DNA of 64,000 nt from Glycomyces terrestris (GTDB lineage: Bacteria > Actinomycetota > Actinomycetes > Mycobacteriales > Micromonosporaceae): NCBI RefSeq assembly GCF_003933745.1, contig NZ_RSEB01000005.1, positions 374,475 through 438,474 of the forward strand, written 5' to 3'. Below the pieces are notes generated by a model, which was not told the DNA's origin, did no database searches, and worked only from the letters and a program-made list of their open reading frames with translations. Numbering within the stretch: the first letter of the stretch is position 1; every line of letters begins with the position of its first letter. Below are positions 1 to 64,000 of this stretch, piece by piece. Both the position numbers and the translations under genes were made by a program.

Positions 1-862
1 CGTGGTCGCGCCAGGAGTGCCGCGGATCGTAGCCGAGCACGGTGCGCGCCTTGTCGATCGACAGGAGCGTCTCGTTGCCGGAGACGGGCCGCCGGAGCTC
101 CAGGTCGGGGTAGTAGCGGGCGACGAGGTCGGCGGTGGGGGTGGTCATGACGGTGTCCGGGGAGGCGATCACGAAGACCTCCTTGCCGGTGCCCTCGCGT
201 TCGAGGGCGCGGCGGACCGCCAGGGCGCCGTCCCTGGCGTCGATGTAGGACCACAGGTTCCACCGGCGCAGCTCGGGGTCGGCGTCGAACGCGGGGAAGG
301 CGGCGTAGTCCTCGGGGTACATGACGTTCGAGAAGCGCAGGCCGGTGGCCTTGAGCCGCGGGTCCCAGCGGCAGAACTGGTCGACCATGGCCTCCTCCAT
401 GGTCTTCACCAGGGAGTAGGTGGACTCGGGGCGCGGGGCGTACTCCTCGTCGACCGGGAGGTACGGCGGCGGGGTCTCGAACGGGAGGCCGAGGACGGTC
501 TCGCTGGAGGCCCACACGATGTTGGTGATGCCGGCGAGGCGCGCGGCCGCGAACACGTGGTAGGTGGTGAGCATGTTGTTGCGGAACACCGCCGAGTTCG
601 GCTGGAGCCCGGGCGCGGGGACCGCGGCGAGGTGGACGACCGCGTCGAAGCCGTCGAAGCGGTCGTCGATGCGGGTCAGGGCCTCGACGGCCTGGCCGTA
701 GTCCGTGAAGTCCACATTGGAGTAGGGGAAGGCGAAGGGGTCCGGGTGGTCGGGCGAGGGCCGCCGGTCGAGGTTGACGACCTCCCAGCCGTGCTCGACC
801 AGGTCCCGCACGCAGGCCCTGCCGAGCTTGCCGCTGCCTCCGGTGACCGCCACGCGCGCCAT
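1..862 (-). CDS. NAD-dependent epimerase/dehydratase (3' end cut by window edge)
   Basis: A short-chain dehydrogenase/extended SDR protein that would oxidise, reduce or epimerise a sugar or sugar nucleotide in the cytoplasm. The ATG is preceded by a GGGGGAG ribosome site. The N-terminus shows the Rossmann motif TGGSGKLG at about residues 7-14, followed by an acidic strand end (NLDRRP) typical of NAD binding. The reading frame stays open for 287 codons to the window edge and closes on ...PRHSWRDH, the usual C-terminal tail of this family, so only a few residues are missing. It diverges from the kinase gene, with a palindromic operator between them. Substrate is unknown. Confidence 0.85.
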   Translation of the reverse strand, partial: MARVAVTGGSGKLGRACVRDLVEHGWEVVNLDRRPSPDHPDPFAFPYSNVDFTDYGQAVEALTRIDDRFDGFDAVVHLAAVPAPGLQPNSAVFRNNMLTTYHVFAAARLAGITNIVWASSETVLGLPFETPPPYLPVDEEYAPRPESTYSLVKTMEEAMVDQFCRWDPRLKATGLRFSNVMYPEDYAAFPAFDADPELRRWNLWSYIDARDGALAVRRALEREGTGKEVFVIASPDTVMTTPTADLVARYYPDLELRRPVSGNETLLSIDKARTVLGYDPRHSWRDH

Positions 863-894
863 CGCGCTCCCCCTTCGTCGGTGTGAACGCTCGC

Positions 895-900
895 AGCCTA
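895..900 (-). promoter_or_regulatory. Putative -10 (TAGGCT) of the epimerase gene
   Basis: TAGGCT on the minus strand lies 32 nt upstream of the epimerase ATG, leaving a short leader with a clear ribosome site. The palindrome just upstream would sit in the -10/-35 spacer. Confidence 0.4.
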
Positions 901-905
901 CGTCC

Positions 906-919
906 TGGAGTGCACTCCA
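906..919. promoter_or_regulatory. Perfect 14 bp palindrome, likely repressor operator
   Basis: TGGAGTGCACTCCA is its own reverse complement and lies directly upstream of the epimerase -10 hexamer, where a bound dimeric repressor would block polymerase. The cognate regulator is not identifiable here. Confidence 0.45.
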
Positions 920-967
920 TGACAACCCCGCAGGTCGCGGGTGGCGACCGGTCGTCCGCCGAGCGCG

Positions 968-1624
968 TCAGGGGCGCCCGACGGCGAGGGCCTCGAAGTC
1001 GACGACGAGGTCGGCGCGGTGGCGGGTGGCGCGGATGCGCGCCGCGTTGCGCTCGTCGACCTCGGCCACCCAGCGGCGCGCGGCCTCGGGGCTCTTGCCG
1101 AAGCGCTCATGGCGGGCCACCAGGCGCTCCAGGCGCAGCGGCTCGGGCGTCTCGCAGTACCAGACCTCGGTGAGCGCGGCGCGCACCGCGGGCCAGGGGC
1201 CGTCCTCGTCGAGCAGGTAGTTCCCCTCGGTCGCCACGACCTCGGCCTCAGGCGGGACCGCGATCGACCCGGCCACGGGCTCCTCGACGCGGCGGTCGTA
1301 CTCGGGCGCGTAGACGACGGCGCCGCGGTCGGCCGCGAGGCGTTCGAGGAGGGCGCGGTAGCCGTGGCCGTCGAAGGTGTCGATCGCGCCCTTGCGGTCG
1401 CGCCGGCCCAGGCGCACCAGCTCGGCGTTCGCGAGGTGGAAGCCGTCCATGGGGACCTGCACGGCCGGGGTGCCGGCCGCGGCGAGGGCGCGCGCGAGCC
1501 AGGCGGCCGCGGTCGTCTTGCCGGCGCCGGGGCAGCCGGCGATGCCGATGAGGGTGCGCCCGTCCGCGCCGCCGAGGGCCTTGACGCGGTCCAGGAGCGC
1601 CTGGGGGTCGTCTGCGTAGTCCAC
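968..1624 (-). CDS. Nucleoside/nucleotide kinase family P-loop protein
   Basis: A 218 aa cytoplasmic kinase of the uridine kinase/phosphoribulokinase-like family; the phosphate acceptor (nucleoside, pantothenate-like or sugar) cannot be told from sequence. Walker A GCPGAGKT is near residues 29-36. MDGFHL follows as the substrate-side motif, EGNYLLDE is the family strand, and the later RLVARHERFGKS segment fits the lid. Start is GTG, with TAAGTT 6 nt upstream and no ribosome site, so the message is probably leaderless. Monocistronic as far as can be seen. Confidence 0.8.
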   Translation of the reverse strand: MDYADDPQALLDRVKALGGADGRTLIGIAGCPGAGKTTAAAWLARALAAAGTPAVQVPMDGFHLANAELVRLGRRDRKGAIDTFDGHGYRALLERLAADRGAVVYAPEYDRRVEEPVAGSIAVPPEAEVVATEGNYLLDEDGPWPAVRAALTEVWYCETPEPLRLERLVARHERFGKSPEAARRWVAEVDERNAARIRATRHRADLVVDFEALAVGRP

Positions 1625-1701
1625 GCGCCGAACTTAGCCCAGGGCGCGCCGGGCGGGCGGCGCCGGTGCGCGGTGCGGTCGCGGGCGCGTCCGGGGACGG
1701 G

Positions 1702-1761
1702 TTGACGGCCACTGGACCCTAGAGCTACGATGCATAGAACAGCAAGGCATAGAAGTTCTAG
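1702..1761 (+). promoter_or_regulatory. Promoter and candidate PadR operator
   Basis: TTGACG (1702-1707) and TACGAT (1726-1731) are 18 nt apart and give a good sigma-70 type promoter for the padR gene. An 8 bp direct repeat, GCATAGAA, occurs at 1732-1739 and 1747-1754, and CTAGA/TCTAG arms (1719-1723, 1757-1761) bracket the start region. PadR regulators commonly control their own gene, so this is a plausible autoregulatory site. Confidence 0.5.
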
Positions 1762-1784
1762 GTAACGAAGGAGGCGCTCCCCTC

Positions 1785-2153
1785 ATGCACATCGCAAAAG
1801 ACCTCGTGGCGGCCTCGGCCACCCCGCTCGTCCTCGGCATCCTCGCCGAGGAGGAGAGCTACGGGTACGCGATCCTCAAGGAGATCAGCGACCGCTCCGG
1901 CGGCCGCCTGGAGTGGACCGAGGGCCTGCTCTACCCGCTCCTGCACCGGCTCGAGCGGCTCGGCCACGTCGAGTCGTCCTGGCGCACGCCCGAAGGCGGG
2001 CGGCGCCGCAAGTACTACGCGATCACCGAGGAGGGGCTGCGCGAGCTCGCCGAGCAGCGCAAGCAGTGGGCCGCCGTCACCGACGCGCTCCAGGACGTCT
2101 GGAAGGCCACCCGCGCCCTCGCTCCCGTCGCCCCACCGGCCCTGGAGGCATGA
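1785..2153 (+). CDS. PadR family transcriptional regulator
   Basis: A 122 aa winged-helix DNA-binding protein. The N-terminal part (ASATPLVLGILAEEESYGYAI...) is the classic PadR start, with the wing around residues 40-70 (EGLLYPLLHRLERLG) and the YYAITEEGLREL helix after it. A strong ribosome site (AAGGAGG) precedes the ATG. The gene is followed within 1 nt by a membrane protein, an arrangement in which PadR commonly controls transporters or stress membrane proteins. Ligand is unknown. Confidence 0.9.
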   Translation: MHIAKDLVAASATPLVLGILAEEESYGYAILKEISDRSGGRLEWTEGLLYPLLHRLERLGHVESSWRTPEGGRRRKYYAITEEGLRELAEQRKQWAAVTDALQDVWKATRALAPVAPPALEA

Positions 2154-2154
2154 C

Positions 2155-3519
2155 ATGACCGGCACCGACACCGAACTCGAGGCCCAGATCGCCGAATGGC
2201 GCTCGTACATGCTGCGCCGCAAGGCGATCAGCGAAGCCGACGTCGACGAGCTGGAGGACCACCTGCGCGAGCGGGTGGGCGACCTGACCGAGTCGGGACT
2301 CAAGTCCGACGAGGCGTTCCTCATCGCCGTCAAGCGCATGGGCCGCATGGACGAGCTCTCGCGGGAGTTCGCCCGCGAGCACTCCGACCGGCTCTGGAAG
2401 CAGCTCGTGCTCGACCCCGACCGGGACGCCGCCGCGGAGGCCGAGCGGCGCCGCGGCCTCCTCGTCATGCTCGCCTGCGCGGCCCTCGGCGTCGTCGCGG
2501 TCAAGCTCCCGGCCCTGTTCGGGTACGGCTTCGACGGGAGCGGGGACTTCTACGGCCGCAACCTGGGCCTGCTCGTGCTCGCGCCGCTCGCGGCGTACTT
2601 CGCGTGGCGCCGGCGCCTCGGGGCCGGCGCGATCGGCGCCGTCGCGGGCCTGTTCGCGCTCGGCGCGGTCGCGAACAACGCCTACCCGCTCGACGCCGAC
2701 TCGCAGTCGATCGTCCTCAGCGCCATCCACCTGCCGCTGCTGCTGTGGTTCGTCGTCGGCGTCGCCTACGCGGGCGGCGAGTGGCGCTCGGGGCAGCGGC
2801 GCATGGACTTCATCCGGTTCACCGGCGAGTGGTTCATCTACCTCGTCCTCATCGGACTCGGCGGCGGCGTGCTCACCGCGTTCACCGTCGGCGTGTTCGG
2901 CGCCATCGGCGTCGACGCGGAGGTGTTCATCTCGGAGTGGCTCATGCCCTGCGGGCTCGCGGCCGCGATCGTGGTGGCGGCGTGGCTCGTCGAGGCGAAG
3001 CAGAGCGTCATCGAGAACATGGCGCCGGTCCTCACCCGCGTGTTCACGCCCCTGTTCGCCGTCACACTCGTGGCGGTGCTCGTGGCGATCGGCGTGACCA
3101 CCAATGCGATCGACGTCGAACGCGACATGCTCATCCTGTTCGACCTGCTGCTCGCGGTCGTGCTCGGCCTGGTCCTGTACTCGATCTCGGCGCGCGACGC
3201 CGCGGCGAAGCCGGGGGTGTTCGACTGGATGCAGCTCGCGCTCGTCGTCAGCGCCCTGCTCATCGACGTGCTGGTGCTCGTGGCGATCCTGGGCCGCATC
3301 ACCGAGTGGGGCTTCACGCCGAACAAGAGCGCCGCGCTCGGCGAGAACCTGGTCCTGTTCGTCAACCTCGCCTGGACGGCCTGGCTGTACGTCGCGATCA
3401 TCAGGCGCCGCAAGCGGTTCGCGGTGCTGGAGAACTGGCAGACCGGGTACATGCCGGTCTACGCCGCCTGGGCCGCGGTCGTGGTGCTGGTCTTCCCGCC
3501 GCTGTTCGCCTTCGCGTAG
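2155..3519 (+). CDS. Polytopic membrane protein with PadR-linked N-terminal helical domain
   Basis: A 454 aa protein. Residues 1-80 form a soluble helical segment (ISEADVDELEDHLRERV...DEAFLIAVKRMG) of the permease-prefix type often encoded after PadR genes. About eleven hydrophobic segments follow to the C-terminus. The start lies 1 nt after the regulator stop, so the two are co-expressed. There are no ABC or MFS motifs; the transported or sensed molecule is unknown. A strong bidirectional terminator follows the stop. Confidence 0.75.
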   Translation: MTGTDTELEAQIAEWRSYMLRRKAISEADVDELEDHLRERVGDLTESGLKSDEAFLIAVKRMGRMDELSREFAREHSDRLWKQLVLDPDRDAAAEAERRRGLLVMLACAALGVVAVKLPALFGYGFDGSGDFYGRNLGLLVLAPLAAYFAWRRRLGAGAIGAVAGLFALGAVANNAYPLDADSQSIVLSAIHLPLLLWFVVGVAYAGGEWRSGQRRMDFIRFTGEWFIYLVLIGLGGGVLTAFTVGVFGAIGVDAEVFISEWLMPCGLAAAIVVAAWLVEAKQSVIENMAPVLTRVFTPLFAVTLVAVLVAIGVTTNAIDVERDMLILFDLLLAVVLGLVLYSISARDAAAKPGVFDWMQLALVVSALLIDVLVLVAILGRITEWGFTPNKSAALGENLVLFVNLAWTAWLYVAIIRRRKRFAVLENWQTGYMPVYAAWAAVVVLVFPPLFAFA

Positions 3520-3529
3520 CGGGGGAACC

Positions 3530-3565
3530 GGGCCCGGGCCGCCCCGCGCGGGGCGGCCCGGGCCC
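3530..3565. terminator. Bidirectional terminator, 16 bp stem
   Basis: Perfect 16 bp G/C stem with a GCGC loop between the convergent membrane-protein gene and the end of the sugar operon. Confidence 0.75.
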
Positions 3566-3569
3566 GCGC

Positions 3570-4571
3570 CTACTTGGACCCGAACGCGGCGTCGAAGGAC
3601 GCGGCGGGCGGGTCGAAGTTCAAGCCGCGCACGAACTCCACGGCCTCGGCGGCGCCGCGGAGGCGGTCCATGCCGGCGTCCTCCCACTCGACCGAGATCG
3701 GCCCGGCGTACCCGATGCGGTTGAGCACGCGGAAGCAGTCCTCCCACGGCACGTCGCCGTGGCCGGTCGAGACGAAGTCCCAGCCGCGCCGCGGGTCGCC
3801 CCACGGCAGGTGCGAGCCGAGCCGGCCGTTGCGCCCGTCGAGGCGCCTGCGGGTGTCCTTGCAGTCCACGTGGTAGATCCGGTCGCGGAAGTCCCACAGG
3901 AACGCGGCCGGGTCGATGTCCTGCCACACCATGTGGCTCGGGTCCCAGTTGAGCCCGAACGCGGTCCGGTGCCCCACGGCCTCCAGCGCGCGGTGCGTCG
4001 ACCAGTAGTCGTAGGCGATCTCCGAGGGGTGCACCTCGTGCGCGAAGCGGACCCCGACCTCGTCGAACACGTCGAGGATCGGGTTCCAGCGGGCCGCGAA
4101 GTCGTCGTAGCCGGCCTCGATGACCGCCTCGGACACCGGCGGGAACATCGCCACGTACTTCCACACGGCCGAACCGGTGAAGCCGATGACGGTGTCCACG
4201 CCGAGCTTCGCGGCGGCCCGCGCGGTCGCCTGCATCTCCTCGGCCGCGCGGCGGCGGACCCCTTCGGGCTCGCCGTCGCCCCACACGTGCGCGGGCACGA
4301 TCGCCTTGTGCCGGTCGTCGATCGGGTCGTCGCAGACCGCTTGGCCCACCAGGTGGTTCGAGATCGCCCACAGGCCGAGCCCGTGCGATTCGAGGATCGC
4401 CTTGCGCTCGGCGACGTACTCGTCGTCGGTGGCGGCGCGGCGCACGTCGAGGTGGTCGCCCCAGCACGCGACCTCGAGGCCGTCGTAGCCCCACGAGGCC
4501 GCGAGCCGGCACACCTCCTCGAACGGCAGGTCCGCCCACTGTCCGGTGAACAACGTGATCGGTCTAGGCAT
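3570..4571 (-). CDS. Sugar phosphate isomerase/epimerase (xylose isomerase-like TIM barrel)
   Basis: A 333 aa TIM-barrel protein of the IolE/xylose-isomerase-like family, last gene of the sugar operon. Features include the N-terminal [28 protein letters not shown] and metal-ligand type residues in [33 protein letters not shown] and ISVEWEDAG. The ATG overlaps the stop of the preceding isomerase by 8 nt, which couples their translation. It probably isomerises a keto-sugar or inositol intermediate made by the operon's oxidoreductase; the substrate is an inference. Confidence 0.85.
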
Positions 4572-5403
4572 CGAGACTCCTCAGATAGGTCAGGCCGTCG
4601 ACGGCGATGGCGTCCTGGGTCGGCGCGAGCGGCCGCCAGATCGAGGCGGCGGTCGCGATGGTCGCATTGTGCGCCGTGAACGACTCGATGACAAGGGGCC
4701 CTGCGTATCCGGCGTCCCCGAGGGCGCGCAGGAGCGCGGGCCAGTCGAGGTGGTCGCGGCCGGGCGCGCCCCGGTCGTTCGCGGAGACCTGGACGTGTGC
4801 GATCCGCCCGGCGGCCCTGGCGATCGCCGCCGGGAGGTCGGTCTCCTCGATGTTCATGTGGTAGACGTCGAGCGCCAGGCCGACGCCGTCGAGGCCGTCG
4901 AGCGCCTCCAGGGCCTGGTCGACGGTGTTGATCAGGCTCGTCTCGTAGCGGTTGAGCGGCTCCACGGCGACGGTGACGCCCCGCTCGGCGGCGTACTCGG
5001 CGACGGGCCGGAGGTTGGCCCGCAGCTCCCGGTACGCCGCCGCGCGGTCCCCGATCCGCCAGGTGCGGCCCACCGACGCGTACGCGGGCCCGGCGATCAC
5101 GCCGGAGCCGACCGCGGCGGCGGCGTCCACGACGCGGCGCAGGTACTCCTGCGTCGCGGCGACGACTTCCGCTGGGGCCGCGACGAGCTCGCGCCCAGGG
5201 CCCATGACGAGGACCACCGTGGCGGCGAGGCCGAGCCGTTCGAGGAGCCCGGCCGCGCGCGCGGCGTCCCAGTCACCGGGGGACTCGACCGGGAGCTCGA
5301 TGACGTCGAACCCCCAGTCGCGCACGCGCGGCGCGAGCCGGGCCAGGGCCTCGTCGTCGAGCGGCGAGGCCCAGACCCAGGTGTTGACGCCGAGGCGGGT
5401 CAA
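4564..5403 (-). CDS. Second sugar phosphate isomerase/epimerase (TIM barrel)
   Basis: A 279 aa xylose isomerase-like protein only distantly related to its neighbour. Conserved segments are the N-terminal [26 protein letters not shown] with a metal-binding Glu, [19 protein letters not shown] and PLVIESF. The frame is open far upstream, but the true start is the TTG that overlaps the lipoprotein stop (TTGA), giving the normal family length. Two such enzymes in one operon suggest consecutive isomerase/epimerase steps, as in inositol or rare-sugar catabolism. Confidence 0.82.
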
Positions 5404-6599
5404 CGGTCCTGCCAGGCGTCGGGGAAGCCGGGCAGGTCCTCGCCGCCGAACTTGGCGTAGTGCAGCGAGGGCATGTCCGCGTTCGTCTCCAGGTACTGGT
5501 CGAGCTCGGCCTCGGTGATCGGCTCCTGCGGGAGCACCCACTCGGCCGGGACCTGCTCGCCCGCGAGGATCATCGTCGCGGCGATCACCGGGGTGCGCCA
5601 CTGGAAGTTCGAGTACACGGGCGCGAGCGCGGTCATGCCGGTCTCCTGCCACTTGCGCATGAACGACAGCTCGTCCTCGCCGGTCATGACCGGGTAGGGC
5701 GCGCCGGCGTCCTCGAACGCCTCGATGGCCGCGACGGCGCCGTCGCCGGCGTCCATCCAGATGCCGTCGACCTCGCCGCGCTGGAGGTACTGCGTGACGA
5801 TGTTCTTGATCTCGGCGGCGTCGCCGCCGGTGAACTCGTCGCCGAGGATCTCCAGCTCGGAGTCGGCGAAGATCTCCTCCGCGGCGGCCCAGCGGTTCTC
5901 GAGGACGTCGACGCCCGGGAGGATGCGCAGGGCGAGCACGGTCGAGCCGGGCTCCAGGTTCTCCACCAGGAACTCGGCGGCGTCGGCGCCGAAGGCGTAG
6001 CCGCCGATCGGGTGGATGAACGTGACGGCGCAGTCGGTGTTGACGCCGCGGTCGAAGATGATGACGGGCACGCCGGACTCGCAGGCCGCCTCGACGGCGG
6101 GCGTGAGGGTCGCGGTGGTCGACGGGGAGATGATGAGGGCGTCGCAGTCGCCGGAGTCGACGAACGCCTGGATGTCGCTGATCTGCTGGTCGTCGTCGTC
6201 CCCGGCGTCGGAGTGGCGGAACTCGCCGATCTGGCCGGACTCCTGGAGGACCTGGACCTGCTGCTGCATGGTGATCCAGCCGGTGACGCGCCACGGGTTG
6301 GAGACCGAGGCGTTCGAGAAGCAGACGGTGGCGTCGCCGCCCTCCTGCGCGAACGCGCTCGTGTCGACCCATTCGGGCTCGATGGCCTGGAGCCACGGCG
6401 TGGCCGGGTCCCCTTCGGGTTCGATGTCGCGCTGGGCGAGCTGCCGGTCGTAGTCGGCCTGCACGAACCACTCGTCGCCTGATTCGGCCTCGGTGGCGGT
6501 GTCCTCGGCCTCCTCGGTGGGGGCGTCGGTGGTGCAGGCGGTCGCGAGCAGGATGCCGAGGGCTGCCGCGGCGGCCGCGGCGATACGGGTTGTCCGCAT
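5400..6599 (-). CDS. Sugar ABC transporter substrate-binding lipoprotein
   Basis: A 399 aa periplasmic-binding-protein fold (ribose/galactose family) that captures substrate outside the membrane. The signal peptide MRTTRIAAAAAAALGILL ends in a lipobox-like ATAC, and a Thr/Glu-rich linker follows. Later segments such as CDALIISPSTTATLTPAVEAACESGVPVI (read as two blocks) and VDGIWMDAGDGAVAAIEAF are characteristic. The chosen ATG has AGAAGG 6 nt upstream; an in-frame ATG at 6617 overlaps the permease stop and would add six residues. The ligand is unknown. Confidence 0.88.
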   Translation of the reverse strand: MRTTRIAAAAAAALGILLATACTTDAPTEEAEDTATEAESGDEWFVQADYDRQLAQRDIEPEGDPATPWLQAIEPEWVDTSAFAQEGGDATVCFSNASVSNPWRVTGWITMQQQVQVLQESGQIGEFRHSDAGDDDDQQISDIQAFVDSGDCDALIISPSTTATLTPAVEAACESGVPVIIFDRGVNTDCAVTFIHPIGGYAFGADAAEFLVENLEPGSTVLALRILPGVDVLENRWAAAEEIFADSELEILGDEFTGGDAAEIKNIVTQYLQRGEVDGIWMDAGDGAVAAIEAFEDAGAPYPVMTGEDELSFMRKWQETGMTALAPVYSNFQWRTPVIAATMILAGEQVPAEWVLPQEPITEAELDQYLETNADMPSLHYAKFGGEDLPGFPDAWQDR

Positions 6600-6613
6600 G
6601 GTTGACCTTCTTC

Positions 6614-7606
6614 TCATGAGGGAGTGGGAGTTGCGGTGGCGGTCGGAACGGGTCGGCGCCGGGCCGCGTACGCGACGGCGGCGATGATGATGGCGCCCTG
6701 CACGGCGGGCCGGAGCGTCGCGGGGAGCGCCATCTGGTTGAACAGGGTGAACAGGGCCTCGATGACGAGGGCGCCGGCCATGGCGGCGAGGACGGAGCCG
6801 CGGCCGCCGCCGAGGACGACGCCGCCGAGCACCACTGCGGTGATCACGGTGAACTCGAGGCCGTCGCCGACTTGGGCGCTGACGCCGGCGAAGCCGCCGA
6901 TGAGGACGCCCGCGATCGTCGCCGACAGTCCTGAGAGGACGAAGGCGAGGGTGCGGGCGGCGCCGACGCGGGCGCCGGAGAGCGCGGCGGCGCGCTCGTT
7001 GTCCCCCGCGGCCATGAGGACGCGGCCGAAGCGGGTGCGCATGAGCAGGACGGAGCCGGCGCCGACGGCGATCATGATGAGCAGGGCCCACGGGATCTGG
7101 CCGAGGACGGGGACGTCCTCGATGCCCATGCGCCCGAAGACGCGGAAGGACTCCGAGAGCGAGCCGGTGGGGGCGCCGCCGGTCCACAGGCGGATCGCGC
7201 CGTAGAGGACCAGGAGCATCCCGAGGGTGGTGATGAACGACTGGACCTTGAGCGCGGTGGTGATGAGGCCGTTGACGAGGCCGACGCCGATCCCGAAGAG
7301 CACCATGGCGACGAGCACGGGGGCGGTGCGGGACTCCTCGCCGTCGATGAGGCGGGCGGCGATGACGACCTGGGCGCCGACGAGCGCGCCGACGGACAGG
7401 TCGAAGTTGCCCGACACGATGACGAAGTACTGGCCGGCGGCGAGGATCACCAGGGGCGCGGCCTGCTTGAGGAAGGCCATGAGCGAGGGGCCCTGGAAGA
7501 AGCCGGGGTTCATCGCGAACACGGCGGCGAACACGAGGACGAGCAGGACGAAGACCGTGGCGGTCGGGTTCGTCGCGCGCAGCAGCAGGTCCTTGGCGCG
7601 GGTCAT
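6614..7606 (-). CDS. Sugar ABC transporter permease (RbsC-like), second subunit
   Basis: A 330 aa inner-membrane subunit with about nine hydrophobic segments. It has the family motif GQYFVIVSGNFDLSVG near residues 58-73 and the EAA-like cytoplasmic loop AAGDNERAAALSGARVG. The start overlaps the previous gene by 4 nt (ATGA). With the other permease it should form a heterodimeric channel served by one double-domain ATPase. Confidence 0.9.
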   Translation of the reverse strand: MTRAKDLLLRATNPTATVFVLLVLVFAAVFAMNPGFFQGPSLMAFLKQAAPLVILAAGQYFVIVSGNFDLSVGALVGAQVVIAARLIDGEESRTAPVLVAMVLFGIGVGLVNGLITTALKVQSFITTLGMLLVLYGAIRLWTGGAPTGSLSESFRVFGRMGIEDVPVLGQIPWALLIMIAVGAGSVLLMRTRFGRVLMAAGDNERAAALSGARVGAARTLAFVLSGLSATIAGVLIGGFAGVSAQVGDGLEFTVITAVVLGGVVLGGGRGSVLAAMAGALVIEALFTLFNQMALPATLRPAVQGAIIIAAVAYAARRRPVPTATATPTPS

Positions 7607-8601
7607 GACGCCCTCCCTTCTGCGAAGCGGGGCCTGCGGGCGGCGGGGTCGAGCTGGCGGCGGGCGTAGATGGCGACGGCCGCGATGATGACGGCGCCGC
7701 GCAGCACGTCCTTGGCGAACGGGTCGATCTGCATGACGTTGAAGACGGTGTCGAGGACGGCGAGGATCGCCACGCCCGCGACGGTGCCGGCGACGCCGCC
7801 CTTGCCGCCGAGGAGGAGGGTGCCGCCGAGGACGACCGCGGCGATCGCGTCGAGCTCGTACAGGTTGGTGTACGCCTCGGCCGAGCCGGTGCCGAAGCGG
7901 GCGGCCAGGAGCAGGCCCGCGACGCCGGCGGTCATGCCGCACAGGACGTGCGCGGCCATGAGGGTGCGGCCGGTGCGGATGCCGGACATGCGGGCGACGT
8001 CGGCGTCGCCGCCGACGGCGTACATGTGGTGGCCGGTGCGCGTCGAGCGCAGGAACCAGATCGCGGCCGCGGCGACGGCGAGCATGACCACTGTGGAGAC
8101 GGGCACGGGCCCGATGCGGGTGTAGCCGAACTGCTGGAACAGCGCGGGCACGTCCCCGGCGGGGCCCTTGTACTGGGTGTCGAGGTAGCCCTTGATGATC
8201 AGGCCGGTGCCGAGGGTGGTGATGAACGGGTTAACGCCGAGGTAGGCGGTGACGGCGCCGTTGGCGGCGCCGATGAGGCCGGAGACGAGGAGGACGGCGG
8301 CGACGGCGAGCGGGATGTTCGCCACCTGTCCGTCCATGGTGGTCGCGGCGACGAGGCTGGAGAGCGCCGCGGTGTACCCGACCGAGAGGTCGAGGGAGCG
8401 GCACAGGATCACCAGGGTCATGCCGATGGCGAGGAACCCGGTGAGGCTGGTGCGGGTGAGCATGTCGACGAGGTTCGCGGTGGCGAACAGGTTCCCGCCG
8501 TCGATCGCGGTCGCGACGGCGCCGGCGGCGAGGACGCCGGCGAGCGCGAGGTAGATGAGGGCGGTGGTGCCGAGGCGGGGCTGGTGGGGGCGCTGGGTCA
8601 T
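7603..8601 (-). CDS. Sugar ABC transporter permease (RbsC-like), first subunit
   Basis: A 332 aa membrane protein with the diagnostic GMTLVILCRSLDLSVG stretch around residues 58-73 and the loop AVGGDADVARMSGIRTGR that docks the ATPase. The ATG overlaps the ATPase stop by 4 nt. It is paralogous to the adjacent permease; a pair of distinct permeases is a known layout in this transporter class. Confidence 0.9.
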   Translation of the reverse strand: MTQRPHQPRLGTTALIYLALAGVLAAGAVATAIDGGNLFATANLVDMLTRTSLTGFLAIGMTLVILCRSLDLSVGYTAALSSLVAATTMDGQVANIPLAVAAVLLVSGLIGAANGAVTAYLGVNPFITTLGTGLIIKGYLDTQYKGPAGDVPALFQQFGYTRIGPVPVSTVVMLAVAAAAIWFLRSTRTGHHMYAVGGDADVARMSGIRTGRTLMAAHVLCGMTAGVAGLLLAARFGTGSAEAYTNLYELDAIAAVVLGGTLLLGGKGGVAGTVAGVAILAVLDTVFNVMQIDPFAKDVLRGAVIIAAVAIYARRQLDPAARRPRFAEGRAS

Positions 8602-10088
8602 TCCGGTGCCCTTCCGGTCGCGTAGGCCATGACCTGCTGCTCGGTGGCGCCGCCGGGGAGCTCGCCGGCGATGCGGCCGTCGTGGAGGACGACGATCCGG
8701 TCGGCGAGGCCGATGACCTCGATGAGCTCGGAGGCGATGAGGAGCACCGCGAGTCCTTCGGCGGCGAGGTCGCGGACGACGGAGTAGAGCTTGTGCTTGG
8801 CGCCCACGTCGATGCCGCGGGTGGGCTCGTCGAGGACGATGACGCCGGGCTCGGCGGCGAGCCATTTGGCGACGACGACCTTCTGCTGGTTGCCGCCGGA
8901 GAGGAAGCGGACCTCCTGGTCCTCGCCGCGGGCGACGAGGTCGAGGCTGGAGAGGATGCCGGAGACGCGGGCGAGGCGGCGGCGGGAGTGGACGCGGGCG
9001 TTCGCGTCGAGGACCATGCGGGCGTTGGCGCGCACCGACTGCCGCAGGGCCAGGCCCTGGGCCTTGCGGTCCTCGGTGACGAGGGCGATGCCGGCGCCGA
9101 TCGCCTTGCGGGGGCCGGTGATCCGGACGGGCCGGCCGTCGACTTCGACGGCGCCGCGGGTGAAGGGCGCGATGCCGAAGACGGCCTCGGCGATCTCGGT
9201 GCGGCCGGAGCCCTGGAGCCCGGCGAGGCCGACGATCTCGCCGGCGCGCACCTCCAGGTCGATCCCGTCGACCCAGTCGTTCCCGCCGCCGGCGACCTTC
9301 AGGCGGACCTCGCCGGGCGCGGTGCCGGGCAGGGGCGCGGGGAACTGGGCCTCGATGCGGCGGCCGACCATCTTGGCGACGAGGTCGTCGGGGGTGGTGT
9401 CGGCGGTGGCGGTGGTGTCGACCAGTCGGCCGTCCTTGAGGACGGTGATGCGGTCGCACAGGTCGAAGATCTCCTTGAGCCGGTGGGAGACGTAGAGGAC
9501 GGCGGTGCCGCGCTCGCGCAGGCGGCCGACGAGGCGGTAGAGGAGTTCGACCTCGGCGTCGGCGAGCGCGGCGGTCGGCTCGTCCATGCAGACGAGGCCG
9601 GCGCCCTGGGAGAGGGCCTTGGCGATCTCGGTGATCTGCTGGTGCGCGACCGAGAGGGAGCCGACCTTGGCGGTGGGGGCGAGGTCCTCGACGCCGAGGT
9701 CGGCGAGGACCGCGGCGGTCGCGTCGACCATGGCGCGGCGGTCGATGAGGCCGCGCCGCTTGGGTTCGCGGCCGAGGTGGACGTTCTCGGCGACGGTGAG
9801 CTCGGGCAGGAGGTTGAACTCCTGGAAGACCGAGGCGACGCCGGCGTGCTGGGCCTGGAGGGGGTGGGTGAAGGAGACGGCGCGGCCGTCCAGCTCGATG
9901 GTGCCGGCGTCGGCGGTGTGGACGCCGGCGAGGATCTTCATGAGCGTGGACTTGCCGGCGCCGTTCTCCCCCACCAGGGCGTGGACCTCGCCGCGGGCCA
10001 CGGTGAGATCCACTGAGGAGAGCACGGGGACGCCGAGGAACGCCTTGTCGATGCCGCGCATGGCGAGCAGCGGCGCGGTGGCGCTCAT
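8598..10088 (-). CDS. Sugar ABC transporter ATP-binding protein, tandem NBD
   Basis: A 496 aa RbsA/MglA-type protein with two nucleotide-binding domains. The first has Walker A GENGAGKST near residue 38, a modified signature (LSVAHQQ) and Walker B CMDEPTAAL. The second has a degenerate P-loop (GLQGSGRTE), an intact signature LSGGNQQ and VLDEPTRGID. This asymmetry is normal for carbohydrate uptake transporters class 2. It is coupled by 4 nt overlaps to the genes on both sides. Confidence 0.93.
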   Translation of the reverse strand: MSATAPLLAMRGIDKAFLGVPVLSSVDLTVARGEVHALVGENGAGKSTLMKILAGVHTADAGTIELDGRAVSFTHPLQAQHAGVASVFQEFNLLPELTVAENVHLGREPKRRGLIDRRAMVDATAAVLADLGVEDLAPTAKVGSLSVAHQQITEIAKALSQGAGLVCMDEPTAALADAEVELLYRLVGRLRERGTAVLYVSHRLKEIFDLCDRITVLKDGRLVDTTATADTTPDDLVAKMVGRRIEAQFPAPLPGTAPGEVRLKVAGGGNDWVDGIDLEVRAGEIVGLAGLQGSGRTEIAEAVFGIAPFTRGAVEVDGRPVRITGPRKAIGAGIALVTEDRKAQGLALRQSVRANARMVLDANARVHSRRRLARVSGILSSLDLVARGEDQEVRFLSGGNQQKVVVAKWLAAEPGVIVLDEPTRGIDVGAKHKLYSVVRDLAAEGLAVLLIASELIEVIGLADRIVVLHDGRIAGELPGGATEQQVMAYATGRAPE

Positions 10089-11182
10089 GCGGGCACCTCC
10101 GCCCAGTCCCTGGCGCGGGCCGAGGCGGCGACGGCCTCGGCGATGCGGGCGGCGCGGAGGCCGTCCGCGAACACCGGCAGCCCGTCGGGGGCGTCGCCCG
10201 CGATGGCCGCGCCGGTGTCGGCGACGAAGGCGTTGAAGCAGTCCTGGTAGCCCTGGGCGTGGCCGCCGGGGACGCGGGCGAGGCGGGCGGCGTCGGGGCT
10301 GAGGTGGTCGGGGTCGCGCATGAGGACGCCGTTGACCTCGCGGCCGCCGATCCACAGCGTCTCGGGCCGCTCCTGGTCGAAGGCGAGGGTGGCCTCGGTG
10401 CCGGAGACCTCGAGCAGGAGGCGGTTCTTGCGCCCGGCGGAGACCTGGCTGACGACCGTGGAGCCGATCATGCCGCCGGCGGTGGCGAACTGGAGCGTCA
10501 CGATGTCCTCTGTGGAGACGTCGCGGCCGCCGCGGCGGCGGTTGGCGGTCGCGAGCTGCGCGGAGACGGCGGTGATGCGGTCGCCGGTGACGAACTCGAG
10601 AAGGTCGCACCAGTGGGAGCCGATGTCGCCGAAGGCCCGCAGGGCCCCGCCCTTGTCGGCGTCCACGCGCCAGTTGTCGTCGTCGGGTCGCAGCAGCCAG
10701 TCCTGGAGGTAGGAGCCGTGGGCGAGGGTGAGGCGCCCGATGCGGCCGGCGGCGACGCGGGCGCGGGCCTCGCGGACCATCGGGTGGAAGCGGTAGACGA
10801 ACGGCACGGTCGCCACCACCCCCGCCGCGGCGGCGGCCTCGGTCATGGCGCGGGCCGTGTCGAGGTCGGTGGCGAGGGGCTTCTCGCACACCACGTGCTT
10901 GCCGGCGGCGATGGCGGCCAAGGCGATCGGGGCGTGGAGGTGGTTGGGGACGCAGACGTGGACGACGTCGGCGGCGTCGATGAGCGCGCCGATGTCGTCG
11001 AAGACCGCTTCGGCCCGCAGCGCGGGGGCGGCGCGGCGGGCCCGCTCGGGGGTCGAGCCGGCGATCCCGGCGACCGTGCCGCCGGCGGCGGCGATGGCGT
11101 GGGAGTGCACCCGCCCCATGAAGCCGGTGCCGATGACGGCGGCGCGGTAGGTCGTCGGCCGAGTGATCGTGACGTGAGCCAT
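10085..11182 (-). CDS. Gfo/Idh/MocA family oxidoreductase, first gene of sugar operon
   Basis: A 365 aa NAD(P)-dependent dehydrogenase likely acting on a sugar or inositol. The Rossmann motif AVIGTGFMGRVHSHA is near residues 12-26, and the family EKPLATDL motif follows. GGALRAFGDIGSHWCDLLEF carries the catalytic D-x-x-x-H. The ATG used here has TACGGT 6 nt upstream and no ribosome site, which suggests leaderless expression; a TTG further upstream (11218) is less likely. The divergent ROK gene is the probable repressor. Confidence 0.88.
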   Translation of the reverse strand: MAHVTITRPTTYRAAVIGTGFMGRVHSHAIAAAGGTVAGIAGSTPERARRAAPALRAEAVFDDIGALIDAADVVHVCVPNHLHAPIALAAIAAGKHVVCEKPLATDLDTARAMTEAAAAAGVVATVPFVYRFHPMVREARARVAAGRIGRLTLAHGSYLQDWLLRPDDDNWRVDADKGGALRAFGDIGSHWCDLLEFVTGDRITAVSAQLATANRRRGGRDVSTEDIVTLQFATAGGMIGSTVVSQVSAGRKNRLLLEVSGTEATLAFDQERPETLWIGGREVNGVLMRDPDHLSPDAARLARVPGGHAQGYQDCFNAFVADTGAAIAGDAPDGLPVFADGLRAARIAEAVAASARARDWAEVPA

Positions 11183-11251
11183 ATGACGACCGTAGGGCAG
11201 ACTTATGACGAAGCACAAGCAAAAGTTGCCCGCGTTATGAAACAGTTATGA
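11181..11251. promoter_or_regulatory. Divergent promoter region with repeated TTATGA boxes
   Basis: The short gap between the operon and the ROK gene holds TTATGA at 11203-11208, 11235-11240 and 11246-11251 and a related ATATGACG at 11181. TACGGT on the minus strand (11189-11194) is the likely -10 of the operon. The direct repeats are the best candidates for ROK repressor contacts or divergent -10 elements. Confidence 0.45.
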
Positions 11252-11252
11252 C

Positions 11253-12488
11253 ATGAGCACGACCGAACCCGTGTGGTTCACTAGTCCCGTGACAGATGGT
11301 TCGACCGAGCGGCACCGGCCGGCCCCAGCGGCCGCCGCCGGGGCCGGCACCCTGCTCCAGCTGCTGCGGGACGGCGTGCCCCGCACCAGGTCCGAACTGT
11401 CCGCCCTCACCGGCCTCGCCCGCTCCACCGTCACCGGCCGCGTCGACGCGCTCCTCGCCGCCGGGCTCATCGCCCCCTCCGGCGAGACCGCCTCCACCGG
11501 CGGCCGGCCCCCGGCCACGTTCGCGTTCAACCCCGCCGCGAAGATCGTCCTCGGCGCCGACCTCGGCGCCACGCACGCCCGCCTCGCCGTCACCGACCTC
11601 GCCGGGACCGTCCTCGCCGCCGTCAACGCCGACCTCGAGATCGCCTTGGGCCCCAAGGCCGTCCTCGACTGGGTCGTCGAGCACGGCCGCAAGCTCCTCG
11701 ACGAGGTCGACCGGCCCGCCGCCGACCTCCTCGGCATCGGCGTCGGCCTCCCCGGGCCCGTCGAACACTCTGCCGGGCGCGCCGTGAACCCGCCGATCAT
11801 GCCCGGCTGGGACGGCTTCGACGTCCCCTCCTATGTGCGCGAACGGCTCCCGGTGCCGGTCCTGGTCGACAACGACGTGAACATCATGGCCCTCGGCGAG
11901 CACTTCACCGCCTGGCCCGAGTACGAGCACCTGCTCTTCATCAAGGCCGCCACCGGCATCGGCTGCGGCATCATCGTCGGCGGCCAGGTCTACCGCGGAG
12001 CCCAGGGCGCCGCCGGCGACATGGGGCACATCCGCGTCGCGGGCGCCGACGACGCCCAGTGCCGCTGCGGGAACACCGGCTGCCTCGAAGCCGTCGCCTC
12101 CGGGGCCGCGATCGCCGCGGCGCTCACCGCCGAGGGGATCCCCGCGGGCGGCTCGCTCGACGTCGTCGAGCTCGCCCGCTCCGGCTCCGTCCCGGCCCTG
12201 CGGCGGGTGCGCCAGGCCGGACGCGACATCGGCGAGGTCCTCGCCGGGGCCGTCAACTTCTTCAACCCGTCGATCATCGTCATCGGCGGCTCCCTCGCGC
12301 TCGCGGGCGACCACCTCATCGCGGGCGTCCGCGAGGTCATCTACCAGCGCTCGCTCCCGCTCGCCACCAGGCACCTGCGCATCGCCGCCGCCCGCACCGG
12401 GGAGTCGAGCGGCGCGATCGGCGCGGGCGTCATGGTCATCGAGCACGCCCTCGACCCGGCCCGCCTGAACGCGGGCACCGCGATCTGA
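11253..12488 (+). CDS. ROK family transcriptional repressor
   Basis: A 411 aa regulator. An N-terminal winged helix (about residues 32-80, SELSALTGLARSTVTGRVDALLAAG) is fused to a sugar-kinase fold with GADLGATHARLAV and DNDVNIMALGE. The zinc motif CRCGNTGCLE lies near residues 269-278. It most likely represses the divergent transport/catabolic operon and is released by the imported sugar or its phosphate. No ribosome site precedes the ATG; an in-frame GTG at 11289 is an alternative start. The aldo/keto reductase follows after 26 nt. Confidence 0.88.
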   Translation: MSTTEPVWFTSPVTDGSTERHRPAPAAAAGAGTLLQLLRDGVPRTRSELSALTGLARSTVTGRVDALLAAGLIAPSGETASTGGRPPATFAFNPAAKIVLGADLGATHARLAVTDLAGTVLAAVNADLEIALGPKAVLDWVVEHGRKLLDEVDRPAADLLGIGVGLPGPVEHSAGRAVNPPIMPGWDGFDVPSYVRERLPVPVLVDNDVNIMALGEHFTAWPEYEHLLFIKAATGIGCGIIVGGQVYRGAQGAAGDMGHIRVAGADDAQCRCGNTGCLEAVASGAAIAAALTAEGIPAGGSLDVVELARSGSVPALRRVRQAGRDIGEVLAGAVNFFNPSIIVIGGSLALAGDHLIAGVREVIYQRSLPLATRHLRIAAARTGESSGAIGAGVMVIEHALDPARLNAGTAI

Positions 12489-12514
12489 ATACCAACTCGA
12501 TAGGACGGACCACC

Positions 12515-13450
12515 ATGCAGCGCAACACCCTCGGCAAGACCGGACTCGAAGTCGGCCCGCTGTGCATCGGCACCAGCACCATCGCCGGGTTCACCGAGAC
12601 GTACGGGTACGACGTGGACGACGAGCGGGCGGTCGAGACCATCCTCGCGGTCTTCGACAGCGACGTGAACTACCTCGACACCGGCAACAACTACGGCAAG
12701 GACGGCCTCGCCGAGCGCCGGGTCGGCGAGGCGATCCGCCGCCGCGGCGGCCTCCCCGACGGCTTCGTCCTACAGACCAAAGTGGACGCCGACCCGGTGA
12801 CCGGCGACTACTCGGGCGCGCGGGTGCGCCGCTCGGTGGAGGAGAGCCTGGAGCGCCTCGGCGTCGACCGCCTCCCGATCCTGGCCCTGCACGACCCCGA
12901 GTTCATGTCCGGCGGCCAGGACGGCTTCGGCCCCGGCGGCGCGCTGGAGGCGCTGGTGGAGCTGCGGGACGCGGGCGTGGCCGACCACCTCGCGGTCGCG
13001 TCGGGCTCGGTGGAGGTCTCGCAGCGGTTCCTGGACACCGGCGAGTTCGACGTGGTCCTCAACCACAACCGGTTCACGCTGCTCAACCGCGAGGCGCAGG
13101 GCCTGTTCGAGGGCGCGCGGGCCAAGGGCCTGGGCGTGCTCAACGCGGCTCCGTACGGCGGCGGCATGCTCGCGAAGGGCCCGGCGCGGCAGCCGAAGTA
13201 CTGCTACGGCGAGCGCGACGAGGCGTTCGCCGCGAGCGCCTTCGCGATGGCGGAGGCGTGCGAGGCGGCGGGCGTCCCGCTCGCGGCGGCGGCCCTCCAG
13301 TTCTCGACGCGCTCGCCGCTCGTGGACGCCACGGTGGTCGGCGTCTCGCGGCCCGAGCGCATCCGCGAGACCCTCGACCTGCTCGCCGTCGAGATCCCCG
13401 ACGCGCTGTGGGAGGAACTCGAATCCCTGCGCCCCGAGGCCCGCATCTGA
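12515..13450 (+). CDS. Aldo/keto reductase
   Basis: A 311 aa NADPH-dependent oxidoreductase with a TIM barrel. The tetrad is visible as Asp and Tyr in NYLDTGNNYGKDGLAE, Lys in LQTKVDADP and His in LALHDPEF; GVSRPERIRETLDLL near the end is the cofactor-binding helix. It resembles sugar (galactose/fucose) dehydrogenase-type members. AGGACGG precedes the start. Its position after the ROK gene suggests it belongs to the same sugar pathway. Confidence 0.88.
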   Translation: MQRNTLGKTGLEVGPLCIGTSTIAGFTETYGYDVDDERAVETILAVFDSDVNYLDTGNNYGKDGLAERRVGEAIRRRGGLPDGFVLQTKVDADPVTGDYSGARVRRSVEESLERLGVDRLPILALHDPEFMSGGQDGFGPGGALEALVELRDAGVADHLAVASGSVEVSQRFLDTGEFDVVLNHNRFTLLNREAQGLFEGARAKGLGVLNAAPYGGGMLAKGPARQPKYCYGERDEAFAASAFAMAEACEAAGVPLAAAALQFSTRSPLVDATVVGVSRPERIRETLDLLAVEIPDALWEELESLRPEARI

Positions 13451-13501
13451 CCGAGCCCGGCCCGGTGCCGGTGCGCCGGCCACCCTGAAGGCCCGTCGGG
13501 G

Positions 13502-13560
13502 CCCTGGGGTTGGGCCCCCGGTCTGCAATGGTGCCCGGCGGGTACGACAGTCCGCCGGGG
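13502..13560. repeat. Intergenic 59 bp repeat, copy A
   Basis: Aligns with copy B over its whole length with about ten differences. It contains GGGGTTGGGCCCCC-like and CCCGGCGG/CCGCCGGG arms, the latter an 8 bp hairpin around GTACGACAGT. Confidence 0.65.
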
Positions 13561-13573
13561 TCTGACGGCGTTC

Positions 13574-13589
13574 AGCGGCGGCCGCCGCT
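13574..13589. repeat. Perfect 16 bp palindrome between the repeat copies
   Basis: AGCGGCGGCCGCCGCT is self-complementary. It lies midway between the two 59 bp repeats and may be part of the same mosaic element. Confidence 0.5.
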
Positions 13590-13617
13590 CGCCGGGCACC
13601 ACGCAGGTCTTCCGGGA

Positions 13618-13676
13618 CCCCGGGGTTGGGCCCCCGATGTCCAAGCGTGCCCGGCGGGTACGACAACCCGCCGGGC
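13618..13676. repeat. Intergenic 59 bp repeat, copy B, with 11 bp hairpin
   Basis: The second copy ends in a perfect 11 bp stem (13649-13659 with 13666-13676, loop ACGACA). It sits 6 nt after the DUF4132 stop and downstream of the aldo/keto reductase, so it can act as a bidirectional terminator. Confidence 0.65.
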
Positions 13677-13682
13677 GCGGGC

Positions 13683-16600
13683 TCAGTTCGAGCGCGAGAG
13701 GCGCGTCACGGTCCGGAGCGCCTCGGAGATCCGCACCGGGTCGACCTCGCCCGTCTCGGGCAGGCCGACCGAGATCTTCGTGATCGTCTGCTCGCCGTCG
13801 TCGTAGCCGTACCCGGGGTGGACGCCCGGGTCCGAGTTGATGAGCAGGTAGCCGCCCTCGGGGAACCGGCAGAACACGCCGTAGGCGCCCTGCGCGGCCT
13901 CGCCGAAGTGCCAGCCGCGCTTGAGCAGGCCGATGATCGGGCCCGCGCCGGTCTTCGCGCCCTCGAACCGGGCGACCCGCCCGGACTCGCGCTCCTCCGC
14001 CGTCAGCTCGAACACCGGCCGCACCAGCTGCTCGAACGGCTGGAGGATCTCGTAGTCCGCGAAGACCTCGGCCCACGCCTCGACCCCCTTGCCGAGGCTC
14101 AGGGGGTGCGCGATGCGCACCTGCGCGTCCTCCGGCAGGTCGAACGGCTCGTCCTCGACGTCGGCCGGCGTGCGGTCCTCGGCGAGCCGGAACGACCGCC
14201 AGCCGTCCTCAGTGGAGTACTCCCAGACGAGGCGGCCGGTGAGCTGCCACGTCACCGGGTGCTCCACCAGGTAGCGCCGGAACTCCGCCACCGTCCAGCT
14301 GCGGCACTGCACCATCGCGTCCTCCAGGCGCTTGACCTGCTCGGTCGCCGCGGACTTGATCTCCTTGCGCAGCAGCGCGAACCGCTCGTACGCGGGCTGG
14401 GCCAGGTCGGGGTCGTCGCTCACGGCCGGCTTCGGCGCGCTCGCGCGGCGCTTGCCCTTGGCGTCGACGACGTACGGCTTCAGCGCCTCGTCGAACTTCA
14501 CGGTGAACGCGCGCGGCCCGTAGTCGAGGACGAGCGGCGCGTCCGAGGAGAGCCCGAAGTCCGGCACCAGCCGGTCGGCGAGCTGGTCGAGGGTGAGCTC
14601 CAGCCGCTCGGCGATGACCTCGATCTGCGCGGCCGCGGTCTTCTTGAGCGCCTTGAACTTCGCGTTCGAGGCGATCGACTGCACCGACCGCAGCGCGGCC
14701 TCCGACCCGATGTGGCCGAGGATCTCCAGGCCCCGCACCGCCTTGCGGTTCTGGCTCTGGCCGGGCCATTCGCGGATGAGCGCGGTCAGGCCCCGCACGG
14801 TGCGGTCGTCGGCGAACCGGCGCAGCTGGTCCATCGCCCAGCCGTCCTTCGACGGCGAGCCCACCGAGAGCCACAGCTCGAACAGGCCCCACGAGAACGC
14901 GGTGAGCGACACCGGGTCGCATTCGGCCGCAAGGAGGTCCGCGCCCGGGTAGAGCCGGTCGGGGTCGTCGAGCGCGAGCGCCGCGATGAACGTGCGCACC
15001 GCGTCGGCCGGCAGCGCGGCCCCGCGCCCCCGCAGCAGCAGCGGCGGGAGCATCCCGGGGTCGGCCCAGGCCGGGGCCTTGGAGACGCGGCGCTGCGGGT
15101 CGAGCGGGTCGGCGTCGACGATCGCGGCGACCGCCGCGGCGGCTTCGGGCCCGTACGCGGCGGCCTGCTCGTCGAGGACGGGCCGGTGCGCGGCGGCGAG
15201 GTGCCGGAGCGCCTCGGCCGCGCTCAGGCGGCGCTTGGCGTCCTTGCCGAGGGCGTCGGGGATGAGCAGCGCCGCGGCGTCGGCGGCGTGCCGGTCGAGC
15301 CAGGCGCGGCCGAGCGCGCGGTCGCCGCGGGGGCGGGCGACGAGGTCGGCCGCGACGCGGGCGGCCTCGACGTGCACGAAGGGCAGCAGGACGCTGCGCA
15401 TCGAGGGCCGCTTCTTCGCGAGTTCGAGGACCCGCGAGGCGGCCTCGTCGCCGAACCTGGCGAGGATGGCGCGGAGGGTCCCGACGTTCTCCAGCTCGGA
15501 GAGCCCGCCCTCCCACAGCGCCAGCGCGGCGCGGGCCTCCTCGTTGCTGGACCAGGCGAGGTACTGGCCGAAGTAGTAGTGCTTCGGGTCGGGGCCGTTC
15601 GGCATCATGCGGCCCCACCGCGCGGGGTCGTTGATGAAGTAGGAGGCCCAGGAGCCCGGCACGATCTTCCGCCACTCCTCGCGTTCACCCGGGGCCCAGC
15701 GGAGTTCGTTGACGTCGGGGGCGGCGAGTCCGGCGACGGCGGTCTTGGCGGCCTTCCCGAACGGCGCCCACGGGGGCGTGGCGAAGGCGTCGGGGAGCGT
15801 CTCGGCGACGGGGTGGCGGCGGGTCGAGGCGAGGAGCTCCTCGACCACCGCGCGCCGTTCGGCGTCGAGGTCGGGCAGGCGGTGCTTGAGGCCGAGTTCG
15901 ATGACGAGACCGGCGATGCGGGCCCGGGCGTGGGGCGGGGCCGTCGGCGCGGTCGCGGCGACGGCGCGGAGCGTGCGCACCGGGAACCGGCCGGCGGCCT
16001 CGCGCAGTGCGGCCAGCGCCTGGGGGCGGACGGTGTGCTCGGTGAGGTAGGCGATGCCGTCGTCGGAGGGGAGCCGGGCGATGAGGTCGTAGATGCGCTC
16101 GCGGTTGTCGGCGCTGGGCTTCGCGTCGCCGTCGAGGGTGGCGGTGAGGAGCGGGAGGGCGTCGGTGCCGAGGGTGTGGGCGAGCCTGGCGAAGGAGGGC
16201 TCGTCGAGCCAGGGCTCGTCGTCGAGGGCCTTGATGCCGATGAGGTCGAGGTGCTCGGCGGTGGAGGCGATCGCCCAGACGATGTTGGCGCCGTGGGTGT
16301 AGCGGCGGTGGGAGGCGAAGACCGTGCAGGCGTCGCGGACCCAGTCGTCCTGCTTGGGCATGAGCATGGCGGCCACGAGCACGTGCGCGTCGGAGGTGCG
16401 CCTCGCGGCGAGGGCGTTCCGGGCCCGCTCGTAGTCCTCATCGGACATCGCGGCGAGGAGTGAGCGGGTCTCGGCGAGGGCCGTGAAGGCGTGGAAGCGG
16501 TGCCGGGTGATGCTGTAGACCGAGTGCGGGCTGAAGTCGAATCGGGAGCCGGTCGGGTGGTGCTCCCTGCTGCGGTGCCAGACCAGGGAGTTGGCGAACA

Positions 16601-17033
16601 GCTCGGCGACGGCCTCGACGGCGAACACGGCGCCGTGCCGGGCCGTCCAGGCGCGCATTGCGATGCGGTGGATCTCCTCCTGCCGGCCGCCGGTCACGGA
16701 GCGGAGGTAGTGGGGGGTCCCCTTGTGCGCCAGGCGGTCGAGGAGGGCGACGGCGAGCGCGGCGGCGTGGGGGTCGGTCTCCTGGGCGATGCCGGAGCGC
16801 AGCGTCTGCTCGACCGGGGTCCCCTTGACCACCTCGAACGGGGCTTCGAGGGCTTCGGAGTGGGCGGTGAAGAGGTCGAGGAGGCGTTGGGGCGCATCGG
16901 GTTCGGCGGGGACGGGCCGGGGCGTGCCGCGGCCGCGGCGGTCGAGGAGGTGTTCGGCCCAGTCCTGCGGGAGCGCGGGCGCGTCTTCACCGGGGACGGA
17001 GGAGGAGCGGTTCAGGTTCACGTGAGCGAGCAT
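13683..17033 (-). CDS. Very large DUF4132 domain protein
   Basis: A 1116 aa, apparently cytoplasmic protein with no signal peptide or membrane segment. The first two thirds are alpha-helical with HEAT-like stretches (for example WPGQSQNRKAVRGLEILGHIGSEAALRSV, read in pieces). The C-terminal part around residues 790-1000 matches what I know of DUF4132 (MolR-like): LVPDFGLSSD, VKFDEALKPYVVDAKGKRR, MVQCRSWTVAEFRRYLVEHPV and VWEYS, ending in a beta-rich domain. Start chosen at the ATG of MLAHVNL; there is no ribosome site, and TACCGG lies 6 nt upstream. Function is unknown. Confidence 0.75.
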   Translation of the reverse strand: MLAHVNLNRSSSVPGEDAPALPQDWAEHLLDRRGRGTPRPVPAEPDAPQRLLDLFTAHSEALEAPFEVVKGTPVEQTLRSGIAQETDPHAAALAVALLDRLAHKGTPHYLRSVTGGRQEEIHRIAMRAWTARHGAVFAVEAVAELFANSLVWHRSREHHPTGSRFDFSPHSVYSITRHRFHAFTALAETRSLLAAMSDEDYERARNALAARRTSDAHVLVAAMLMPKQDDWVRDACTVFASHRRYTHGANIVWAIASTAEHLDLIGIKALDDEPWLDEPSFARLAHTLGTDALPLLTATLDGDAKPSADNRERIYDLIARLPSDDGIAYLTEHTVRPQALAALREAAGRFPVRTLRAVAATAPTAPPHARARIAGLVIELGLKHRLPDLDAERRAVVEELLASTRRHPVAETLPDAFATPPWAPFGKAAKTAVAGLAAPDVNELRWAPGEREEWRKIVPGSWASYFINDPARWGRMMPNGPDPKHYYFGQYLAWSSNEEARAALALWEGGLSELENVGTLRAILARFGDEAASRVLELAKKRPSMRSVLLPFVHVEAARVAADLVARPRGDRALGRAWLDRHAADAAALLIPDALGKDAKRRLSAAEALRHLAAAHRPVLDEQAAAYGPEAAAAVAAIVDADPLDPQRRVSKAPAWADPGMLPPLLLRGRGAALPADAVRTFIAALALDDPDRLYPGADLLAAECDPVSLTAFSWGLFELWLSVGSPSKDGWAMDQLRRFADDRTVRGLTALIREWPGQSQNRKAVRGLEILGHIGSEAALRSVQSIASNAKFKALKKTAAAQIEVIAERLELTLDQLADRLVPDFGLSSDAPLVLDYGPRAFTVKFDEALKPYVVDAKGKRRASAPKPAVSDDPDLAQPAYERFALLRKEIKSAATEQVKRLEDAMVQCRSWTVAEFRRYLVEHPVTWQLTGRLVWEYSTEDGWRSFRLAEDRTPADVEDEPFDLPEDAQVRIAHPLSLGKGVEAWAEVFADYEILQPFEQLVRPVFELTAEERESGRVARFEGAKTGAGPIIGLLKRGWHFGEAAQGAYGVFCRFPEGGYLLINSDPGVHPGYGYDDGEQTITKISVGLPETGEVDPVRISEALRTVTRLSRSN

Positions 17034-17170
17034 AGGAACCCGGTACGACACGGGCGGGCCGGGGAGCGGCGGCGTCCGGTGCGCCGCGGCGGGCCCGGGA
17101 ACGGGGGTCCCGGGGGCCGCGCCGCGGCGTGTTCGTCCTCATCGGACTGGTTGGCGGGTGTTCATGGCGC

Positions 17171-17743
17171 TCACCGCTTCCGGTAGGTCTGGACGGTCAT
17201 GCCGGAGTCGAAGGTGCGGTTCTCGACGAGGTCGAAGCGCAGGGGCGCGTAGGGGCCGTCGAAGAGCGGGAGGCCGCCGCCGAGGACGAGCGGGTACCGC
17301 TTGAGGACGATCTCGTCGATCTCGTCGACCAGGGAGGCGGCGAGCTTGCCGCCGCCGCAGAGCCAGATGCCCTTGCCCTCTCGGCGTTTGAGTTCGCGGA
17401 CGGTCGCCACCGCGTCGCCGGCGACGAAGGTGACGTCGGGGGCGAGCGCGGGGTCGAGGGTCGCGGAGAACACGTACTGCTCGAGGTGGGCGTACGGACT
17501 CGGGTAGCCGGTCTCCAGGCCGGGCAGGTAGGTGCCGCGGCCCATGATCACGGTGTCGTACAGGCGGTTCGGGGCCCCGGCGAGGCCGACCGCCTCGCGC
17601 GCGGCGGTCGGGACGGTCTCGGGCCGCACCTCGTTGATGAACTCGACGAGGTCGGGCTCGATGGGGAGCCGGTCGTATTCGCCGTTCGGGCCGGCGATGT
17701 AGCCGTCGAGGGTGGCGCCGACGTAGTAGGTCAGCTCGCGCAT
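17171..17743 (-). CDS. Dihydrofolate reductase family protein (RibD C-terminal-like)
   Basis: A 190 aa protein of the RibD_C/DHFR-like fold. The N-terminus reads LTYYVGATLDGYIAGPNGEYD, VIMGRGTY is the NADPH-side motif, and KGIWLCGGGKLAASLVDEIDE is the family core. It is probably an NADPH-dependent reductase of unknown substrate; members are often flanked by TetR regulators, as here. GGAG lies 5 nt before the chosen ATG; a GTG 6 nt further upstream is possible. Confidence 0.85.
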   Translation of the reverse strand: MRELTYYVGATLDGYIAGPNGEYDRLPIEPDLVEFINEVRPETVPTAAREAVGLAGAPNRLYDTVIMGRGTYLPGLETGYPSPYAHLEQYVFSATLDPALAPDVTFVAGDAVATVRELKRREGKGIWLCGGGKLAASLVDEIDEIVLKRYPLVLGGGLPLFDGPYAPLRFDLVENRTFDSGMTVQTYRKR

Positions 17744-17772
17744 ATACACTCCGTTTGAAGTACTATGAATGA

Positions 17773-17806
17773 AGTGGTTTCAAGTTACCACTACACTCGG
17801 AGTGGT
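17773..17806. promoter_or_regulatory. Alternating three-half-site TetR operator
   Basis: AGTGGT (17773-17778), ACCACT (17787-17792) and AGTGGT (17801-17806) alternate with exact 8 bp spacers. They form two overlapping 20 bp inverted repeats. An outer pair CACTCCG (17747-17753) and CGGAGTG (17798-17804) surrounds it. It lies between the divergent reductase and tetR genes and should control both. Confidence 0.6.
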
Positions 17807-17830
17807 GTCAACCCAGGATCGAGGAGCCCG

Positions 17831-18400
17831 ATGCGACAGAACCCCGAACGCCGGACCGCCCTGACGGACGCGGCCATCGAAGTGCTCGCCGAGCAGGGGG
17901 CCCGCGGGCTCACGTTCCGCGCCGTGGACCAGCGCGCGGGCGTGCCGACCGGCACGGCCTCGAACTACTTCCCCAACCGCGATGCCCTGCTCACGCAGGC
18001 CGGCCGCCGGGTGTTCGAACGCCTCGACCCCGGCCCCGAGGCCGTGGGCGAGGCCCTCGCACTCCCCCGCACCCGCGCGTCGGTCGACCGGCTCATGCAC
18101 GAGATGGTCGACCGCATCACGGCCTTCCCCTCGGGCCACCTCGCGATGCTCGAACTGCGCCTGGAGTCGACCCGCCGCCCCGAGCTGCGCGCCGTCCTCA
18201 CCGAGCAGATCCGCGCGAACCTCCAGGAGAACATCGACTTCCACCTCGCCTCGGGCCTCCCCGGCGACGCCGAGACGGTCGTCCACCTCTACCTGGCCCT
18301 GAGCTGGCTCATCGTCGAGCGCCTCACCCTCCCCGACCTCTTCGACGCCGACCGCACCGCCGACCTCATCACCACCCTCGTCGCCCGCCTCATCCCCTGA
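17831..18400 (+). CDS. TetR family transcriptional regulator
   Basis: A 189 aa repressor with an N-terminal helix-turn-helix ([25 protein letters not shown] ... [14 protein letters not shown], about residues 10-50) and a helical ligand domain. GAGGAG precedes the ATG with proper spacing. It is divergent from the reductase gene across a symmetrical operator, so it probably represses that gene and itself. Confidence 0.88.
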
Positions 18401-18458
18401 AAGACAAGCCGACGCCTCAGCCGGAAGAGCACACGCGGGCCGCGTTCCCGCACGGCGG

Positions 18459-18464
18459 TAGGGT
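18459..18464 (+). promoter_or_regulatory. -10 (TAGGGT) of nucS, leaderless arrangement
   Basis: TAGGGT ends 7 nt before the nucS ATG and there is no ribosome site, so transcription should begin at or next to the start codon. Confidence 0.45.
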
Positions 18465-18471
18465 GCTTGCC

Positions 18472-19137
18472 ATGCGTTTGTTGGTGGCTCGTTGCCAGGT
18501 CGACTACACGGGGCGCCTGTCCGCCCACCTCCCGATGGCTACCCGCCTCATCATCTGGAAGGCGGACGGGAGCGTGCTGGTGCACGCCGACGGGGGGTCG
18601 TACAAGCCGTTGAACTGGATGACGCCGCCGTGCACGGTGGTGGAGGGCGCGACCGAGTGGACCGTCACCTCGAAGAAGACCGGCGACCAGCTGAAGATCT
18701 CGATCGAGGAGGTCCTGCACGACTCCAGCCATGAGCTCGGGGTCGACCCGGGGCTCCAGAAGGACGGCGTCGAGGCGCACCTCCAGGAGCTGCTGGCGGC
18801 CGACACCGCGCCGCTCGGCAAGGGGTGGACGCTGGTGCGGCGGGAGTACCCGACCGCGATCGGGCCGGTGGACCTCATGTGCCGCAACGCGGACGGCAGG
18901 CACGTCGCGGTCGAGATCAAGCGGCGCGGGGAGATCGACGGCGTCGAGCAGTTGACCAGGTACCTGGAGCTGCTCAACCGCGACCCGCTGCTCGCGCCGG
19001 TCGACGGGGTGTTCGCCGCCCAGGCCATCAAGCCGCAGGCGCGGGTGCTCGCCGAGGACCGCGGGATCCGGTGCGTCGTCCTCGACTACGACGACCTGCG
19101 CGGCGCGGTGGACGAGAGCCAGCCCCGGCTGTTCTGA
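18472..19137 (+). CDS. nucS: Endonuclease NucS, non-canonical mismatch repair
   Basis: A 221 aa DNA mismatch endonuclease, the family that replaces MutS/MutL in most actinobacteria (established knowledge). The N-terminal DNA-binding/dimerisation domain contains [21 protein letters not shown] and [10 protein letters not shown]. The C-terminal nuclease has the PD-(D/E)xK residues D134 in GPVDLMC and E148/K150 in VEIKRRG. The C-terminal QPRLF fits a beta-clamp binding tail. Length matches the mycobacterial protein. Followed by a strong bidirectional terminator. Confidence 0.95.
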
Positions 19138-19148
19138 GCGAAAGCGCG

Positions 19149-19180
19149 AAGGGCCGCAGCGCGTTCGCGCTGCGGCCCTT
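19149..19180. terminator. Bidirectional terminator between nucS and the DUF4190-like gene
   Basis: Stem of at least 13 bp (AAGGGCCGCAGCG and its complement) with a small CGTTCG loop, located between convergent genes. Confidence 0.8.
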
Positions 19181-19192
19181 TCGTTTGGGGGT

Positions 19193-19618
19193 CTACTCGC
19201 CGTAGACGGAGTCCTCGGCGTCCTCCCAGATCTGCTCGCACTCCTCCTGGGTGCCCGCGCCGGAGTCGACGCAGTCCTGGATCGTCTGCTCGCGGATGTC
19301 GTCGGCGGCCTTGCCGATCTCGTTGAACACCAGGGCGTTCATGGCGAAGGTGACGCCGATGGCGAGGATGCCGAGCACGAGGCCGGTGCCGCCGGTCCCC
19401 TTGCCCTTGCCGGCGCGCTTGCCGGCGGCGACGAGGCCGATGATGCCGAAGATGACGGCGAGGATGCCGAGGGGGAGGGCGGTGAAGACGTTCGCGATCG
19501 GGATGAACGCGAAGACGAGGCCGATGATGCCCAGCACGAGGGCGGTGACGCCGAAGCCGTTGCCCTGCTTCACGGGGACGGGCTGGGGGACGGGCGCCGG
19601 GGCAGGCGGGTAAGCCAC
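19193..19618 (-). CDS. Small DUF4190-like membrane protein
   Basis: A 141 aa protein. A Pro/Ala-rich N-terminal tail is followed by two hydrophobic hairpins (GVTALVLGIIGLVFAF, ALPLGILAVIFGIIGLVAAG), a Gly/Lys linker, and another hydrophobic helix (LVLGILAIGVTFAM). It ends in an acidic C-terminus with two Cys. The GTG start has AAGGAG 7 nt upstream. TAGACT at 19668-19673 is a plausible -10. Function unknown. Confidence 0.7.
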   Translation of the reverse strand: MAYPPAPAPVPQPVPVKQGNGFGVTALVLGIIGLVFAFIPIANVFTALPLGILAVIFGIIGLVAAGKRAGKGKGTGGTGLVLGILAIGVTFAMNALVFNEIGKAADDIREQTIQDCVDSGAGTQEECEQIWEDAEDSVYGE

Positions 19619-20065
19619 GGGGGAACTCCTTGGTACTCGTTCTCTTTGGGTGGGCGGAACTGCGGCGAGTCTAAGGGGTCGCTGCAAGTGCGCGGCATTC
19701 CCATACCGGCGGAAAACCGAGATACCGCTCAGCGGTGACCGCTCGGACCAGGACCATCACCGACCGTGTCGATCCTGTGTGTACTCACCCAAAGCGCCCT
19801 CGGCGCCACGGTGCGCAGTCCCGGGGTCGCGGAGTGCCCGCGGCGGCGGCCCGGGCGGACCGGGGCCGGGCCGGCGCACCTGCGTGCACGGGACGCCAGG
19901 GCTCCGGCGGACCGGGGCCGCGCGAGAAGTGTCGGCAAGCGGTATCTCCGCTCGTCGGCGGCGAGAATTGACCGCGACTTCACCCCGCGGCAACGGCCGC
20001 GTCACCGCGGCGGCGCCGTCGCGGGGGTGAACACGCACGTGGGAGCGGCATGTAAGACTAGTGGC
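19619..20065. other. 447 nt intergenic region upstream of manC
   Basis: Holds the leader and promoter of the DUF4190-like gene at its left end (minus-strand TAGACT at 19668-19673) and the likely leaderless promoter of manC at its right end (TAAGAC at 20053-20058, 7 nt before the ATG). In between I see only G/C-rich sequence with open frames lacking coding character. Confidence 0.5.
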
Positions 20066-21154
20066 ATGCTTCACGCGGTGGTCCCCGCAGGCGGTTCCGG
20101 AACCCGGCTCTGGCCCCTGTCTCGCGCGCAACGACCCAAGTTCCTCCTGCCGCTCACCGGCACGGACTCGTCGCTGCTCCAGTCGACGGTGGAGCGGGTC
20201 CGGCTGCTGTCGCGCCCCGACCAGGTCTACGTCGTCACCGGCGCCGCGCACGCGGTCGACGTGGCGCGCCAGCTCCCTGAGGTGCCCGGCGACAACATCC
20301 TCGTCGAGCCCTCCCCGCGCGACTCCGCGGCCGCGATCAGCCTCGCCGCCGCCGTCATCGCCGAGCGCGAGCCGAAGGCGGTGATGGGCGCGTTCGCCGC
20401 CGACCATCTCGTGCAGGACGGCGAGGCGTTCGCGAAGACCGTCGAGCGCGCCATGGAGCTGGCCGAGACCGGCCTGCTCATGACCATCGGCATCAACCCG
20501 ACCGGCCCCGACACCGGCTACGGCTACCTGCGGCTCGGCTCGGCCGTCGGCCCCGGCTACCAGCTGGAGGCGTTCGTCGAGAAGCCCGACCAGGTCTCGG
20601 CGGTCGAGTACGTCTCGGCCGGGAACTACCTGTGGAACGCCGGCATGTTCGTGTGGCGCGTCGACGTGTTCCTGGAGGAGCTCGCCCGCCGCCGCCCCGC
20701 GCTCCACGACGCGGTCCGCACCCTCGCCGGCGCCTGGGACTCCACCGGCCGCGAGGCCCTGTTCTCGCAGCTGTGGCCGACGCTGGAGAAGATCTCGATC
20801 GACTACGCCGTCATGGAGCCGGCGGCCGCCGCCGGGCGCGTCGGCGTCGTCCCCGGCGACTTCGACTGGCACGACGTGGGCGACTACAACACGCTCGGCC
20901 AGGTCCTCAAGGCCGCCGACAAGGTCGGCAACGTCGTCGTCGGCAACCGCGGCGCGGGCGAGGCGCTGCTGACCGAGTCGAAGCGGAACGTCGTCGTGCC
21001 CGCGGCCGGGCGCCTCGTCGCCGCCGTGGGCGTGGACGACCTCATCATCGTCGACACCCCCGACGCGCTCCTGGTGTGCCCCCGGGACCGCGCGCAGGAA
21101 GTGAAGGGCCTGGTCGAGGAGTTGAAGCAGTCCCAGCGGGACGACCTGGTCTGA
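20066..21154 (+). CDS. manC: Mannose-1-phosphate guanylyltransferase (GDP-mannose pyrophosphorylase)
   Basis: A 362 aa cytosolic nucleotidyltransferase making GDP-mannose from mannose-1-phosphate and GTP, for mannosylated lipids and glycans. The nucleotide-binding motif GGSGTRLWPLSRAQRPK is at residues 9-25, and FVEKPD is the sugar-phosphate site. GNYLWNAGMFVWR and DFDWHDVGDY are family signatures. The 7 nt between TAAGAC and the ATG suggest a leaderless message. Named manB in mycobacterial nomenclature. The next gene overlaps by 1 nt. Confidence 0.93.
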   Translation: MLHAVVPAGGSGTRLWPLSRAQRPKFLLPLTGTDSSLLQSTVERVRLLSRPDQVYVVTGAAHAVDVARQLPEVPGDNILVEPSPRDSAAAISLAAAVIAEREPKAVMGAFAADHLVQDGEAFAKTVERAMELAETGLLMTIGINPTGPDTGYGYLRLGSAVGPGYQLEAFVEKPDQVSAVEYVSAGNYLWNAGMFVWRVDVFLEELARRRPALHDAVRTLAGAWDSTGREALFSQLWPTLEKISIDYAVMEPAAAAGRVGVVPGDFDWHDVGDYNTLGQVLKAADKVGNVVVGNRGAGEALLTESKRNVVVPAAGRLVAAVGVDDLIIVDTPDALLVCPRDRAQEVKGLVEELKQSQRDDLV

Positions 21155-21684
21155 TGGCGCCCCCGCAGCTCGGGCCGCGCGCCCGCACCGTCCTCGCCGC
21201 CGTCCTGCTCGTCTTCGCCGCGACCGTGATCGCGGTCGCGGTGTCGCAGTGGCTGACCGGGGCCGGGAGCGACCCGCGCGACGACGTGCTCAGCCGCGCC
21301 GCCGGCATCGGGTTCACCGACGAGGCCCGCGGCACGCTCTTCTCGATCCTGCCGGTCGCTTTGCCCCCCTTCGCGGCGGTTCTCGTGCCCGGGACGCGAC
21401 CCGGACGGGTGATCGGCGGCCTGGCCCGTCTCGTGTCCGTCGCCTATCTCGTTATCGGAGTGCTGCTGGCGCTGTCGGCGGCGCGCTACGGATTCGACGA
21501 CGCCAGGCAACTGGCGGAGGAGGGACAGGTCTTCATCGACACGCGGGCGGCGGTCGAGCGACTGGTGCTCGACGGCGTCTGGCTCGCTTTGGCGGGAATC
21601 GGACTCGCGTTCGCCGTGAAGGCGCGTCCACGCGAGCGAAACTCCACTGCGGAGGCTGTCAAGCAAGGTCCCCCGCAAGCGTGA
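21154..21684 (+). CDS. Small integral membrane protein
   Basis: A 176 aa protein with about four hydrophobic segments (residues 12-32, 61-82, 85-107, 143-160) and a basic C-terminal tail. Its ATG overlaps the manC stop (TGATG), so it is translationally coupled. I do not recognise a family. The context hints at a role connected with cell-envelope mannose metabolism, but that is inference. Confidence 0.65.
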   Translation: MAPPQLGPRARTVLAAVLLVFAATVIAVAVSQWLTGAGSDPRDDVLSRAAGIGFTDEARGTLFSILPVALPPFAAVLVPGTRPGRVIGGLARLVSVAYLVIGVLLALSAARYGFDDARQLAEEGQVFIDTRAAVERLVLDGVWLALAGIGLAFAVKARPRERNSTAEAVKQGPPQA

Positions 21685-22011
21685 GTCTGAGGGGTCCTTC
21701 CATCGTTCGGATCACTGTGCGCTATCGTCTGATATCGAACCGTTATCGAATAGCGATGAGGACTCATCGTCCATAGAGATGAGTCAGGCGGCGCGGCCCC
21801 ATCTTCAGGCCGCCCGCGGGGGCACCGGGCTTTGTAGAAGCACAGTATTCGGATTTGACCGAGCGGGCGACCGGCGCGCCCGCCGCAGGGCCGTACGCGT
21901 TTCAGGGGAGGGGACGCGTCCGCGCTCCGAGTCCGCGTACCCGGTGCCGTGCAAGTGATTGCAAGGGGGGAGCACCGGTTCACCGGTGCGCGAACGAGGA
22001 GGCGGACGTAT
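21685..22011. other. 327 nt regulatory region upstream of whiB
   Basis: An unusually AT-rich patch at 21721-21790 carries TATCG at 21723, 21733 and 21744 (10-11 bp apart, one helical turn). It also has GCTAT/ATAGC arms (21721, 21750) and GATGAG-GA-CTCATC (21755-21768). A second element, GCACCGGT-TC-ACCGGTGC (21972-21989), lies just before the ribosome site. These are candidate operators for the developmental regulator downstream. Confidence 0.5.
21972..21989 (+). promoter_or_regulatory. Perfect 8 bp inverted repeat in whiB leader
   Basis: GCACCGGT and ACCGGTGC are separated by TC, 22 nt before the whiB ATG and just ahead of the GAGGAGG ribosome site. It could be a leader hairpin or an autoregulatory binding site. 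Confidence 0.45.
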
Positions 22012-22509
22012 ATGGACGGCCGTGACTACTTGGCCGACCTGTTGGGTAACGTTCCGGAGTGGCAGGTTCGCGCATTGTGCGCGCAGACCGACCCGGAGGC
22101 GTTCTTCCCCGAGAAGGGGGGCTCCACGCGCGATGCGAAGCGCATCTGCGCGCGGTGCGAGGTCAAAGAGAACTGTCTGCAGTACGCACTCGACCACGAC
22201 GAGCGCTTCGGGATCTGGGGCGGGCTCTCCGAACGGGAGCGCCGCAAGATCAAGCGCCAGGCCAGGGAGGCGGCGCGCCGGCGCCACGAGCGGCTGCCGG
22301 TCGTGGTGTGCCTGCCGAGCCCGATGATCAACCCCGCGCTCGCGTCGGAGTTCGCCTTCACGGCCGAGACTCCGCACCCGGAGCCGGTCCTCACGGGCGG
22401 GTTCCGCAGCGAGGCGCTGATGGACGAACTGGTCGGCCCCCGCCGGGGCGAGCCGGCCGCGACGCGGGCATCCGAGCCCGCGCCCGAGCGCGCGATGGTG
22501 GCGGCTTAG
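22012..22509 (+). CDS. WhiB family iron-sulfur regulator (WhiB2/WhmD-like)
   Basis: A 165 aa Wbl protein. Four cluster-binding Cys are at 23, 46, 49 and 55 (C-x22-C-x2-C-x5-C), and the beta-turn GIWGG is at 67-71, followed by the basic DNA-binding segment SERERRKIKRQAREAARRR. The neighbourhood (manB, DUF3499, zincin) matches that of whiB2, which controls division/septation in mycobacteria (established knowledge). About 75 residues of low-complexity C-terminal extension beyond the basic tail are unusual. GAGGAGG supports the start. Confidence 0.9.
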   Translation: MDGRDYLADLLGNVPEWQVRALCAQTDPEAFFPEKGGSTRDAKRICARCEVKENCLQYALDHDERFGIWGGLSERERRKIKRQAREAARRRHERLPVVVCLPSPMINPALASEFAFTAETPHPEPVLTGGFRSEALMDELVGPRRGEPAATRASEPAPERAMVAA

Positions 22510-22533
22510 GGACATCCCTGCGAGCGGATTGAG

Positions 22534-22559
22534 GGGGCGGGATCGCGCGATCCCGCCCC
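22534..22559. terminator. Bidirectional terminator, 26 nt perfect palindrome
   Basis: Arms GGGGCGGGATCGC and its complement abut directly between the convergent whiB and zincin-like genes. Confidence 0.7.
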
Positions 22560-22568
22560 GTCGCCGTC

Positions 22569-23000
22569 TCAGAACTCCAGGTCCTCCGGCGGCAGGTTCA
22601 GCAGGGACGCGAGCTGCTCCACGAGCACCGACCGCACCAGCGACTCCATGTCCGGCTTGCTCTCGGCCCGCAGCTCGATCGGCCTGCGGTAGAGCACGAT
22701 CCGCGGCGCGGCCGCGACCGTGCCGGGCTGGGCCGGGTAGAGCTTGGAGAGCGGCACGCCCCGGTCCTCGACGATGTCGGCGTCGTACGTCTGCGACTCC
22801 GGCGGCACCTCGTCGACCGCGAACTCGATGTGCCGCAGGTCGGTGAACTTCGAGCCCAGGGTCTCGGCCAGGCGCCGCTCGATCGCGACGACCGACTCCA
22901 TCACCAGCGCGTCGAACTCCTCGACGGGCGTGCGCCGCAGCGGCAGGGCGCCGGGCGCGAGCGGGCCCCGCATGCCCCGTCCGTGTCGATCTCTGCGCAT
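22569..23000 (-). CDS. Metallopeptidase-family (zincin-like) protein with degenerate active site
   Basis: A 143 aa protein like Rv3259. RGPLAPGALPLRRTPVEEFD starts the conserved domain, followed by IEFAVDEVPP and RIVLYRRPIE. Where active relatives have HExxH, this one reads VLVEQLASLLNL: the Glu remains but both His are gone, so it cannot bind zinc in the usual way. The mycobacterial homologue is also degenerate, as I recall it. TAAGGT lies 6 nt before the ATG (leaderless type). Likely a scaffold or regulator. Confidence 0.8.
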   Translation of the reverse strand: MRRDRHGRGMRGPLAPGALPLRRTPVEEFDALVMESVVAIERRLAETLGSKFTDLRHIEFAVDEVPPESQTYDADIVEDRGVPLSKLYPAQPGTVAAAPRIVLYRRPIELRAESKPDMESLVRSVLVEQLASLLNLPPEDLEF

Positions 23001-23120
23001 GGGGCCACCTTAGCGTCCGGGTCGGACGAAACCGGCCCCCGAGACCCGCCGGCCGCGAATCGATCCGCGGCCACTGGTCAGCAACACCGACTTCGACACC
23101 GCGAGTGGTAGTTTCGTGGG

Positions 23121-23564
23121 GTGAGGTCGGATCGGCGTTGCTCCCGGAACGGCTGCCGCCAGCCTGCGGTGGCCACTTTGACATATATCTACTCGGATTC
23201 GACGGCTGTGGTCGGCCCGCTCTCCACGACGCGGGAGCCCCACAGCTACGACCTGTGTGATGCGCACGCCCGGCGCCTCACCGTGCCCCACGGCTGGGAG
23301 CTCGTCAGGCACCAGGGCGACTACGCCGTGCCCATGCCCACCGACGACGACCTGGTCGCCCTGGCCAACGCCGTGCGCGAGGCCGCCGCCGGCGACCGGC
23401 ACGAGGCCGACCCCGGTGCGCCCGACGACGCCGCCACCCTGGCGAGCCGCCGCCTCGCCGAGACCGAACCGGCTCCGCGCCAGGGCTTCCGGCCCGCGGG
23501 CCCCCAGTTCGGTGCCCGGCGTCACCTCCGGGTGGTGTCCGGCGACGAGGACATGCAGGGATAG
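23121..23564 (+). CDS. DUF3499 family protein (Rv3258c-like)
   Basis: A 147 aa protein with a likely zinc site formed by CSRNGC (residues 7-12) and CDAHARR (residues 49-55). The core is TLTYIYSDSTAVVGPL and the C-terminal third is low-complexity. GTG start with TAGTTT 6 nt upstream and no ribosome site. It sits 97 nt before manB and is probably co-transcribed; its role is unknown, but linkage to manB is conserved across actinobacteria. Confidence 0.83.
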   Translation: MRSDRRCSRNGCRQPAVATLTYIYSDSTAVVGPLSTTREPHSYDLCDAHARRLTVPHGWELVRHQGDYAVPMPTDDDLVALANAVREAAAGDRHEADPGAPDDAATLASRRLAETEPAPRQGFRPAGPQFGARRHLRVVSGDEDMQG

Positions 23565-23661
23565 TCTCGTCTGCGGGGCGGCCCCTCCGCAGCGGCGCGG
23601 CGCGGCCGCGGAGGCCGACTCCCCCGACAGGCCCCGCACGACCGGAAAGGCGGCATCGACC

Positions 23662-25041
23662 GTGGCTCCCAAGCTCAGTGAATTCGTGAAGGCCTACGAC
23701 GTCCGCGGACTCGTCGGTTCGCAGCTCACGCCCGAGGTCATGGAGGCGATCGGCGCTGCCGCCGTCGCCGTCACCGGCGAGACGACGTGGGCCGTCGGCC
23801 ACGACATGCGCGACTCGGGGCCCGGCTTCGCCGAGGCGTTCGCGCGCGGCGCCGCCCGCGCCGGAGCCGACGTCGTCGACGCCGGCCTGTGCTCCACCGA
23901 CATGCTGTACTTCATCGCCGGGCAGCGGAACGTCGCCGGCGCGATGTTCACCGCCAGCCACAACCCCGCCGAGTACAACGGCCTCAAGATGTGCCTGCCC
24001 GCCGCGCGGCCCATCGGCCTCGACACCGGCCTGGCCGACATCCGCGACAAGGCGCAGGCGATCCTCGACGGCGAGCCGGCGCCGGTCTCCGACAAGCCCG
24101 GGACGACCACCAGCGAGGACTTCCTCGCCGCGTACGCCGCCTACATGCGCGAACTCGTCGACCTCTCCGGCATCCGCCCGCTCAAGATCGTCGTCGACGC
24201 GGGCAACGGCATGGGCGGCCACACCGTGCCGGCCGTCCTCGGGGACCAGCTCCTCGACGCGCTGCCGCTCGAGATCGACGCGCTCTACTTCGAACTCGAC
24301 GGCACCTTCCCCAACCACGAGGCGAACCCGCTCGAGCCGGCGAACCTCGTCGACCTCCAGGCCCGCGTCAAGGAGGTCGGCGCCGACCTCGGCCTGGCCT
24401 TCGACGGCGACGCCGACCGCTGCTTCGTCGTGGACGCCGAGGGCGCGCCCGTCACCCCGTCCGCGATCACCGCGCTCATCGCGACCCGCGAGCTCGAGAA
24501 GCACCCCGGCTCCGCCGTGTGCCACAACCTCATCACCTCGAAGGCCGTCCCCGAGATCATCGCCGAGCACGGCGGCCGCCCGCTGCGCACCCGCGTCGGC
24601 CACTCCTACATCAAGGCCGTCATGGCCGAGGAGGACGCCGTCTTCGGCGGCGAGCACTCCGGGCACTACTACTTCAAGGACTTCTGGTTCGCCGACACCG
24701 GCATGCTCGCGGCGATGCACGTGCTCGCCGCGGTGGGCGGCTCCGACCAGACGCTCGCCGAGCTGGCCCAGGACTACGTCCGATACACCGCCTCCGGCGA
24801 GATCAACTCCAAGGTGGACGACCCCGGCGCGAAGATCGACGAGGTCGCCGCGCACTACGCCGGCCAGGGCGGCGTCGAGACCGATCTCCTGGACGGCCTC
24901 ACCGTCTCCTTCGCAGACGGCTCCTGGGCCAACCTGCGCCCCTCCAACACCGAACCGCTGCTGCGGCTGAACGTCGAAGGCCCCGACCAGGCCTCGATGG
25001 AACGGCTGCGCGACGACATCCTCCGCATCGTAAGGAACTAG
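23662..25041 (+). CDS. manB: Phosphomannomutase/phosphoglucomutase
   Basis: A 459 aa enzyme interconverting hexose 6-phosphates and 1-phosphates, feeding mannose-1-phosphate to ManC. The phosphoserine is S99 in TASHNPAEYNG. The metal loop DGDADR is near residue 247, the sugar loop is GGEHSGHYYF, and the phosphate-binding loop is RPSNTEPLLRLNVE. GTG start after GAAAGG. Called pmmA/manB in related species. Trm112 follows after 3 nt. Confidence 0.94.
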   Translation: MAPKLSEFVKAYDVRGLVGSQLTPEVMEAIGAAAVAVTGETTWAVGHDMRDSGPGFAEAFARGAARAGADVVDAGLCSTDMLYFIAGQRNVAGAMFTASHNPAEYNGLKMCLPAARPIGLDTGLADIRDKAQAILDGEPAPVSDKPGTTTSEDFLAAYAAYMRELVDLSGIRPLKIVVDAGNGMGGHTVPAVLGDQLLDALPLEIDALYFELDGTFPNHEANPLEPANLVDLQARVKEVGADLGLAFDGDADRCFVVDAEGAPVTPSAITALIATRELEKHPGSAVCHNLITSKAVPEIIAEHGGRPLRTRVGHSYIKAVMAEEDAVFGGEHSGHYYFKDFWFADTGMLAAMHVLAAVGGSDQTLAELAQDYVRYTASGEINSKVDDPGAKIDEVAAHYAGQGGVETDLLDGLTVSFADGSWANLRPSNTEPLLRLNVEGPDQASMERLRDDILRIVRN

Positions 25042-25044
25042 CCC

Positions 25045-25227
25045 ATGCCCGCCACCGCGCCCAAGCCAGTGCTCCTCGAACTGCTGCGCTGCCCCGAGCC
25101 CCACCACGCCCCGCTCTCGTTCGACCGCGAGACCAACGCGCTCACGTGCTCCGAGTGCGCCAAGGTCTTCCGCGTCGAGGACGGCATCCCGGTGATGCTC
25201 CTCGACGGCGCCGGCGACCAGGACTGA
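25045..25227 (+). CDS. Trm112 family protein
   Basis: A 60 aa zinc-ribbon-like protein: LLELLRCPEPHHAPL, then LTCSECAKVFRVEDGIPVMLL. Four Cys would be expected in zinc-bearing members; here three are visible (C15, C34, C37), so zinc binding is uncertain. Members of this family activate methyltransferases. AAGGA lies about 9 nt before the ATG. Tightly linked to manB. Confidence 0.85.
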   Translation: MPATAPKPVLLELLRCPEPHHAPLSFDRETNALTCSECAKVFRVEDGIPVMLLDGAGDQD

Positions 25228-25315
25228 CCAGGGCGCGGCGGGCCGGCCCCGACGGCGATCCCCACCCGGCAACCGAAGCGAACCGCGACGGCCGCGAAGG
25301 CCAAGGAGGAACAGC

Positions 25316-26512
25316 ATGGGTCTTGACGACGACGGCATCGCCGGCATCACCGGCGACCGTCTCCCCGACGAGCGCCGCATCGAAGGCGACCTGAGCGAGT
25401 CGATCCGACCCGGCGGGGCCCTCTGGGCGCTCGCGTCGGCCGGACCGCAGCTGCGCGAGTCGGCCGCGCTCGCCGCCGACGCCGGACTCGGCGCCCTCGC
25501 CGAGGAGGGCCGGCCCCGGGCGCTCGTCGTCGCGGGCGTCGGCACCGCCGCCCGGACCGGCGACATCCTCGCAACCGTCGCCGGGCCCCGCTGCCCGGTC
25601 CCGATCCTCGGCCACCGCTCCGCCGGCGTCCCCGGCTGGGTCGGCGCCGCCGACGTCGTCATCGCCGTGTCCGCGTCAGGGCGCAGCCCCGAGGCGCTCG
25701 CGGCAGCCGAGGCCGCCGCCCGCCGCGGCGCCCGCCTCGTCGCCATCGGCGCCCCCGACTCCGAACTCCAGTCGCTCGCGGAGCGCGCCCGCGCCCCGTT
25801 CGTGGCCGTCCCGCGCCGCGCCCCCGCGCGCCTGAGCCTGTGGGCGCTCACCGTCCCGGTCCTCATGGCCGCCAGGGAGCTCGGGCTCGTCAGCCTCGTC
25901 GAGGCCGACATCGCCGAGACCGCCCGCCGGCTCGACGAGGACGCCGAGCGGTGCCGCCCCGACGCCGACGCGTACGTCAACCCGGCGAAGGAGCTCGCGA
26001 TGAACCTCGCCGGGTCCATCCCGGTCGTGTGGGGCTCCAGCCCGCTCGCGGGCGTCGCCGCCCGCCGCTTCGGCGACATGCTCGCCGCGAACTCCCGCTA
26101 CCCGGTCGTCTCCGGCGAGCTCGGCGAGGTCGGGCGCGGCCGCGTCGGCCTCCTCGACGGCGTCTTCGGCTCGCTCGCCGAGGGCCAGAAGGACATCTTC
26201 GCCGACCCGGAGGAGGACGAGGACCTGACGCGGCTGCGGATCGTGCTCATGCGCGACGACGGCCTCGACGGCGACGACTCCACCCCCAAGCCCGACACGC
26301 GCCGCGCCGACGCCGTCGCCGACCTCGCCTCGCGCCGCGGCATCCGCTGCGACGTGATCCCGGCCGAGGGCGGCTGCGCCCTCGAGCGGCTCGCCTCGCT
26401 CATCGCGGTGCCCGACTTCGCGTCCGTGTACCTCGCGCTCGCCCACGGCCTCGACCCGATGCGGGTCCCGGCCGTCTCCGAGATGAAGGACCTCACGCTC
26501 GGCGCCGAGTAG
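25316..26512 (+). CDS. SIS-domain protein, phosphoglucose/phosphomannose isomerase-like
   Basis: A 398 aa protein like Rv3256c with two sugar-isomerase (SIS) domains. VVIAVSASGRSPEALAAAEAA near residue 120 is the phosphosugar-binding SIS signature; the second half has IPVVWGSSPLAGVAARRFGDML. Position between phosphomannomutase and manA suggests a role in mannose-phosphate interconversion, but the typical isomerase catalytic set is not clear to me. AAGGAGG precedes the ATG; a strong terminator follows. Confidence 0.82.
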   Translation: MGLDDDGIAGITGDRLPDERRIEGDLSESIRPGGALWALASAGPQLRESAALAADAGLGALAEEGRPRALVVAGVGTAARTGDILATVAGPRCPVPILGHRSAGVPGWVGAADVVIAVSASGRSPEALAAAEAAARRGARLVAIGAPDSELQSLAERARAPFVAVPRRAPARLSLWALTVPVLMAARELGLVSLVEADIAETARRLDEDAERCRPDADAYVNPAKELAMNLAGSIPVVWGSSPLAGVAARRFGDMLAANSRYPVVSGELGEVGRGRVGLLDGVFGSLAEGQKDIFADPEEDEDLTRLRIVLMRDDGLDGDDSTPKPDTRRADAVADLASRRGIRCDVIPAEGGCALERLASLIAVPDFASVYLALAHGLDPMRVPAVSEMKDLTLGAE

Positions 26513-26527
26513 CGGACCGCGCGCTCC

Positions 26528-26558
26528 AGGCCGCGGACGGCACCGCCGTCCGCGGCCT
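26528..26558 (+). terminator. Terminator after the SIS gene
   Basis: Perfect 14 bp stem (AGGCCGCGGACGGC and complement) with loop ACC and TT after it. It separates the upstream operon from manA. Confidence 0.7.
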
Positions 26559-26598
26559 TCCGCGTCCGAGGCCGTGAGAGACGCGAGGGCCGAACCGA

Positions 26599-26604
26599 TA
26601 GAGT
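26599..26604 (+). promoter_or_regulatory. Putative -10 (TAGAGT) of manA
   Basis: TAGAGT lies about 36 nt upstream of the manA GTG and downstream of the preceding terminator, leaving a leader that includes the ribosome site. Confidence 0.4.
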
Positions 26605-26639
26605 TGAGGCCTCCGGACAGAGACAGGTGAGGAGCGGCG

Positions 26640-27788
26640 GTGCAGGGGCTCTACGGCGTCATCCGCAACTACGCGTGGGGATCGCAGGACGACATCGCCA
26701 GGCTCCAGGGCCGGGAGGTCCCCGCGGACCTGCCCGAGGCCGAGGAGTGGTTCGGCGCCCACCACAGCGCGCCGTCGACCCTCCACGACGGGCGGCCCCT
26801 CGACGCCGCGATCGCCTCCGACCCGGCCGGGATGCTCGGCGAGCGGACCCTCGCGCGGTTCGGCCCCAAGCTCCCGTTCCTGCTCAAGCTGCTCGCCGCC
26901 GGCAAGCCCCTGTCGCTCCAGGCGCACCCGAACGCCCGCCAGGCCCACTCCGGCCACCAGCGGGAGATGCGCATCGGCATCGACGCGGCCTACCGCAACT
27001 ACGTGGACGACAACCACAAGCCCGAGATGCTGGTGGCGCTCACCGAGTTCCGCGCCATGTGCGGCTTCCGCGACCCGCTCGCGGCCGCCGCCGACATCGA
27101 GGCCCTCGGCGTCACCGAGCTCGAAGGGCTCGCCGCGACCCTCCGCGACCGCAAGGCCGGGCTCCGCAAGGCCGTCCCCGACCTCCTCGGGCTCGCCCGC
27201 GACGAGTGCCGCGCGATCATCGACGCCGCCGCGAAGGCCGCCTCCGAACTCGACACCGACGACGGCGCCGACCTCGTCATGCTCGCCCGCACCTACCCCG
27301 ACGACCCGGGCGTCCTGGTGAGCCTCCTGCTCAACCACATCACGCTCCAGCCCGGCGAGGCCGTGTACATGCCGGCCGGGAACCTGCACGCGTACCTGCA
27401 CGGTTTCGGCGTCGAGGTCATGGCCGCCAGCGACAACGTGCTCCGCGGCGGCCTCACGAACAAGCGCGTGGACGTCCCCGAGCTGCTGCGCGTCCTCGAC
27501 TTCCAGGCCATGGCCGACCCGCGCGCGGCCGCCGAGGACGACGGCCCGGTCCGCACCTGGCCCGTCCCCATCGAGGACTTCGCGCTCCGCCGCGTCGAGC
27601 TCACCGGCGGGCCGCAGACCATCGCCGTCGACGGCCCCCGCATCTGCCTGTCCACCGGCGGCAGCGTGACCGTCGCCGACGACGACGGCGAGTCCGCCCT
27701 CGCCCCCGGCCGCGCCGCGTTCTCCACCGGCACCGCCGGCCCGCTCGTCGCGAGCGGCGAAGGCGAACTCTTCATCGCCAGCGCCTAG
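26640..27788 (+). CDS. manA: Mannose-6-phosphate isomerase, class I
   Basis: A 382 aa zinc enzyme converting fructose-6-phosphate to mannose-6-phosphate, the entry to GDP-mannose synthesis. Family landmarks are IRNYAWGSQDDIARL at the N-terminus, LSLQAHPNARQA with metal-binding Gln and His, DDNHKPEMLVALTEF with Glu ligand, and VYMPAGNLHAYLHGFGVEVMAASDN (read as a block around residue 245) with the last His. GTG start with GAGGAG. Confidence 0.94.
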   Translation: MQGLYGVIRNYAWGSQDDIARLQGREVPADLPEAEEWFGAHHSAPSTLHDGRPLDAAIASDPAGMLGERTLARFGPKLPFLLKLLAAGKPLSLQAHPNARQAHSGHQREMRIGIDAAYRNYVDDNHKPEMLVALTEFRAMCGFRDPLAAAADIEALGVTELEGLAATLRDRKAGLRKAVPDLLGLARDECRAIIDAAAKAASELDTDDGADLVMLARTYPDDPGVLVSLLLNHITLQPGEAVYMPAGNLHAYLHGFGVEVMAASDNVLRGGLTNKRVDVPELLRVLDFQAMADPRAAAEDDGPVRTWPVPIEDFALRRVELTGGPQTIAVDGPRICLSTGGSVTVADDDGESALAPGRAAFSTGTAGPLVASGEGELFIASA

Positions 27789-27804
27789 GTCTCCAGACGA
27801 GAAG

Positions 27805-27835
27805 ACCGGCCCGGCCTCGACGAGGCCGGGCCGGT
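27805..27835. terminator. Bidirectional terminator between manA and the GNAT gene
   Basis: Stem of 13-15 bp (ACCGGCCCGGCCTCG and complement) followed by TT on the plus strand, between convergent genes. Confidence 0.8.
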
Positions 27836-27863
27836 TCCCATCTGCAACGCGGGAATCTCCGGG

Positions 27864-28898
27864 CTAGGAGAGCTTCTTCTGGACGTCGAAGTCGCGGCAC
27901 AGCGGCCGGTAGCCGATGGCCTCGTTGATCGCGATCATGTGGTCGTTCGACTCGGCGTTCCAGGTGTGGACGTACCGCAGCTTCGGCCGGTACTGGCGCA
28001 GCGCCCGCTGGTTCGCGATCTTGAGGATGGTGCCGAGGCGGTGGCCGCGGTGCCGCTCCTCCACGATCGTGTCGTTCTGGCCGGCGTGGTCCTCGTCGCC
28101 GGGGAAGACGATGATGTCGGTCAGGCCGGCGATCTCGCCGCTCTCGACGTGCCGGACGGCGGCGGCGAGCTGGAGCTGGCCGCGGTCGGCGAAGGTGCGC
28201 TCCTCGTCGCGGACGCGCGCGACGTCGTAGACGGAGGGGCGCATGTCGAGCTCCTCGCCCATGGGCGGGTCGGTGGACATGCGCTGGCGCATGGCGGCGA
28301 CGCCTTCGACGATGTCGTCGGGGGCGTGGTTGACCCACTGGACGAGCTCGTACCCGGCGGCCTTCTCCCAGGCGTCGGCGTAGAGCTTCGCGAGGTGGTC
28401 GTCGTCGACGGCGAAGAGGTCGTTGCGGCGGTGGATCTCCTGGTCGACGACGGCGTAGCCGCGGGCCTTCGCGAAGTGCTGGCCGGCGTGGTCCTGCGGG
28501 GGCGCCCCGTCGAGGGAGTCGGAGGCGAACGCGAGGAACGTGTCGCGGCCGAGTTCGGCGGCGCGGCGCTCGGCGTGCTCGAGGAGCGCGGTGCCGACGC
28601 CCTTGCGGCGGTGGCCGGGGTGGACCAGGATCTCGAAGTTCGCGAGGTGCTGGTTGTCGGTCAGGAAGAAGACGCTCTCGGCGTAGCCGACGACGGCGCC
28701 GTCCACGAGCGCGACGTGCCGCTCGGGCTGGACCGAGGCGGGGTGCAGCAGGAGGCGCAGGCGCTGGAGGGCGGGCCGGGTCTGGGGCGCACCGGGGTTG
28801 TCGTGCGCGTACACGGCCCGCTCGACGTCGATCCAGCCGTCGACCTGTGCGCGGTCGAAGGGATCGATCGGAACGATCTTGATGTCAGGGTTGCTCAC
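27864..28898 (-). CDS. Tandem-domain GNAT N-acetyltransferase
   Basis: A 344 aa protein with two GNAT domains. The first has the acetyl-CoA loop in LVHPGHRRKGVGTALLEHA (about residues 90-108). The second has the degenerate VEERHRGHRLGTILK and the C-terminal HTWNAESNDHMIAINEAIGYRP. Architecture is like mycothiol synthase, but the substrate is unknown. The GTG start has GGGAGG 8 nt upstream, and that site is buried in an 8 bp hairpin. A long structured leader with a terminator precedes it, so expression is probably RNA-regulated. Confidence 0.82.
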   Translation of the reverse strand: MSNPDIKIVPIDPFDRAQVDGWIDVERAVYAHDNPGAPQTRPALQRLRLLLHPASVQPERHVALVDGAVVGYAESVFFLTDNQHLANFEILVHPGHRRKGVGTALLEHAERRAAELGRDTFLAFASDSLDGAPPQDHAGQHFAKARGYAVVDQEIHRRNDLFAVDDDHLAKLYADAWEKAAGYELVQWVNHAPDDIVEGVAAMRQRMSTDPPMGEELDMRPSVYDVARVRDEERTFADRGQLQLAAAVRHVESGEIAGLTDIIVFPGDEDHAGQNDTIVEERHRGHRLGTILKIANQRALRQYRPKLRYVHTWNAESNDHMIAINEAIGYRPLCRDFDVQKKLS

Positions 28899-28905
28899 GC
28901 CCCGA

Positions 28906-28926
28906 CCCTCCCGCATCTCGGGAGGG
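28906..28926 (-). promoter_or_regulatory. Hairpin sequestering the GNAT Shine-Dalgarno site
   Basis: CCCTCCCG and CGGGAGGG form a perfect 8 bp stem with a 5 nt loop (AGATG). The 3' arm contains the GGGAGG ribosome site of the GNAT gene, whose GTG starts 7 nt further on. Confidence 0.6.
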
Positions 28927-28966
28927 CTCGCAAACGAATTTCAGGATGACGCTTGCCAATCGGGGC

Positions 28967-29004
28967 AAAAATGTGCCGGGCGGCCACCCCAGACCGCCCG
29001 GCAC
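28967..29004 (-). terminator. Intrinsic terminator inside the GNAT leader
   Basis: Perfect 11 bp stem GTGCCGGGCGG/CCGCCCGGCAC with a 10 nt loop, followed on the minus strand by ATTTTT. It lies upstream of the GNAT start, so it is either an attenuator or the end of a small RNA. Confidence 0.7.
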
Positions 29005-29086
29005 TCCCCCCGGTTTGGTTTCCCCGTGGCGCCTGCGGTGATGGTCTGGAACCCGGTGGATTCCCGCATCTCCGTGACGCTGCGTA
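28967..29086 (-). ncRNA. Candidate structured RNA: riboswitch/attenuator or small RNA
   Basis: About 120 nt from the predicted start to the terminator. Possible helices are GCGUC (29080-29076) with GGCGC (29033-29029), and UGCGG (29068-29064) with CCGCA (29038-29034). A hairpin GGAAUCC/GGGUUCC with loop ACC (29064-29048) is paired throughout by a U.G wobble, whereas the plus strand would have a C.A mismatch there. That favours the minus strand as the RNA. I do not recognise a known Rfam class. Confidence 0.5.
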
Positions 29087-29092
29087 TCTGCA

Positions 29093-29150
29093 ATATTACC
29101 CACCGCCTCAGCAGTGTCAAGCAGAAACAGGGGTTGCGGCAAATTTTTTT
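29093..29150 (-). promoter_or_regulatory. Near-consensus promoter with UP-like A/T tract
   Basis: On the minus strand TTGACA (29120-29115) and TAATAT (29098-29093) are 16 nt apart, the closest match to a housekeeping sigma promoter in the window. A run AAAAAAATTT (29150-29141) sits at about -55 to -64, where an UP element would act. Predicted start near 29086. Confidence 0.65.
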
Positions 29151-29280
29151 CCGTGGCCCCTGCCACGGGGGTTGCACGGGTGCTCCGGGCCCAAACCCCG
29201 GCGTGTCGCGCGCCTCGTTCGGGGCCCGCCGCGTGGTCGGGCCCACGGTGCCGTTTCACCGGGGCCCATGGGGCGGCGCG

Positions 29281-29286
29281 TAGCAT
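29281..29286 (+). promoter_or_regulatory. -10 (TAGCAT) of ahcY, leaderless arrangement
   Basis: TAGCAT ends 7 nt before the ahcY ATG and no ribosome site is present. Confidence 0.45.
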
Positions 29287-29293
29287 TTCAGGC

Positions 29294-30739
<1,446 letters not shown>

Positions 30740-30790
30740 GCGAAGCGAGGGGACGGTAGCCGAGGCGCAGCCGGCACTACCTCGCGCAGG

Positions 30791-30821
30791 AACGGCCCGG
30801 TCCGCAGTGGACCGGGCCGTT
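30791..30821. terminator. Bidirectional terminator between ahcY and the serine hydrolase
   Basis: Perfect 13 bp stem AACGGCCCGGTCC with loop GCAGT between convergent genes. Confidence 0.8.
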
Positions 30822-30829
30822 CCGCTCGT

Positions 30830-31711
30830 TCAGACGACCGCCTTCATGATGACCGACCGGGAGATCTTGGCGAGCTGCTCGACGATCGTGACGCCCTTGG
30901 CGTAGTCGGGGGCCTTGCTCGTGAGGATGGCCATCCGCACGTCGTGCTTGTTCGGGATGCTGATGTAGCCGACGGAGTGGACGACCCACAGGCCGCCGAG
31001 GGACGAGCGGGAGTCCCAGCCGTTCTTGAGCCACACCGTGTCCCCGCTGTTCGCGGCGGCCGTGACGCCCCAGTCCTGCGAGTCGACCACGGCGCCCAGC
31101 AGGGAGCGGGCGTAGTCGACCTTCTCCTGGTTGAAGTAGCCCGTGGCGGTGAGCATGTTCAGGACGCGGAGCTGGTCGGGGGCGGTGGTCGTGGTGAGGC
31201 CCCAGCGGCAGTCCGCGGACGCCGCCGTGTTCTTGAGGCCGTAGCGCACGTGCGCGGCCTTGAGCGCGTCGCAGCCGCCGAGGAAGTTGTAGAGCTTCGT
31301 CGTGTTGTCGTTGTGCGACTGGGTGATCATCGTCCGCGCCCATTCCTTCTTCTCGGCGGGGATGGACGAGACCTTGGAGTACTTCTCCAGGAGCATCGCG
31401 AGGATCTCCATCTTCACGAGCGACGCCGTGTCGTGGATGCGGCTCTTGTTGGTCGTGATGACGCGGTTCGCGCGCCCGACGATGATCGACGCCTGGGTCT
31501 GCGTCGCGGTGGTCGCCAGGTACGCCTTGGTGCGTTCGGTGAGTTCGACGGCCAGCTCGGTGTCGGTCGGGCCGGCCGCCCAGGCCGTCGTGCCGACCCA
31601 GGCACTGGCTCCGGCGAGGGCGATGGCGCCCGGGATCGCGGCGCGGAGGACCGCGCGGCGGGAGGGCCGGGGACGGGGGGTCGGTTCTGCCTGGGGGGAT
31701 TGCAGAGTCAT
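30830..31711 (-). CDS. Tat-exported serine hydrolase, class A beta-lactamase fold (paralogue 1)
   Basis: A 293 aa exported protein. The twin-arginine motif SRRAVLR at residues 17-23 precedes a hydrophobic stretch ending near AWAAG. Active-site elements are S97-x-x-K100 (SLVK), S132-H-N134 and K229-N-G231 (in place of KTG). The general-base Glu of true beta-lactamases is not evident, so a peptidase or peptidoglycan-related hydrolase is as likely as drug resistance. It follows its paralogue by 11 nt; AGGAAG lies close to the ATG. Confidence 0.8.
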   Translation of the reverse strand: MTLQSPQAEPTPRPRPSRRAVLRAAIPGAIALAGASAWVGTTAWAAGPTDTELAVELTERTKAYLATTATQTQASIIVGRANRVITTNKSRIHDTASLVKMEILAMLLEKYSKVSSIPAEKKEWARTMITQSHNDNTTKLYNFLGGCDALKAAHVRYGLKNTAASADCRWGLTTTTAPDQLRVLNMLTATGYFNQEKVDYARSLLGAVVDSQDWGVTAAANSGDTVWLKNGWDSRSSLGGLWVVHSVGYISIPNKHDVRMAILTSKAPDYAKGVTIVEQLAKISRSVIMKAVV

Positions 31712-31722
31712 GCGCTTCCTAG

Positions 31723-32616
31723 CTATTCGTACTGGATGACGTCGCGGGCGATCTTCGCGATCTCCTCCACCACCGGGACGCCTTCGACGTCGTCCACCGC
31801 GCCGCTGGTGAGGACGGCCATGGCGACGGGGTCGTCGCCGTCGCCGCCGAGGACGCCGAGCGAGTTGACGACCCAGAGGCCGTCGAGCTGCGACTCGACG
31901 TCCCAGCCGTTCTTGAGCCAGACCGTCTCGCCTTCGCTCGCGGCGGCCGAGACGCCCCACGCCTGCTCCTCGATCACCGTGCCCATGAGCTCGCGGGCGA
32001 GGTCGGTCTGGGCGGCGTCGAGGACGCTCTCGTTGAGGGCGAGACCGGTGAGGAGGAGCTGGTCCGGGGCGCTGGTCCAGCCGACGCCCCAGCGGCCTTC
32101 GGCATCCGGGGTGGTGTCCTCAAGACCGTACCGCCCGTGCGCGGCGACGAGTGCGTCGACTCCGCCGAGGTAGTTGTAGAGGGTGGTCGCGGAGTCGTTG
32201 TGGGACTCGCGGATCATGCGTTCGAGGGCCTCGCGGTGGTCCTCGGGGATCGCGTCCACCGAGCCCCAGTACTCCATCGTCATGAGCATGATCTCGACCT
32301 TGACGATCGAGGCGGTGATGTGGGTCTGCCCGGGGTTGTAGTGGAGCCGCATGTCGCCGCGCTGCACGGCGACCGAGGCCTCGATCTTCGTGCCGCTCTC
32401 GGCGAGGTGCCCGTCGATCCGGGTCGCGAGCTCCGCTTCGAGCTCCTCGCGGGAGGGCCCGAAAATCGACTCGAGGCCGTTCTCGGAGGCGTTCGCCGCG
32501 ACCGTGGCCACGGCTCCGGCGCCGACCAGGGCGGCCGCGGCGGGCACGCCGAACCGCAGCAGGTTGCGACGGGAGGGGCGGAGCAGACGGGAGGAGGGTT
32601 CGCTTCGGCGGATCAT
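31723..32616 (-). CDS. Tat-exported serine hydrolase, class A beta-lactamase fold (paralogue 2)
   Basis: A 297 aa paralogue of the next gene. Tat motif SRRNLLRFG at residues 15-23; S103-x-x-K106 (SIVK), S138-H-N140 and a KNG triad in VWLKNGWD are all conserved. The strong match of ESHND..TTLYN-LGG-DAL and WLKNGWD between the two shows tandem duplication. TAGCCT lies 7 nt before the ATG with no ribosome site, so the pair probably begins with a leaderless message. Confidence 0.8.
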   Translation of the reverse strand: MIRRSEPSSRLLRPSRRNLLRFGVPAAAALVGAGAVATVAANASENGLESIFGPSREELEAELATRIDGHLAESGTKIEASVAVQRGDMRLHYNPGQTHITASIVKVEIMLMTMEYWGSVDAIPEDHREALERMIRESHNDSATTLYNYLGGVDALVAAHGRYGLEDTTPDAEGRWGVGWTSAPDQLLLTGLALNESVLDAAQTDLARELMGTVIEEQAWGVSAAASEGETVWLKNGWDVESQLDGLWVVNSLGVLGGDGDDPVAMAVLTSGAVDDVEGVPVVEEIAKIARDVIQYE

Positions 32617-32729
32617 CCGTCCAAGGCTAGGGAACCGGTCAAGCGGGAGTCAACGCGCCCGGAACGGAAACCTCCGTGCAGGCGTGTCTGAAATGTCATA
32701 GGGGCCCGAGGCAACCCCGAACGGGACGA

Positions 32730-32757
32730 AGGGCGTGCGGCCGGTGCCGCACGCCCT
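32730..32757 (-). terminator. Terminator downstream of moeZ
   Basis: Perfect 12 bp stem AGGGCGTGCGGC with loop CGGT, just after the moeZ stop. Confidence 0.7.
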
Positions 32758-32771
32758 CCGGGAGTCCTCGC

Positions 32772-33950
32772 CTAGTAGGTCGGCAGGCTCGGGTCGACCT
32801 GGTTGATCCAGCCGAGCACGCCGCCCTGGACGTGGACGGCGTTCTTCAGCCCGGCGGCCTTCGCGGCGGCCAGGGCCTCGGCCGAGCGGACGCCGGCCTT
32901 GCAGTAGAACACCGCCTGGCGCTCGGTCGGCAGGTCGCTCAAGGCCGCACCGGAGACGATGTCGCCCTTGGGGATCAGCCGGGAGCCGGGGATGCGCACG
33001 ATCTCGTACTCGGCGGGCTCGCGCACGTCGATGAGGTCGATGTCGCGGCCCTCCTTGAGCCACTCGGCCAGCTCGCGCGCCGTGATGGTGGAGCCGACGA
33101 CGGCCTCGGCGGCCTCGTCGGAGACCGACCCGCAGAAGTCCTCGTAGTCGATGAGCTCCTTGACGGTGGCGTTCGGGCCGCAGACCGCGCAGTTCGGGTC
33201 CTTGCGGACCTTGATCTTGCGGTAGGTCATCTCCAGCGCGTCGTAGACCATGAGCGAGCCGACGAGCGGGTCGCCGACGCCGGTGAGCAGCTTGATGGCC
33301 TCGGTGACCTGGATCGAGCCGATCGAGGCGCACAGGACGCCGAGGACGCCGCCCTCGGCGCAGCTCGGGACCATGCCGGGCGGCGGGGGCTCGGGGTAGA
33401 GGCAGCGGTAGCAGGGGCCGTGCTCGGCCCAGAAGACACTCGCCTGGCCGTCGAAGCGGTAGATCGAGCCCCACACGTACGGCTTGCCGAGGAGGACCGC
33501 GGCGTCGTTGACCATGTAGCGGGTCGCGAAGTTGTCGGTGCCGTCGACGATGAGGTCGTACTGCTCGAAGATCCCGAAGACGTTGTCGTTGTCGAGCACC
33601 GTGTTGTGGATGACCACGTTCACGTACGGGTTGATCTCGCGGATCGAGGCGGCCGCGGACTCGGCCTTGGGGCGGCCGATGTCGGACTGGCCGTGGATGA
33701 TCTGGCGCTGGAGGTTCGACTCGTCGACCGTGTCGAACTCGGCGATGCCGATCGTGCCCACCCCGGCCGCGGCCAGGTACATCAGCGCGGGGGACCCGAG
33801 GCCGCCCGCGCCCACGCAGAGCACCTTGGCGTTCTTGAGTCGTTTCTGACCGTCCATGGCGACGTCGGGGATGATGAGGTGGCGCGAATAGCGGCGCACC
33901 TCGTCGACCGACAGCTCGGAGGCTGGTTCGACCAGCGGCGGCAAACTCAT
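32772..33950 (-). CDS. moeZ: Adenylyltransferase/sulfurtransferase MoeZ (ThiF domain plus rhodanese)
   Basis: A 392 aa cytosolic protein that adenylates and sulfurates small ubiquitin-like sulfur carriers such as MoaD, ThiS or CysO. The ThiF/E1 half has GAGGLGSP (residues 48-55), DGTDNFATRY and two zinc CxxC pairs (C180/C183, C254/C257). The C-terminal rhodanese half has the persulfide Cys350 in FYCKAGVRS. Length and layout match mycobacterial MoeZ. CATTAT lies 7 nt before the ATG. Confidence 0.93.
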   Translation of the reverse strand: MSLPPLVEPASELSVDEVRRYSRHLIIPDVAMDGQKRLKNAKVLCVGAGGLGSPALMYLAAAGVGTIGIAEFDTVDESNLQRQIIHGQSDIGRPKAESAAASIREINPYVNVVIHNTVLDNDNVFGIFEQYDLIVDGTDNFATRYMVNDAAVLLGKPYVWGSIYRFDGQASVFWAEHGPCYRCLYPEPPPPGMVPSCAEGGVLGVLCASIGSIQVTEAIKLLTGVGDPLVGSLMVYDALEMTYRKIKVRKDPNCAVCGPNATVKELIDYEDFCGSVSDEAAEAVVGSTITARELAEWLKEGRDIDLIDVREPAEYEIVRIPGSRLIPKGDIVSGAALSDLPTERQAVFYCKAGVRSAEALAAAKAAGLKNAVHVQGGVLGWINQVDPSLPTY

Positions 33951-34048
33951 ACGGTCAATAATGCATAACCGGCCATGGGTTATTCCACCCGGAGCGCCCC
34001 TGTGCTCGGATTCACGCCTTGAGATTCGCTGTCCCGCATGACGGGACG

Positions 34049-34897
34049 CTACCGGTCGACGAAGTCGTCCGGCGGGAGGTCGGGCCCGTTGTAGTCCCCC
34101 GCAGGGCCGGACACGTACGTCTCGCCGTCGGGGTAGGGCCAGGCGTTGCCGGTGCAGCCGGCGAGCTGGTAGGTCTGCTGGGCCATGACCGGCGAGGGCT
34201 CCCCCTCCGCGGGGCACACCTCGTGGCCGTGGCCGAGGCGGTGGCCGACCTCGTGGTTCACCGCGTACTGGCGGTAGGTGTCGAGGGTGCCGTCCCAGTG
34301 CTCGACGCCGGTGATCCAGCGGGCCGAGTTGATGACGACGTTGTCGCCGTTGCGGCACGAGACCGTCGTGTTCTGGGAGCCGCACAGGTACGCGCGCTGC
34401 TCGGGGCTGGCGAGGTAGACGGTGAAGTCCGCGTCGCCGCCGCCGACCTGCTGGAAGCGCCAGGCGCCGCCCGCGGTCCAGGAGCGCGCGTCGGCGAGGG
34501 TCGCGTGCACGAACGCGCCGAACTCGGCCGGGTCGAGCTCGATGCCGTCCTCGACGGCGACGTTGTAGCGCAGGAGGGTCCCGGCGTCGCCGACGATGTC
34601 CGAGCTCGTCGGCTCGGCGTACGTCCAGGTGCCGGTGCCGGAGAAGTAGAGCGGGACGTTCACGGCCGCCGGGGAGGGGGACGCGGAGGTGGTGGGGACG
34701 AGGTCCTCGGGGAGGGCCTCGGCTTCGGTGGTGGCGGCCGGCTCGTCCTCGTCGAAGGCCTGCGGCTGCCCGCCGGTGACGGCGGCGCCGAGCGCGAAGG
34801 AGGCGCCGGTGCCGGCCATGAGGAGGAGGATCGCGAGCAGCACGAGGCGCCGTCGTCTGCGGAGCCTGCGGTTGCGATCCAGCCGTCCCTCAGTCAC
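34049..34897 (-). CDS. DUF3152 protein, predicted exported metzincin-like metalloprotease
   Basis: A 282 aa protein with a basic N-terminus, one membrane helix (residues 18-40) and an acidic/Pro-Ser linker; the rest is extracellular. The core carries HEVGHRLGHGH (H215, E216, H219, H225), an exact HExxHxxGxxH zinc signature, followed by a Met-turn candidate SPVMAQQ (M238). Four Cys may form disulfides. Rv3207c is the mycobacterial counterpart. GTG start with TAGACT 7 nt upstream: leaderless type. Confidence 0.85.
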   Translation of the reverse strand: MTEGRLDRNRRLRRRRRLVLLAILLLMAGTGASFALGAAVTGGQPQAFDEDEPAATTEAEALPEDLVPTTSASPSPAAVNVPLYFSGTGTWTYAEPTSSDIVGDAGTLLRYNVAVEDGIELDPAEFGAFVHATLADARSWTAGGAWRFQQVGGGDADFTVYLASPEQRAYLCGSQNTTVSCRNGDNVVINSARWITGVEHWDGTLDTYRQYAVNHEVGHRLGHGHEVCPAEGEPSPVMAQQTYQLAGCTGNAWPYPDGETYVSGPAGDYNGPDLPPDDFVDR

Positions 34898-34956
34898 ACC
34901 GGCGAGTCTAAGTCCTGGAGCGCCCCGAGAGGCCCAGCCCCGGCGGATCTGTGAGT

Positions 34957-35946
34957 TCACAATGCGGACATCGCGTCCCTCGCGTCGTCGGGCTCCTCTT
35001 CCCTCACCTCGTCGAGCATCGCGGCCATCGCGCGGGCGACGGCCTGCGGGCGCTCCATCATCGCCACGTGCCCGGTGCGGTCGAGGATGAGCAGCCGCGA
35101 GTCGGGGATCGCGAGCGCGGTGGGCGGGGCCTGGCGGACGTCGATGACGCGGTCCTGCTTGCCCCAGATGACGAGTGCCGGGCAGGCGATGTCGCGGGCG
35201 AGGCGCCACAGCGAGTGCGTGCCGGGGATGAGGGCCTGCATGAACGAGGCCATGAGGCCCCGGTAGGTCTGGAAGTAGGCGCGGTTGTTCCACGGCACGG
35301 CGAGGCGGTGGCGGGCCTCGGCGATCGCCTCGCGGCGGCGCTGCGGGTGGATCGAGTCGGGGTCGGCCCAGGTGCCGCGGATGATGTCGTCGACGACCTG
35401 CTGCGGGGTGCGCCCGCGCATGGCGCGGTCGGCGAGCCAGGCGATGTTCGGGACGGCGAGCATCGGCAGGTAGCGGGACTGGTGGGAGCGCCGCGGGTTG
35501 CCGAAGGGCATCGCGGGCGAGACGAGCGTGAGCGTGCGGACCAGGTTGGGGCGGGTCGCGGCGAGATAGACGGCGACGGCGCCGCCGAGCGAGTGGCCGG
35601 CGAGGTGGACGGCGCCGCGGCCGGACTCGATGATCCAGGCGGCGACGTCCTGCGCCAGGAGCGGGATGGTGACGCGCGGGGCCGGCGCGGAGTGGCCGAA
35701 GCCGGGGAGGTCGAGGGCGTCGACCTCGAGCCGGTCGGAGAGCGCGTCGGCGAGGTCGGTCCAGTTCTGGGCGGAGCCGCCGAGGCCGTGGACGAACACG
35801 GCGGGCTCGGCGCCGGGCGCGGTGGCGGGGGTGTGGCGGATGAAGAGGCGGCGGCGGCTGACCTGGTGTTCGATGCCGGGCCAGGGCGGGTGCGGGCGCC
35901 GAGGGGTGCGGACCTCCTCGGCGCCTGCAAGCCGCGCCCGTTTCAT
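34957..35946 (-). CDS. Alpha/beta hydrolase
   Basis: A 329 aa hydrolase. The oxyanion segment is FVHGLGGSAQNW, the nucleophile elbow GHSLGG carries the Ser (about residue 117), the acid is likely Asp in KQDRVIDV, and the His is in DRTGHVAMMERP. No export signal. Substrate unknown (ester, lipid or ring-cleavage product). CACACT lies 7 nt before the ATG. It sits 5 nt after the Pro-rich gene stop and is probably read from the same transcript as well. Confidence 0.85.
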   Translation of the reverse strand: MKRARLAGAEEVRTPRRPHPPWPGIEHQVSRRRLFIRHTPATAPGAEPAVFVHGLGGSAQNWTDLADALSDRLEVDALDLPGFGHSAPAPRVTIPLLAQDVAAWIIESGRGAVHLAGHSLGGAVAVYLAATRPNLVRTLTLVSPAMPFGNPRRSHQSRYLPMLAVPNIAWLADRAMRGRTPQQVVDDIIRGTWADPDSIHPQRRREAIAEARHRLAVPWNNRAYFQTYRGLMASFMQALIPGTHSLWRLARDIACPALVIWGKQDRVIDVRQAPPTALAIPDSRLLILDRTGHVAMMERPQAVARAMAAMLDEVREEEPDDARDAMSAL

Positions 35947-35951
35947 GGAAG

Positions 35952-37751
35952 CTAGTGTGCCACTTCGGCTGCGAGCGCGCCCAAAGTAGCCGAAACCACC
36001 GCGCGGGCGCGCTCGGCGGTGACGACCGCGGCCCCGGAGAGGCGGCGCACGGAGCGGCCGTCGAGCCACAGGATGACGACGACGGCGGTCTTGACCGGCC
36101 CGGTGGGGACGATCGAGGCGTGCTCGACCTCGACGCGGACGTCGCCGGTGCCCAGGCGCGGACGCAGGGCCTCCACTGTGGCCGCCGCGGCGGCGTGCTG
36201 GATGTGCCAGTCGATCGGCGGGACGGCGACCTTGCCGGTGGACTCGGTGTCGCCGAGGGCGAGCGTGACGCTCACTTCGGCTTCGAGGCCGGCGGACTCG
36301 ATCTCGACGCGGCGCAGCTCGACCGGGCCGACCGAGGCGACCTCGACGTCGGTGGAGGCGGACTCGACGTGGCCGCGGACCTCGGGCTCCTCGGAGGACT
36401 GCGGGCCGGGCTCGACGGCGCGCTGCTCGTTGACGACGGCGGAGACCACGGCGTGGACCTCGTCCGGGTCGACGCCCTCCTCGAGTTCGAGCCGCAGGCT
36501 GGAGGCGCCGTCGGGGGCGGTCACGTGGAACGCGTCGCGGACGCCGGGGACCTGGCGGACGGCGTCGACGAGGCGGGCGGACTCGGTGTCGGGCGCGCCG
36601 GCGCCGACCGGGTTCACGGCTCCTGGCATGGGTTTCGGGTTCTCTACGGTCGTGGGCGGCGTGGGCTCGGCGATCGGCGGGCGGTTCGCCGGGATGGCGC
36701 GCAGCGGGGCCTGCTCGGTGACCGGCGGGCTGGGGACCGCCGCGGGCGAGACCTCGGTGAGGGGCGGCGGCTGGACGATCGGGAACTGGTCGGTCTGCTG
36801 CTCGACGACCGGCGCGGGCGGCGGCGGGGTCGCGGGCGCGGGGGGCGCGCTCGGGACGGGCGGCTGCTGGGCCTCGGCGGGCTGCGGCGGCGCCGCGGGG
36901 GGCTCGGCCGCTTCGGGCGCCTGCGGCTCGGGCGGGGCCGCGGGCGCGCTCGGCGCGGGGAGCGGCGGCGCGCTCGGAGCGGCGGCGGCCTGCGGGACCT
37001 CGATCGGCCCGGTGGGCTGCGGCGGCTGGGCCGGAGCGCTGAAGTGCTGCGGCGCTTGGGGTTCGGGTGCCGGGGGTTGGACGAACTCCTGGTTGGGGCC
37101 GGGCGGGGCCGCGGGCGGCTGCGGGGGCGCGTAGTCGCCGGGCAGCGGCGGGGCGCTGTAGCCGGGGTGCTGCTGCGGGACGCCGAAGTCCTGGGCGGGG
37201 GCGCTGTAGAACTGCTGGGCCGGCGGTCCGGGCGGCGAGACGGCGGGGGCGGGCGGCTGCGGCGGGGCGGCGTGGTGCGGGGGCGGCGCGTACTCCTGGT
37301 TCGGCGGGGCCGGCTCCGGCGCGGGCGGGGCGCTGGTCGGCTGCGGGGCGTACGACTGGTTGGGCGGGGCGCTGAACTGCTGGTTCGCGGGCGGTGCGAA
37401 CGGGTTCACGGGCGCCTGCTCGCCCGGGTGCTGGGGCGCGGCCGGGATCGGCTCGAACTGCTCGCCGGGCGAGGGGCGGCGGGTCGCGGGGACCATCGGG
37501 CCGGTCTCGGTCATCTCGACCGGCACGTTCGGGACCTGTCCGGTGGGGTCCTCGCTGTAGCGGTGGCGCCGTCCCCGGTCCGGGTCGAACCGGTACTGCT
37601 CGGGCGCCTGACCCATCCCCTGGCGGGCCGCGTCGGCGGTCTCGGCTCCCTCGTCGGCGGGCGGGCCCCAGGACCTGCCGATCCGCCTGCGGGCTGCCCG
37701 TTCCTCCCCGCTCGGACGCTGCTCATCCGGTCGGTTCTGGTCATACACCAC
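35952..37751 (-). CDS. Large Pro/Ala-rich protein with conserved C-terminal domains
   Basis: A 599 aa protein. Residues about 75-385 are low-complexity Pro/Ala/Gln repeats (PPNQ, SAPP, PAPP blocks). The C-terminal 210 residues are ordered and contain SARLVDAVRQVPGVRDAFHV, a ferredoxin-like pattern. They also contain an alpha/beta domain ending VAVPPIDWHIQHAAAAATVEAL ... VVVILWLDGRSVRRLSGAAVV. GTG start with AAGGAG 7 nt upstream. No signal peptide. I do not recognise a named family. Confidence 0.7.
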   Translation of the reverse strand: MVYDQNRPDEQRPSGEERAARRRIGRSWGPPADEGAETADAARQGMGQAPEQYRFDPDRGRRHRYSEDPTGQVPNVPVEMTETGPMVPATRRPSPGEQFEPIPAAPQHPGEQAPVNPFAPPANQQFSAPPNQSYAPQPTSAPPAPEPAPPNQEYAPPPHHAAPPQPPAPAVSPPGPPAQQFYSAPAQDFGVPQQHPGYSAPPLPGDYAPPQPPAAPPGPNQEFVQPPAPEPQAPQHFSAPAQPPQPTGPIEVPQAAAAPSAPPLPAPSAPAAPPEPQAPEAAEPPAAPPQPAEAQQPPVPSAPPAPATPPPPAPVVEQQTDQFPIVQPPPLTEVSPAAVPSPPVTEQAPLRAIPANRPPIAEPTPPTTVENPKPMPGAVNPVGAGAPDTESARLVDAVRQVPGVRDAFHVTAPDGASSLRLELEEGVDPDEVHAVVSAVVNEQRAVEPGPQSSEEPEVRGHVESASTDVEVASVGPVELRRVEIESAGLEAEVSVTLALGDTESTGKVAVPPIDWHIQHAAAAATVEALRPRLGTGDVRVEVEHASIVPTGPVKTAVVVILWLDGRSVRRLSGAAVVTAERARAVVSATLGALAAEVAH

Positions 37752-37928
37752 TAGACAACTCCTTCATATTCCCGCCCTCAAGGTACCGTGGCGCGCCCAG
37801 TGACTCGAACCCGCGTTTGTCGCCCCCGTACGCTGGGAGACTGTATTTAAGGTTTCCGTAAACTTCGTTCGGGTCGCAAGTGCAGGCGGCTGACGGATGG
37901 GCGACATGAGCCGAAGAGAGGTACCGGG

Positions 37929-38546
37929 GTGAACAGCGCTGGTGAGGGCCGGGTCCGACTCCCCAGGAGCGAGCGCCGCGCGCAGCTGCTGCGGGCCGCT
38001 CAGGACGTCTTCGTCTCCAAGGGGTACCACAGCACTTCGATGGACGACATCGCCGAGAACGCCGGGGTCTCGAAACCGGTGCTCTACCAGCACTTCACGT
38101 CGAAGCTGGAGCTGTACCTGGCGCTGCTGGACGGCCGGGCGGCCGAGCTGGTTGGGCAGGTGCGCGACGCCTTGCAGTCCACTGAGGACAACAAGGAACG
38201 GGTGAACCGCGCGATGCGGGCGTACTTCGAGTTCGTCGACGCGCAGGGCGAGGCGTTCCGCCTGGTGTTCGAGTCCGACCAGCGCAACGACCCCGAGGTG
38301 GCCGAGCGGGTGCTGAAGATGGAGGCCGAGTGCGTCGCGGCCATGGCCGACACGATCATGGCCGACACCCATGTGGACAAGGCGCGGGCCGAGCTGCTGG
38401 CGACGGGCCTCCTCGGGACCGCCGAGGTCTCGGCGCGCAAGTGGATCGCCTCGGGCCGCGCCATCCCGAAGGACGAGGCGGTGCAGCTCATGAGCACCCT
38501 CGCCTGGCGCGGGATTTCGCATTTCCCGCGAGAAGGCGAAGCCTGA
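37929..38546 (+). CDS. TetR family regulator (Rv3208-like)
   Basis: A 205 aa TetR protein. The helix-turn-helix RRAQLLRAAQDVFVSKGY ... SMDDIAENAGVSKPVLYQHFTSK covers residues 16-58, and the ligand domain contains FEFVDAQGEAFRLVFESD. Its placement beside DUF3107, DUF3152 and moeZ matches Rv3208. GTG start with GAGAGG upstream. The last codons and stop are the first unit of a 41 bp tandem repeat. Confidence 0.9.
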   Translation: MNSAGEGRVRLPRSERRAQLLRAAQDVFVSKGYHSTSMDDIAENAGVSKPVLYQHFTSKLELYLALLDGRAAELVGQVRDALQSTEDNKERVNRAMRAYFEFVDAQGEAFRLVFESDQRNDPEVAERVLKMEAECVAAMADTIMADTHVDKARAELLATGLLGTAEVSARKWIASGRAIPKDEAVQLMSTLAWRGISHFPREGEA

Positions 38547-38634
38547 GCGGGAACAGGAGGCGCGGCCCGCGAGAAGGCGAAGCCTGAGCGGGAACAGAGG
38601 GCGCGGCCCGCGAGAAGGCGAAGCCTGAGCGGGG
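38525..38634. repeat. 41 bp tandem repeat, 2.7 copies, starting inside the tetR stop region
   Basis: Units begin at 38525, 38566 and 38607 with an exact 41 bp period. The shared core runs through GAGAAGGCGAAGCCTGAGCG, so the tetR stop codon (TGA in GCCTGAGC) is copied in every unit. Confidence 0.9.
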
Positions 38635-38764
38635 AGCCACCTCGCAGGTGCATTCTCGGGGCGGCGTTCGCTCTCGGCGCAGCGCTCCGTGCAGTGGAGC
38701 GGGGGTCGCCGCGAGTAGTCTTGCATCGGACTGAAGGTCAGAGTATTTCGATTGAGGAGGGCCC

Positions 38765-38992
38765 GTGGAGGTCAAGATCGGTGTCCAGTACGCCCCACGC
38801 GAACTGGTGTTGGAGAGCAAGCTGTCGCCGAAGGACCTGTCCGACACGATCGAGCAGGCCGTCGAGGGCGGCGGGGTCCTGCGCCTCGAGGACGACAAGG
38901 GCCGCCAGGTGATCGTCCCGGTCGAGAAGATCGCCTACGTCGAGATCGCCGCGACCAATGTGCGGTCGGTCGGCTTCACGGTCGACGCCTGA
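38765..38992 (+). CDS. DUF3107 family protein (TB9.4-like)
   Basis: A 75 aa cytoplasmic protein: MEVKIGVQYAPRELVLES, then LRLEDDKGRQVIVPVEKI and the end GFTVDA. Conserved throughout actinobacteria beside the TetR gene; function unknown. GTG start with GAGGAG. The last five codons and the stop belong to the first unit of a 52-53 bp tandem array. Confidence 0.88.
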   Translation: MEVKIGVQYAPRELVLESKLSPKDLSDTIEQAVEGGGVLRLEDDKGRQVIVPVEKIAYVEIAATNVRSVGFTVDA

Positions 38993-39150
38993 GCTTGCGA
39001 AGGCTTCGCGCCGTGAACGAAAAGCGCAGCACGGTCGACGCCTGAGCTTGCGAAGGCTCGGGCCGTGAACTAGAAGCGCAGCACGGTCGACGCCTGAGCT
39101 TGCGAGGGCTTCGCGCCGTGAACAAAGAGCGCAGCGCGGTCGACGCGTAG
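38978..39150. repeat. 52-53 bp tandem repeat, three copies plus a fragment, starting inside the DUF3107 stop region
   Basis: Units start at 38978, 39031, 39083 and 39136. Each of the three full units begins ACGGTCGACGCCTGAGC, which in the first copy encodes the C-terminal TVDA and stop; copies differ at only a few bases. Confidence 0.9.
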
Positions 39151-39177
39151 TTCGGAAGGCCGAACAGGCAGACTTCG

Positions 39178-39205
39178 AGGGCCCGGGGCTTCGGCTCCGG
39201 GCCCT
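39178..39205. terminator. Terminator with TTCG tetraloop after lpqB
   Basis: A 12 bp stem with one G.T wobble closes a C(TTCG)G tetraloop. It separates the DUF3107 repeat array and the lpqB end. A smaller GTTCGG-AAGG-CCGAAC hairpin precedes it at 39150-39165. Confidence 0.8.
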
Positions 39206-39209
39206 TCGG

Positions 39210-40940
39210 CTACTGGACGACCGTGAACGGGGCGCTGCCGCCCACCGCCGCGTTGCCGTTGCGCACGCCCGTGGGGCCGCTGGCGGTGTGGATCCGGTAC
39301 AGCGTCTGGTTCGCCACGGCCAGGACCGGGTCGCCGCGGTTGAGGATCGACTCGACCGGGTCGGCCGGATTCGCGGCGATCTCGGAGAACACCAGGCCCG
39401 AGGTGTCCGGCTGCGCCGTGGTGCGCGAGTTGTCGATCGCGATGGTGAACAGCGTGTCGTTGCCGCGCTGCCCGGCCACCCACAGGTAGTTCTCGGAGCT
39501 CCAGGCCACGTCGGTGACCGCTTCGACGTCGCCGCCGATGCGGCGCGGCTCGCCCGCCTGGAGGTTCTTGTCGGCGTCGACCTTGAGCGGCGCGACCCAG
39601 GCGTGGCCGTCCTCGACGTACGCGAGGCGCCGCCCGTCGGCCGAGAGCGACATCGCGGTGACGTGCTCCCCCACCGTGAGCCCCTGGACCGCGGTGCGCG
39701 TGTTCGGGTCGACGACGGTGGGCACGCCGTCGGAGACGACGATGACCGCCGCGTCCGGATGCCACTGCGGATCGGTGAGCTCGCTCCCGAGGCCCTCGAC
39801 CGCGCCGAGCGACTCGCCGGTCGGACCGGTCTGGAGCACGACGCCGGAGCCGCCCGCGACGACCGCCGCGATCTGGCCGGCCGGACCGACCGCGACCTCC
39901 TGGAGCCCGGGCGCGGTGAAGCCGACCCAGGGGTGCTCGGCGGAGGCCGAGGACACCTCGTCGCCCGAGTACTCCCACACCGTCTGCTCGAAGATGAAGT
40001 ACGCCGTCTGGGGCAGGTTCTCGGGGATCGCGTTCCAGCCGCGCCAGTCCTCGAGGCTGCCCTCGGCGACGGTGTTCCCGTCGGCGATGAGCGCGAAGTC
40101 CTCGGTGAGGCCGAGGCTCCACGCGACCTGCGCGGCCATGGCCTCCTCGGCGGCCCGGTCGTCCACCGGCTCGCCGAGGGCGAGGTCGATCTCGATGGCG
40201 CCGTCCCGCGAGGAGATGCTGCCGGTCGTGCGGTTCGGGATCGCGCTCCGCGCCGACAGGCTCGCGAACTCCGTGGGCCCGCTCAGGAGCCAGTCGAGCT
40301 GGAGCTGGCGGCGCCGCTCGGCCTCGAGGTCGCCGTAGACCCAGCGCAGGTCCGGGACGAGGAGCTCGGCCTGCTCGGCCTGGAAGTACAGCGGCGACTC
40401 GGTGTAGGCGTCGAGGAAGTACTGGTAGTCGAGGGAGACCTGGGACGGCTGGCTCTGGATCTCCCACGTGTCCTGGAGGCCGCCGTCGCGGCGGAGCATG
40501 AACGTCTCCTCATACGGGATCGGCGCGCGCATCCGCACCGAGCCGCCCTCCTCGTAGGCGCCGATGATCGTGCCGGTGACCGTGACGGTCGCCGACTCGA
40601 TCGGGTTGCCGCCGCCCTCGATCGCGATGGTCACGCCGTCGATCAGGCTGATGCCGGAGCTCGCCTCGGAGAACTCCTCGTTCCGCGAGGCGGTGAACAG
40701 GTTCAGGCGGTCGTCGCGGCCGTCCGGGTCGCCGGCGGCGGCCTTGAGGAAGTTCCGGACCGTCTCGCCCGCGTCGGTGGTCGGCTCGAACGTCTCGGGG
40801 CTGATGCCCGAGGACTCGCCGAAGTCGGTCGGCGCGTCGTCGATGACCTCCGGGTCCCTCCCGGTGGGGATGCCGCAGGCCGCGGCGGCCCAGGCGGTGC
40901 CGATCGCGAGCGCGGCGGCGAGGCTAGTCCTGCGTCGCAC
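39210..40940 (-). CDS. lpqB: Lipoprotein LpqB, MtrAB accessory
   Basis: A 576 aa lipoprotein on the outer face of the membrane. The signal peptide ends in a lipobox-like AAAC (Cys22). A middle GerMN-like domain (ILSRSAI-type RSAIPNRTTGSISSRDGAIEIDL) is followed by a beta-propeller-like half with WHPDAAVIVVSDG and MSLSADGRRLAYV repeats. In mycobacteria LpqB binds MtrB and tunes its signalling (established knowledge). GTG start overlaps mtrB by 17 nt, with GGAGG 6 nt before it. Confidence 0.93.
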   Translation of the reverse strand: MRRRTSLAAALAIGTAWAAAACGIPTGRDPEVIDDAPTDFGESSGISPETFEPTTDAGETVRNFLKAAAGDPDGRDDRLNLFTASRNEEFSEASSGISLIDGVTIAIEGGGNPIESATVTVTGTIIGAYEEGGSVRMRAPIPYEETFMLRRDGGLQDTWEIQSQPSQVSLDYQYFLDAYTESPLYFQAEQAELLVPDLRWVYGDLEAERRRQLQLDWLLSGPTEFASLSARSAIPNRTTGSISSRDGAIEIDLALGEPVDDRAAEEAMAAQVAWSLGLTEDFALIADGNTVAEGSLEDWRGWNAIPENLPQTAYFIFEQTVWEYSGDEVSSASAEHPWVGFTAPGLQEVAVGPAGQIAAVVAGGSGVVLQTGPTGESLGAVEGLGSELTDPQWHPDAAVIVVSDGVPTVVDPNTRTAVQGLTVGEHVTAMSLSADGRRLAYVEDGHAWVAPLKVDADKNLQAGEPRRIGGDVEAVTDVAWSSENYLWVAGQRGNDTLFTIAIDNSRTTAQPDTSGLVFSEIAANPADPVESILNRGDPVLAVANQTLYRIHTASGPTGVRNGNAAVGGSAPFTVVQ

Positions 40941-42564
40941 GGGTGGCCTCCTTTCCGGCGCTCCGCGGGCCGTCGAGGCGCAGCGGGATCGGCGAGGTGA
41001 TGACGCGGTTGCCGGCCTGGAGCGGCAGCGTGAGCACGAACAGCGTGCCCTTGCCGCGCTCGCCGACGGCCTGGAGCGTCCCGGAGTGGAGCTTGGCGTC
41101 CTCCAGGCTGATCGCGAGGCCGAGGCCGGTGCCGCCGGTCTTGCGGTTGCGGGACGGGTCGGCGCGCCAGAAGCGGTCGAAGACGCGGTCGGCGTGGCCG
41201 GGCTTGAGGCCCACGCCGTGGTCGCGGACCGCGACCGCGACGGCCGTGTCCGACTCGGCGACCGTGACGCGGACCGGGCGGCCCTCGGCGTGCTCGATCG
41301 CGTTCGAGACGAGGTTGCGCAGGATGCGCTGGACGCGGCGCGGGTCGACCTCGGCGATGACGCGCCGCGCGGGCCGGTCCACGGTCACCTCGACGCCGCA
41401 CTCGGACGCGAGGTGCGAGAGGCCCTCGACGACGTCGTCGGCGATGCGGCCGACGTCCACGGCGTCGACCTCGAGGGACGCGAACCCGGAGTCGAAGCGG
41501 GAGATCTCCAGCAGCTCCTGGAGCAGGTCCTCGAAGCGGTCGATCTCGTGCTGGAGGAGCTCGGTGGAGCGCTTGGTGACCGGGTCGAAGTCGTCGCGGT
41601 TGTCGTAGAGGAGGTCGGCGGCCATCCGGATCGTCGCGAGCGGGGTGCGCAGCTCGTGCGAGACGTCGGAGGTGAAGCGGCGCTGCATCATCGACATCTC
41701 CTCCAGGCGCCGGATCTGGTTCTGGAGGTTCTCGGCCATGAGGTTGAACGAGCCGGCGAGGCGGGCGAGGTCGTCGGAGCCGCGGACCTCCATGCGCTCG
41801 TGGAGGAGCCCGGCGGCGAGCCGCTGGGAGGTGCGGGCGGCCTCGCGCACCGGCGTGACGACCAGGCGCGTGACGAGCGCGGCGATCACGCCGAGGAGGA
41901 GGACGAGCGCGACCCCGGCGAGCGCGAGGTTCGTGCGCAGGAGGCTGATCGCGTCCTGCTGCGACTCCAGCGGGTAGAACGCGTACAGCTCGAAGTCCAG
42001 GCTCAGGTCGATGTACGAGCCGACGACGAGGTACGGCATGGAGCCCTCCTCGTCGACGGTGAAGTTCCCGTACTGGGCCGCGGTGTTGCGGTCGGCGACG
42101 TCCTCCTGGAGCGCCTCCGAGGGCTCGACCTGGGCCGACGCGGGGTGCGAGCGGGCGACCACCCCGTCGGCGGTGCGGAGCATGATGACCGGCGCGTAGA
42201 CGGGGTCCTCGGCGAGCTCGTTGACGATCTTCTGCATGGTCGTGGCGAGCGCGGTGTCGGAGGAGGCGGTGTAGGTGCCGAGCTGCTCGGCGGCGCGCTC
42301 GACGGCGTTCAGGGTCTCCTCGACCGCGGTGTCCTTGCGCTCGGCGAGGAGCCCGGAGGTGACCGAGCCGGCCACGACGAAGCTGAAGATGAGGACGAGG
42401 ACCGTGGAGGCGATGAGGGTCGAGGAGACGACCCGCAGCTGGAGGGAGGCGCGGAAGCGGTCGATCAGGGGCCGCGCGGCCCGGCCGGCCCAGCGGACGG
42501 TCTGCCGCCAGACCCGTCGGACCCACACCGGGCGCTCGCGCGCCCGGTCCCCCGCCGCGGCCAT
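40924..42564 (-). CDS. mtrB: Sensor histidine kinase MtrB
   Basis: A 546 aa membrane kinase. Two helices (residues 46-66 and 213-235) flank an extracellular sensor of about 145 residues. A HAMP linker follows, then the H-box FTSDVSHELRTPL with phospho-acceptor H303, the N-box RILRNLVSNAIEHAE, and DHGVGL and GGTGLGLAIS for ATP. It phosphorylates MtrA to control cell-wall turnover and division in actinobacteria. The start directly follows the mtrA stop. Confidence 0.95.
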   Translation of the reverse strand: MAAAGDRARERPVWVRRVWRQTVRWAGRAARPLIDRFRASLQLRVVSSTLIASTVLVLIFSFVVAGSVTSGLLAERKDTAVEETLNAVERAAEQLGTYTASSDTALATTMQKIVNELAEDPVYAPVIMLRTADGVVARSHPASAQVEPSEALQEDVADRNTAAQYGNFTVDEEGSMPYLVVGSYIDLSLDFELYAFYPLESQQDAISLLRTNLALAGVALVLLLGVIAALVTRLVVTPVREAARTSQRLAAGLLHERMEVRGSDDLARLAGSFNLMAENLQNQIRRLEEMSMMQRRFTSDVSHELRTPLATIRMAADLLYDNRDDFDPVTKRSTELLQHEIDRFEDLLQELLEISRFDSGFASLEVDAVDVGRIADDVVEGLSHLASECGVEVTVDRPARRVIAEVDPRRVQRILRNLVSNAIEHAEGRPVRVTVAESDTAVAVAVRDHGVGLKPGHADRVFDRFWRADPSRNRKTGGTGLGLAISLEDAKLHSGTLQAVGERGKGTLFVLTLPLQAGNRVITSPIPLRLDGPRSAGKEATRATQD

Positions 42565-43260
42565 CTAGCCCAGTCCGGCCTTGTAGCCGACGCCGCGCAC
42601 GGTCTGGATGAGCTGGGGCCGCTCGGGGTCGGGCTCGATCTTGGCGCGCAGGCGCTGGACGTGGACGTTCACCAGGCGCGTGTCGGCGGAGTGCCGGTAG
42701 CCCCAGACCTGCTCGAGCAGGACCTGGCGGGTGAAGACCTGGCGGGGCTTGCGGGCGAGCGCCACGAGCAGGTCGAACTCGAGCGGGGTCAGCTTGACCT
42801 CGGCGCCGTTGAGGGTGACCTGGTGGGCGGGCACGTCGATCTGGACCTGGAGGCCGGGCTTGCCGATCTCGAGGCGCTCGGGCGTGACGTCGTCGCCGCG
42901 GCGCAGGCGGGCGCGGATGCGGGCCACCAGCTCCTTGGGCTTGAACGGCTTCACGATGTAGTCGTCGGCGCCCGATTCGAGGCCGAGGACGATGTCCACG
43001 GTGTCGGATTTGGCGGTGAGCATCACGATCGGCACGCCGGACTCGCCGCGGATGGCCTTGGCGACGTCGATGCCGCTCATGCCCGGGAGCATGAGGTCGA
43101 GCAGGACGATGTCGGGGCGGTGCTCCTTGAACGCGGCGAGCGCCTTCTCGCCGTCGACGACGAAGGTGGGGGTGAAGCCTTCGGTGCGGAGGATGATGCC
43201 GAGCATCTCCGCCAGCGCCGGGTCGTCGTCAACGACGAGTACACGTGCTCTCATGGACAC
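42565..43260 (-). CDS. mtrA: Response regulator MtrA
   Basis: A 231 aa OmpR-type regulator. The receiver has the acidic pair VVDDD, the phospho-acceptor Asp in VLLDLMLPG (D55 from this start) and Lys in YIVKPFKPKEL. The C-terminal winged helix has KLTPLEFDLLVALARKPRQVFTR (as two blocks) and VNVHVQRLRAKIE. The GTG is preferred because GAGGTGG lies 7 nt upstream; an ATG two codons later is the alternative. A perfect hairpin lies 25 nt upstream. Confidence 0.95.
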   Translation of the reverse strand: MSMRARVLVVDDDPALAEMLGIILRTEGFTPTFVVDGEKALAAFKEHRPDIVLLDLMLPGMSGIDVAKAIRGESGVPIVMLTAKSDTVDIVLGLESGADDYIVKPFKPKELVARIRARLRRGDDVTPERLEIGKPGLQVQIDVPAHQVTLNGAEVKLTPLEFDLLVALARKPRQVFTRQVLLEQVWGYRHSADTRLVNVHVQRLRAKIEPDPERPQLIQTVRGVGYKAGLG

Positions 43261-43284
43261 CAGTTTTCCACCTCGCAAAAGCCG

Positions 43285-43316
43285 AGAGCACCACGGGTGG
43301 ACACCCGTGGTGCTCT
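43285..43316 (-). terminator. Perfect 15 bp hairpin between ndh and mtrA
   Basis: AGAGCACCACGGGTG pairs with its complement around a GA core; TTTT follows within 6 nt on the minus strand. It should end ndh transcription, but it also forms most of the available upstream space of mtrA. Confidence 0.75.
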
Positions 43317-43327
43317 AACTGTAACGA

Positions 43328-44704
43328 CTATCCGACGGACTTGGCCGCTCGTGCGGGGTCGGTGCCTGCGGCGATGGCCTCGAACGGCTCGCGGCCGGCC
43401 TGGATCTCGCCGAGCTGGACCATCTCGCGCTTCGTGAAGAAGCCGACGATCCAGTCCGCGAGGACGCGGCCCTTGCGACCGGTGCCGGGCACGCGCGACA
43501 GGTGGTAGCCGCGGTGCATGAGCCAGGCGAGGAGGCCCTTGGCCTTGAAGCCGTAGGTGTTGGCGACGCCCTTGTAGAGGCCGAGGCCGGCGACCGAGCC
43601 GATGTACTTGTGCTCGTACGGCGTCAGCTCGCGGCCGACGTGGCTGCGGTAGACGTTGTCGGCGAGGGTCTTGGCCTGGCGGACGGCGTGCTGCGCGGAC
43701 GGCGTGCACCAGTCCATCGGGAAGTCCGAGGTGTCGGGGACCTGGGCGGAGTCGCCCGCGCCCCACGCGCCCTCGACGACCTCGCCGACGGTGTGCTTGC
43801 CGGCCTCGACGCCGGTGGCGACCTGGAGGCGGGTGTTGCACTCGAGGTGGCCGCGCGGGCCGATCGGGAGGTCGGTCTGCTTGAGCAGCGGGTGCGGCAT
43901 GACGCCGGCGGTCCAGATGATGGTGTCGGAGTCGAACTCCTCGCCGTCGGTGAGGACGACGTGGCCGCCCTCGCAGGACTTGAGGGTGGTGCCGAGGCGG
44001 ATGTCGACGCCGCGCTTGGTGAGCTCGCGGGCGGCGTAGGCGCCCATCTCGGGGCCGACCTCGGGGAGGATCTTGTTCGCGTACTCGACGAGGTACCACT
44101 TGATCTCGGAGGCGTCGAGCATCGGGTAGTTCTTCACGATGTTCGCCGTCAGGTCCTCGAGCTCGCCGAGGGTCTCGGCGCCCGCGAAGCCGCCGCCGAC
44201 GGTGAGGAACGTGAGGGCCTTGCGGCGCACGTCGGGGTCCTCGGTGGTGGCGGCGATGTCGAAGCGCTGGAGCACGTGGTTGCGGAGCCAGATGGCCTCG
44301 CCCATGGACTTGATGCCGATGGCCGTGTCGGCCAGGCCGGGGATGGGCAGGGGCCGGGAGACGGAGCCGGGGGCGACGATGACCTCGTCGTACTCGACCT
44401 CGCGGGCGGGGCCGACGTAGGGCTGCACGGTGAGCCTGCGCTCGGCGTGCTTGATCTCGGTGACCGCACCGGTGAGGATGGTGCAGTGCTTGAGGGCCTG
44501 TCGGAGCGGCACAACGCCGTGTCGCGGGGAGATGGAGCCAGCGGCCGCCTCGGGCAGGAACGGCTGGTAGGTCATGTGCTGGTTGGGGTCGATGACCATC
44601 AGTTCAACTTGACCGCGCTTGATGTCGCCCTTCAGCAGCTTGCTCAAGCGTTCGGCAACGTAAAAACCGACGTGACCGGCACCTATCACGACTATACGTT
44701 TCAC
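43328..44704 (-). CDS. ndh: Type II NADH dehydrogenase (NAD(P)/FAD-dependent oxidoreductase)
   Basis: A 458 aa peripheral membrane flavoprotein passing electrons from NADH to the quinone pool without pumping protons. FAD fold IVVIGAGHVGFYVAERL at residues 4-20, NADH fold FLTVGGGFAGAETLGEL, and EGAWGAGDSAQVP as the second FAD motif. Quinone-side AQHAVRQAKTLADN and an amphipathic C-terminal region fit membrane docking. GTG start; CAGAAT lies 7 nt upstream. Confidence 0.9.
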   Translation of the reverse strand: MKRIVVIGAGHVGFYVAERLSKLLKGDIKRGQVELMVIDPNQHMTYQPFLPEAAAGSISPRHGVVPLRQALKHCTILTGAVTEIKHAERRLTVQPYVGPAREVEYDEVIVAPGSVSRPLPIPGLADTAIGIKSMGEAIWLRNHVLQRFDIAATTEDPDVRRKALTFLTVGGGFAGAETLGELEDLTANIVKNYPMLDASEIKWYLVEYANKILPEVGPEMGAYAARELTKRGVDIRLGTTLKSCEGGHVVLTDGEEFDSDTIIWTAGVMPHPLLKQTDLPIGPRGHLECNTRLQVATGVEAGKHTVGEVVEGAWGAGDSAQVPDTSDFPMDWCTPSAQHAVRQAKTLADNVYRSHVGRELTPYEHKYIGSVAGLGLYKGVANTYGFKAKGLLAWLMHRGYHLSRVPGTGRKGRVLADWIVGFFTKREMVQLGEIQAGREPFEAIAAGTDPARAAKSVG

Positions 44705-44724
44705 GTGTTCAATTCTGGCCCTGC

Positions 44725-45342
44725 TCAGGGTGTCTTGTGTAGTGAACGCGCGAGGACGTAGATCACGGTGACAGCGGCCACGATGCCCGCGCCGACGGCG
44801 AGACCTGCGGTGAGACCGGTGAAATACGCGGTGAACAGCGCCAGGGTGAGGGCGGTGGCCACTGTCGACGCCAGGACCAGTCCGACGTGTTTCGCCCAGG
44901 TGAGGATGATCTCACCGTCCATTGCGGTAGTCGTTCGGAAACGCTGCGCGACGGCGGCCGCGGAGTGGGCGGTGTACAGCAGGCAGGCGAGGGCGGTGGC
45001 CGTCCACAATGTGGGAGTGCGGGGGCCGTCGAAGGCGTCGGCGAGGAGCCACGCCCCGAGGGTGAAGACGATCGCGACGAGGGTCGCGGCCCCGGCCGGG
45101 GCGAGGGCCGCGGCGGCCGACGTGAGGGCCGCGATCGCGATGTAGAGCCCGGCGCCGGCCCATGCGGGCGGCACGGCGAGCTCGGCGGCGGTGAAGAGCG
45201 CGAGGGCCGTCAGGAGGCGCAGCAGGACCGGGGCGGGGGCGACGCGGCGGGCCCAGGAGACCGAGTTCGCGCGCCCGGCCTTGGCGCGCTCGCGGGCGCC
45301 GTCGCGGAGGGCCTGGAGGAGGCCGCGCTGGACGTCAGCCAT
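44725..45342 (-). CDS. Hypothetical integral membrane protein
   Basis: A 205 aa protein with about six hydrophobic segments between residues 36 and 197 and a basic N-terminus. It lies 60 nt after the DUF58 gene and may be the last cistron of that operon. No family recognised. Confidence 0.65.
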   Translation of the reverse strand: MADVQRGLLQALRDGARERAKAGRANSVSWARRVAPAPVLLRLLTALALFTAAELAVPPAWAGAGLYIAIAALTSAAAALAPAGAATLVAIVFTLGAWLLADAFDGPRTPTLWTATALACLLYTAHSAAAVAQRFRTTTAMDGEIILTWAKHVGLVLASTVATALTLALFTAYFTGLTAGLAVGAGIVAAVTVIYVLARSLHKTP

Positions 45343-45402
45343 GTGCGGCTCGCAGGCGTCGCCGCGGGGACCCGGGTGCGGCTCGCGGTGCGTCGAGGGG
45401 GC

Positions 45403-46773
45403 TCATCGGTAGCGCCTCCGGTTGAGTTCGGCGAGCACGGTGTCGAGGGAGGCCGAGCCGCGCCAGGGTTCGACGGCCACGCCGAGGTCGCGCAGCTCCA
45501 TGACGGTGTTGGCGCGGGCGAGGCGCCACAGCCGCTCCGCGTACGGAGTCCAATGTGAACGACTGGGCGGGGCGACGTGCGGCGGGAGGGTGTCGACGCA
45601 CAGCACGGGCCGGCCGGCGCGGGCGATCGAGGCGACGAGCGCGATCGACCGGTCGGTGAGCAGCGGCGTGAAGACGACGTTGAGGCTGCGCTGCCCGGCG
45701 AGGCGGCGGCGCAGCAGCTCGGGCGAGGGCGGGATCGGGTCCGGCGGGATCTCGACCGACGCGAGCCAGCGGAGGGTCGCGGCGGCGTGGCGGCGCCCGG
45801 CCCCGGCGCGCATGCGGCGCCCGCGCGCCCCGAACTCGACGCAGGCGACCCGGTCGCCCTGGAGCGCGTAGTGGGAGGCGACGGCGCCGGCGGCGCGCAC
45901 GGTGAGGTCGGCGATCGAGGCGTCGCCGTCGACGCCGCCGGAGACGCCGGCCTCGACCTGGAGGTCGAGGACCAGGGTGACGTCGGTGTCGCGCTCGGAG
46001 AGGGTCGCGTTGACGTACAGGTCCTGCGTGCGCGTGGAGGTGCGCCAGTCGATGCGGCGCAGCCGGTCGCCGGGCTGGTAGAGGCGGACCTCGGCGAGCT
46101 CGCCGGAGTCGCCGCCGCGGCGGGAGCGGTGGACGCCGGTGACGCCGTCGGCGAAGGGCAGCGACTCGGCGGACTCGAACCAGTCGGGCACCGGCAGGAC
46201 CCACACGGGCGCGCCGGGCAGGCGCTGCACCGTGGTCTCGAGGAGGCCGCCGCACGCGATCGAGCGGACGTGCACGGGCCCGAGGTGGTGCTCGCCCCAG
46301 CGCTTCGCGGTCCCGGCGACGACGAGGTCGCGCCCGGACGCGGGCCCGATGCGCTCGGCGAAGTCGCCCTTGCCGGTGTGGAGCTCGATCCACGGGTCGG
46401 CGGCGGCGGTGACGAGCGTGGTGACCGCGACCGGCTCGGGGTTGGCGACGACGACGCGAGCGCCGGCGCTCGCGCCCTCGGCGCAGGTGAGGTCGTCCGC
46501 GTCGCCTTCGAGCGGGGCGAGCCGCGCGTGGGGCGCGCGGTGGGGGCGCTGCTGGAGGAGCAGGGCGGTGCCGATCGCGAACGGCGCGGCGATGAGCACG
46601 AGGTCGATGCGGCCGAAGGCGACAGCGGCGAGCAGGCAGGCCGCGGTGATCGCGACGGCGCGCGTGAGCGCCTTCGTGCGCCGCCACGTCACGGGCGGCT
46701 CGACCCGCGCCGGTCCGACCTGGCGGGCGTTGTCGGTGCGCAGGCTCAGGACCGGGTCGCGCGCGATGGTCAT
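45403..46773 (-). CDS. DUF58 domain protein
   Basis: A 456 aa protein with two N-terminal hydrophobic segments (about residues 37-75) and a C-terminal DUF58/von Willebrand-like domain. The signature RLYQPGDRLRRIDWRTSTRTQDLYV lies near residue 225 (two blocks), followed by DVTLVLDLQVEAG. DUF58 proteins pair with MoxR AAA ATPases in envelope-linked assembly or stress modules. The ATG overlaps the moxR stop (ATGA). Confidence 0.88.
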   Translation of the reverse strand: MTIARDPVLSLRTDNARQVGPARVEPPVTWRRTKALTRAVAITAACLLAAVAFGRIDLVLIAAPFAIGTALLLQQRPHRAPHARLAPLEGDADDLTCAEGASAGARVVVANPEPVAVTTLVTAAADPWIELHTGKGDFAERIGPASGRDLVVAGTAKRWGEHHLGPVHVRSIACGGLLETTVQRLPGAPVWVLPVPDWFESAESLPFADGVTGVHRSRRGGDSGELAEVRLYQPGDRLRRIDWRTSTRTQDLYVNATLSERDTDVTLVLDLQVEAGVSGGVDGDASIADLTVRAAGAVASHYALQGDRVACVEFGARGRRMRAGAGRRHAAATLRWLASVEIPPDPIPPSPELLRRRLAGQRSLNVVFTPLLTDRSIALVASIARAGRPVLCVDTLPPHVAPPSRSHWTPYAERLWRLARANTVMELRDLGVAVEPWRGSASLDTVLAELNRRRYR

Positions 46774-47762
46774 CGCGCGGAGTAGGTCGGGGCCTGGGCG
46801 GTCTGCGGGGCCTCGACGCCGCGGCAGATGTCGGTGACGACCGCGGCGGGGTCGATGCGGCGCATCCACAGCTCCGGCTTGAGCGTGATGCGGTGCGCGA
46901 GCGCGGCGGGGGCGACGCCCTTGACGTCGTCGGGGGTCACGAAGTCGCGTCCTGAGAGCACGGCGAGCGCGCGGGAGGCGAGGAGGAGCGCGAGCGAGCC
47001 GCGCGGGGAGGCGCCGACCTGGACCTGCGCGTGGCCGCGGGTGGCGGTGGCGACGGCGACCATGTAGCGGCCCACGGAGTCCTCGACGGTGACGTCCTCG
47101 AGCGCGCGCTGCATGGCGACGAGCGTCGGGGCGTCGATGACGGGTTCGAGGTCGACGGTCTCGGCGCGGCGCCCGATGCGGCGCTGGAGGACCTCCCACT
47201 CCTCCTCCGGCGTCGGGTAGCCGAAGGAGACGCGCAGCAGGAAGCGGTCGAGCTGGGCCTCGGGGAGCTGGTAGGTGCCCTCGAACTCGACGGGGTTCGA
47301 GGTGGCGAGGACGGTGAACGGCTCGGGCAGGAGGTGCGTCTCGCCCTCGACGGAGACCTGGCGCTCCTGCATGGCCTCCAGGAGCGCGGACTGGGTCTTC
47401 GGCGGGGTCCGGTTGATCTCGTCGGCGAGCAGGAGGTTGGTGTGGACCGGGCCCTTGCGGTAGACGAACTCGCCGGACTTCTGGTTGTAGAGCAGGGAGC
47501 CGGTGACGTCGGCGGGCAGTAGGTCGGGGGTGAACTGGAGCCGGCGGAAGTCGAGGCCGAGGCTCTGCGCGAAGCAGCGGGCGGTGAGGGTCTTGCCGAG
47601 GCCGGGGAGGTCCTCGATGAGGATGTGGCCGCCGGCGAGGATGCCGGCGAGGACCAGGCGCAGGGGCTCGTCCTTGCCGACGATGACCGACTGCACCGAC
47701 TTCAAGACGGCGGCCGCGTGGTGGGCGACCTGGTCGAGGCTGATGCGGGGCGTGTCGGACAT
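46770..47762 (-). CDS. MoxR family AAA+ ATPase
   Basis: A 330 aa chaperone-like ATPase. Walker A is DLPGLGKT near residues 53-60, Walker B is LLLADEINRTPPKTQSALLEAMQE, sensor 1 is VLATSNPVEFEGTY, and the arginine finger region is LPEAQLDRFLLR. It likely works on the DUF58 partner. Its ATG shares a base with the stop of the preceding gene and its stop overlaps the DUF58 start. Confidence 0.92.
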   Translation of the reverse strand: MSDTPRISLDQVAHHAAAVLKSVQSVIVGKDEPLRLVLAGILAGGHILIEDLPGLGKTLTARCFAQSLGLDFRRLQFTPDLLPADVTGSLLYNQKSGEFVYRKGPVHTNLLLADEINRTPPKTQSALLEAMQERQVSVEGETHLLPEPFTVLATSNPVEFEGTYQLPEAQLDRFLLRVSFGYPTPEEEWEVLQRRIGRRAETVDLEPVIDAPTLVAMQRALEDVTVEDSVGRYMVAVATATRGHAQVQVGASPRGSLALLLASRALAVLSGRDFVTPDDVKGVAPAALAHRITLKPELWMRRIDPAAVVTDICRGVEAPQTAQAPTYSAR

Positions 47763-48280
47763 TAGATCTCCTCGATGGCGTTCAGGTGCTCGCCGAGCTG
47801 CCGCGGCGGCGGGCAGTCGGGGACGGGCCCGGTCAGGAACAGGTAGGTGGACTCGCCGAGGACGGCGCGGCACTCGGCGGGCTGCTCGGCGAGGGACAGG
47901 CCGCGGCGCAGCCGGAGCCGCTCGGCGGCGAGCGCGACGAGCTGCTCCTTCGCGTTCGTGGTGTCGAACCGGCCCGGTTTGGCCTCGGCGAAGATGAACC
48001 GGTCCTCCCAGCGGTTGACCTCGGTGAAGGGGCGCCAGGACGGTTCGTTGACGGTGTGGACGACGAGATCGGGGGCCGGCTCGGTGTCGGCGCGCATCCC
48101 GGAGACGACCGAGTACGCGAGGACGGCGGCGAGCGCGAGCAGGACGAGCTGCCAGAGCGCGAACTCGACGCCGGAGACGAGGGCGGCCGCCCACGCGAGC
48201 CCGGCCGCGGCGACGGCCGCGACGGCCGGCCACGGGCGGAGCCGCCCGAACGGCGCGAGGAAGTCCTTGACCTCGTTCAC
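47762..48280 (-). CDS. Small membrane protein of the MoxR operon
   Basis: A 172 aa protein with two hydrophobic helices (residues 17-37 and 42-62) and a soluble C-terminal half containing WEDRFIFAEAKPGRFDT. The usual DUF4350 gene of such operons is absent and this shorter protein occupies its place. GTG start with GGGAGG upstream, overlapping the previous stop by 4 nt. Family not recognised. Confidence 0.7.
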   Translation of the reverse strand: MNEVKDFLAPFGRLRPWPAVAAVAAAGLAWAAALVSGVEFALWQLVLLALAAVLAYSVVSGMRADTEPAPDLVVHTVNEPSWRPFTEVNRWEDRFIFAEAKPGRFDTTNAKEQLVALAAERLRLRRGLSLAEQPAECRAVLGESTYLFLTGPVPDCPPPRQLGEHLNAIEEI

Positions 48281-48996
48281 TGCGCCTCCCTGACGCCGAG
48301 CTGGGTCCGGAGCGCGACGAGCGCGTCGCGCGCCCGCTCCCGGTCGGCCTCGCCGACGTCGTGCGGCGAGTAGCGGGCCCGCAGGTACGCGTCGGTGAGG
48401 CGGTTGAGGTCCCGGCCGTTGAGGTCGTGGCGAGACAGGAGCTTGCGCACCAGGTCCGCGGGCGTGTCGGAGGGCTCGCGCTCGATCCCGACGCTCTCGG
48501 CGGCCCGCTCGAAGTGCACCCAGCAGGCCATGATCGCCGACCGGGCGTCGGCGCCGAGGTCCATCTCGGCGAGCGCGGCGGCGATGGCGTCCTCGACGAG
48601 CGCGAAGTCGCGGTGCAGGTACGCGGGTTCGGGCTCGGGCACGCCGGTGGACTCGGGGGCGTCGACGAGCCAGTCGACCACGCGCCGGGCCAGGAGGACA
48701 AGAATGATCAGGACCGGGACGCCCACGAGGACGCCGAGCAGGGCCCAGGTGATCCAGGCCGGCAGCGAGAACGTCTCCCCCGGTTCGCCGGGCGACAGCG
48801 ACGGCGGCGGCTCCTGGCTCTGGACCGGGGGCGCGAACGTCACCGGGTCGCCGGACGCGGTGAACGGCTCGGCTTCCTCCCATTGCAGGCCGGTGCCCTG
48901 GGCGGCGATCCCGACGACGAGCAGCGCGGCCGCGACGACGCCGACCGGCAGCCACCGCCGCAGCGCCGGGCGCTCGGCTGGTGCGGGTTTCGTCAT
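48277..48996 (-). CDS. DUF4129 domain membrane protein
   Basis: A 239 aa protein with two hydrophobic segments (residues 15-33 and 80-103) separated by an extracellular Pro/Ser/Glu-rich part. The C-terminal DUF4129-type cytoplasmic domain reads IMACWVHFERAAESVGIEREPSDTPADLVRKLL (in blocks) and LTDAYLRARYSPHDV. First gene of the MoxR operon. GAGG lies 6 nt before the ATG, and TAGGGT at 49038-49043 on the minus strand is a plausible -10. Confidence 0.85.
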   Translation of the reverse strand: MTKPAPAERPALRRWLPVGVVAAALLVVGIAAQGTGLQWEEAEPFTASGDPVTFAPPVQSQEPPPSLSPGEPGETFSLPAWITWALLGVLVGVPVLIILVLLARRVVDWLVDAPESTGVPEPEPAYLHRDFALVEDAIAAALAEMDLGADARSAIMACWVHFERAAESVGIEREPSDTPADLVRKLLSRHDLNGRDLNRLTDAYLRARYSPHDVGEADRERARDALVALRTQLGVREAQ

Positions 48997-49070
48997 CGGC
49001 GACCTCAAGGGGTTGGTGCGGGGTGATGCGCGTCCCCACCCTATCCAACCGAGCGGAAACCGCCTACCGG

Positions 49071-49496
49071 TCAGGGCGCGAAGCGGGCGACGAACCGCCG
49101 CTGCCAGGGCGTCTCGACCGCTTTCGCGGCGTAGCCGTCCCTGACGTACCGCACGGCCTCGGCGGCGGGGACGCCGTCGAGGACGGCCAGGCACGCGAGC
49201 GCGGTCCCGGTGCGCCCGTGCCCGCCGTGGCAGGCGAACTCGACGCGCTCGGTCGCGGCCCGCTCCCAGGCGTCGCGGAGGGCCGCGGCGAACGCGGTCC
49301 TGTCGGCCGGGAGCCGGAAGTCGGGCCAGCGGACCCACACCGCCTCCCACGGCGTCGCGGGCGGCTCCTTCCCGAGGAGGTACAGCGCGAACGCCGGTTC
49401 GGGCCCCGCCGGCAGCGGCCGCGCGAGGCCCCGCCCGCGGACGAGCCGCCCCGAGGGCAGCCGCAGCACACCGGGCGCGCCAGGGTCCCAAGTCAT
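49071..49496 (-). CDS. Protein tyrosine/dual-specificity phosphatase-like protein
   Basis: A 141 aa single-domain phosphatase. The P-loop CHGGHGRTG provides Cys89 and Arg95 of the C-x5-R motif, and D59 in WPDF is the likely general acid. Cytoplasmic, no signal. TAGCAT lies 6 nt before the ATG (leaderless type). It is next to the MoxR operon but probably independently expressed. Substrate unknown. Confidence 0.85.
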   Translation of the reverse strand: MTWDPGAPGVLRLPSGRLVRGRGLARPLPAGPEPAFALYLLGKEPPATPWEAVWVRWPDFRLPADRTAFAAALRDAWERAATERVEFACHGGHGRTGTALACLAVLDGVPAAEAVRYVRDGYAAKAVETPWQRRFVARFAP

Positions 49497-49527
49497 GGCC
49501 CGATGCTACTGCGCCGCAGCAAGACCG

Positions 49528-50766
49528 CTACCGCACCTCGACGAGCCCGGTGCCCTCCTCGGGCAGCTCCTTGAGCGTCCGGATCGGGGTCTTGAGGAGG
49601 ACCAGGCAGCCGGCGAAGAGCATGGCGGCGGCGATGAGGAGGACCGACTGCGCGCCGATCGCCTGGCCGACGAACCCGCCGGCGATCGAACCGAGCGCCA
49701 TCGTGCCCCACGTGACGACGCGCTGCGTGGCGTTGACGCGGCCCTGGATCGAGTCGGGGGTGACCGCCTGGCGGTAGCTGACGACGTTCACGTTGAACAC
49801 CACGATCGCGCCGACGAACAGCGCCTGCCCGAGGAACGCGACCACCGCGCCCCACCCGGGCCCCGAGAACGCCACGACCGCCATGCCGGGCCCGGAGAGC
49901 GCGAGCGCGACGAGTGCGGTGCGGCCCATGCCGAACCGCGCGGAGGCCTTCCCGACGAGCATCGCGCCGAGGACCCCGCCGGCGCCGGAGCCGGCGAGGA
50001 TGACGCCGACGATCGCGCTGGGCTGCCCGGCGTCGCGGATGAGGAAGACGACGAGCATGGCCTGGAACGCGCCCACGGAGAGGTTGCACCAGGCGCTGGA
50101 GAACGCGACGGTGCGGACGATCGGGTCCTTGAGGAGGAACCTGATCCCCTCGGCGATCTCGGCGCGCAGATGCGGCTTCCCGCGGCGCACCGGGTCGGGC
50201 TCCTGGAAGCGGATGCGCCACACGCTGAACGCCGACACCGCGAACCCGGCGACGGCGACCGCGACCGCGACGGGGGCGGTCAGCAGCGTCACGAGCGGCC
50301 CCGCGAGGAGCGGCCCGCCCGTGTCGGAGGCGGACCGGAGCCCCTGGATGCGCGAGTTCGCCCCGGCGAGGCGGTCGTTGTCGATGAGCATCGGCACGTA
50401 GCTGCCCTGCGCCACGTCGAAGAACACCGAGACGAGGCCGAGCCCGAACATGACGGCGTACAGCTGCCACATCGCGAGCGCGTCGAGGACCCACGCGAGC
50501 GGCACGGTCAGCATCACGGCCGCCCGCAGCACCTCGCTCACGACGATGATCGGCTTGCGCCGCATCCGGTCCACCCAGGCGCCCACGAGGAGTCCGAAGA
50601 GCACCAAGGCGATCTGGTCCATGGCGTTGAGGACGCCGATCTCGGCTTCGCCGAGGTCGAGCACGACGACGGCGATGATCGAGACCGAGAAGTAGGCGAT
50701 CTGGAGGCCCACTTGGCTCGCGGCCACGGAGACGAGCAGGAGCCGGTGGTCGGGGTTGCGGAACAT
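49528..50766 (-). CDS. MFS transporter
   Basis: A 412 aa protein with about twelve hydrophobic segments. The loop 2-3 motif is GAWVDRMRRKPI, and SYRQAVTPDSIQGRVNATQR near residue 330 is typical of the enterobactin-exporter-like/macrolide-efflux subgroup. GAAAGG precedes the ATG. Substrate unknown; drug or metabolite export likely. Confidence 0.88.
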   Translation of the reverse strand: MFRNPDHRLLLVSVAASQVGLQIAYFSVSIIAVVVLDLGEAEIGVLNAMDQIALVLFGLLVGAWVDRMRRKPIIVVSEVLRAAVMLTVPLAWVLDALAMWQLYAVMFGLGLVSVFFDVAQGSYVPMLIDNDRLAGANSRIQGLRSASDTGGPLLAGPLVTLLTAPVAVAVAVAGFAVSAFSVWRIRFQEPDPVRRGKPHLRAEIAEGIRFLLKDPIVRTVAFSSAWCNLSVGAFQAMLVVFLIRDAGQPSAIVGVILAGSGAGGVLGAMLVGKASARFGMGRTALVALALSGPGMAVVAFSGPGWGAVVAFLGQALFVGAIVVFNVNVVSYRQAVTPDSIQGRVNATQRVVTWGTMALGSIAGGFVGQAIGAQSVLLIAAAMLFAGCLVLLKTPIRTLKELPEEGTGLVEVR

Positions 50767-50802
50767 CGGTGCGGGCTGCCTTTCAGGGGGTATTCGGGCA
50801 GC

Positions 50803-53316
50803 CTACGCCCCGAACGCGACAAACGGGTGCCACGGCCGCTGCTCCCCCACGGCCGCAAGCGCTTCGGCGGGCGAGGCCCCGGCGGCGCAGCGGCGGTGGT
50901 ACTCGACCATCATCTCGGCGGCCATCGCGTCGGGGACCTTCGCGAGGCTGGAGACGACGGTGGCGGTGCCGGCGTGCAGGAGCGCGGCGGTGAAGCCGAG
51001 GGTCTCGTTCCCGACTTCCACTGTGGACCGGCCGAGGTCGCAGGCGGAGAGCACCACGTGCGCGGGGGGCTGGTCGAGTCCGAGGAGCTCGTACGCGTTC
51101 AGCGGCCCGAGTCCGAAGTCCAGGCGGGAGAACAGGACGTTGTCCGGCTCGTGGTGGCCGTGGGCGGCGAGGTGCGCGACGGCGGCGCCGTCGAGGGCCT
51201 TGAGCACCGTCTCGGGGTCGGACTCGTCGGCGGCCACGCGCACCGCCTCCGGATAGAGCCCGGCGACGGCCTCGATCTCCTCAGTCGCCCGGCCGAGTCC
51301 GGGACCGGCCGCGATGAGCGCCGGCCCGGTCGCCGCGGGCCGGTGCACCGCCCGCCACCACGCCTCGGCGGAGGGAGAGACGGTGAGCGGCCGGCCGCGC
51401 AGCGGCGGCAGCATCGGCCAAGGCACCCATGCGAGCTTGCTGTGCGGGACCATGACCGCCTGGCGGTCCCCGATGTAGTCGAGGAGCGGGTCGAGGACGC
51501 CTCGGGACAGCGCCGAGGCGTTGCGCCGCATGGAGCCCTCGACGCTCTGGCGCAGACGCTCGGGATGGTGGAACGTGCGCCGGAGCGCGTCGAGGTCCGC
51601 GCCGAGGCGGCTGCCCAGCTCGGCGGCCTCGTCGAGGCCCATGAGCTCGACGTGCCGGATGTCGGCGCCGCCGACGAGGACCGCGCGAACGCTGCCGCCC
51701 ACCTCGAAGAGGTTGATCACCGCGGTGTCCCGCGACCGGGCGAGTTCGTGGATCTCCTCCGCCGAGATCCGCTCCTCCTGCTGGCCCGGGCCCGGTCTGG
51801 CGCGGTCGTAGTCGCGGATCTGGGCTTCGAGCCGGCTCACGCGGGCAAGGGCCTCGGTCGCCTCCTTGCCCTCGACCTGGAGGTCCCAGAGCTCCTGCCG
51901 CGCTTGGCGAAGGCGGCCCAGCGCCTCGCGGGCGGCGGAGTCGCCGGAGGACTTGACCGGCGGGATGCGCAGCGCCTGCCCCCGGCTGCGCTCCGCCCAC
52001 TGGAGCATCTCGGCGGGACTGCCGTGGTTCGTGGTGTGGGTCAGGCCCTTGCTCGACAGCTGGACACCGAGCGCGGAGACGCCCGCCTGGAACTCGACGG
52101 AGCCGAACGCCATCCGGTACTCGTCGAGCAGGTCGAGTCCCGCGCGCAGTTCGGGCATGGGATCGAGGCCCCGGGCGATCGCGAGCTCGGCCTTCGCGAG
52201 GTAGCGGGCGAGGTCCTCGGCGAGTGCGTCGTGCCCCGGCCCCCCCGATTCCCCCTTGAGCAGCTCCTCGACCCCTTCGAAGGACCCGGCTCTGATCTTG
52301 GCGCGAGCGGCGAGGATCTTGGCCTGCTCGAGTCGCAGCGTCCAGCCGCGCTGTTCGAGGGCGTCGCAGAGCCGCGTCACCTTGTCGGCGAAATCCGGGT
52401 CGGTGTGCCCGGAGTCGAAGCGGCCCTGGAGGATCAGCAGGCGGGCGAGGAACGCCATCGGTTCGTTGCCCTGCTCGTAGAGGGAGTCCATGGCCTTCCG
52501 GGCCCACTGCTCCGCGAGTTCGAAGCGGTTGACCTCGAAGGCGGCGACCGCGAGCCAGAACTCGGCGATCGCCGCACTCCGGCGGTTTCCCGCCAACCGC
52601 TGGGCCGCTATCACCTCGACCCAGCGGTCCGCCGCCTGCCGGTACATGCCGACATAGAACAGGGCCTGCGCATATGAGAAGTCGATGAACGATTCGAGAT
52701 CGGGGGCGTATCGGCGGAACTGCTTTCGAACCTCGTCAAAGGTGAGCAGTGCCTTGGTGATGTCGCCGAGATCGAGCCAGATCAGCGCCTCCAAGTGAAT
52801 CGCCTTCGCCCGGTTGACCGGAATGCCGACTCGCTCGTACACCTGCAATGCGCGCTGGATGCTCTCCATCGATTGATGCAATTCGCCCAAGTCGCGCCAG
52901 ACCATCGCCCGGTTGTGGAACAACGCGGCGTACATGTAGTCCGGTCCGTTCTCCGCCAGGTGGGGCTCCGCCTCGGCGAACCACCGGATCGCGTCGGACA
53001 GGCGACTGCTCTGCCACAGGTTGAAGGCGCGCTGATGGAAGAGTATTCCGCGGTCGGGAGGCGCGACGAACGCCTCCGCGAGGTCGAGGAGACGCAGTCC
53101 CTCCGCCGATTCGCCCAAGTGCGCCATGTTCGCGGACATCACCATGAGCGCTCTCGCCGTCAATCTCGCACGGGCGGTTCCCGGCTGCGGCGGACGCTCT
53201 GGACTCCATTCGAGCAGTGCCAGCGCCTGGTCGAGAACCTCCGCCGATTCCGCGATGCGGCCGCGCCGGTTGAGGCGCTGTCCCCGGGTGAACAATCGCC
53301 AGGCGCGTTGAAGCAT
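50803..53316 (-). CDS. TPR-CHAT protein, caspase-like protease
   Basis: An 837 aa cytoplasmic protein. Residues 1 to about 420 form a series of TPR-like helix pairs (for example GRIAESAEVLDQALALLEW, DLGELHQSMESIQRALQVYERVG). A coiled region at about 470-530 follows, then a C-terminal CHAT domain with the dyad His719 (HLAAHG) and Cys759 (VVLSACDLG). CHAT domains are caspase-like proteases in which TPRs sense a partner (established for TPR-CHAT of type III-E CRISPR). It is the last gene of the S8-sigma operon, starting 10 nt after the previous stop. Confidence 0.9.
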   Translation of the reverse strand: MLQRAWRLFTRGQRLNRRGRIAESAEVLDQALALLEWSPERPPQPGTARARLTARALMVMSANMAHLGESAEGLRLLDLAEAFVAPPDRGILFHQRAFNLWQSSRLSDAIRWFAEAEPHLAENGPDYMYAALFHNRAMVWRDLGELHQSMESIQRALQVYERVGIPVNRAKAIHLEALIWLDLGDITKALLTFDEVRKQFRRYAPDLESFIDFSYAQALFYVGMYRQAADRWVEVIAAQRLAGNRRSAAIAEFWLAVAAFEVNRFELAEQWARKAMDSLYEQGNEPMAFLARLLILQGRFDSGHTDPDFADKVTRLCDALEQRGWTLRLEQAKILAARAKIRAGSFEGVEELLKGESGGPGHDALAEDLARYLAKAELAIARGLDPMPELRAGLDLLDEYRMAFGSVEFQAGVSALGVQLSSKGLTHTTNHGSPAEMLQWAERSRGQALRIPPVKSSGDSAAREALGRLRQARQELWDLQVEGKEATEALARVSRLEAQIRDYDRARPGPGQQEERISAEEIHELARSRDTAVINLFEVGGSVRAVLVGGADIRHVELMGLDEAAELGSRLGADLDALRRTFHHPERLRQSVEGSMRRNASALSRGVLDPLLDYIGDRQAVMVPHSKLAWVPWPMLPPLRGRPLTVSPSAEAWWRAVHRPAATGPALIAAGPGLGRATEEIEAVAGLYPEAVRVAADESDPETVLKALDGAAVAHLAAHGHHEPDNVLFSRLDFGLGPLNAYELLGLDQPPAHVVLSACDLGRSTVEVGNETLGFTAALLHAGTATVVSSLAKVPDAMAAEMMVEYHRRCAAGASPAEALAAVGEQRPWHPFVAFGA

Positions 53317-53326
53317 TCTTCACATG

Positions 53327-53857
53327 CTACAGGCGCACAGCTGGTGTCACGACCACCGCGGGGAGCCCTTCTCGCTGCAATGCCTCGTCGGGTCTGATGA
53401 CCAACTGGAACATCTCGTCGTTGGGAAGTCCCTCGAGCACGAACCGTCCGCTCTCATCAGTCGAGGCGCGCCTGGTGCCTTGCGGACTGCGGAGTTCGAC
53501 GGCATAGGTCCCTTCCGGGCCGATCCACCCGTCGAGCCGCATCTCCTGCACGGCGGACGGCCGCGGGGTGACCATGACGGTGACCGTTTCGCAGTCGAAG
53601 GTGATCGAGGCCGGATCGCCTTGATTCACCGTCAGTTCCGCGTCACCGCGCATGAGCGTCAATTCCTTCGGCCGGTACACGGACGCGACCCTCGCGTCGA
53701 GTGCGGCCTCGAGTTCGAGCGCGAATTCGACTCGTTCATTGAGGTCGTTCGGCATCGGATCGTCCCGGTGGTGGAGCTCGTTGATGACGGCGAGGATCCG
53801 CTCGTCGCAGGAGTCCAACGGCTCGAACTCGCCCTGGTCCCGAGTTTCAGGTTCCAT
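53327..53857 (-). CDS. CHAT-operon protein with carboxypeptidase-regulatory-like beta domain
   Basis: A 176 aa protein. The N-terminal 60 residues are helical and acidic (DSCDERILAVINELHHRDDP, VEFALELEAAL). The C-terminal half reads as an Ig-like/CarboxypepD-regulatory fold (DGWIGPEGTYAVELRSPQG, GRFVLEGLPNDEMFQLVI). It overlaps the sigma gene by 11 nt, so it may bind or restrain sigma or link it to CHAT; that is inference. ATG preferred, with GGAG 5 nt upstream; a GTG at 53875 is possible. Confidence 0.7.
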   Translation of the reverse strand: MEPETRDQGEFEPLDSCDERILAVINELHHRDDPMPNDLNERVEFALELEAALDARVASVYRPKELTLMRGDAELTVNQGDPASITFDCETVTVMVTPRPSAVQEMRLDGWIGPEGTYAVELRSPQGTRRASTDESGRFVLEGLPNDEMFQLVIRPDEALQREGLPAVVVTPAVRL

Positions 53858-54461
53858 CTGCACTCCGCTCCTCACCTGCGCCCCAGGACGGGTCGTCCAG
53901 GAGGGTCTTCCTCAGTTTGTCCAGGCACCGGCCCCTGGTGGGCCCGATGCTCCCCCTCTTCATCCCGAGTTCCTCAGAGATGACGTCGTAATCCGGCCGG
54001 GAGAACGCCGCCACGTAGGCGAGCAGCGCCCGGCACTTGTCGTCCTGCGCAAGGAAGGCGCGGCGGACAGCCTCTCGCTCGGCGTCGCGGACGAGGCCGT
54101 CCTCGATGCCGTCGATGATCGGCTCCTTGATGTCGAGCGGGTCGGAGACGACCTCTCGCCTCGACTGCCCGGCGACGTTCCAGGCCTCGCGGCTGACCGT
54201 GGTGCGCAGCCACTTGGTCAGCGCGCGAGGCTTCTCCAGTCCGTCCTTCGTGCGCCACAACCGCATCCAGGCGGTCTGCACGACGTCGGCCGCGCTCTCG
54301 GGGTCGAGCCCGGCCCGGCGGGCCACGCGCCAGAGCGGCTCGTTGAGCTCCTCGATCAGGGTGCGCTGCGCAACGCGGTCGCCGGCACGCGCGGCGACGT
54401 AGAGCCGCGCGTACCGGTCGTAGTCGACCGCCGCCACCGAGTGAGCCGAAATCGCGTTCAT
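53847..54461 (-). CDS. Sigma-70 family RNA polymerase sigma factor
   Basis: A 204 aa ECF-like sigma factor. Region 2 reads VAQRTLIEELNEPLWRVARRAGLDPESAADVVQTAWMRLWR (in blocks) and RALTKWLRTTVSREAWN; region 4 is near residues 150-190 (YDVISEELGMKRGSIGPTRGRCLDKLRKTL). It starts 9 nt after the S8 protease stop, and no classical anti-sigma gene is present. It probably transcribes its own operon or a stress regulon. Confidence 0.88.
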   Translation of the reverse strand: MNAISAHSVAAVDYDRYARLYVAARAGDRVAQRTLIEELNEPLWRVARRAGLDPESAADVVQTAWMRLWRTKDGLEKPRALTKWLRTTVSREAWNVAGQSRREVVSDPLDIKEPIIDGIEDGLVRDAEREAVRRAFLAQDDKCRALLAYVAAFSRPDYDVISEELGMKRGSIGPTRGRCLDKLRKTLLDDPSWGAGEERSADGT

Positions 54462-54470
54462 GGATTCAGG

Positions 54471-56015
54471 CTAGCGGCTCTTCAGCCGGGCCAGCGCCGC
54501 GTGAGCGCGCTCCGCGGCCTTGACCGGGTCCTGGATCTCCTCCACGCCCGATTCCGCGATGGCGTTCAGGAGGTAGGCCGCCGCGACCGGGGCCGCGAAC
54601 GACGTGCCGCTCCAGACCGCGTAGCCGGAGGAGAAGTCGTCGAAGTCGTAGCTCTCGCGGTAGCGGTTCCGCATCGAGGACTTCGAGCGGCGCTCGGGCT
54701 CCAGCGATCCCGCCGCCTCGCACGGGTACGTGCTCACCAACCCGGCCCCGGTGGCGTAGCACGAGACCCAGGGGCCCTCGTTGGAGAACATCGCGATCTC
54801 GAGGTTCGGGTTCAGCGCGCCGACGCTCATGATCGGCGCCGCGTTCTCCGGCTGCTCGTGCGCGGCGAACGCCGCGGGGTAGAACGGCCGGTCCGAGGAC
54901 TGGTTGCCCGCGGCGGCGACCACCGGGACACCGAGTTTGGTGAGGCGTTCGACCGCTCCTCCCATCCAGCCGCCGGGGACGTCGTCGGCGGCCTCGTCCA
55001 CATAGCCCGTCGCGAGGACGACCACGTCGACCGCGAACGCCTCGGCGTCGCCGCCGCGGGCGGCCTCGATCTGGTCGGCCACGTGGTGGAGCGCGCCGAT
55101 GATCTCGTGCTCGTAGGACAGGCCGTCGTTGTGCACCACCCGGAGCGAGTACACCTGGACGTCCGGGGACATCTGGCGCAGGAGGCCGGTGATGAAGGTG
55201 CCGTGGCCGAAGTGGCTGGCCACCTCCCCGAGGAGGGTCGGCTCGTGGACCGGGCCGTCCCAGGGGTCGTCGAGCGGCGGCGCGGGCGAGTCGTTGTACT
55301 CGCCGAGCTTCGTCTGGAAGGCGTGGTCGACCACGACGAAGGTGTCCCTGCCTTCGCTCCGGTCGGAGACGTCGAACGCCGGGTGCCGGCTGGGGACGCC
55401 GGTGTCGAGCATCGCGACGCGGAGCCGGCGGTCGAGTTTCCTGCGCTCGGGCATCGGCGCCACCAGATCGACCGGGATGCGGCCCAGAGAGTGCTTGTGA
55501 GGGCCGGGAAGCGGCGGTTCACCGGTGCCGACGCCGATCCCGCCACCCTTGGAGCAGATCATGAGGTGCTCCAGGCGGACCTTCGCCAGCAGGTCCTCCG
55601 GCAGGCTCTCGTCGCCCGTGCTCGTCCGCAGCCGCTGGAGCAGCGACCACGCGTCGACGCCGGCCTGGTCGCCGTGGCTGCTGACGACCGGGACGCGGTA
55701 GGGGCCCTGGCCGGAGACGATCGGGCTGGCCGACCCGCTCTCCAGGGACATGCCGGTCGGGCTGATCGCGCCTTCGAGGCGGCGGCGGGCCTCGTCGTCG
55801 TTGATGACCGACTCGTCCACCAGCAGCCGGTCGTAGCGGTAGATCGTGCCGACGGGGGCCGAGCGGCCCGCGGTGCGGACGACCTGGCCGGGCGCCAGGA
55901 CGCGGCCGCCGTGGCGGTCGAGGGTGGTGTAGGCGAGTTCGGGGACGCCGGACATGTGGTCGCGGCGGGGGTTGGGCTTCAGATGGGGTTCGTGATCGGC
56001 GAACACCAATCGCAT
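54471..56015 (-). CDS. S8 (subtilisin-like) serine peptidase, cytoplasmic
   Basis: A 514 aa protease with the full triad D204 (AMLDTGVPS), H271 (HFGHGTFITG) and S472 (SGTSFAAPVAA), and oxyanion N371 (AAAGNQ). There is no signal peptide; the N-terminal 190 residues are a distinct domain not resembling a normal prodomain. First gene of the operon with sigma, regulatory-like and CHAT proteins, so it should act inside the cell. GAGGAG lies 5 nt before the ATG. Confidence 0.9.
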   Translation of the reverse strand: MRLVFADHEPHLKPNPRRDHMSGVPELAYTTLDRHGGRVLAPGQVVRTAGRSAPVGTIYRYDRLLVDESVINDDEARRRLEGAISPTGMSLESGSASPIVSGQGPYRVPVVSSHGDQAGVDAWSLLQRLRTSTGDESLPEDLLAKVRLEHLMICSKGGGIGVGTGEPPLPGPHKHSLGRIPVDLVAPMPERRKLDRRLRVAMLDTGVPSRHPAFDVSDRSEGRDTFVVVDHAFQTKLGEYNDSPAPPLDDPWDGPVHEPTLLGEVASHFGHGTFITGLLRQMSPDVQVYSLRVVHNDGLSYEHEIIGALHHVADQIEAARGGDAEAFAVDVVVLATGYVDEAADDVPGGWMGGAVERLTKLGVPVVAAAGNQSSDRPFYPAAFAAHEQPENAAPIMSVGALNPNLEIAMFSNEGPWVSCYATGAGLVSTYPCEAAGSLEPERRSKSSMRNRYRESYDFDDFSSGYAVWSGTSFAAPVAAAYLLNAIAESGVEEIQDPVKAAERAHAALARLKSR

Positions 56016-56057
56016 GGGAGCTCCTCTGGTCGTCTTCGGGGGCTATGCGGTTGTCGG

Positions 56058-56093
56058 TGAGGAGGGGGATCTCTTCAAGATCGATTCTCCTCA
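56058..56093 (-). promoter_or_regulatory. Two-tier inverted repeat upstream of the S8 operon
   Basis: Outer arms TGAGGAG/CTCCTCA and inner arms GATCT/AGATC around a 5 nt loop. It lies 43-78 nt before the S8 start. It may be a leader hairpin or a binding site for feedback control. Confidence 0.45.
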
Positions 56094-56101
56094 CGTTCCG
56101 T

Positions 56102-56122
56102 CCGGCGTGGGGTCCACGCCGG
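56102..56122. promoter_or_regulatory. 9 bp hairpin upstream of the S8 operon
   Basis: CCGGCGTGG-GGT-CCACGCCGG, a perfect short-loop inverted repeat without a T-tract on either side, so probably not a terminator. Confidence 0.4.
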
Positions 56123-56281
56123 CTCCGATAGGTCCAAGGGCACTCGAGCCCGGAATGCCGCGAACGCCACGGGCTGCACGGTTATCACGGCTTTCACCAG
56201 GGAAGAGGCCTGCGGTTCACCTGGGATACACGGGGAGGCGCGGTTTCTGAAGTTGGCACGTCCGGGACCGCGCCGGACACG

Positions 56282-56318
56282 CCGAACGCCCCGGAGGTCG
56301 GGCCTCCGGGGCGTTCGG
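56282..56318 (-). terminator. Terminator after the DUF397 gene
   Basis: Perfect 16 bp stem (CCGAACGCCCCGGAGG and complement) with a 5 nt loop, 10 nt beyond the stop. Confidence 0.75.
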
Positions 56319-56327
56319 TCCTCGGGT

Positions 56328-56624
56328 CTACGGCTTGGCCGGCTCGTCCTCGTCGTCCTCGATGATCTCGACGATGGGCTCGTCGTCCCAGGTCTCGAGG
56401 TCGAACTCGCCGTCGCGGACGCCTTCGACGAAGGCCTCCCACTCGGACGGGGTGTAGATCAGGATGTCGCCCTCGGGGTCCTCGGCCATGCGCAGGGCCA
56501 CGAGGCCGTTGTCGGCGTAGCCGATCTCCAGCGCCGCCGGGGTGCCGTCCTCGCGCACGGTGCGCTCCCAGCGGGCGGTGGCGGTGTCGAACTCGCCCTT
56601 GAGCGGATGCTCACGCTTCGTCAT
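56328..56624 (-). CDS. Orphan DUF397-like protein
   Basis: A 98 aa acidic protein. The core FDTATARWERTVREDGTPAALEIGYADNG (in blocks), VALRMAEDPEGDILIYTPSEWEAFVEGVRDGEFD matches DUF397, with an acidic C-terminal tail (IEDDEDEPAKP). DUF397 genes usually sit beside an XRE-type regulator; none is adjacent here. TATCCT lies 6 nt before the ATG (leaderless type). Confidence 0.78.
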   Translation of the reverse strand: MTKREHPLKGEFDTATARWERTVREDGTPAALEIGYADNGLVALRMAEDPEGDILIYTPSEWEAFVEGVRDGEFDLETWDDEPIVEIIEDDEDEPAKP

Positions 56625-56678
56625 CAGCCAAGGATAGAAAGGGGAGCGAACGAGCCTCACCGCCCCCCTGCACGTCGG

Positions 56679-56999
56679 TCAGTGCAAGCCGAGCAGGCGC
56701 TTGAGGATGAGCTCCACCTTGAGCATCGGCATGGCGTCCACGGCGCCGATGCGCCGGATCATTCGCTCGGAGGAGACGACCCGGATCTGCTCGCATTGCA
56801 CGTAGCTCGTAACAGCAAGGGCCCCTTCAAGTTCGACGTGCGTGGGGTAGTCCTTGCGAGTGCGGGAGATCGGTATCACGATCGGAATGCCGACTCGGGA
56901 CATGTCGTCGTGGGAGACGATGAGGGCGGGGCGCCGGAATCCCTGCTCATGGCCGATGGGGTCACCGAAGTCGCAGAGGTAGATGTCCCCGCGGTTCAC
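56679..56999 (-). CDS. MazF/PemK-like toxin, type II toxin-antitoxin
   Basis: A 106 aa likely endoribonuclease: MNRGDIYLCDFGDPIGHEQGFRRPALIVS (in blocks) is the conserved start, with IVIPISRT and VQCEQIRVVSSERMIRRIG as core strands. GTG start overlapping the antitoxin stop by 4 nt, the usual antitoxin-first order. Predicted to cleave mRNA when the antitoxin is degraded. Confidence 0.9.
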   Translation of the reverse strand: MNRGDIYLCDFGDPIGHEQGFRRPALIVSHDDMSRVGIPIVIPISRTRKDYPTHVELEGALAVTSYVQCEQIRVVSSERMIRRIGAVDAMPMLKVELILKRLLGLH

Positions 57000-57253
57000 T
57001 CGTACTCGCTCCAGTCCTCGGGTTCGAGGCCGTCTCGCAGGGTGCCCGAGAGCCGCTCGGTCGCCCGCCGGAGGTCGGCGCGCGCCTCCGGAGTCAGCAT
57101 GGTCGCACGGACCTCGGCCCAGAACGCTTGGGTCTCGGCGGCGTCGAGTGCGCGCTCGACCGCCCCGGCCATCGTTGTGTGCTGACTGCTGGCAAGGCGT
57201 GAGATGCGGTCACGCAACTCGACCGGCACCTTGATCGTAGTCATATCGGTCAT
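56996..57253 (-). CDS. MazE-type ribbon-helix-helix antitoxin
   Basis: An 85 aa protein. TTIKVPVELRDRISRLASSQHTTMAGAVERAL is an RHH DNA-binding domain (residues 4-36), and the acidic tail ending DGLEPEDWSEYE should wrap the toxin. TATACT ends 7 nt before the ATG and overlaps the palindromic operator, so the message is leaderless and autorepressed. Confidence 0.88.
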   Translation of the reverse strand: MTDMTTIKVPVELRDRISRLASSQHTTMAGAVERALDAAETQAFWAEVRATMLTPEARADLRRATERLSGTLRDGLEPEDWSEYE

Positions 57254-57260
57254 AGAATTG

Positions 57261-57278
57261 AGTATACCCTGGGTATAC
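57261..57278 (-). promoter_or_regulatory. Toxin-antitoxin operator overlapping the -10
   Basis: GTATACCC-T-GGGTATAC (57262-57278) is a perfect palindrome; its outer edge forms the minus-strand -10 TATACT (57266-57261). Binding of the RHH antitoxin would directly block polymerase. Confidence 0.75.
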
Positions 57279-57290
57279 CGGCAGCGCAAA

Positions 57291-57315
57291 GGGGCCGAAC
57301 CGGCAGTTCGGCCCC
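57291..57315 (-). terminator. Terminator after pruA
   Basis: Perfect 10 bp stem GGGGCCGAAC/GTTCGGCCCC with loop CGGCA and TTT on the minus strand. Confidence 0.8.
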
Positions 57316-57329
57316 TCGGGCGGGACGGG

Positions 57330-58955
<1,626 letters not shown>

Positions 58956-59159
58956 CGCACCCTCCCATTGATTCGACGGATATTGCGATCAGTTGGCTTT
59001 GAACACGAGGTTACTCGACCAGTGTCGCTCTCGCCATCCTCGCACAGTCCGGGCCGTGTGAACTGGTGCGATGCGAACAAAGCGCCGCGCAGCGGGCGCG
59101 GGCGCCACAACCGCGGCTCCGCGGGCGGTCCGCGGGAGCGCGGTCCGTACTCTGGGGTC

Positions 59160-60068
59160 GTGACCGAAACGCAGGAGCAGCAAGCCGCCACCGCCGCGAC
59201 CGCGACCGCCGCGCCCCAGCCGGGCCGCATCGCGCTCTGGGTCCTCGCCGCCGCCGCCGTCCTCTCCCTCGCCGGCGTCGTCTACTCCCTGTACCGCCTC
59301 ACCGGCATGGCCGACGGCCTCGACGACACCGGCGTCATGATCCTGGCGAACTCCCTGTTCAGCCCCATCATCGTCACCGTGTTCGCGGGCGCCGTCGCGG
59401 GCGTGGCCGCCGGGCGGCTCCGCAAGGGGCCGGCGCCGGCCCTCGCCCTGCTCGGCGCGCTCGTCCTCGGCCTCGCCGCGGGCGCCGCCGCGTACGTCAG
59501 CTTCAGCGCCGACGCGGACATCGCGCTCGCCGTCGGGCTCGTCATGCTCGGGTCCGCGCTCGTCGGCGGCCTGTTCGCGATGCCGCGCCGGGCCGTCACC
59601 GTCGTCGCCGGGCTCTGCGCGACCCTGCTGCTGCTCGCGTTCATGTTCGGCCGCGGCTTCTACGAGGCGGCCTCCTCGGTGAGCCTGTTCTCCGACCCGC
59701 TCGACGAGTACGGCGCGCTCGGCACCGCGATCCCGTTCATCGCCGGCATCGCCTGCGGCGTCTGCGCGTTCCTCTACCTGCGCCACAAGCAGGCCGGCGT
59801 CAAGCTCCTCGGGCACCTGCTCGCCGGGGCCCTGCCGGGCGCCGTCTGGCTCGTCGCCACCGTCGTCGCCCAGGTCGGCGTCGAGGTCGTCCTCGGCATC
59901 GGGCTCGACGAGGTCGCCCCGCTCGACCAGGCGTTCCTGGCCCTGAGCTTCCAGTGGCAGTACAACGGCTCGATGACCGCGATGTTCGCGGGGGCGCTGT
60001 GCGCGGTCCTCGCCTACGGGTTCCTGCTCCCGAAGCCGGCTCAGTCCAGGGCTGCCAGGAGCTCCTGA
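59160..60068 (+). CDS. Hypothetical polytopic membrane protein
   Basis: A 302 aa protein. An Ala/Gln/Thr-rich N-terminal tail (about 22 residues) is followed by eight or so hydrophobic segments. GTG start with TACTCT 6 nt upstream and no ribosome site (leaderless type). The last 28 nt overlap the convergent DUF6912 gene. No family recognised. Confidence 0.7.
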   Translation: MTETQEQQAATAATATAAPQPGRIALWVLAAAAVLSLAGVVYSLYRLTGMADGLDDTGVMILANSLFSPIIVTVFAGAVAGVAAGRLRKGPAPALALLGALVLGLAAGAAAYVSFSADADIALAVGLVMLGSALVGGLFAMPRRAVTVVAGLCATLLLLAFMFGRGFYEAASSVSLFSDPLDEYGALGTAIPFIAGIACGVCAFLYLRHKQAGVKLLGHLLAGALPGAVWLVATVVAQVGVEVVLGIGLDEVAPLDQAFLALSFQWQYNGSMTAMFAGALCAVLAYGFLLPKPAQSRAARSS

Positions 60069-60496
60069 AGCTCGGAGGGCGCGTACCAGTCCAGGACGTG
60101 CGCCTCCACCGCGTCGAAGTCAGGGTCCTCGTCCGCGAGGGCCCGTTCCACGTCCACCGCCGCGTCCGCGTCGTCGGCGTGCACGGCCGCGACCCGCTTG
60201 AGCTTCACGACCCCGTCGAAGTCCGCGCCGGTGCCCTCGGCGTGCTCGGCGAGCAGGTCGTCCGGGACGTCGGCGGAGACCACGATCCGGCGCGGCGCCC
60301 CGCCCGCCAGGAGCGGGAGGGAGGCCAGCGCCGCGTCGGCGAACGCCGTGTACTCCAGGTCCTCCTCGTCCGCGCCCGGCGCCTCGCGCCGGAGCCAGGA
60401 GGTGACCGCGTGGACGGCCGACACCGGCTTCAGTTCGCCGGTGCCGGCCAGCGTCCGCAGCATCGCCGCGTTCGCGGGTACGTAGATTCGCGCCAT
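60041..60496 (-). CDS. DUF6912-like protein
   Basis: A 151 aa soluble protein: MARIYVPANAAMLRTLAGTGEL, DEEDLEYTAFADAALASLPLL, RRIVVSADVPDD and the C-terminal DFDAVEAHVLDWYAPSELQELL. It starts 4 nt after secA and is probably co-transcribed with it. The family is conserved in actinobacteria with no known function. Confidence 0.8.
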   Translation of the reverse strand: MARIYVPANAAMLRTLAGTGELKPVSAVHAVTSWLRREAPGADEEDLEYTAFADAALASLPLLAGGAPRRIVVSADVPDDLLAEHAEGTGADFDGVVKLKRVAAVHADDADAAVDVERALADEDPDFDAVEAHVLDWYAPSELQELLAALD

Positions 60497-60500
60497 GCCC

Positions 60501-63398
<2,898 letters not shown>

Positions 63399-63451
63399 GG
63401 AAGATCAGCTCCCAGCAAGGTCTTGACCAGAACGGGTGGATTTCCCGGTCA

Positions 63452-63467
63452 ATACTACGCGTACGCG
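63452..63467 (-). promoter_or_regulatory. Putative secA promoter with adjacent palindrome
   Basis: Minus-strand TAGTAT (63457-63452) is followed upstream by the 10 bp palindrome CGCGTACGCG (63458-63467), which could hold a regulator. Predicted leader is about 47 nt. Confidence 0.35.
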
Positions 63468-63510
63468 GCGGCTGGTCCTGACGGCCGCTGGTGGGGCACA
63501 ATCGGTGCCT

Positions 63511-64000
63511 ATGGAACCCGTCACCCTCGACGCCGACGGCCTGCGGCTGACCGCCTGGGAGCAGCGGCACGTGCCCGATCTCGCGCGGATCTACGCCGAC
63601 CCGCTGATCGAGCGCTTCCTCGTGATGCCGCTGCCGTGGACCGGGCCGGCCCGCGACCGGTTCGTGGCGACGCAGCGCCGGCACTGGGAGGCGGGGAACC
63701 CGCGCTGGGCCGTCGAGGAGGACGGCCGGCTCGTCGGGTCCATGGCCCTGACGAAGTCGTTCCCCGGCGAGATGACCATCACCTACGTGACCGCGCCGTG
63801 GGCGCGCGGTCGCGGCGTCGCCCAGCGGGGCATCCGCGCCGCCGTCGCGTTCGGGTTCGAGCGCTTCGGGGCCCGCCGGATCGCGTGGGACGCGATCGTC
63901 GGCAACCACGCCTCGCGCCTGGCCGCGCTGCGCACCGGGTTCACCGTCGAGGGGATCGCCCGCGGCGGCGTCAACCAGCGCGGCGCCTCGCGCGACTGCT
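63511..64000 (+). CDS. GNAT family N-acetyltransferase, 3' end cut by window edge
   Basis: At least 163 residues of a RimJ/RimL-like acetyltransferase. The start MEPVTLDADGLRLTAWEQRHV, WAVEEDGRLVGSMALT, the acetyl-CoA loop VTAPWARGRGVAQRGIRAAVAF and WDAIVGNHASRLAALRTGFTVEG are all characteristic. Divergent from secA. No ribosome site; CACAAT lies 8 nt upstream. Nearly complete. Confidence 0.85.
   Translation, partial: MEPVTLDADGLRLTAWEQRHVPDLARIYADPLIERFLVMPLPWTGPARDRFVATQRRHWEAGNPRWAVEEDGRLVGSMALTKSFPGEMTITYVTAPWARGRGVAQRGIRAAVAFGFERFGARRIAWDAIVGNHASRLAALRTGFTVEGIARGGVNQRGASRDC

Follow-up and report, generated by a model that had tools for sequence, protein, structure and literature searches.

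The minus-strand sequence between the divergent ahcY gene and a GNAT acetyltransferase gene in the window (the whole stretch of DNA that was analysed, 64,000 nucleotides from Glycomyces terrestris) raises the question of whether the structured RNA it appears to encode controls the next gene or is a gene in its own right. The sequence-only reading had taken it for a riboswitch- or attenuator-type leader, in which termination and masking of a Shine-Dalgarno (SD) site would act in series on a mycothiol-synthase-like acetyltransferase. Having compared the locus with its relatives, we consider it probable that the stretch is instead a free-standing small RNA (sRNA) gene of about 119 nt, with its own promoter, fold and terminator, whose product would act in trans. 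The basis for the gene itself is comparative sequence analysis: the promoter, the helices, the motif, the end of conservation at the terminator and the independence from any one downstream gene. The features of the sRNA gene are as follows:

29150-29141, minus strand: A/T tract AAAAAAATTT, UP-element-like, 5′ of the sRNA promoter
29093..29120, minus strand: sigma-70-type promoter TTGACA-16-TAATAT of the sRNA, from a consensus scan and conservation (TTGACA 29120-29115, spacer of 16 nt, TAATAT 29098-29093)
28967..29085, minus strand: small RNA gene, predicted at about 119 nt, from the predicted +1 to the end of the T tract
29029..29084, minus strand: 5′ helix P1, which encloses a variable inner hairpin; over 47 sequences, 91.4% of the helix cells are paired
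29005..29017, minus strand: near-invariant 13-base linker motif CAAACCGGGGGGA, present at 62/62 loci
28967..29004, minus strand: terminator hairpin and T tract, paired in 99.6% of cells over 47 sequences

Both ends of the gene are predicted from its own signals, the 5′ end from the promoter and the 3′ end from the terminator. The A/T tract and the promoter, which had already been picked out on this strand from the letters alone, are indeed present at the coordinates given above, and a consensus scan of 6 kb returned TTGACA-16-TAATAT as the sole promoter-like site, against 0.2 in shuffled sequence (a second row of the scan shows this site again, read with a spacer of 17 nt). Across the 22 Glycomyces genomes, mean pairwise identity from the -35 to the -10 element is 0.89 in an oriented alignment, and the A/T tract region (29141-29155) shows an identity of 0.79 versus 0.47 over positions 29161-29182. 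In a broader set of 62 loci, comprising the 22 Glycomyces loci and 40 others of the family, TTGAC was found 29-30 nt 5′ of the covariance model start at every locus examined (L092 and L094 entered this count, that of the motif and the alignment A4 described below after trimming by 21 nt). Judged by the promoter spacing, the +1 would lie near A29085, the A of ACGCAGCG, which directly precedes the 5′ helix.

The compact RNA and the terminator hairpin with its ATTTTT, both part of the original description, also proved sound: the fold has a z-score of -3.67 (121 nt), or -4.22 when the downstream stretch is included, and beats all 200 of 200 shuffles. The terminator-like hairpin (29004-28973) comprises 13 pairs including a U.G pair, 11 of them G-C, and is followed by ATTTTT. 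A scan of 6 kb yielded 4 terminator-like sites versus 1.6 in shuffles, which taken alone is weak support, but the conservation of the terminator is not weak. This was analysed in the alignment A4, which holds 47 sequences (9/22 Glycomyces and 38/40 others, L066 and L084 being excluded) and in which 96.4% of cells over all stems are paired. In most rows the 5′ helix consists of CGC, a bulged A and GCGU pairing with ACGC-GCG, and the length of the inner hairpin is free to vary. Two-sided changes occur in 12/18 pairs when the 5′ helix and the 3′ stem are taken together and in 9/11 pairs of the terminator stem. Covariation in relatives had been named as a check on the RNA, and the helices do covary: the score is 0.294, against 0.134 for shuffled and at most 0.120 for slid alignments, with the reservation that the structure was taken from one A4 sequence and the rows are related, so that the numbers favour the structure and the slid control gives the fairer comparison.

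Between the two hairpins, the linker motif has a mean predicted unpaired probability of 0.63; the A residues have the highest values, and some of the C and G residues low ones. The sRNA of one genome (G048, genus g28) carries the one-base variant CCAACCGGGGGGA, so the motif CAAACCGGGGGGA is not absolutely invariant. The T run is less general: at least five T within 10 nt 3′ of the hairpin are found in 20/22 Glycomyces loci and in only 6/40 of the others, and the 3′ end of the RNA is for this reason uncertain at the non-Glycomyces loci. As a separate observation, the terminator loop TCTGGGGTGG (28984-28993) occurs at 29/62 loci, namely the 22 of Glycomyces and seven (L069-L075) from three other genera including Stackebrandtia; since it is kept there though the loop varies elsewhere, it is a possible second contact site. 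The alignment also bears on the idea that the locus encodes a small protein, which the open reading frames crossing it in the window might suggest: the best start-codon column is common to only 21/47 sequences and the hairpin lengths vary freely, and we regard this explanation as scarcely credible.

Does this RNA then act on the gene that follows it in the window? The features that bear on this are the following:

27864..28898, minus strand: GNAT acetyltransferase, 344 aa from GTG 28898
28926-28906, minus strand: 8 bp hairpin CCCTCCCG/CGGGAGGG, just 5′ of the GNAT GTG 28898
28905..28933, minus strand: the GNAT gene's own promoter-like pair TTGCGA-17-GAGGGT, with equivalents in 22/22 Glycomyces

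The arrangement itself invites the leader interpretation, as promoter, structured RNA, terminator and GNAT gene stand in series on one strand in 22/22 Glycomyces, with the GNAT gene about 184-584 nt 3′ of the RNA start. Against it, conservation halts at the terminator: among the 22 Glycomyces the 5′ domain has a mean pairwise identity of 0.75, the linker one of 0.86 and the terminator one of 0.97, but the value falls to 0.38 over the next 33 nt and is 0.43 across the GNAT promoter stretch. In 11 of these genomes the match from the DNA search stops where the terminator ends (query positions 161-168), and in the other 11 it continues towards the GNAT gene. Upstream of each GNAT start, TTGC, a spacer of 17-18 nt and a NANNGT hexamer were found in 22/22 Glycomyces versus 0.14 in shuffles (the pattern, like that used for ahcY below, was composed after viewing the sequences, and the shuffles preserve single-base composition only), and the start codon follows the hexamer by about 6-9 nt. 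At this distance the elements read as a separate GNAT promoter with a leaderless start: the GNAT gene is probably leaderless and lies outside the transcription unit of the RNA. The 8 bp hairpin, which the sequence-only reading had proposed to mask the SD site, is present in the window, where it overlaps the -10-like element of this separate promoter, but as a regulatory platform it is not kept, stems of 8 or more pairs being found upstream of the GNAT gene in only 2/22 Glycomyces, in one of them at a different position. Furthermore, the GNAT gene was found beside the RNA at the 22 Glycomyces loci only, with no tblastn match at the 40 non-Glycomyces family loci. What survives of the leader proposal is a structured and conserved RNA on the minus strand that has a promoter and a terminator of its own; control of the GNAT gene by a riboswitch or attenuator we now consider very improbable. 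The label of the gene also has to be narrowed, as Pfam matches are to a GNAT domain, only around residues 57-122, and do not bear out its description as mycothiol-synthase-like.

A comparison with known RNAs places the free-standing sRNA further. Scanning against Rfam 15 at gathering scores, the second check that had been suggested, gave no match to any known family in the window or in the 18 of 40 fetched relatives covered, SAH and SAM riboswitches included, and permissive scans at two loci gave matches only far below threshold. There is a likeness in form to the 6C RNA (RF01066), which is also short and intergenic and combines hairpins with a conserved single-base run. The 6C RNA has C-rich loops, whereas here the run consists of G and lies in the linker between two hairpins; RF01066 was unmatched in the window and in 22/22 Glycomyces at E<=0.001. 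This result also led us to reject a partnership between the two RNAs through G6/C6 pairing, as 6C was not found in any of the 22 genomes. Like Ms1 (scr3559), the RNA is a widespread actinobacterial sRNA that can be identified by its conserved neighbouring genes. According to PMC9130861, Ms1 of S. coelicolor is about 230 nt long and lies beside a HAD hydrolase gene, Ms1 is reported as undetected in Glycomycetales, and Ms1 and 6S RNAs are recognised by a minimum length of about 160 nt and, for Ms1, by the HAD-hydrolase neighbourhood; the predicted RNA of about 119 nt beside manA and ahcY differs on both counts. A riboswitch or terminator leader is likewise a structured RNA that ends in a terminator-like hairpin with a gene downstream, but here there is no fixed downstream gene, and the downstream genes mostly have promoter-like elements of their own. 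No description of the RNA was found in the literature searched, which comprised sources other than subscription journals and preprints.

The RNA is widespread within one family. A DNA search of 41 genomes recovered it in 22/22 Glycomyces and gave only short, weak matches in the other 19 (best E 0.007). A covariance model (R1) matched 263/300 genomes of the sampled GTDB family at E<=0.01, a count that contains the 22 genomes used for its training, and a broader model (R2), with which 20 of the 37 genomes missed by R1 were retried, matched 12/20; at least 275/300 family genomes sampled thus contain the RNA, the training sequences of both models being part of the counts. Eight of the retried genomes were matched by neither model, and an exact search for CAAACCGGGGGGA in these eight and in G048 found it in 0/9. 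The sampled family (f1) is presumably Micromonosporaceae; in the NCBI taxonomy, Glycomyces stands under Glycomycetales. Outside the family the signal is lost: in a sample of the order, R1 matched 26/29 family genomes and 1/171 others (G400, partially, E 0.007), and R2 matched 29/29 family genomes and 0/171 others at E<=0.01, with five non-family genomes giving matches at E 0.016 to 0.091. In a class sample of 296 genomes, three family genomes were matched and one other, at E 0.01 and with the motif absent. Searches over more than 40 genomes used stricter filters and scored few candidates per genome, so that rare distant homologues may have escaped these counts. As homologues outside the family we rejected both G574/L120, which is without the motif, and G400, whose one partial R1 match was not accompanied by an R2 match at E<=0.1. 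Among the R1 matches listed there is one per genome, except in G162 and G223 with a second match each; the second copy in G162 lies on another contig, within 8121 bases of identical sequence, and is probably an assembly duplicate.

The conserved neighbours of the RNA are manA and ahcY, the latter being divergent in the window:

29294..30739, plus strand: ahcY (S-adenosylhomocysteine hydrolase), divergent neighbour

One or the other gene lies within the fetched stretch at 62/62 loci, where the 40 non-Glycomyces loci had been picked from top-scoring hits, usually one or two from each genus, and are not a random sample. The orientation of the RNA and the gene downstream of it vary between loci, and the adjacency to manA or ahcY is kept. 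At the other family loci, the gene 3′ of the RNA is ahcY, another gene or an opposite-strand manA (downstream open reading frames were a crude, composition-based pick and disagree with tblastn at L087). Where manA lies just downstream on the opposite strand (L086, L087 and L091), the RNA cannot serve manA as a leader. In case of ahcY the question is less simple, as the RNA could be a cis leader that senses, for example, S-adenosylhomocysteine or a related compound and that ceased to act as a leader wherever ahcY is divergent. The constant company of ahcY or manA speaks for this, as does the position of the RNA, which at 24/62 loci is co-directional with ahcY and lies within 400 nt 5′ of it; at two of these, L082 and L084, the gap measures only 31 nt and holds no -10-like element, and there the RNA may have a secondary role as an ahcY leader. 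At the remaining 38/62 loci, however, ahcY is co-directional but further away (5, for a total of 29 co-directional), divergent (25) or outside the fetched locus (8). The close co-directional gaps vary between 31 and 233 nt in length and contain a -10-like element of their own in 20/24 cases versus 3.8 in shuffles (those without one are L076, L077, L082 and L084), and the motif is identical where ahcY is divergent. In view of this, and of the missing Rfam match to SAH or SAM riboswitches noted above, we judge an ahcY leader to be unlikely as a general explanation.

This leaves the free-standing sRNA, with its own promoter and terminator, a conserved structure and no fixed downstream gene, and the question of what its linker motif contacts. 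We searched the 22 Glycomyces genomes, a single genus, for complements of a 14-mer with one mismatch. Near-complements were found in 22/22, the RNA's own antisense strand included, and the reversed pattern used as a control had matches in some genomes too; no family-wide mRNA target was found by this search. The commonest other near-complement lies on the antisense strand of 23S rRNA (15/22 Glycomyces; five sites have identical flanks, and one locus was confirmed as 23S), which means that 23S rRNA and the sRNA share similar letters: the Glycomyces 23S rRNA (L167) contains CAAACUGGGGGGA, with 12/13 letters of the motif. Mimicry of 23S rRNA is not supported, since the 23S rRNA of Stackebrandtia G041 reads GAAAAGCUGGGGGA at this point and its sRNA retains the motif. 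An orthologous near-complement with one mismatch in 14, around base 1501, was found in two of the 22 Glycomyces genomes (L170 in G004 and L192 in G009); it lies a few tens of bases 5′ of an ATG that is preceded by a GGGA-type stretch and opens a gene beginning MTVYAFELHFSAPPGE. This gene is a weak lead as an mRNA target. Repeated complements at L182/L196 and at L179/L180 were rejected as not orthologous, no tRNA being found in L182 or L196; the complements at L194/L195 are orthologous, but the gene at this site seems to be encoded on the opposite strand.

With this weak lead in 2/22 genomes as the only mRNA candidate, we rate a protein partner almost as probable as an RNA partner. The linker could then be a protein site in an RNA that works as a ribonucleoprotein (RNP) or as a decoy and not by base pairing, a possibility that we hold with considerable doubt. 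It would suit a motif that barely changes over deep divergence, its A-rich half included, and the outcome of the complement search; this search, however, was confined to one 14-mer pattern with one mismatch in one genus, and there is no protein candidate.

For the free-standing sRNA as a whole, we infer from sequence that its transcription follows the prediction and that it works in trans via the linker motif. A sigma-70-type promoter would start the RNA at about A29085; the transcript would fold into the 5′ helix, the CAAACCGGGGGGA linker and the strong 3′ hairpin, the latter serving in the window as an intrinsic terminator that ends the RNA at about 28967; the linker would contact a C-rich site in a partner RNA or a protein; and the downstream GNAT gene would be a separate unit. 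Most likely, judging by these comparisons, the locus represents a new family within a familiar kind of sRNA. More speculatively, and with rather less conviction, it may be a lineage-wide housekeeping RNA class at manA/ahcY, whose near-invariant CAAACCGGGGGGA serves one essential, slowly evolving partner such as an undiscovered RNP protein, the ribosome or a global regulator, and not drifting mRNA targets. Its presence in most of the family genomes sampled and a 13-base motif that stays steady as the helices drift suggest an important uncharacterised regulatory or structural RNA, for which this locus provides one precise gene and one motif for genetic dissection. The case also illustrates how an adjacent sRNA gene can mimic a leader of the next gene.

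Beyond ahcY in the window, two adjacent minus-strand open reading frames (30830-32616) encode similar proteins, serine-hydrolase-like by eye only, and are apparently a tandem duplication.
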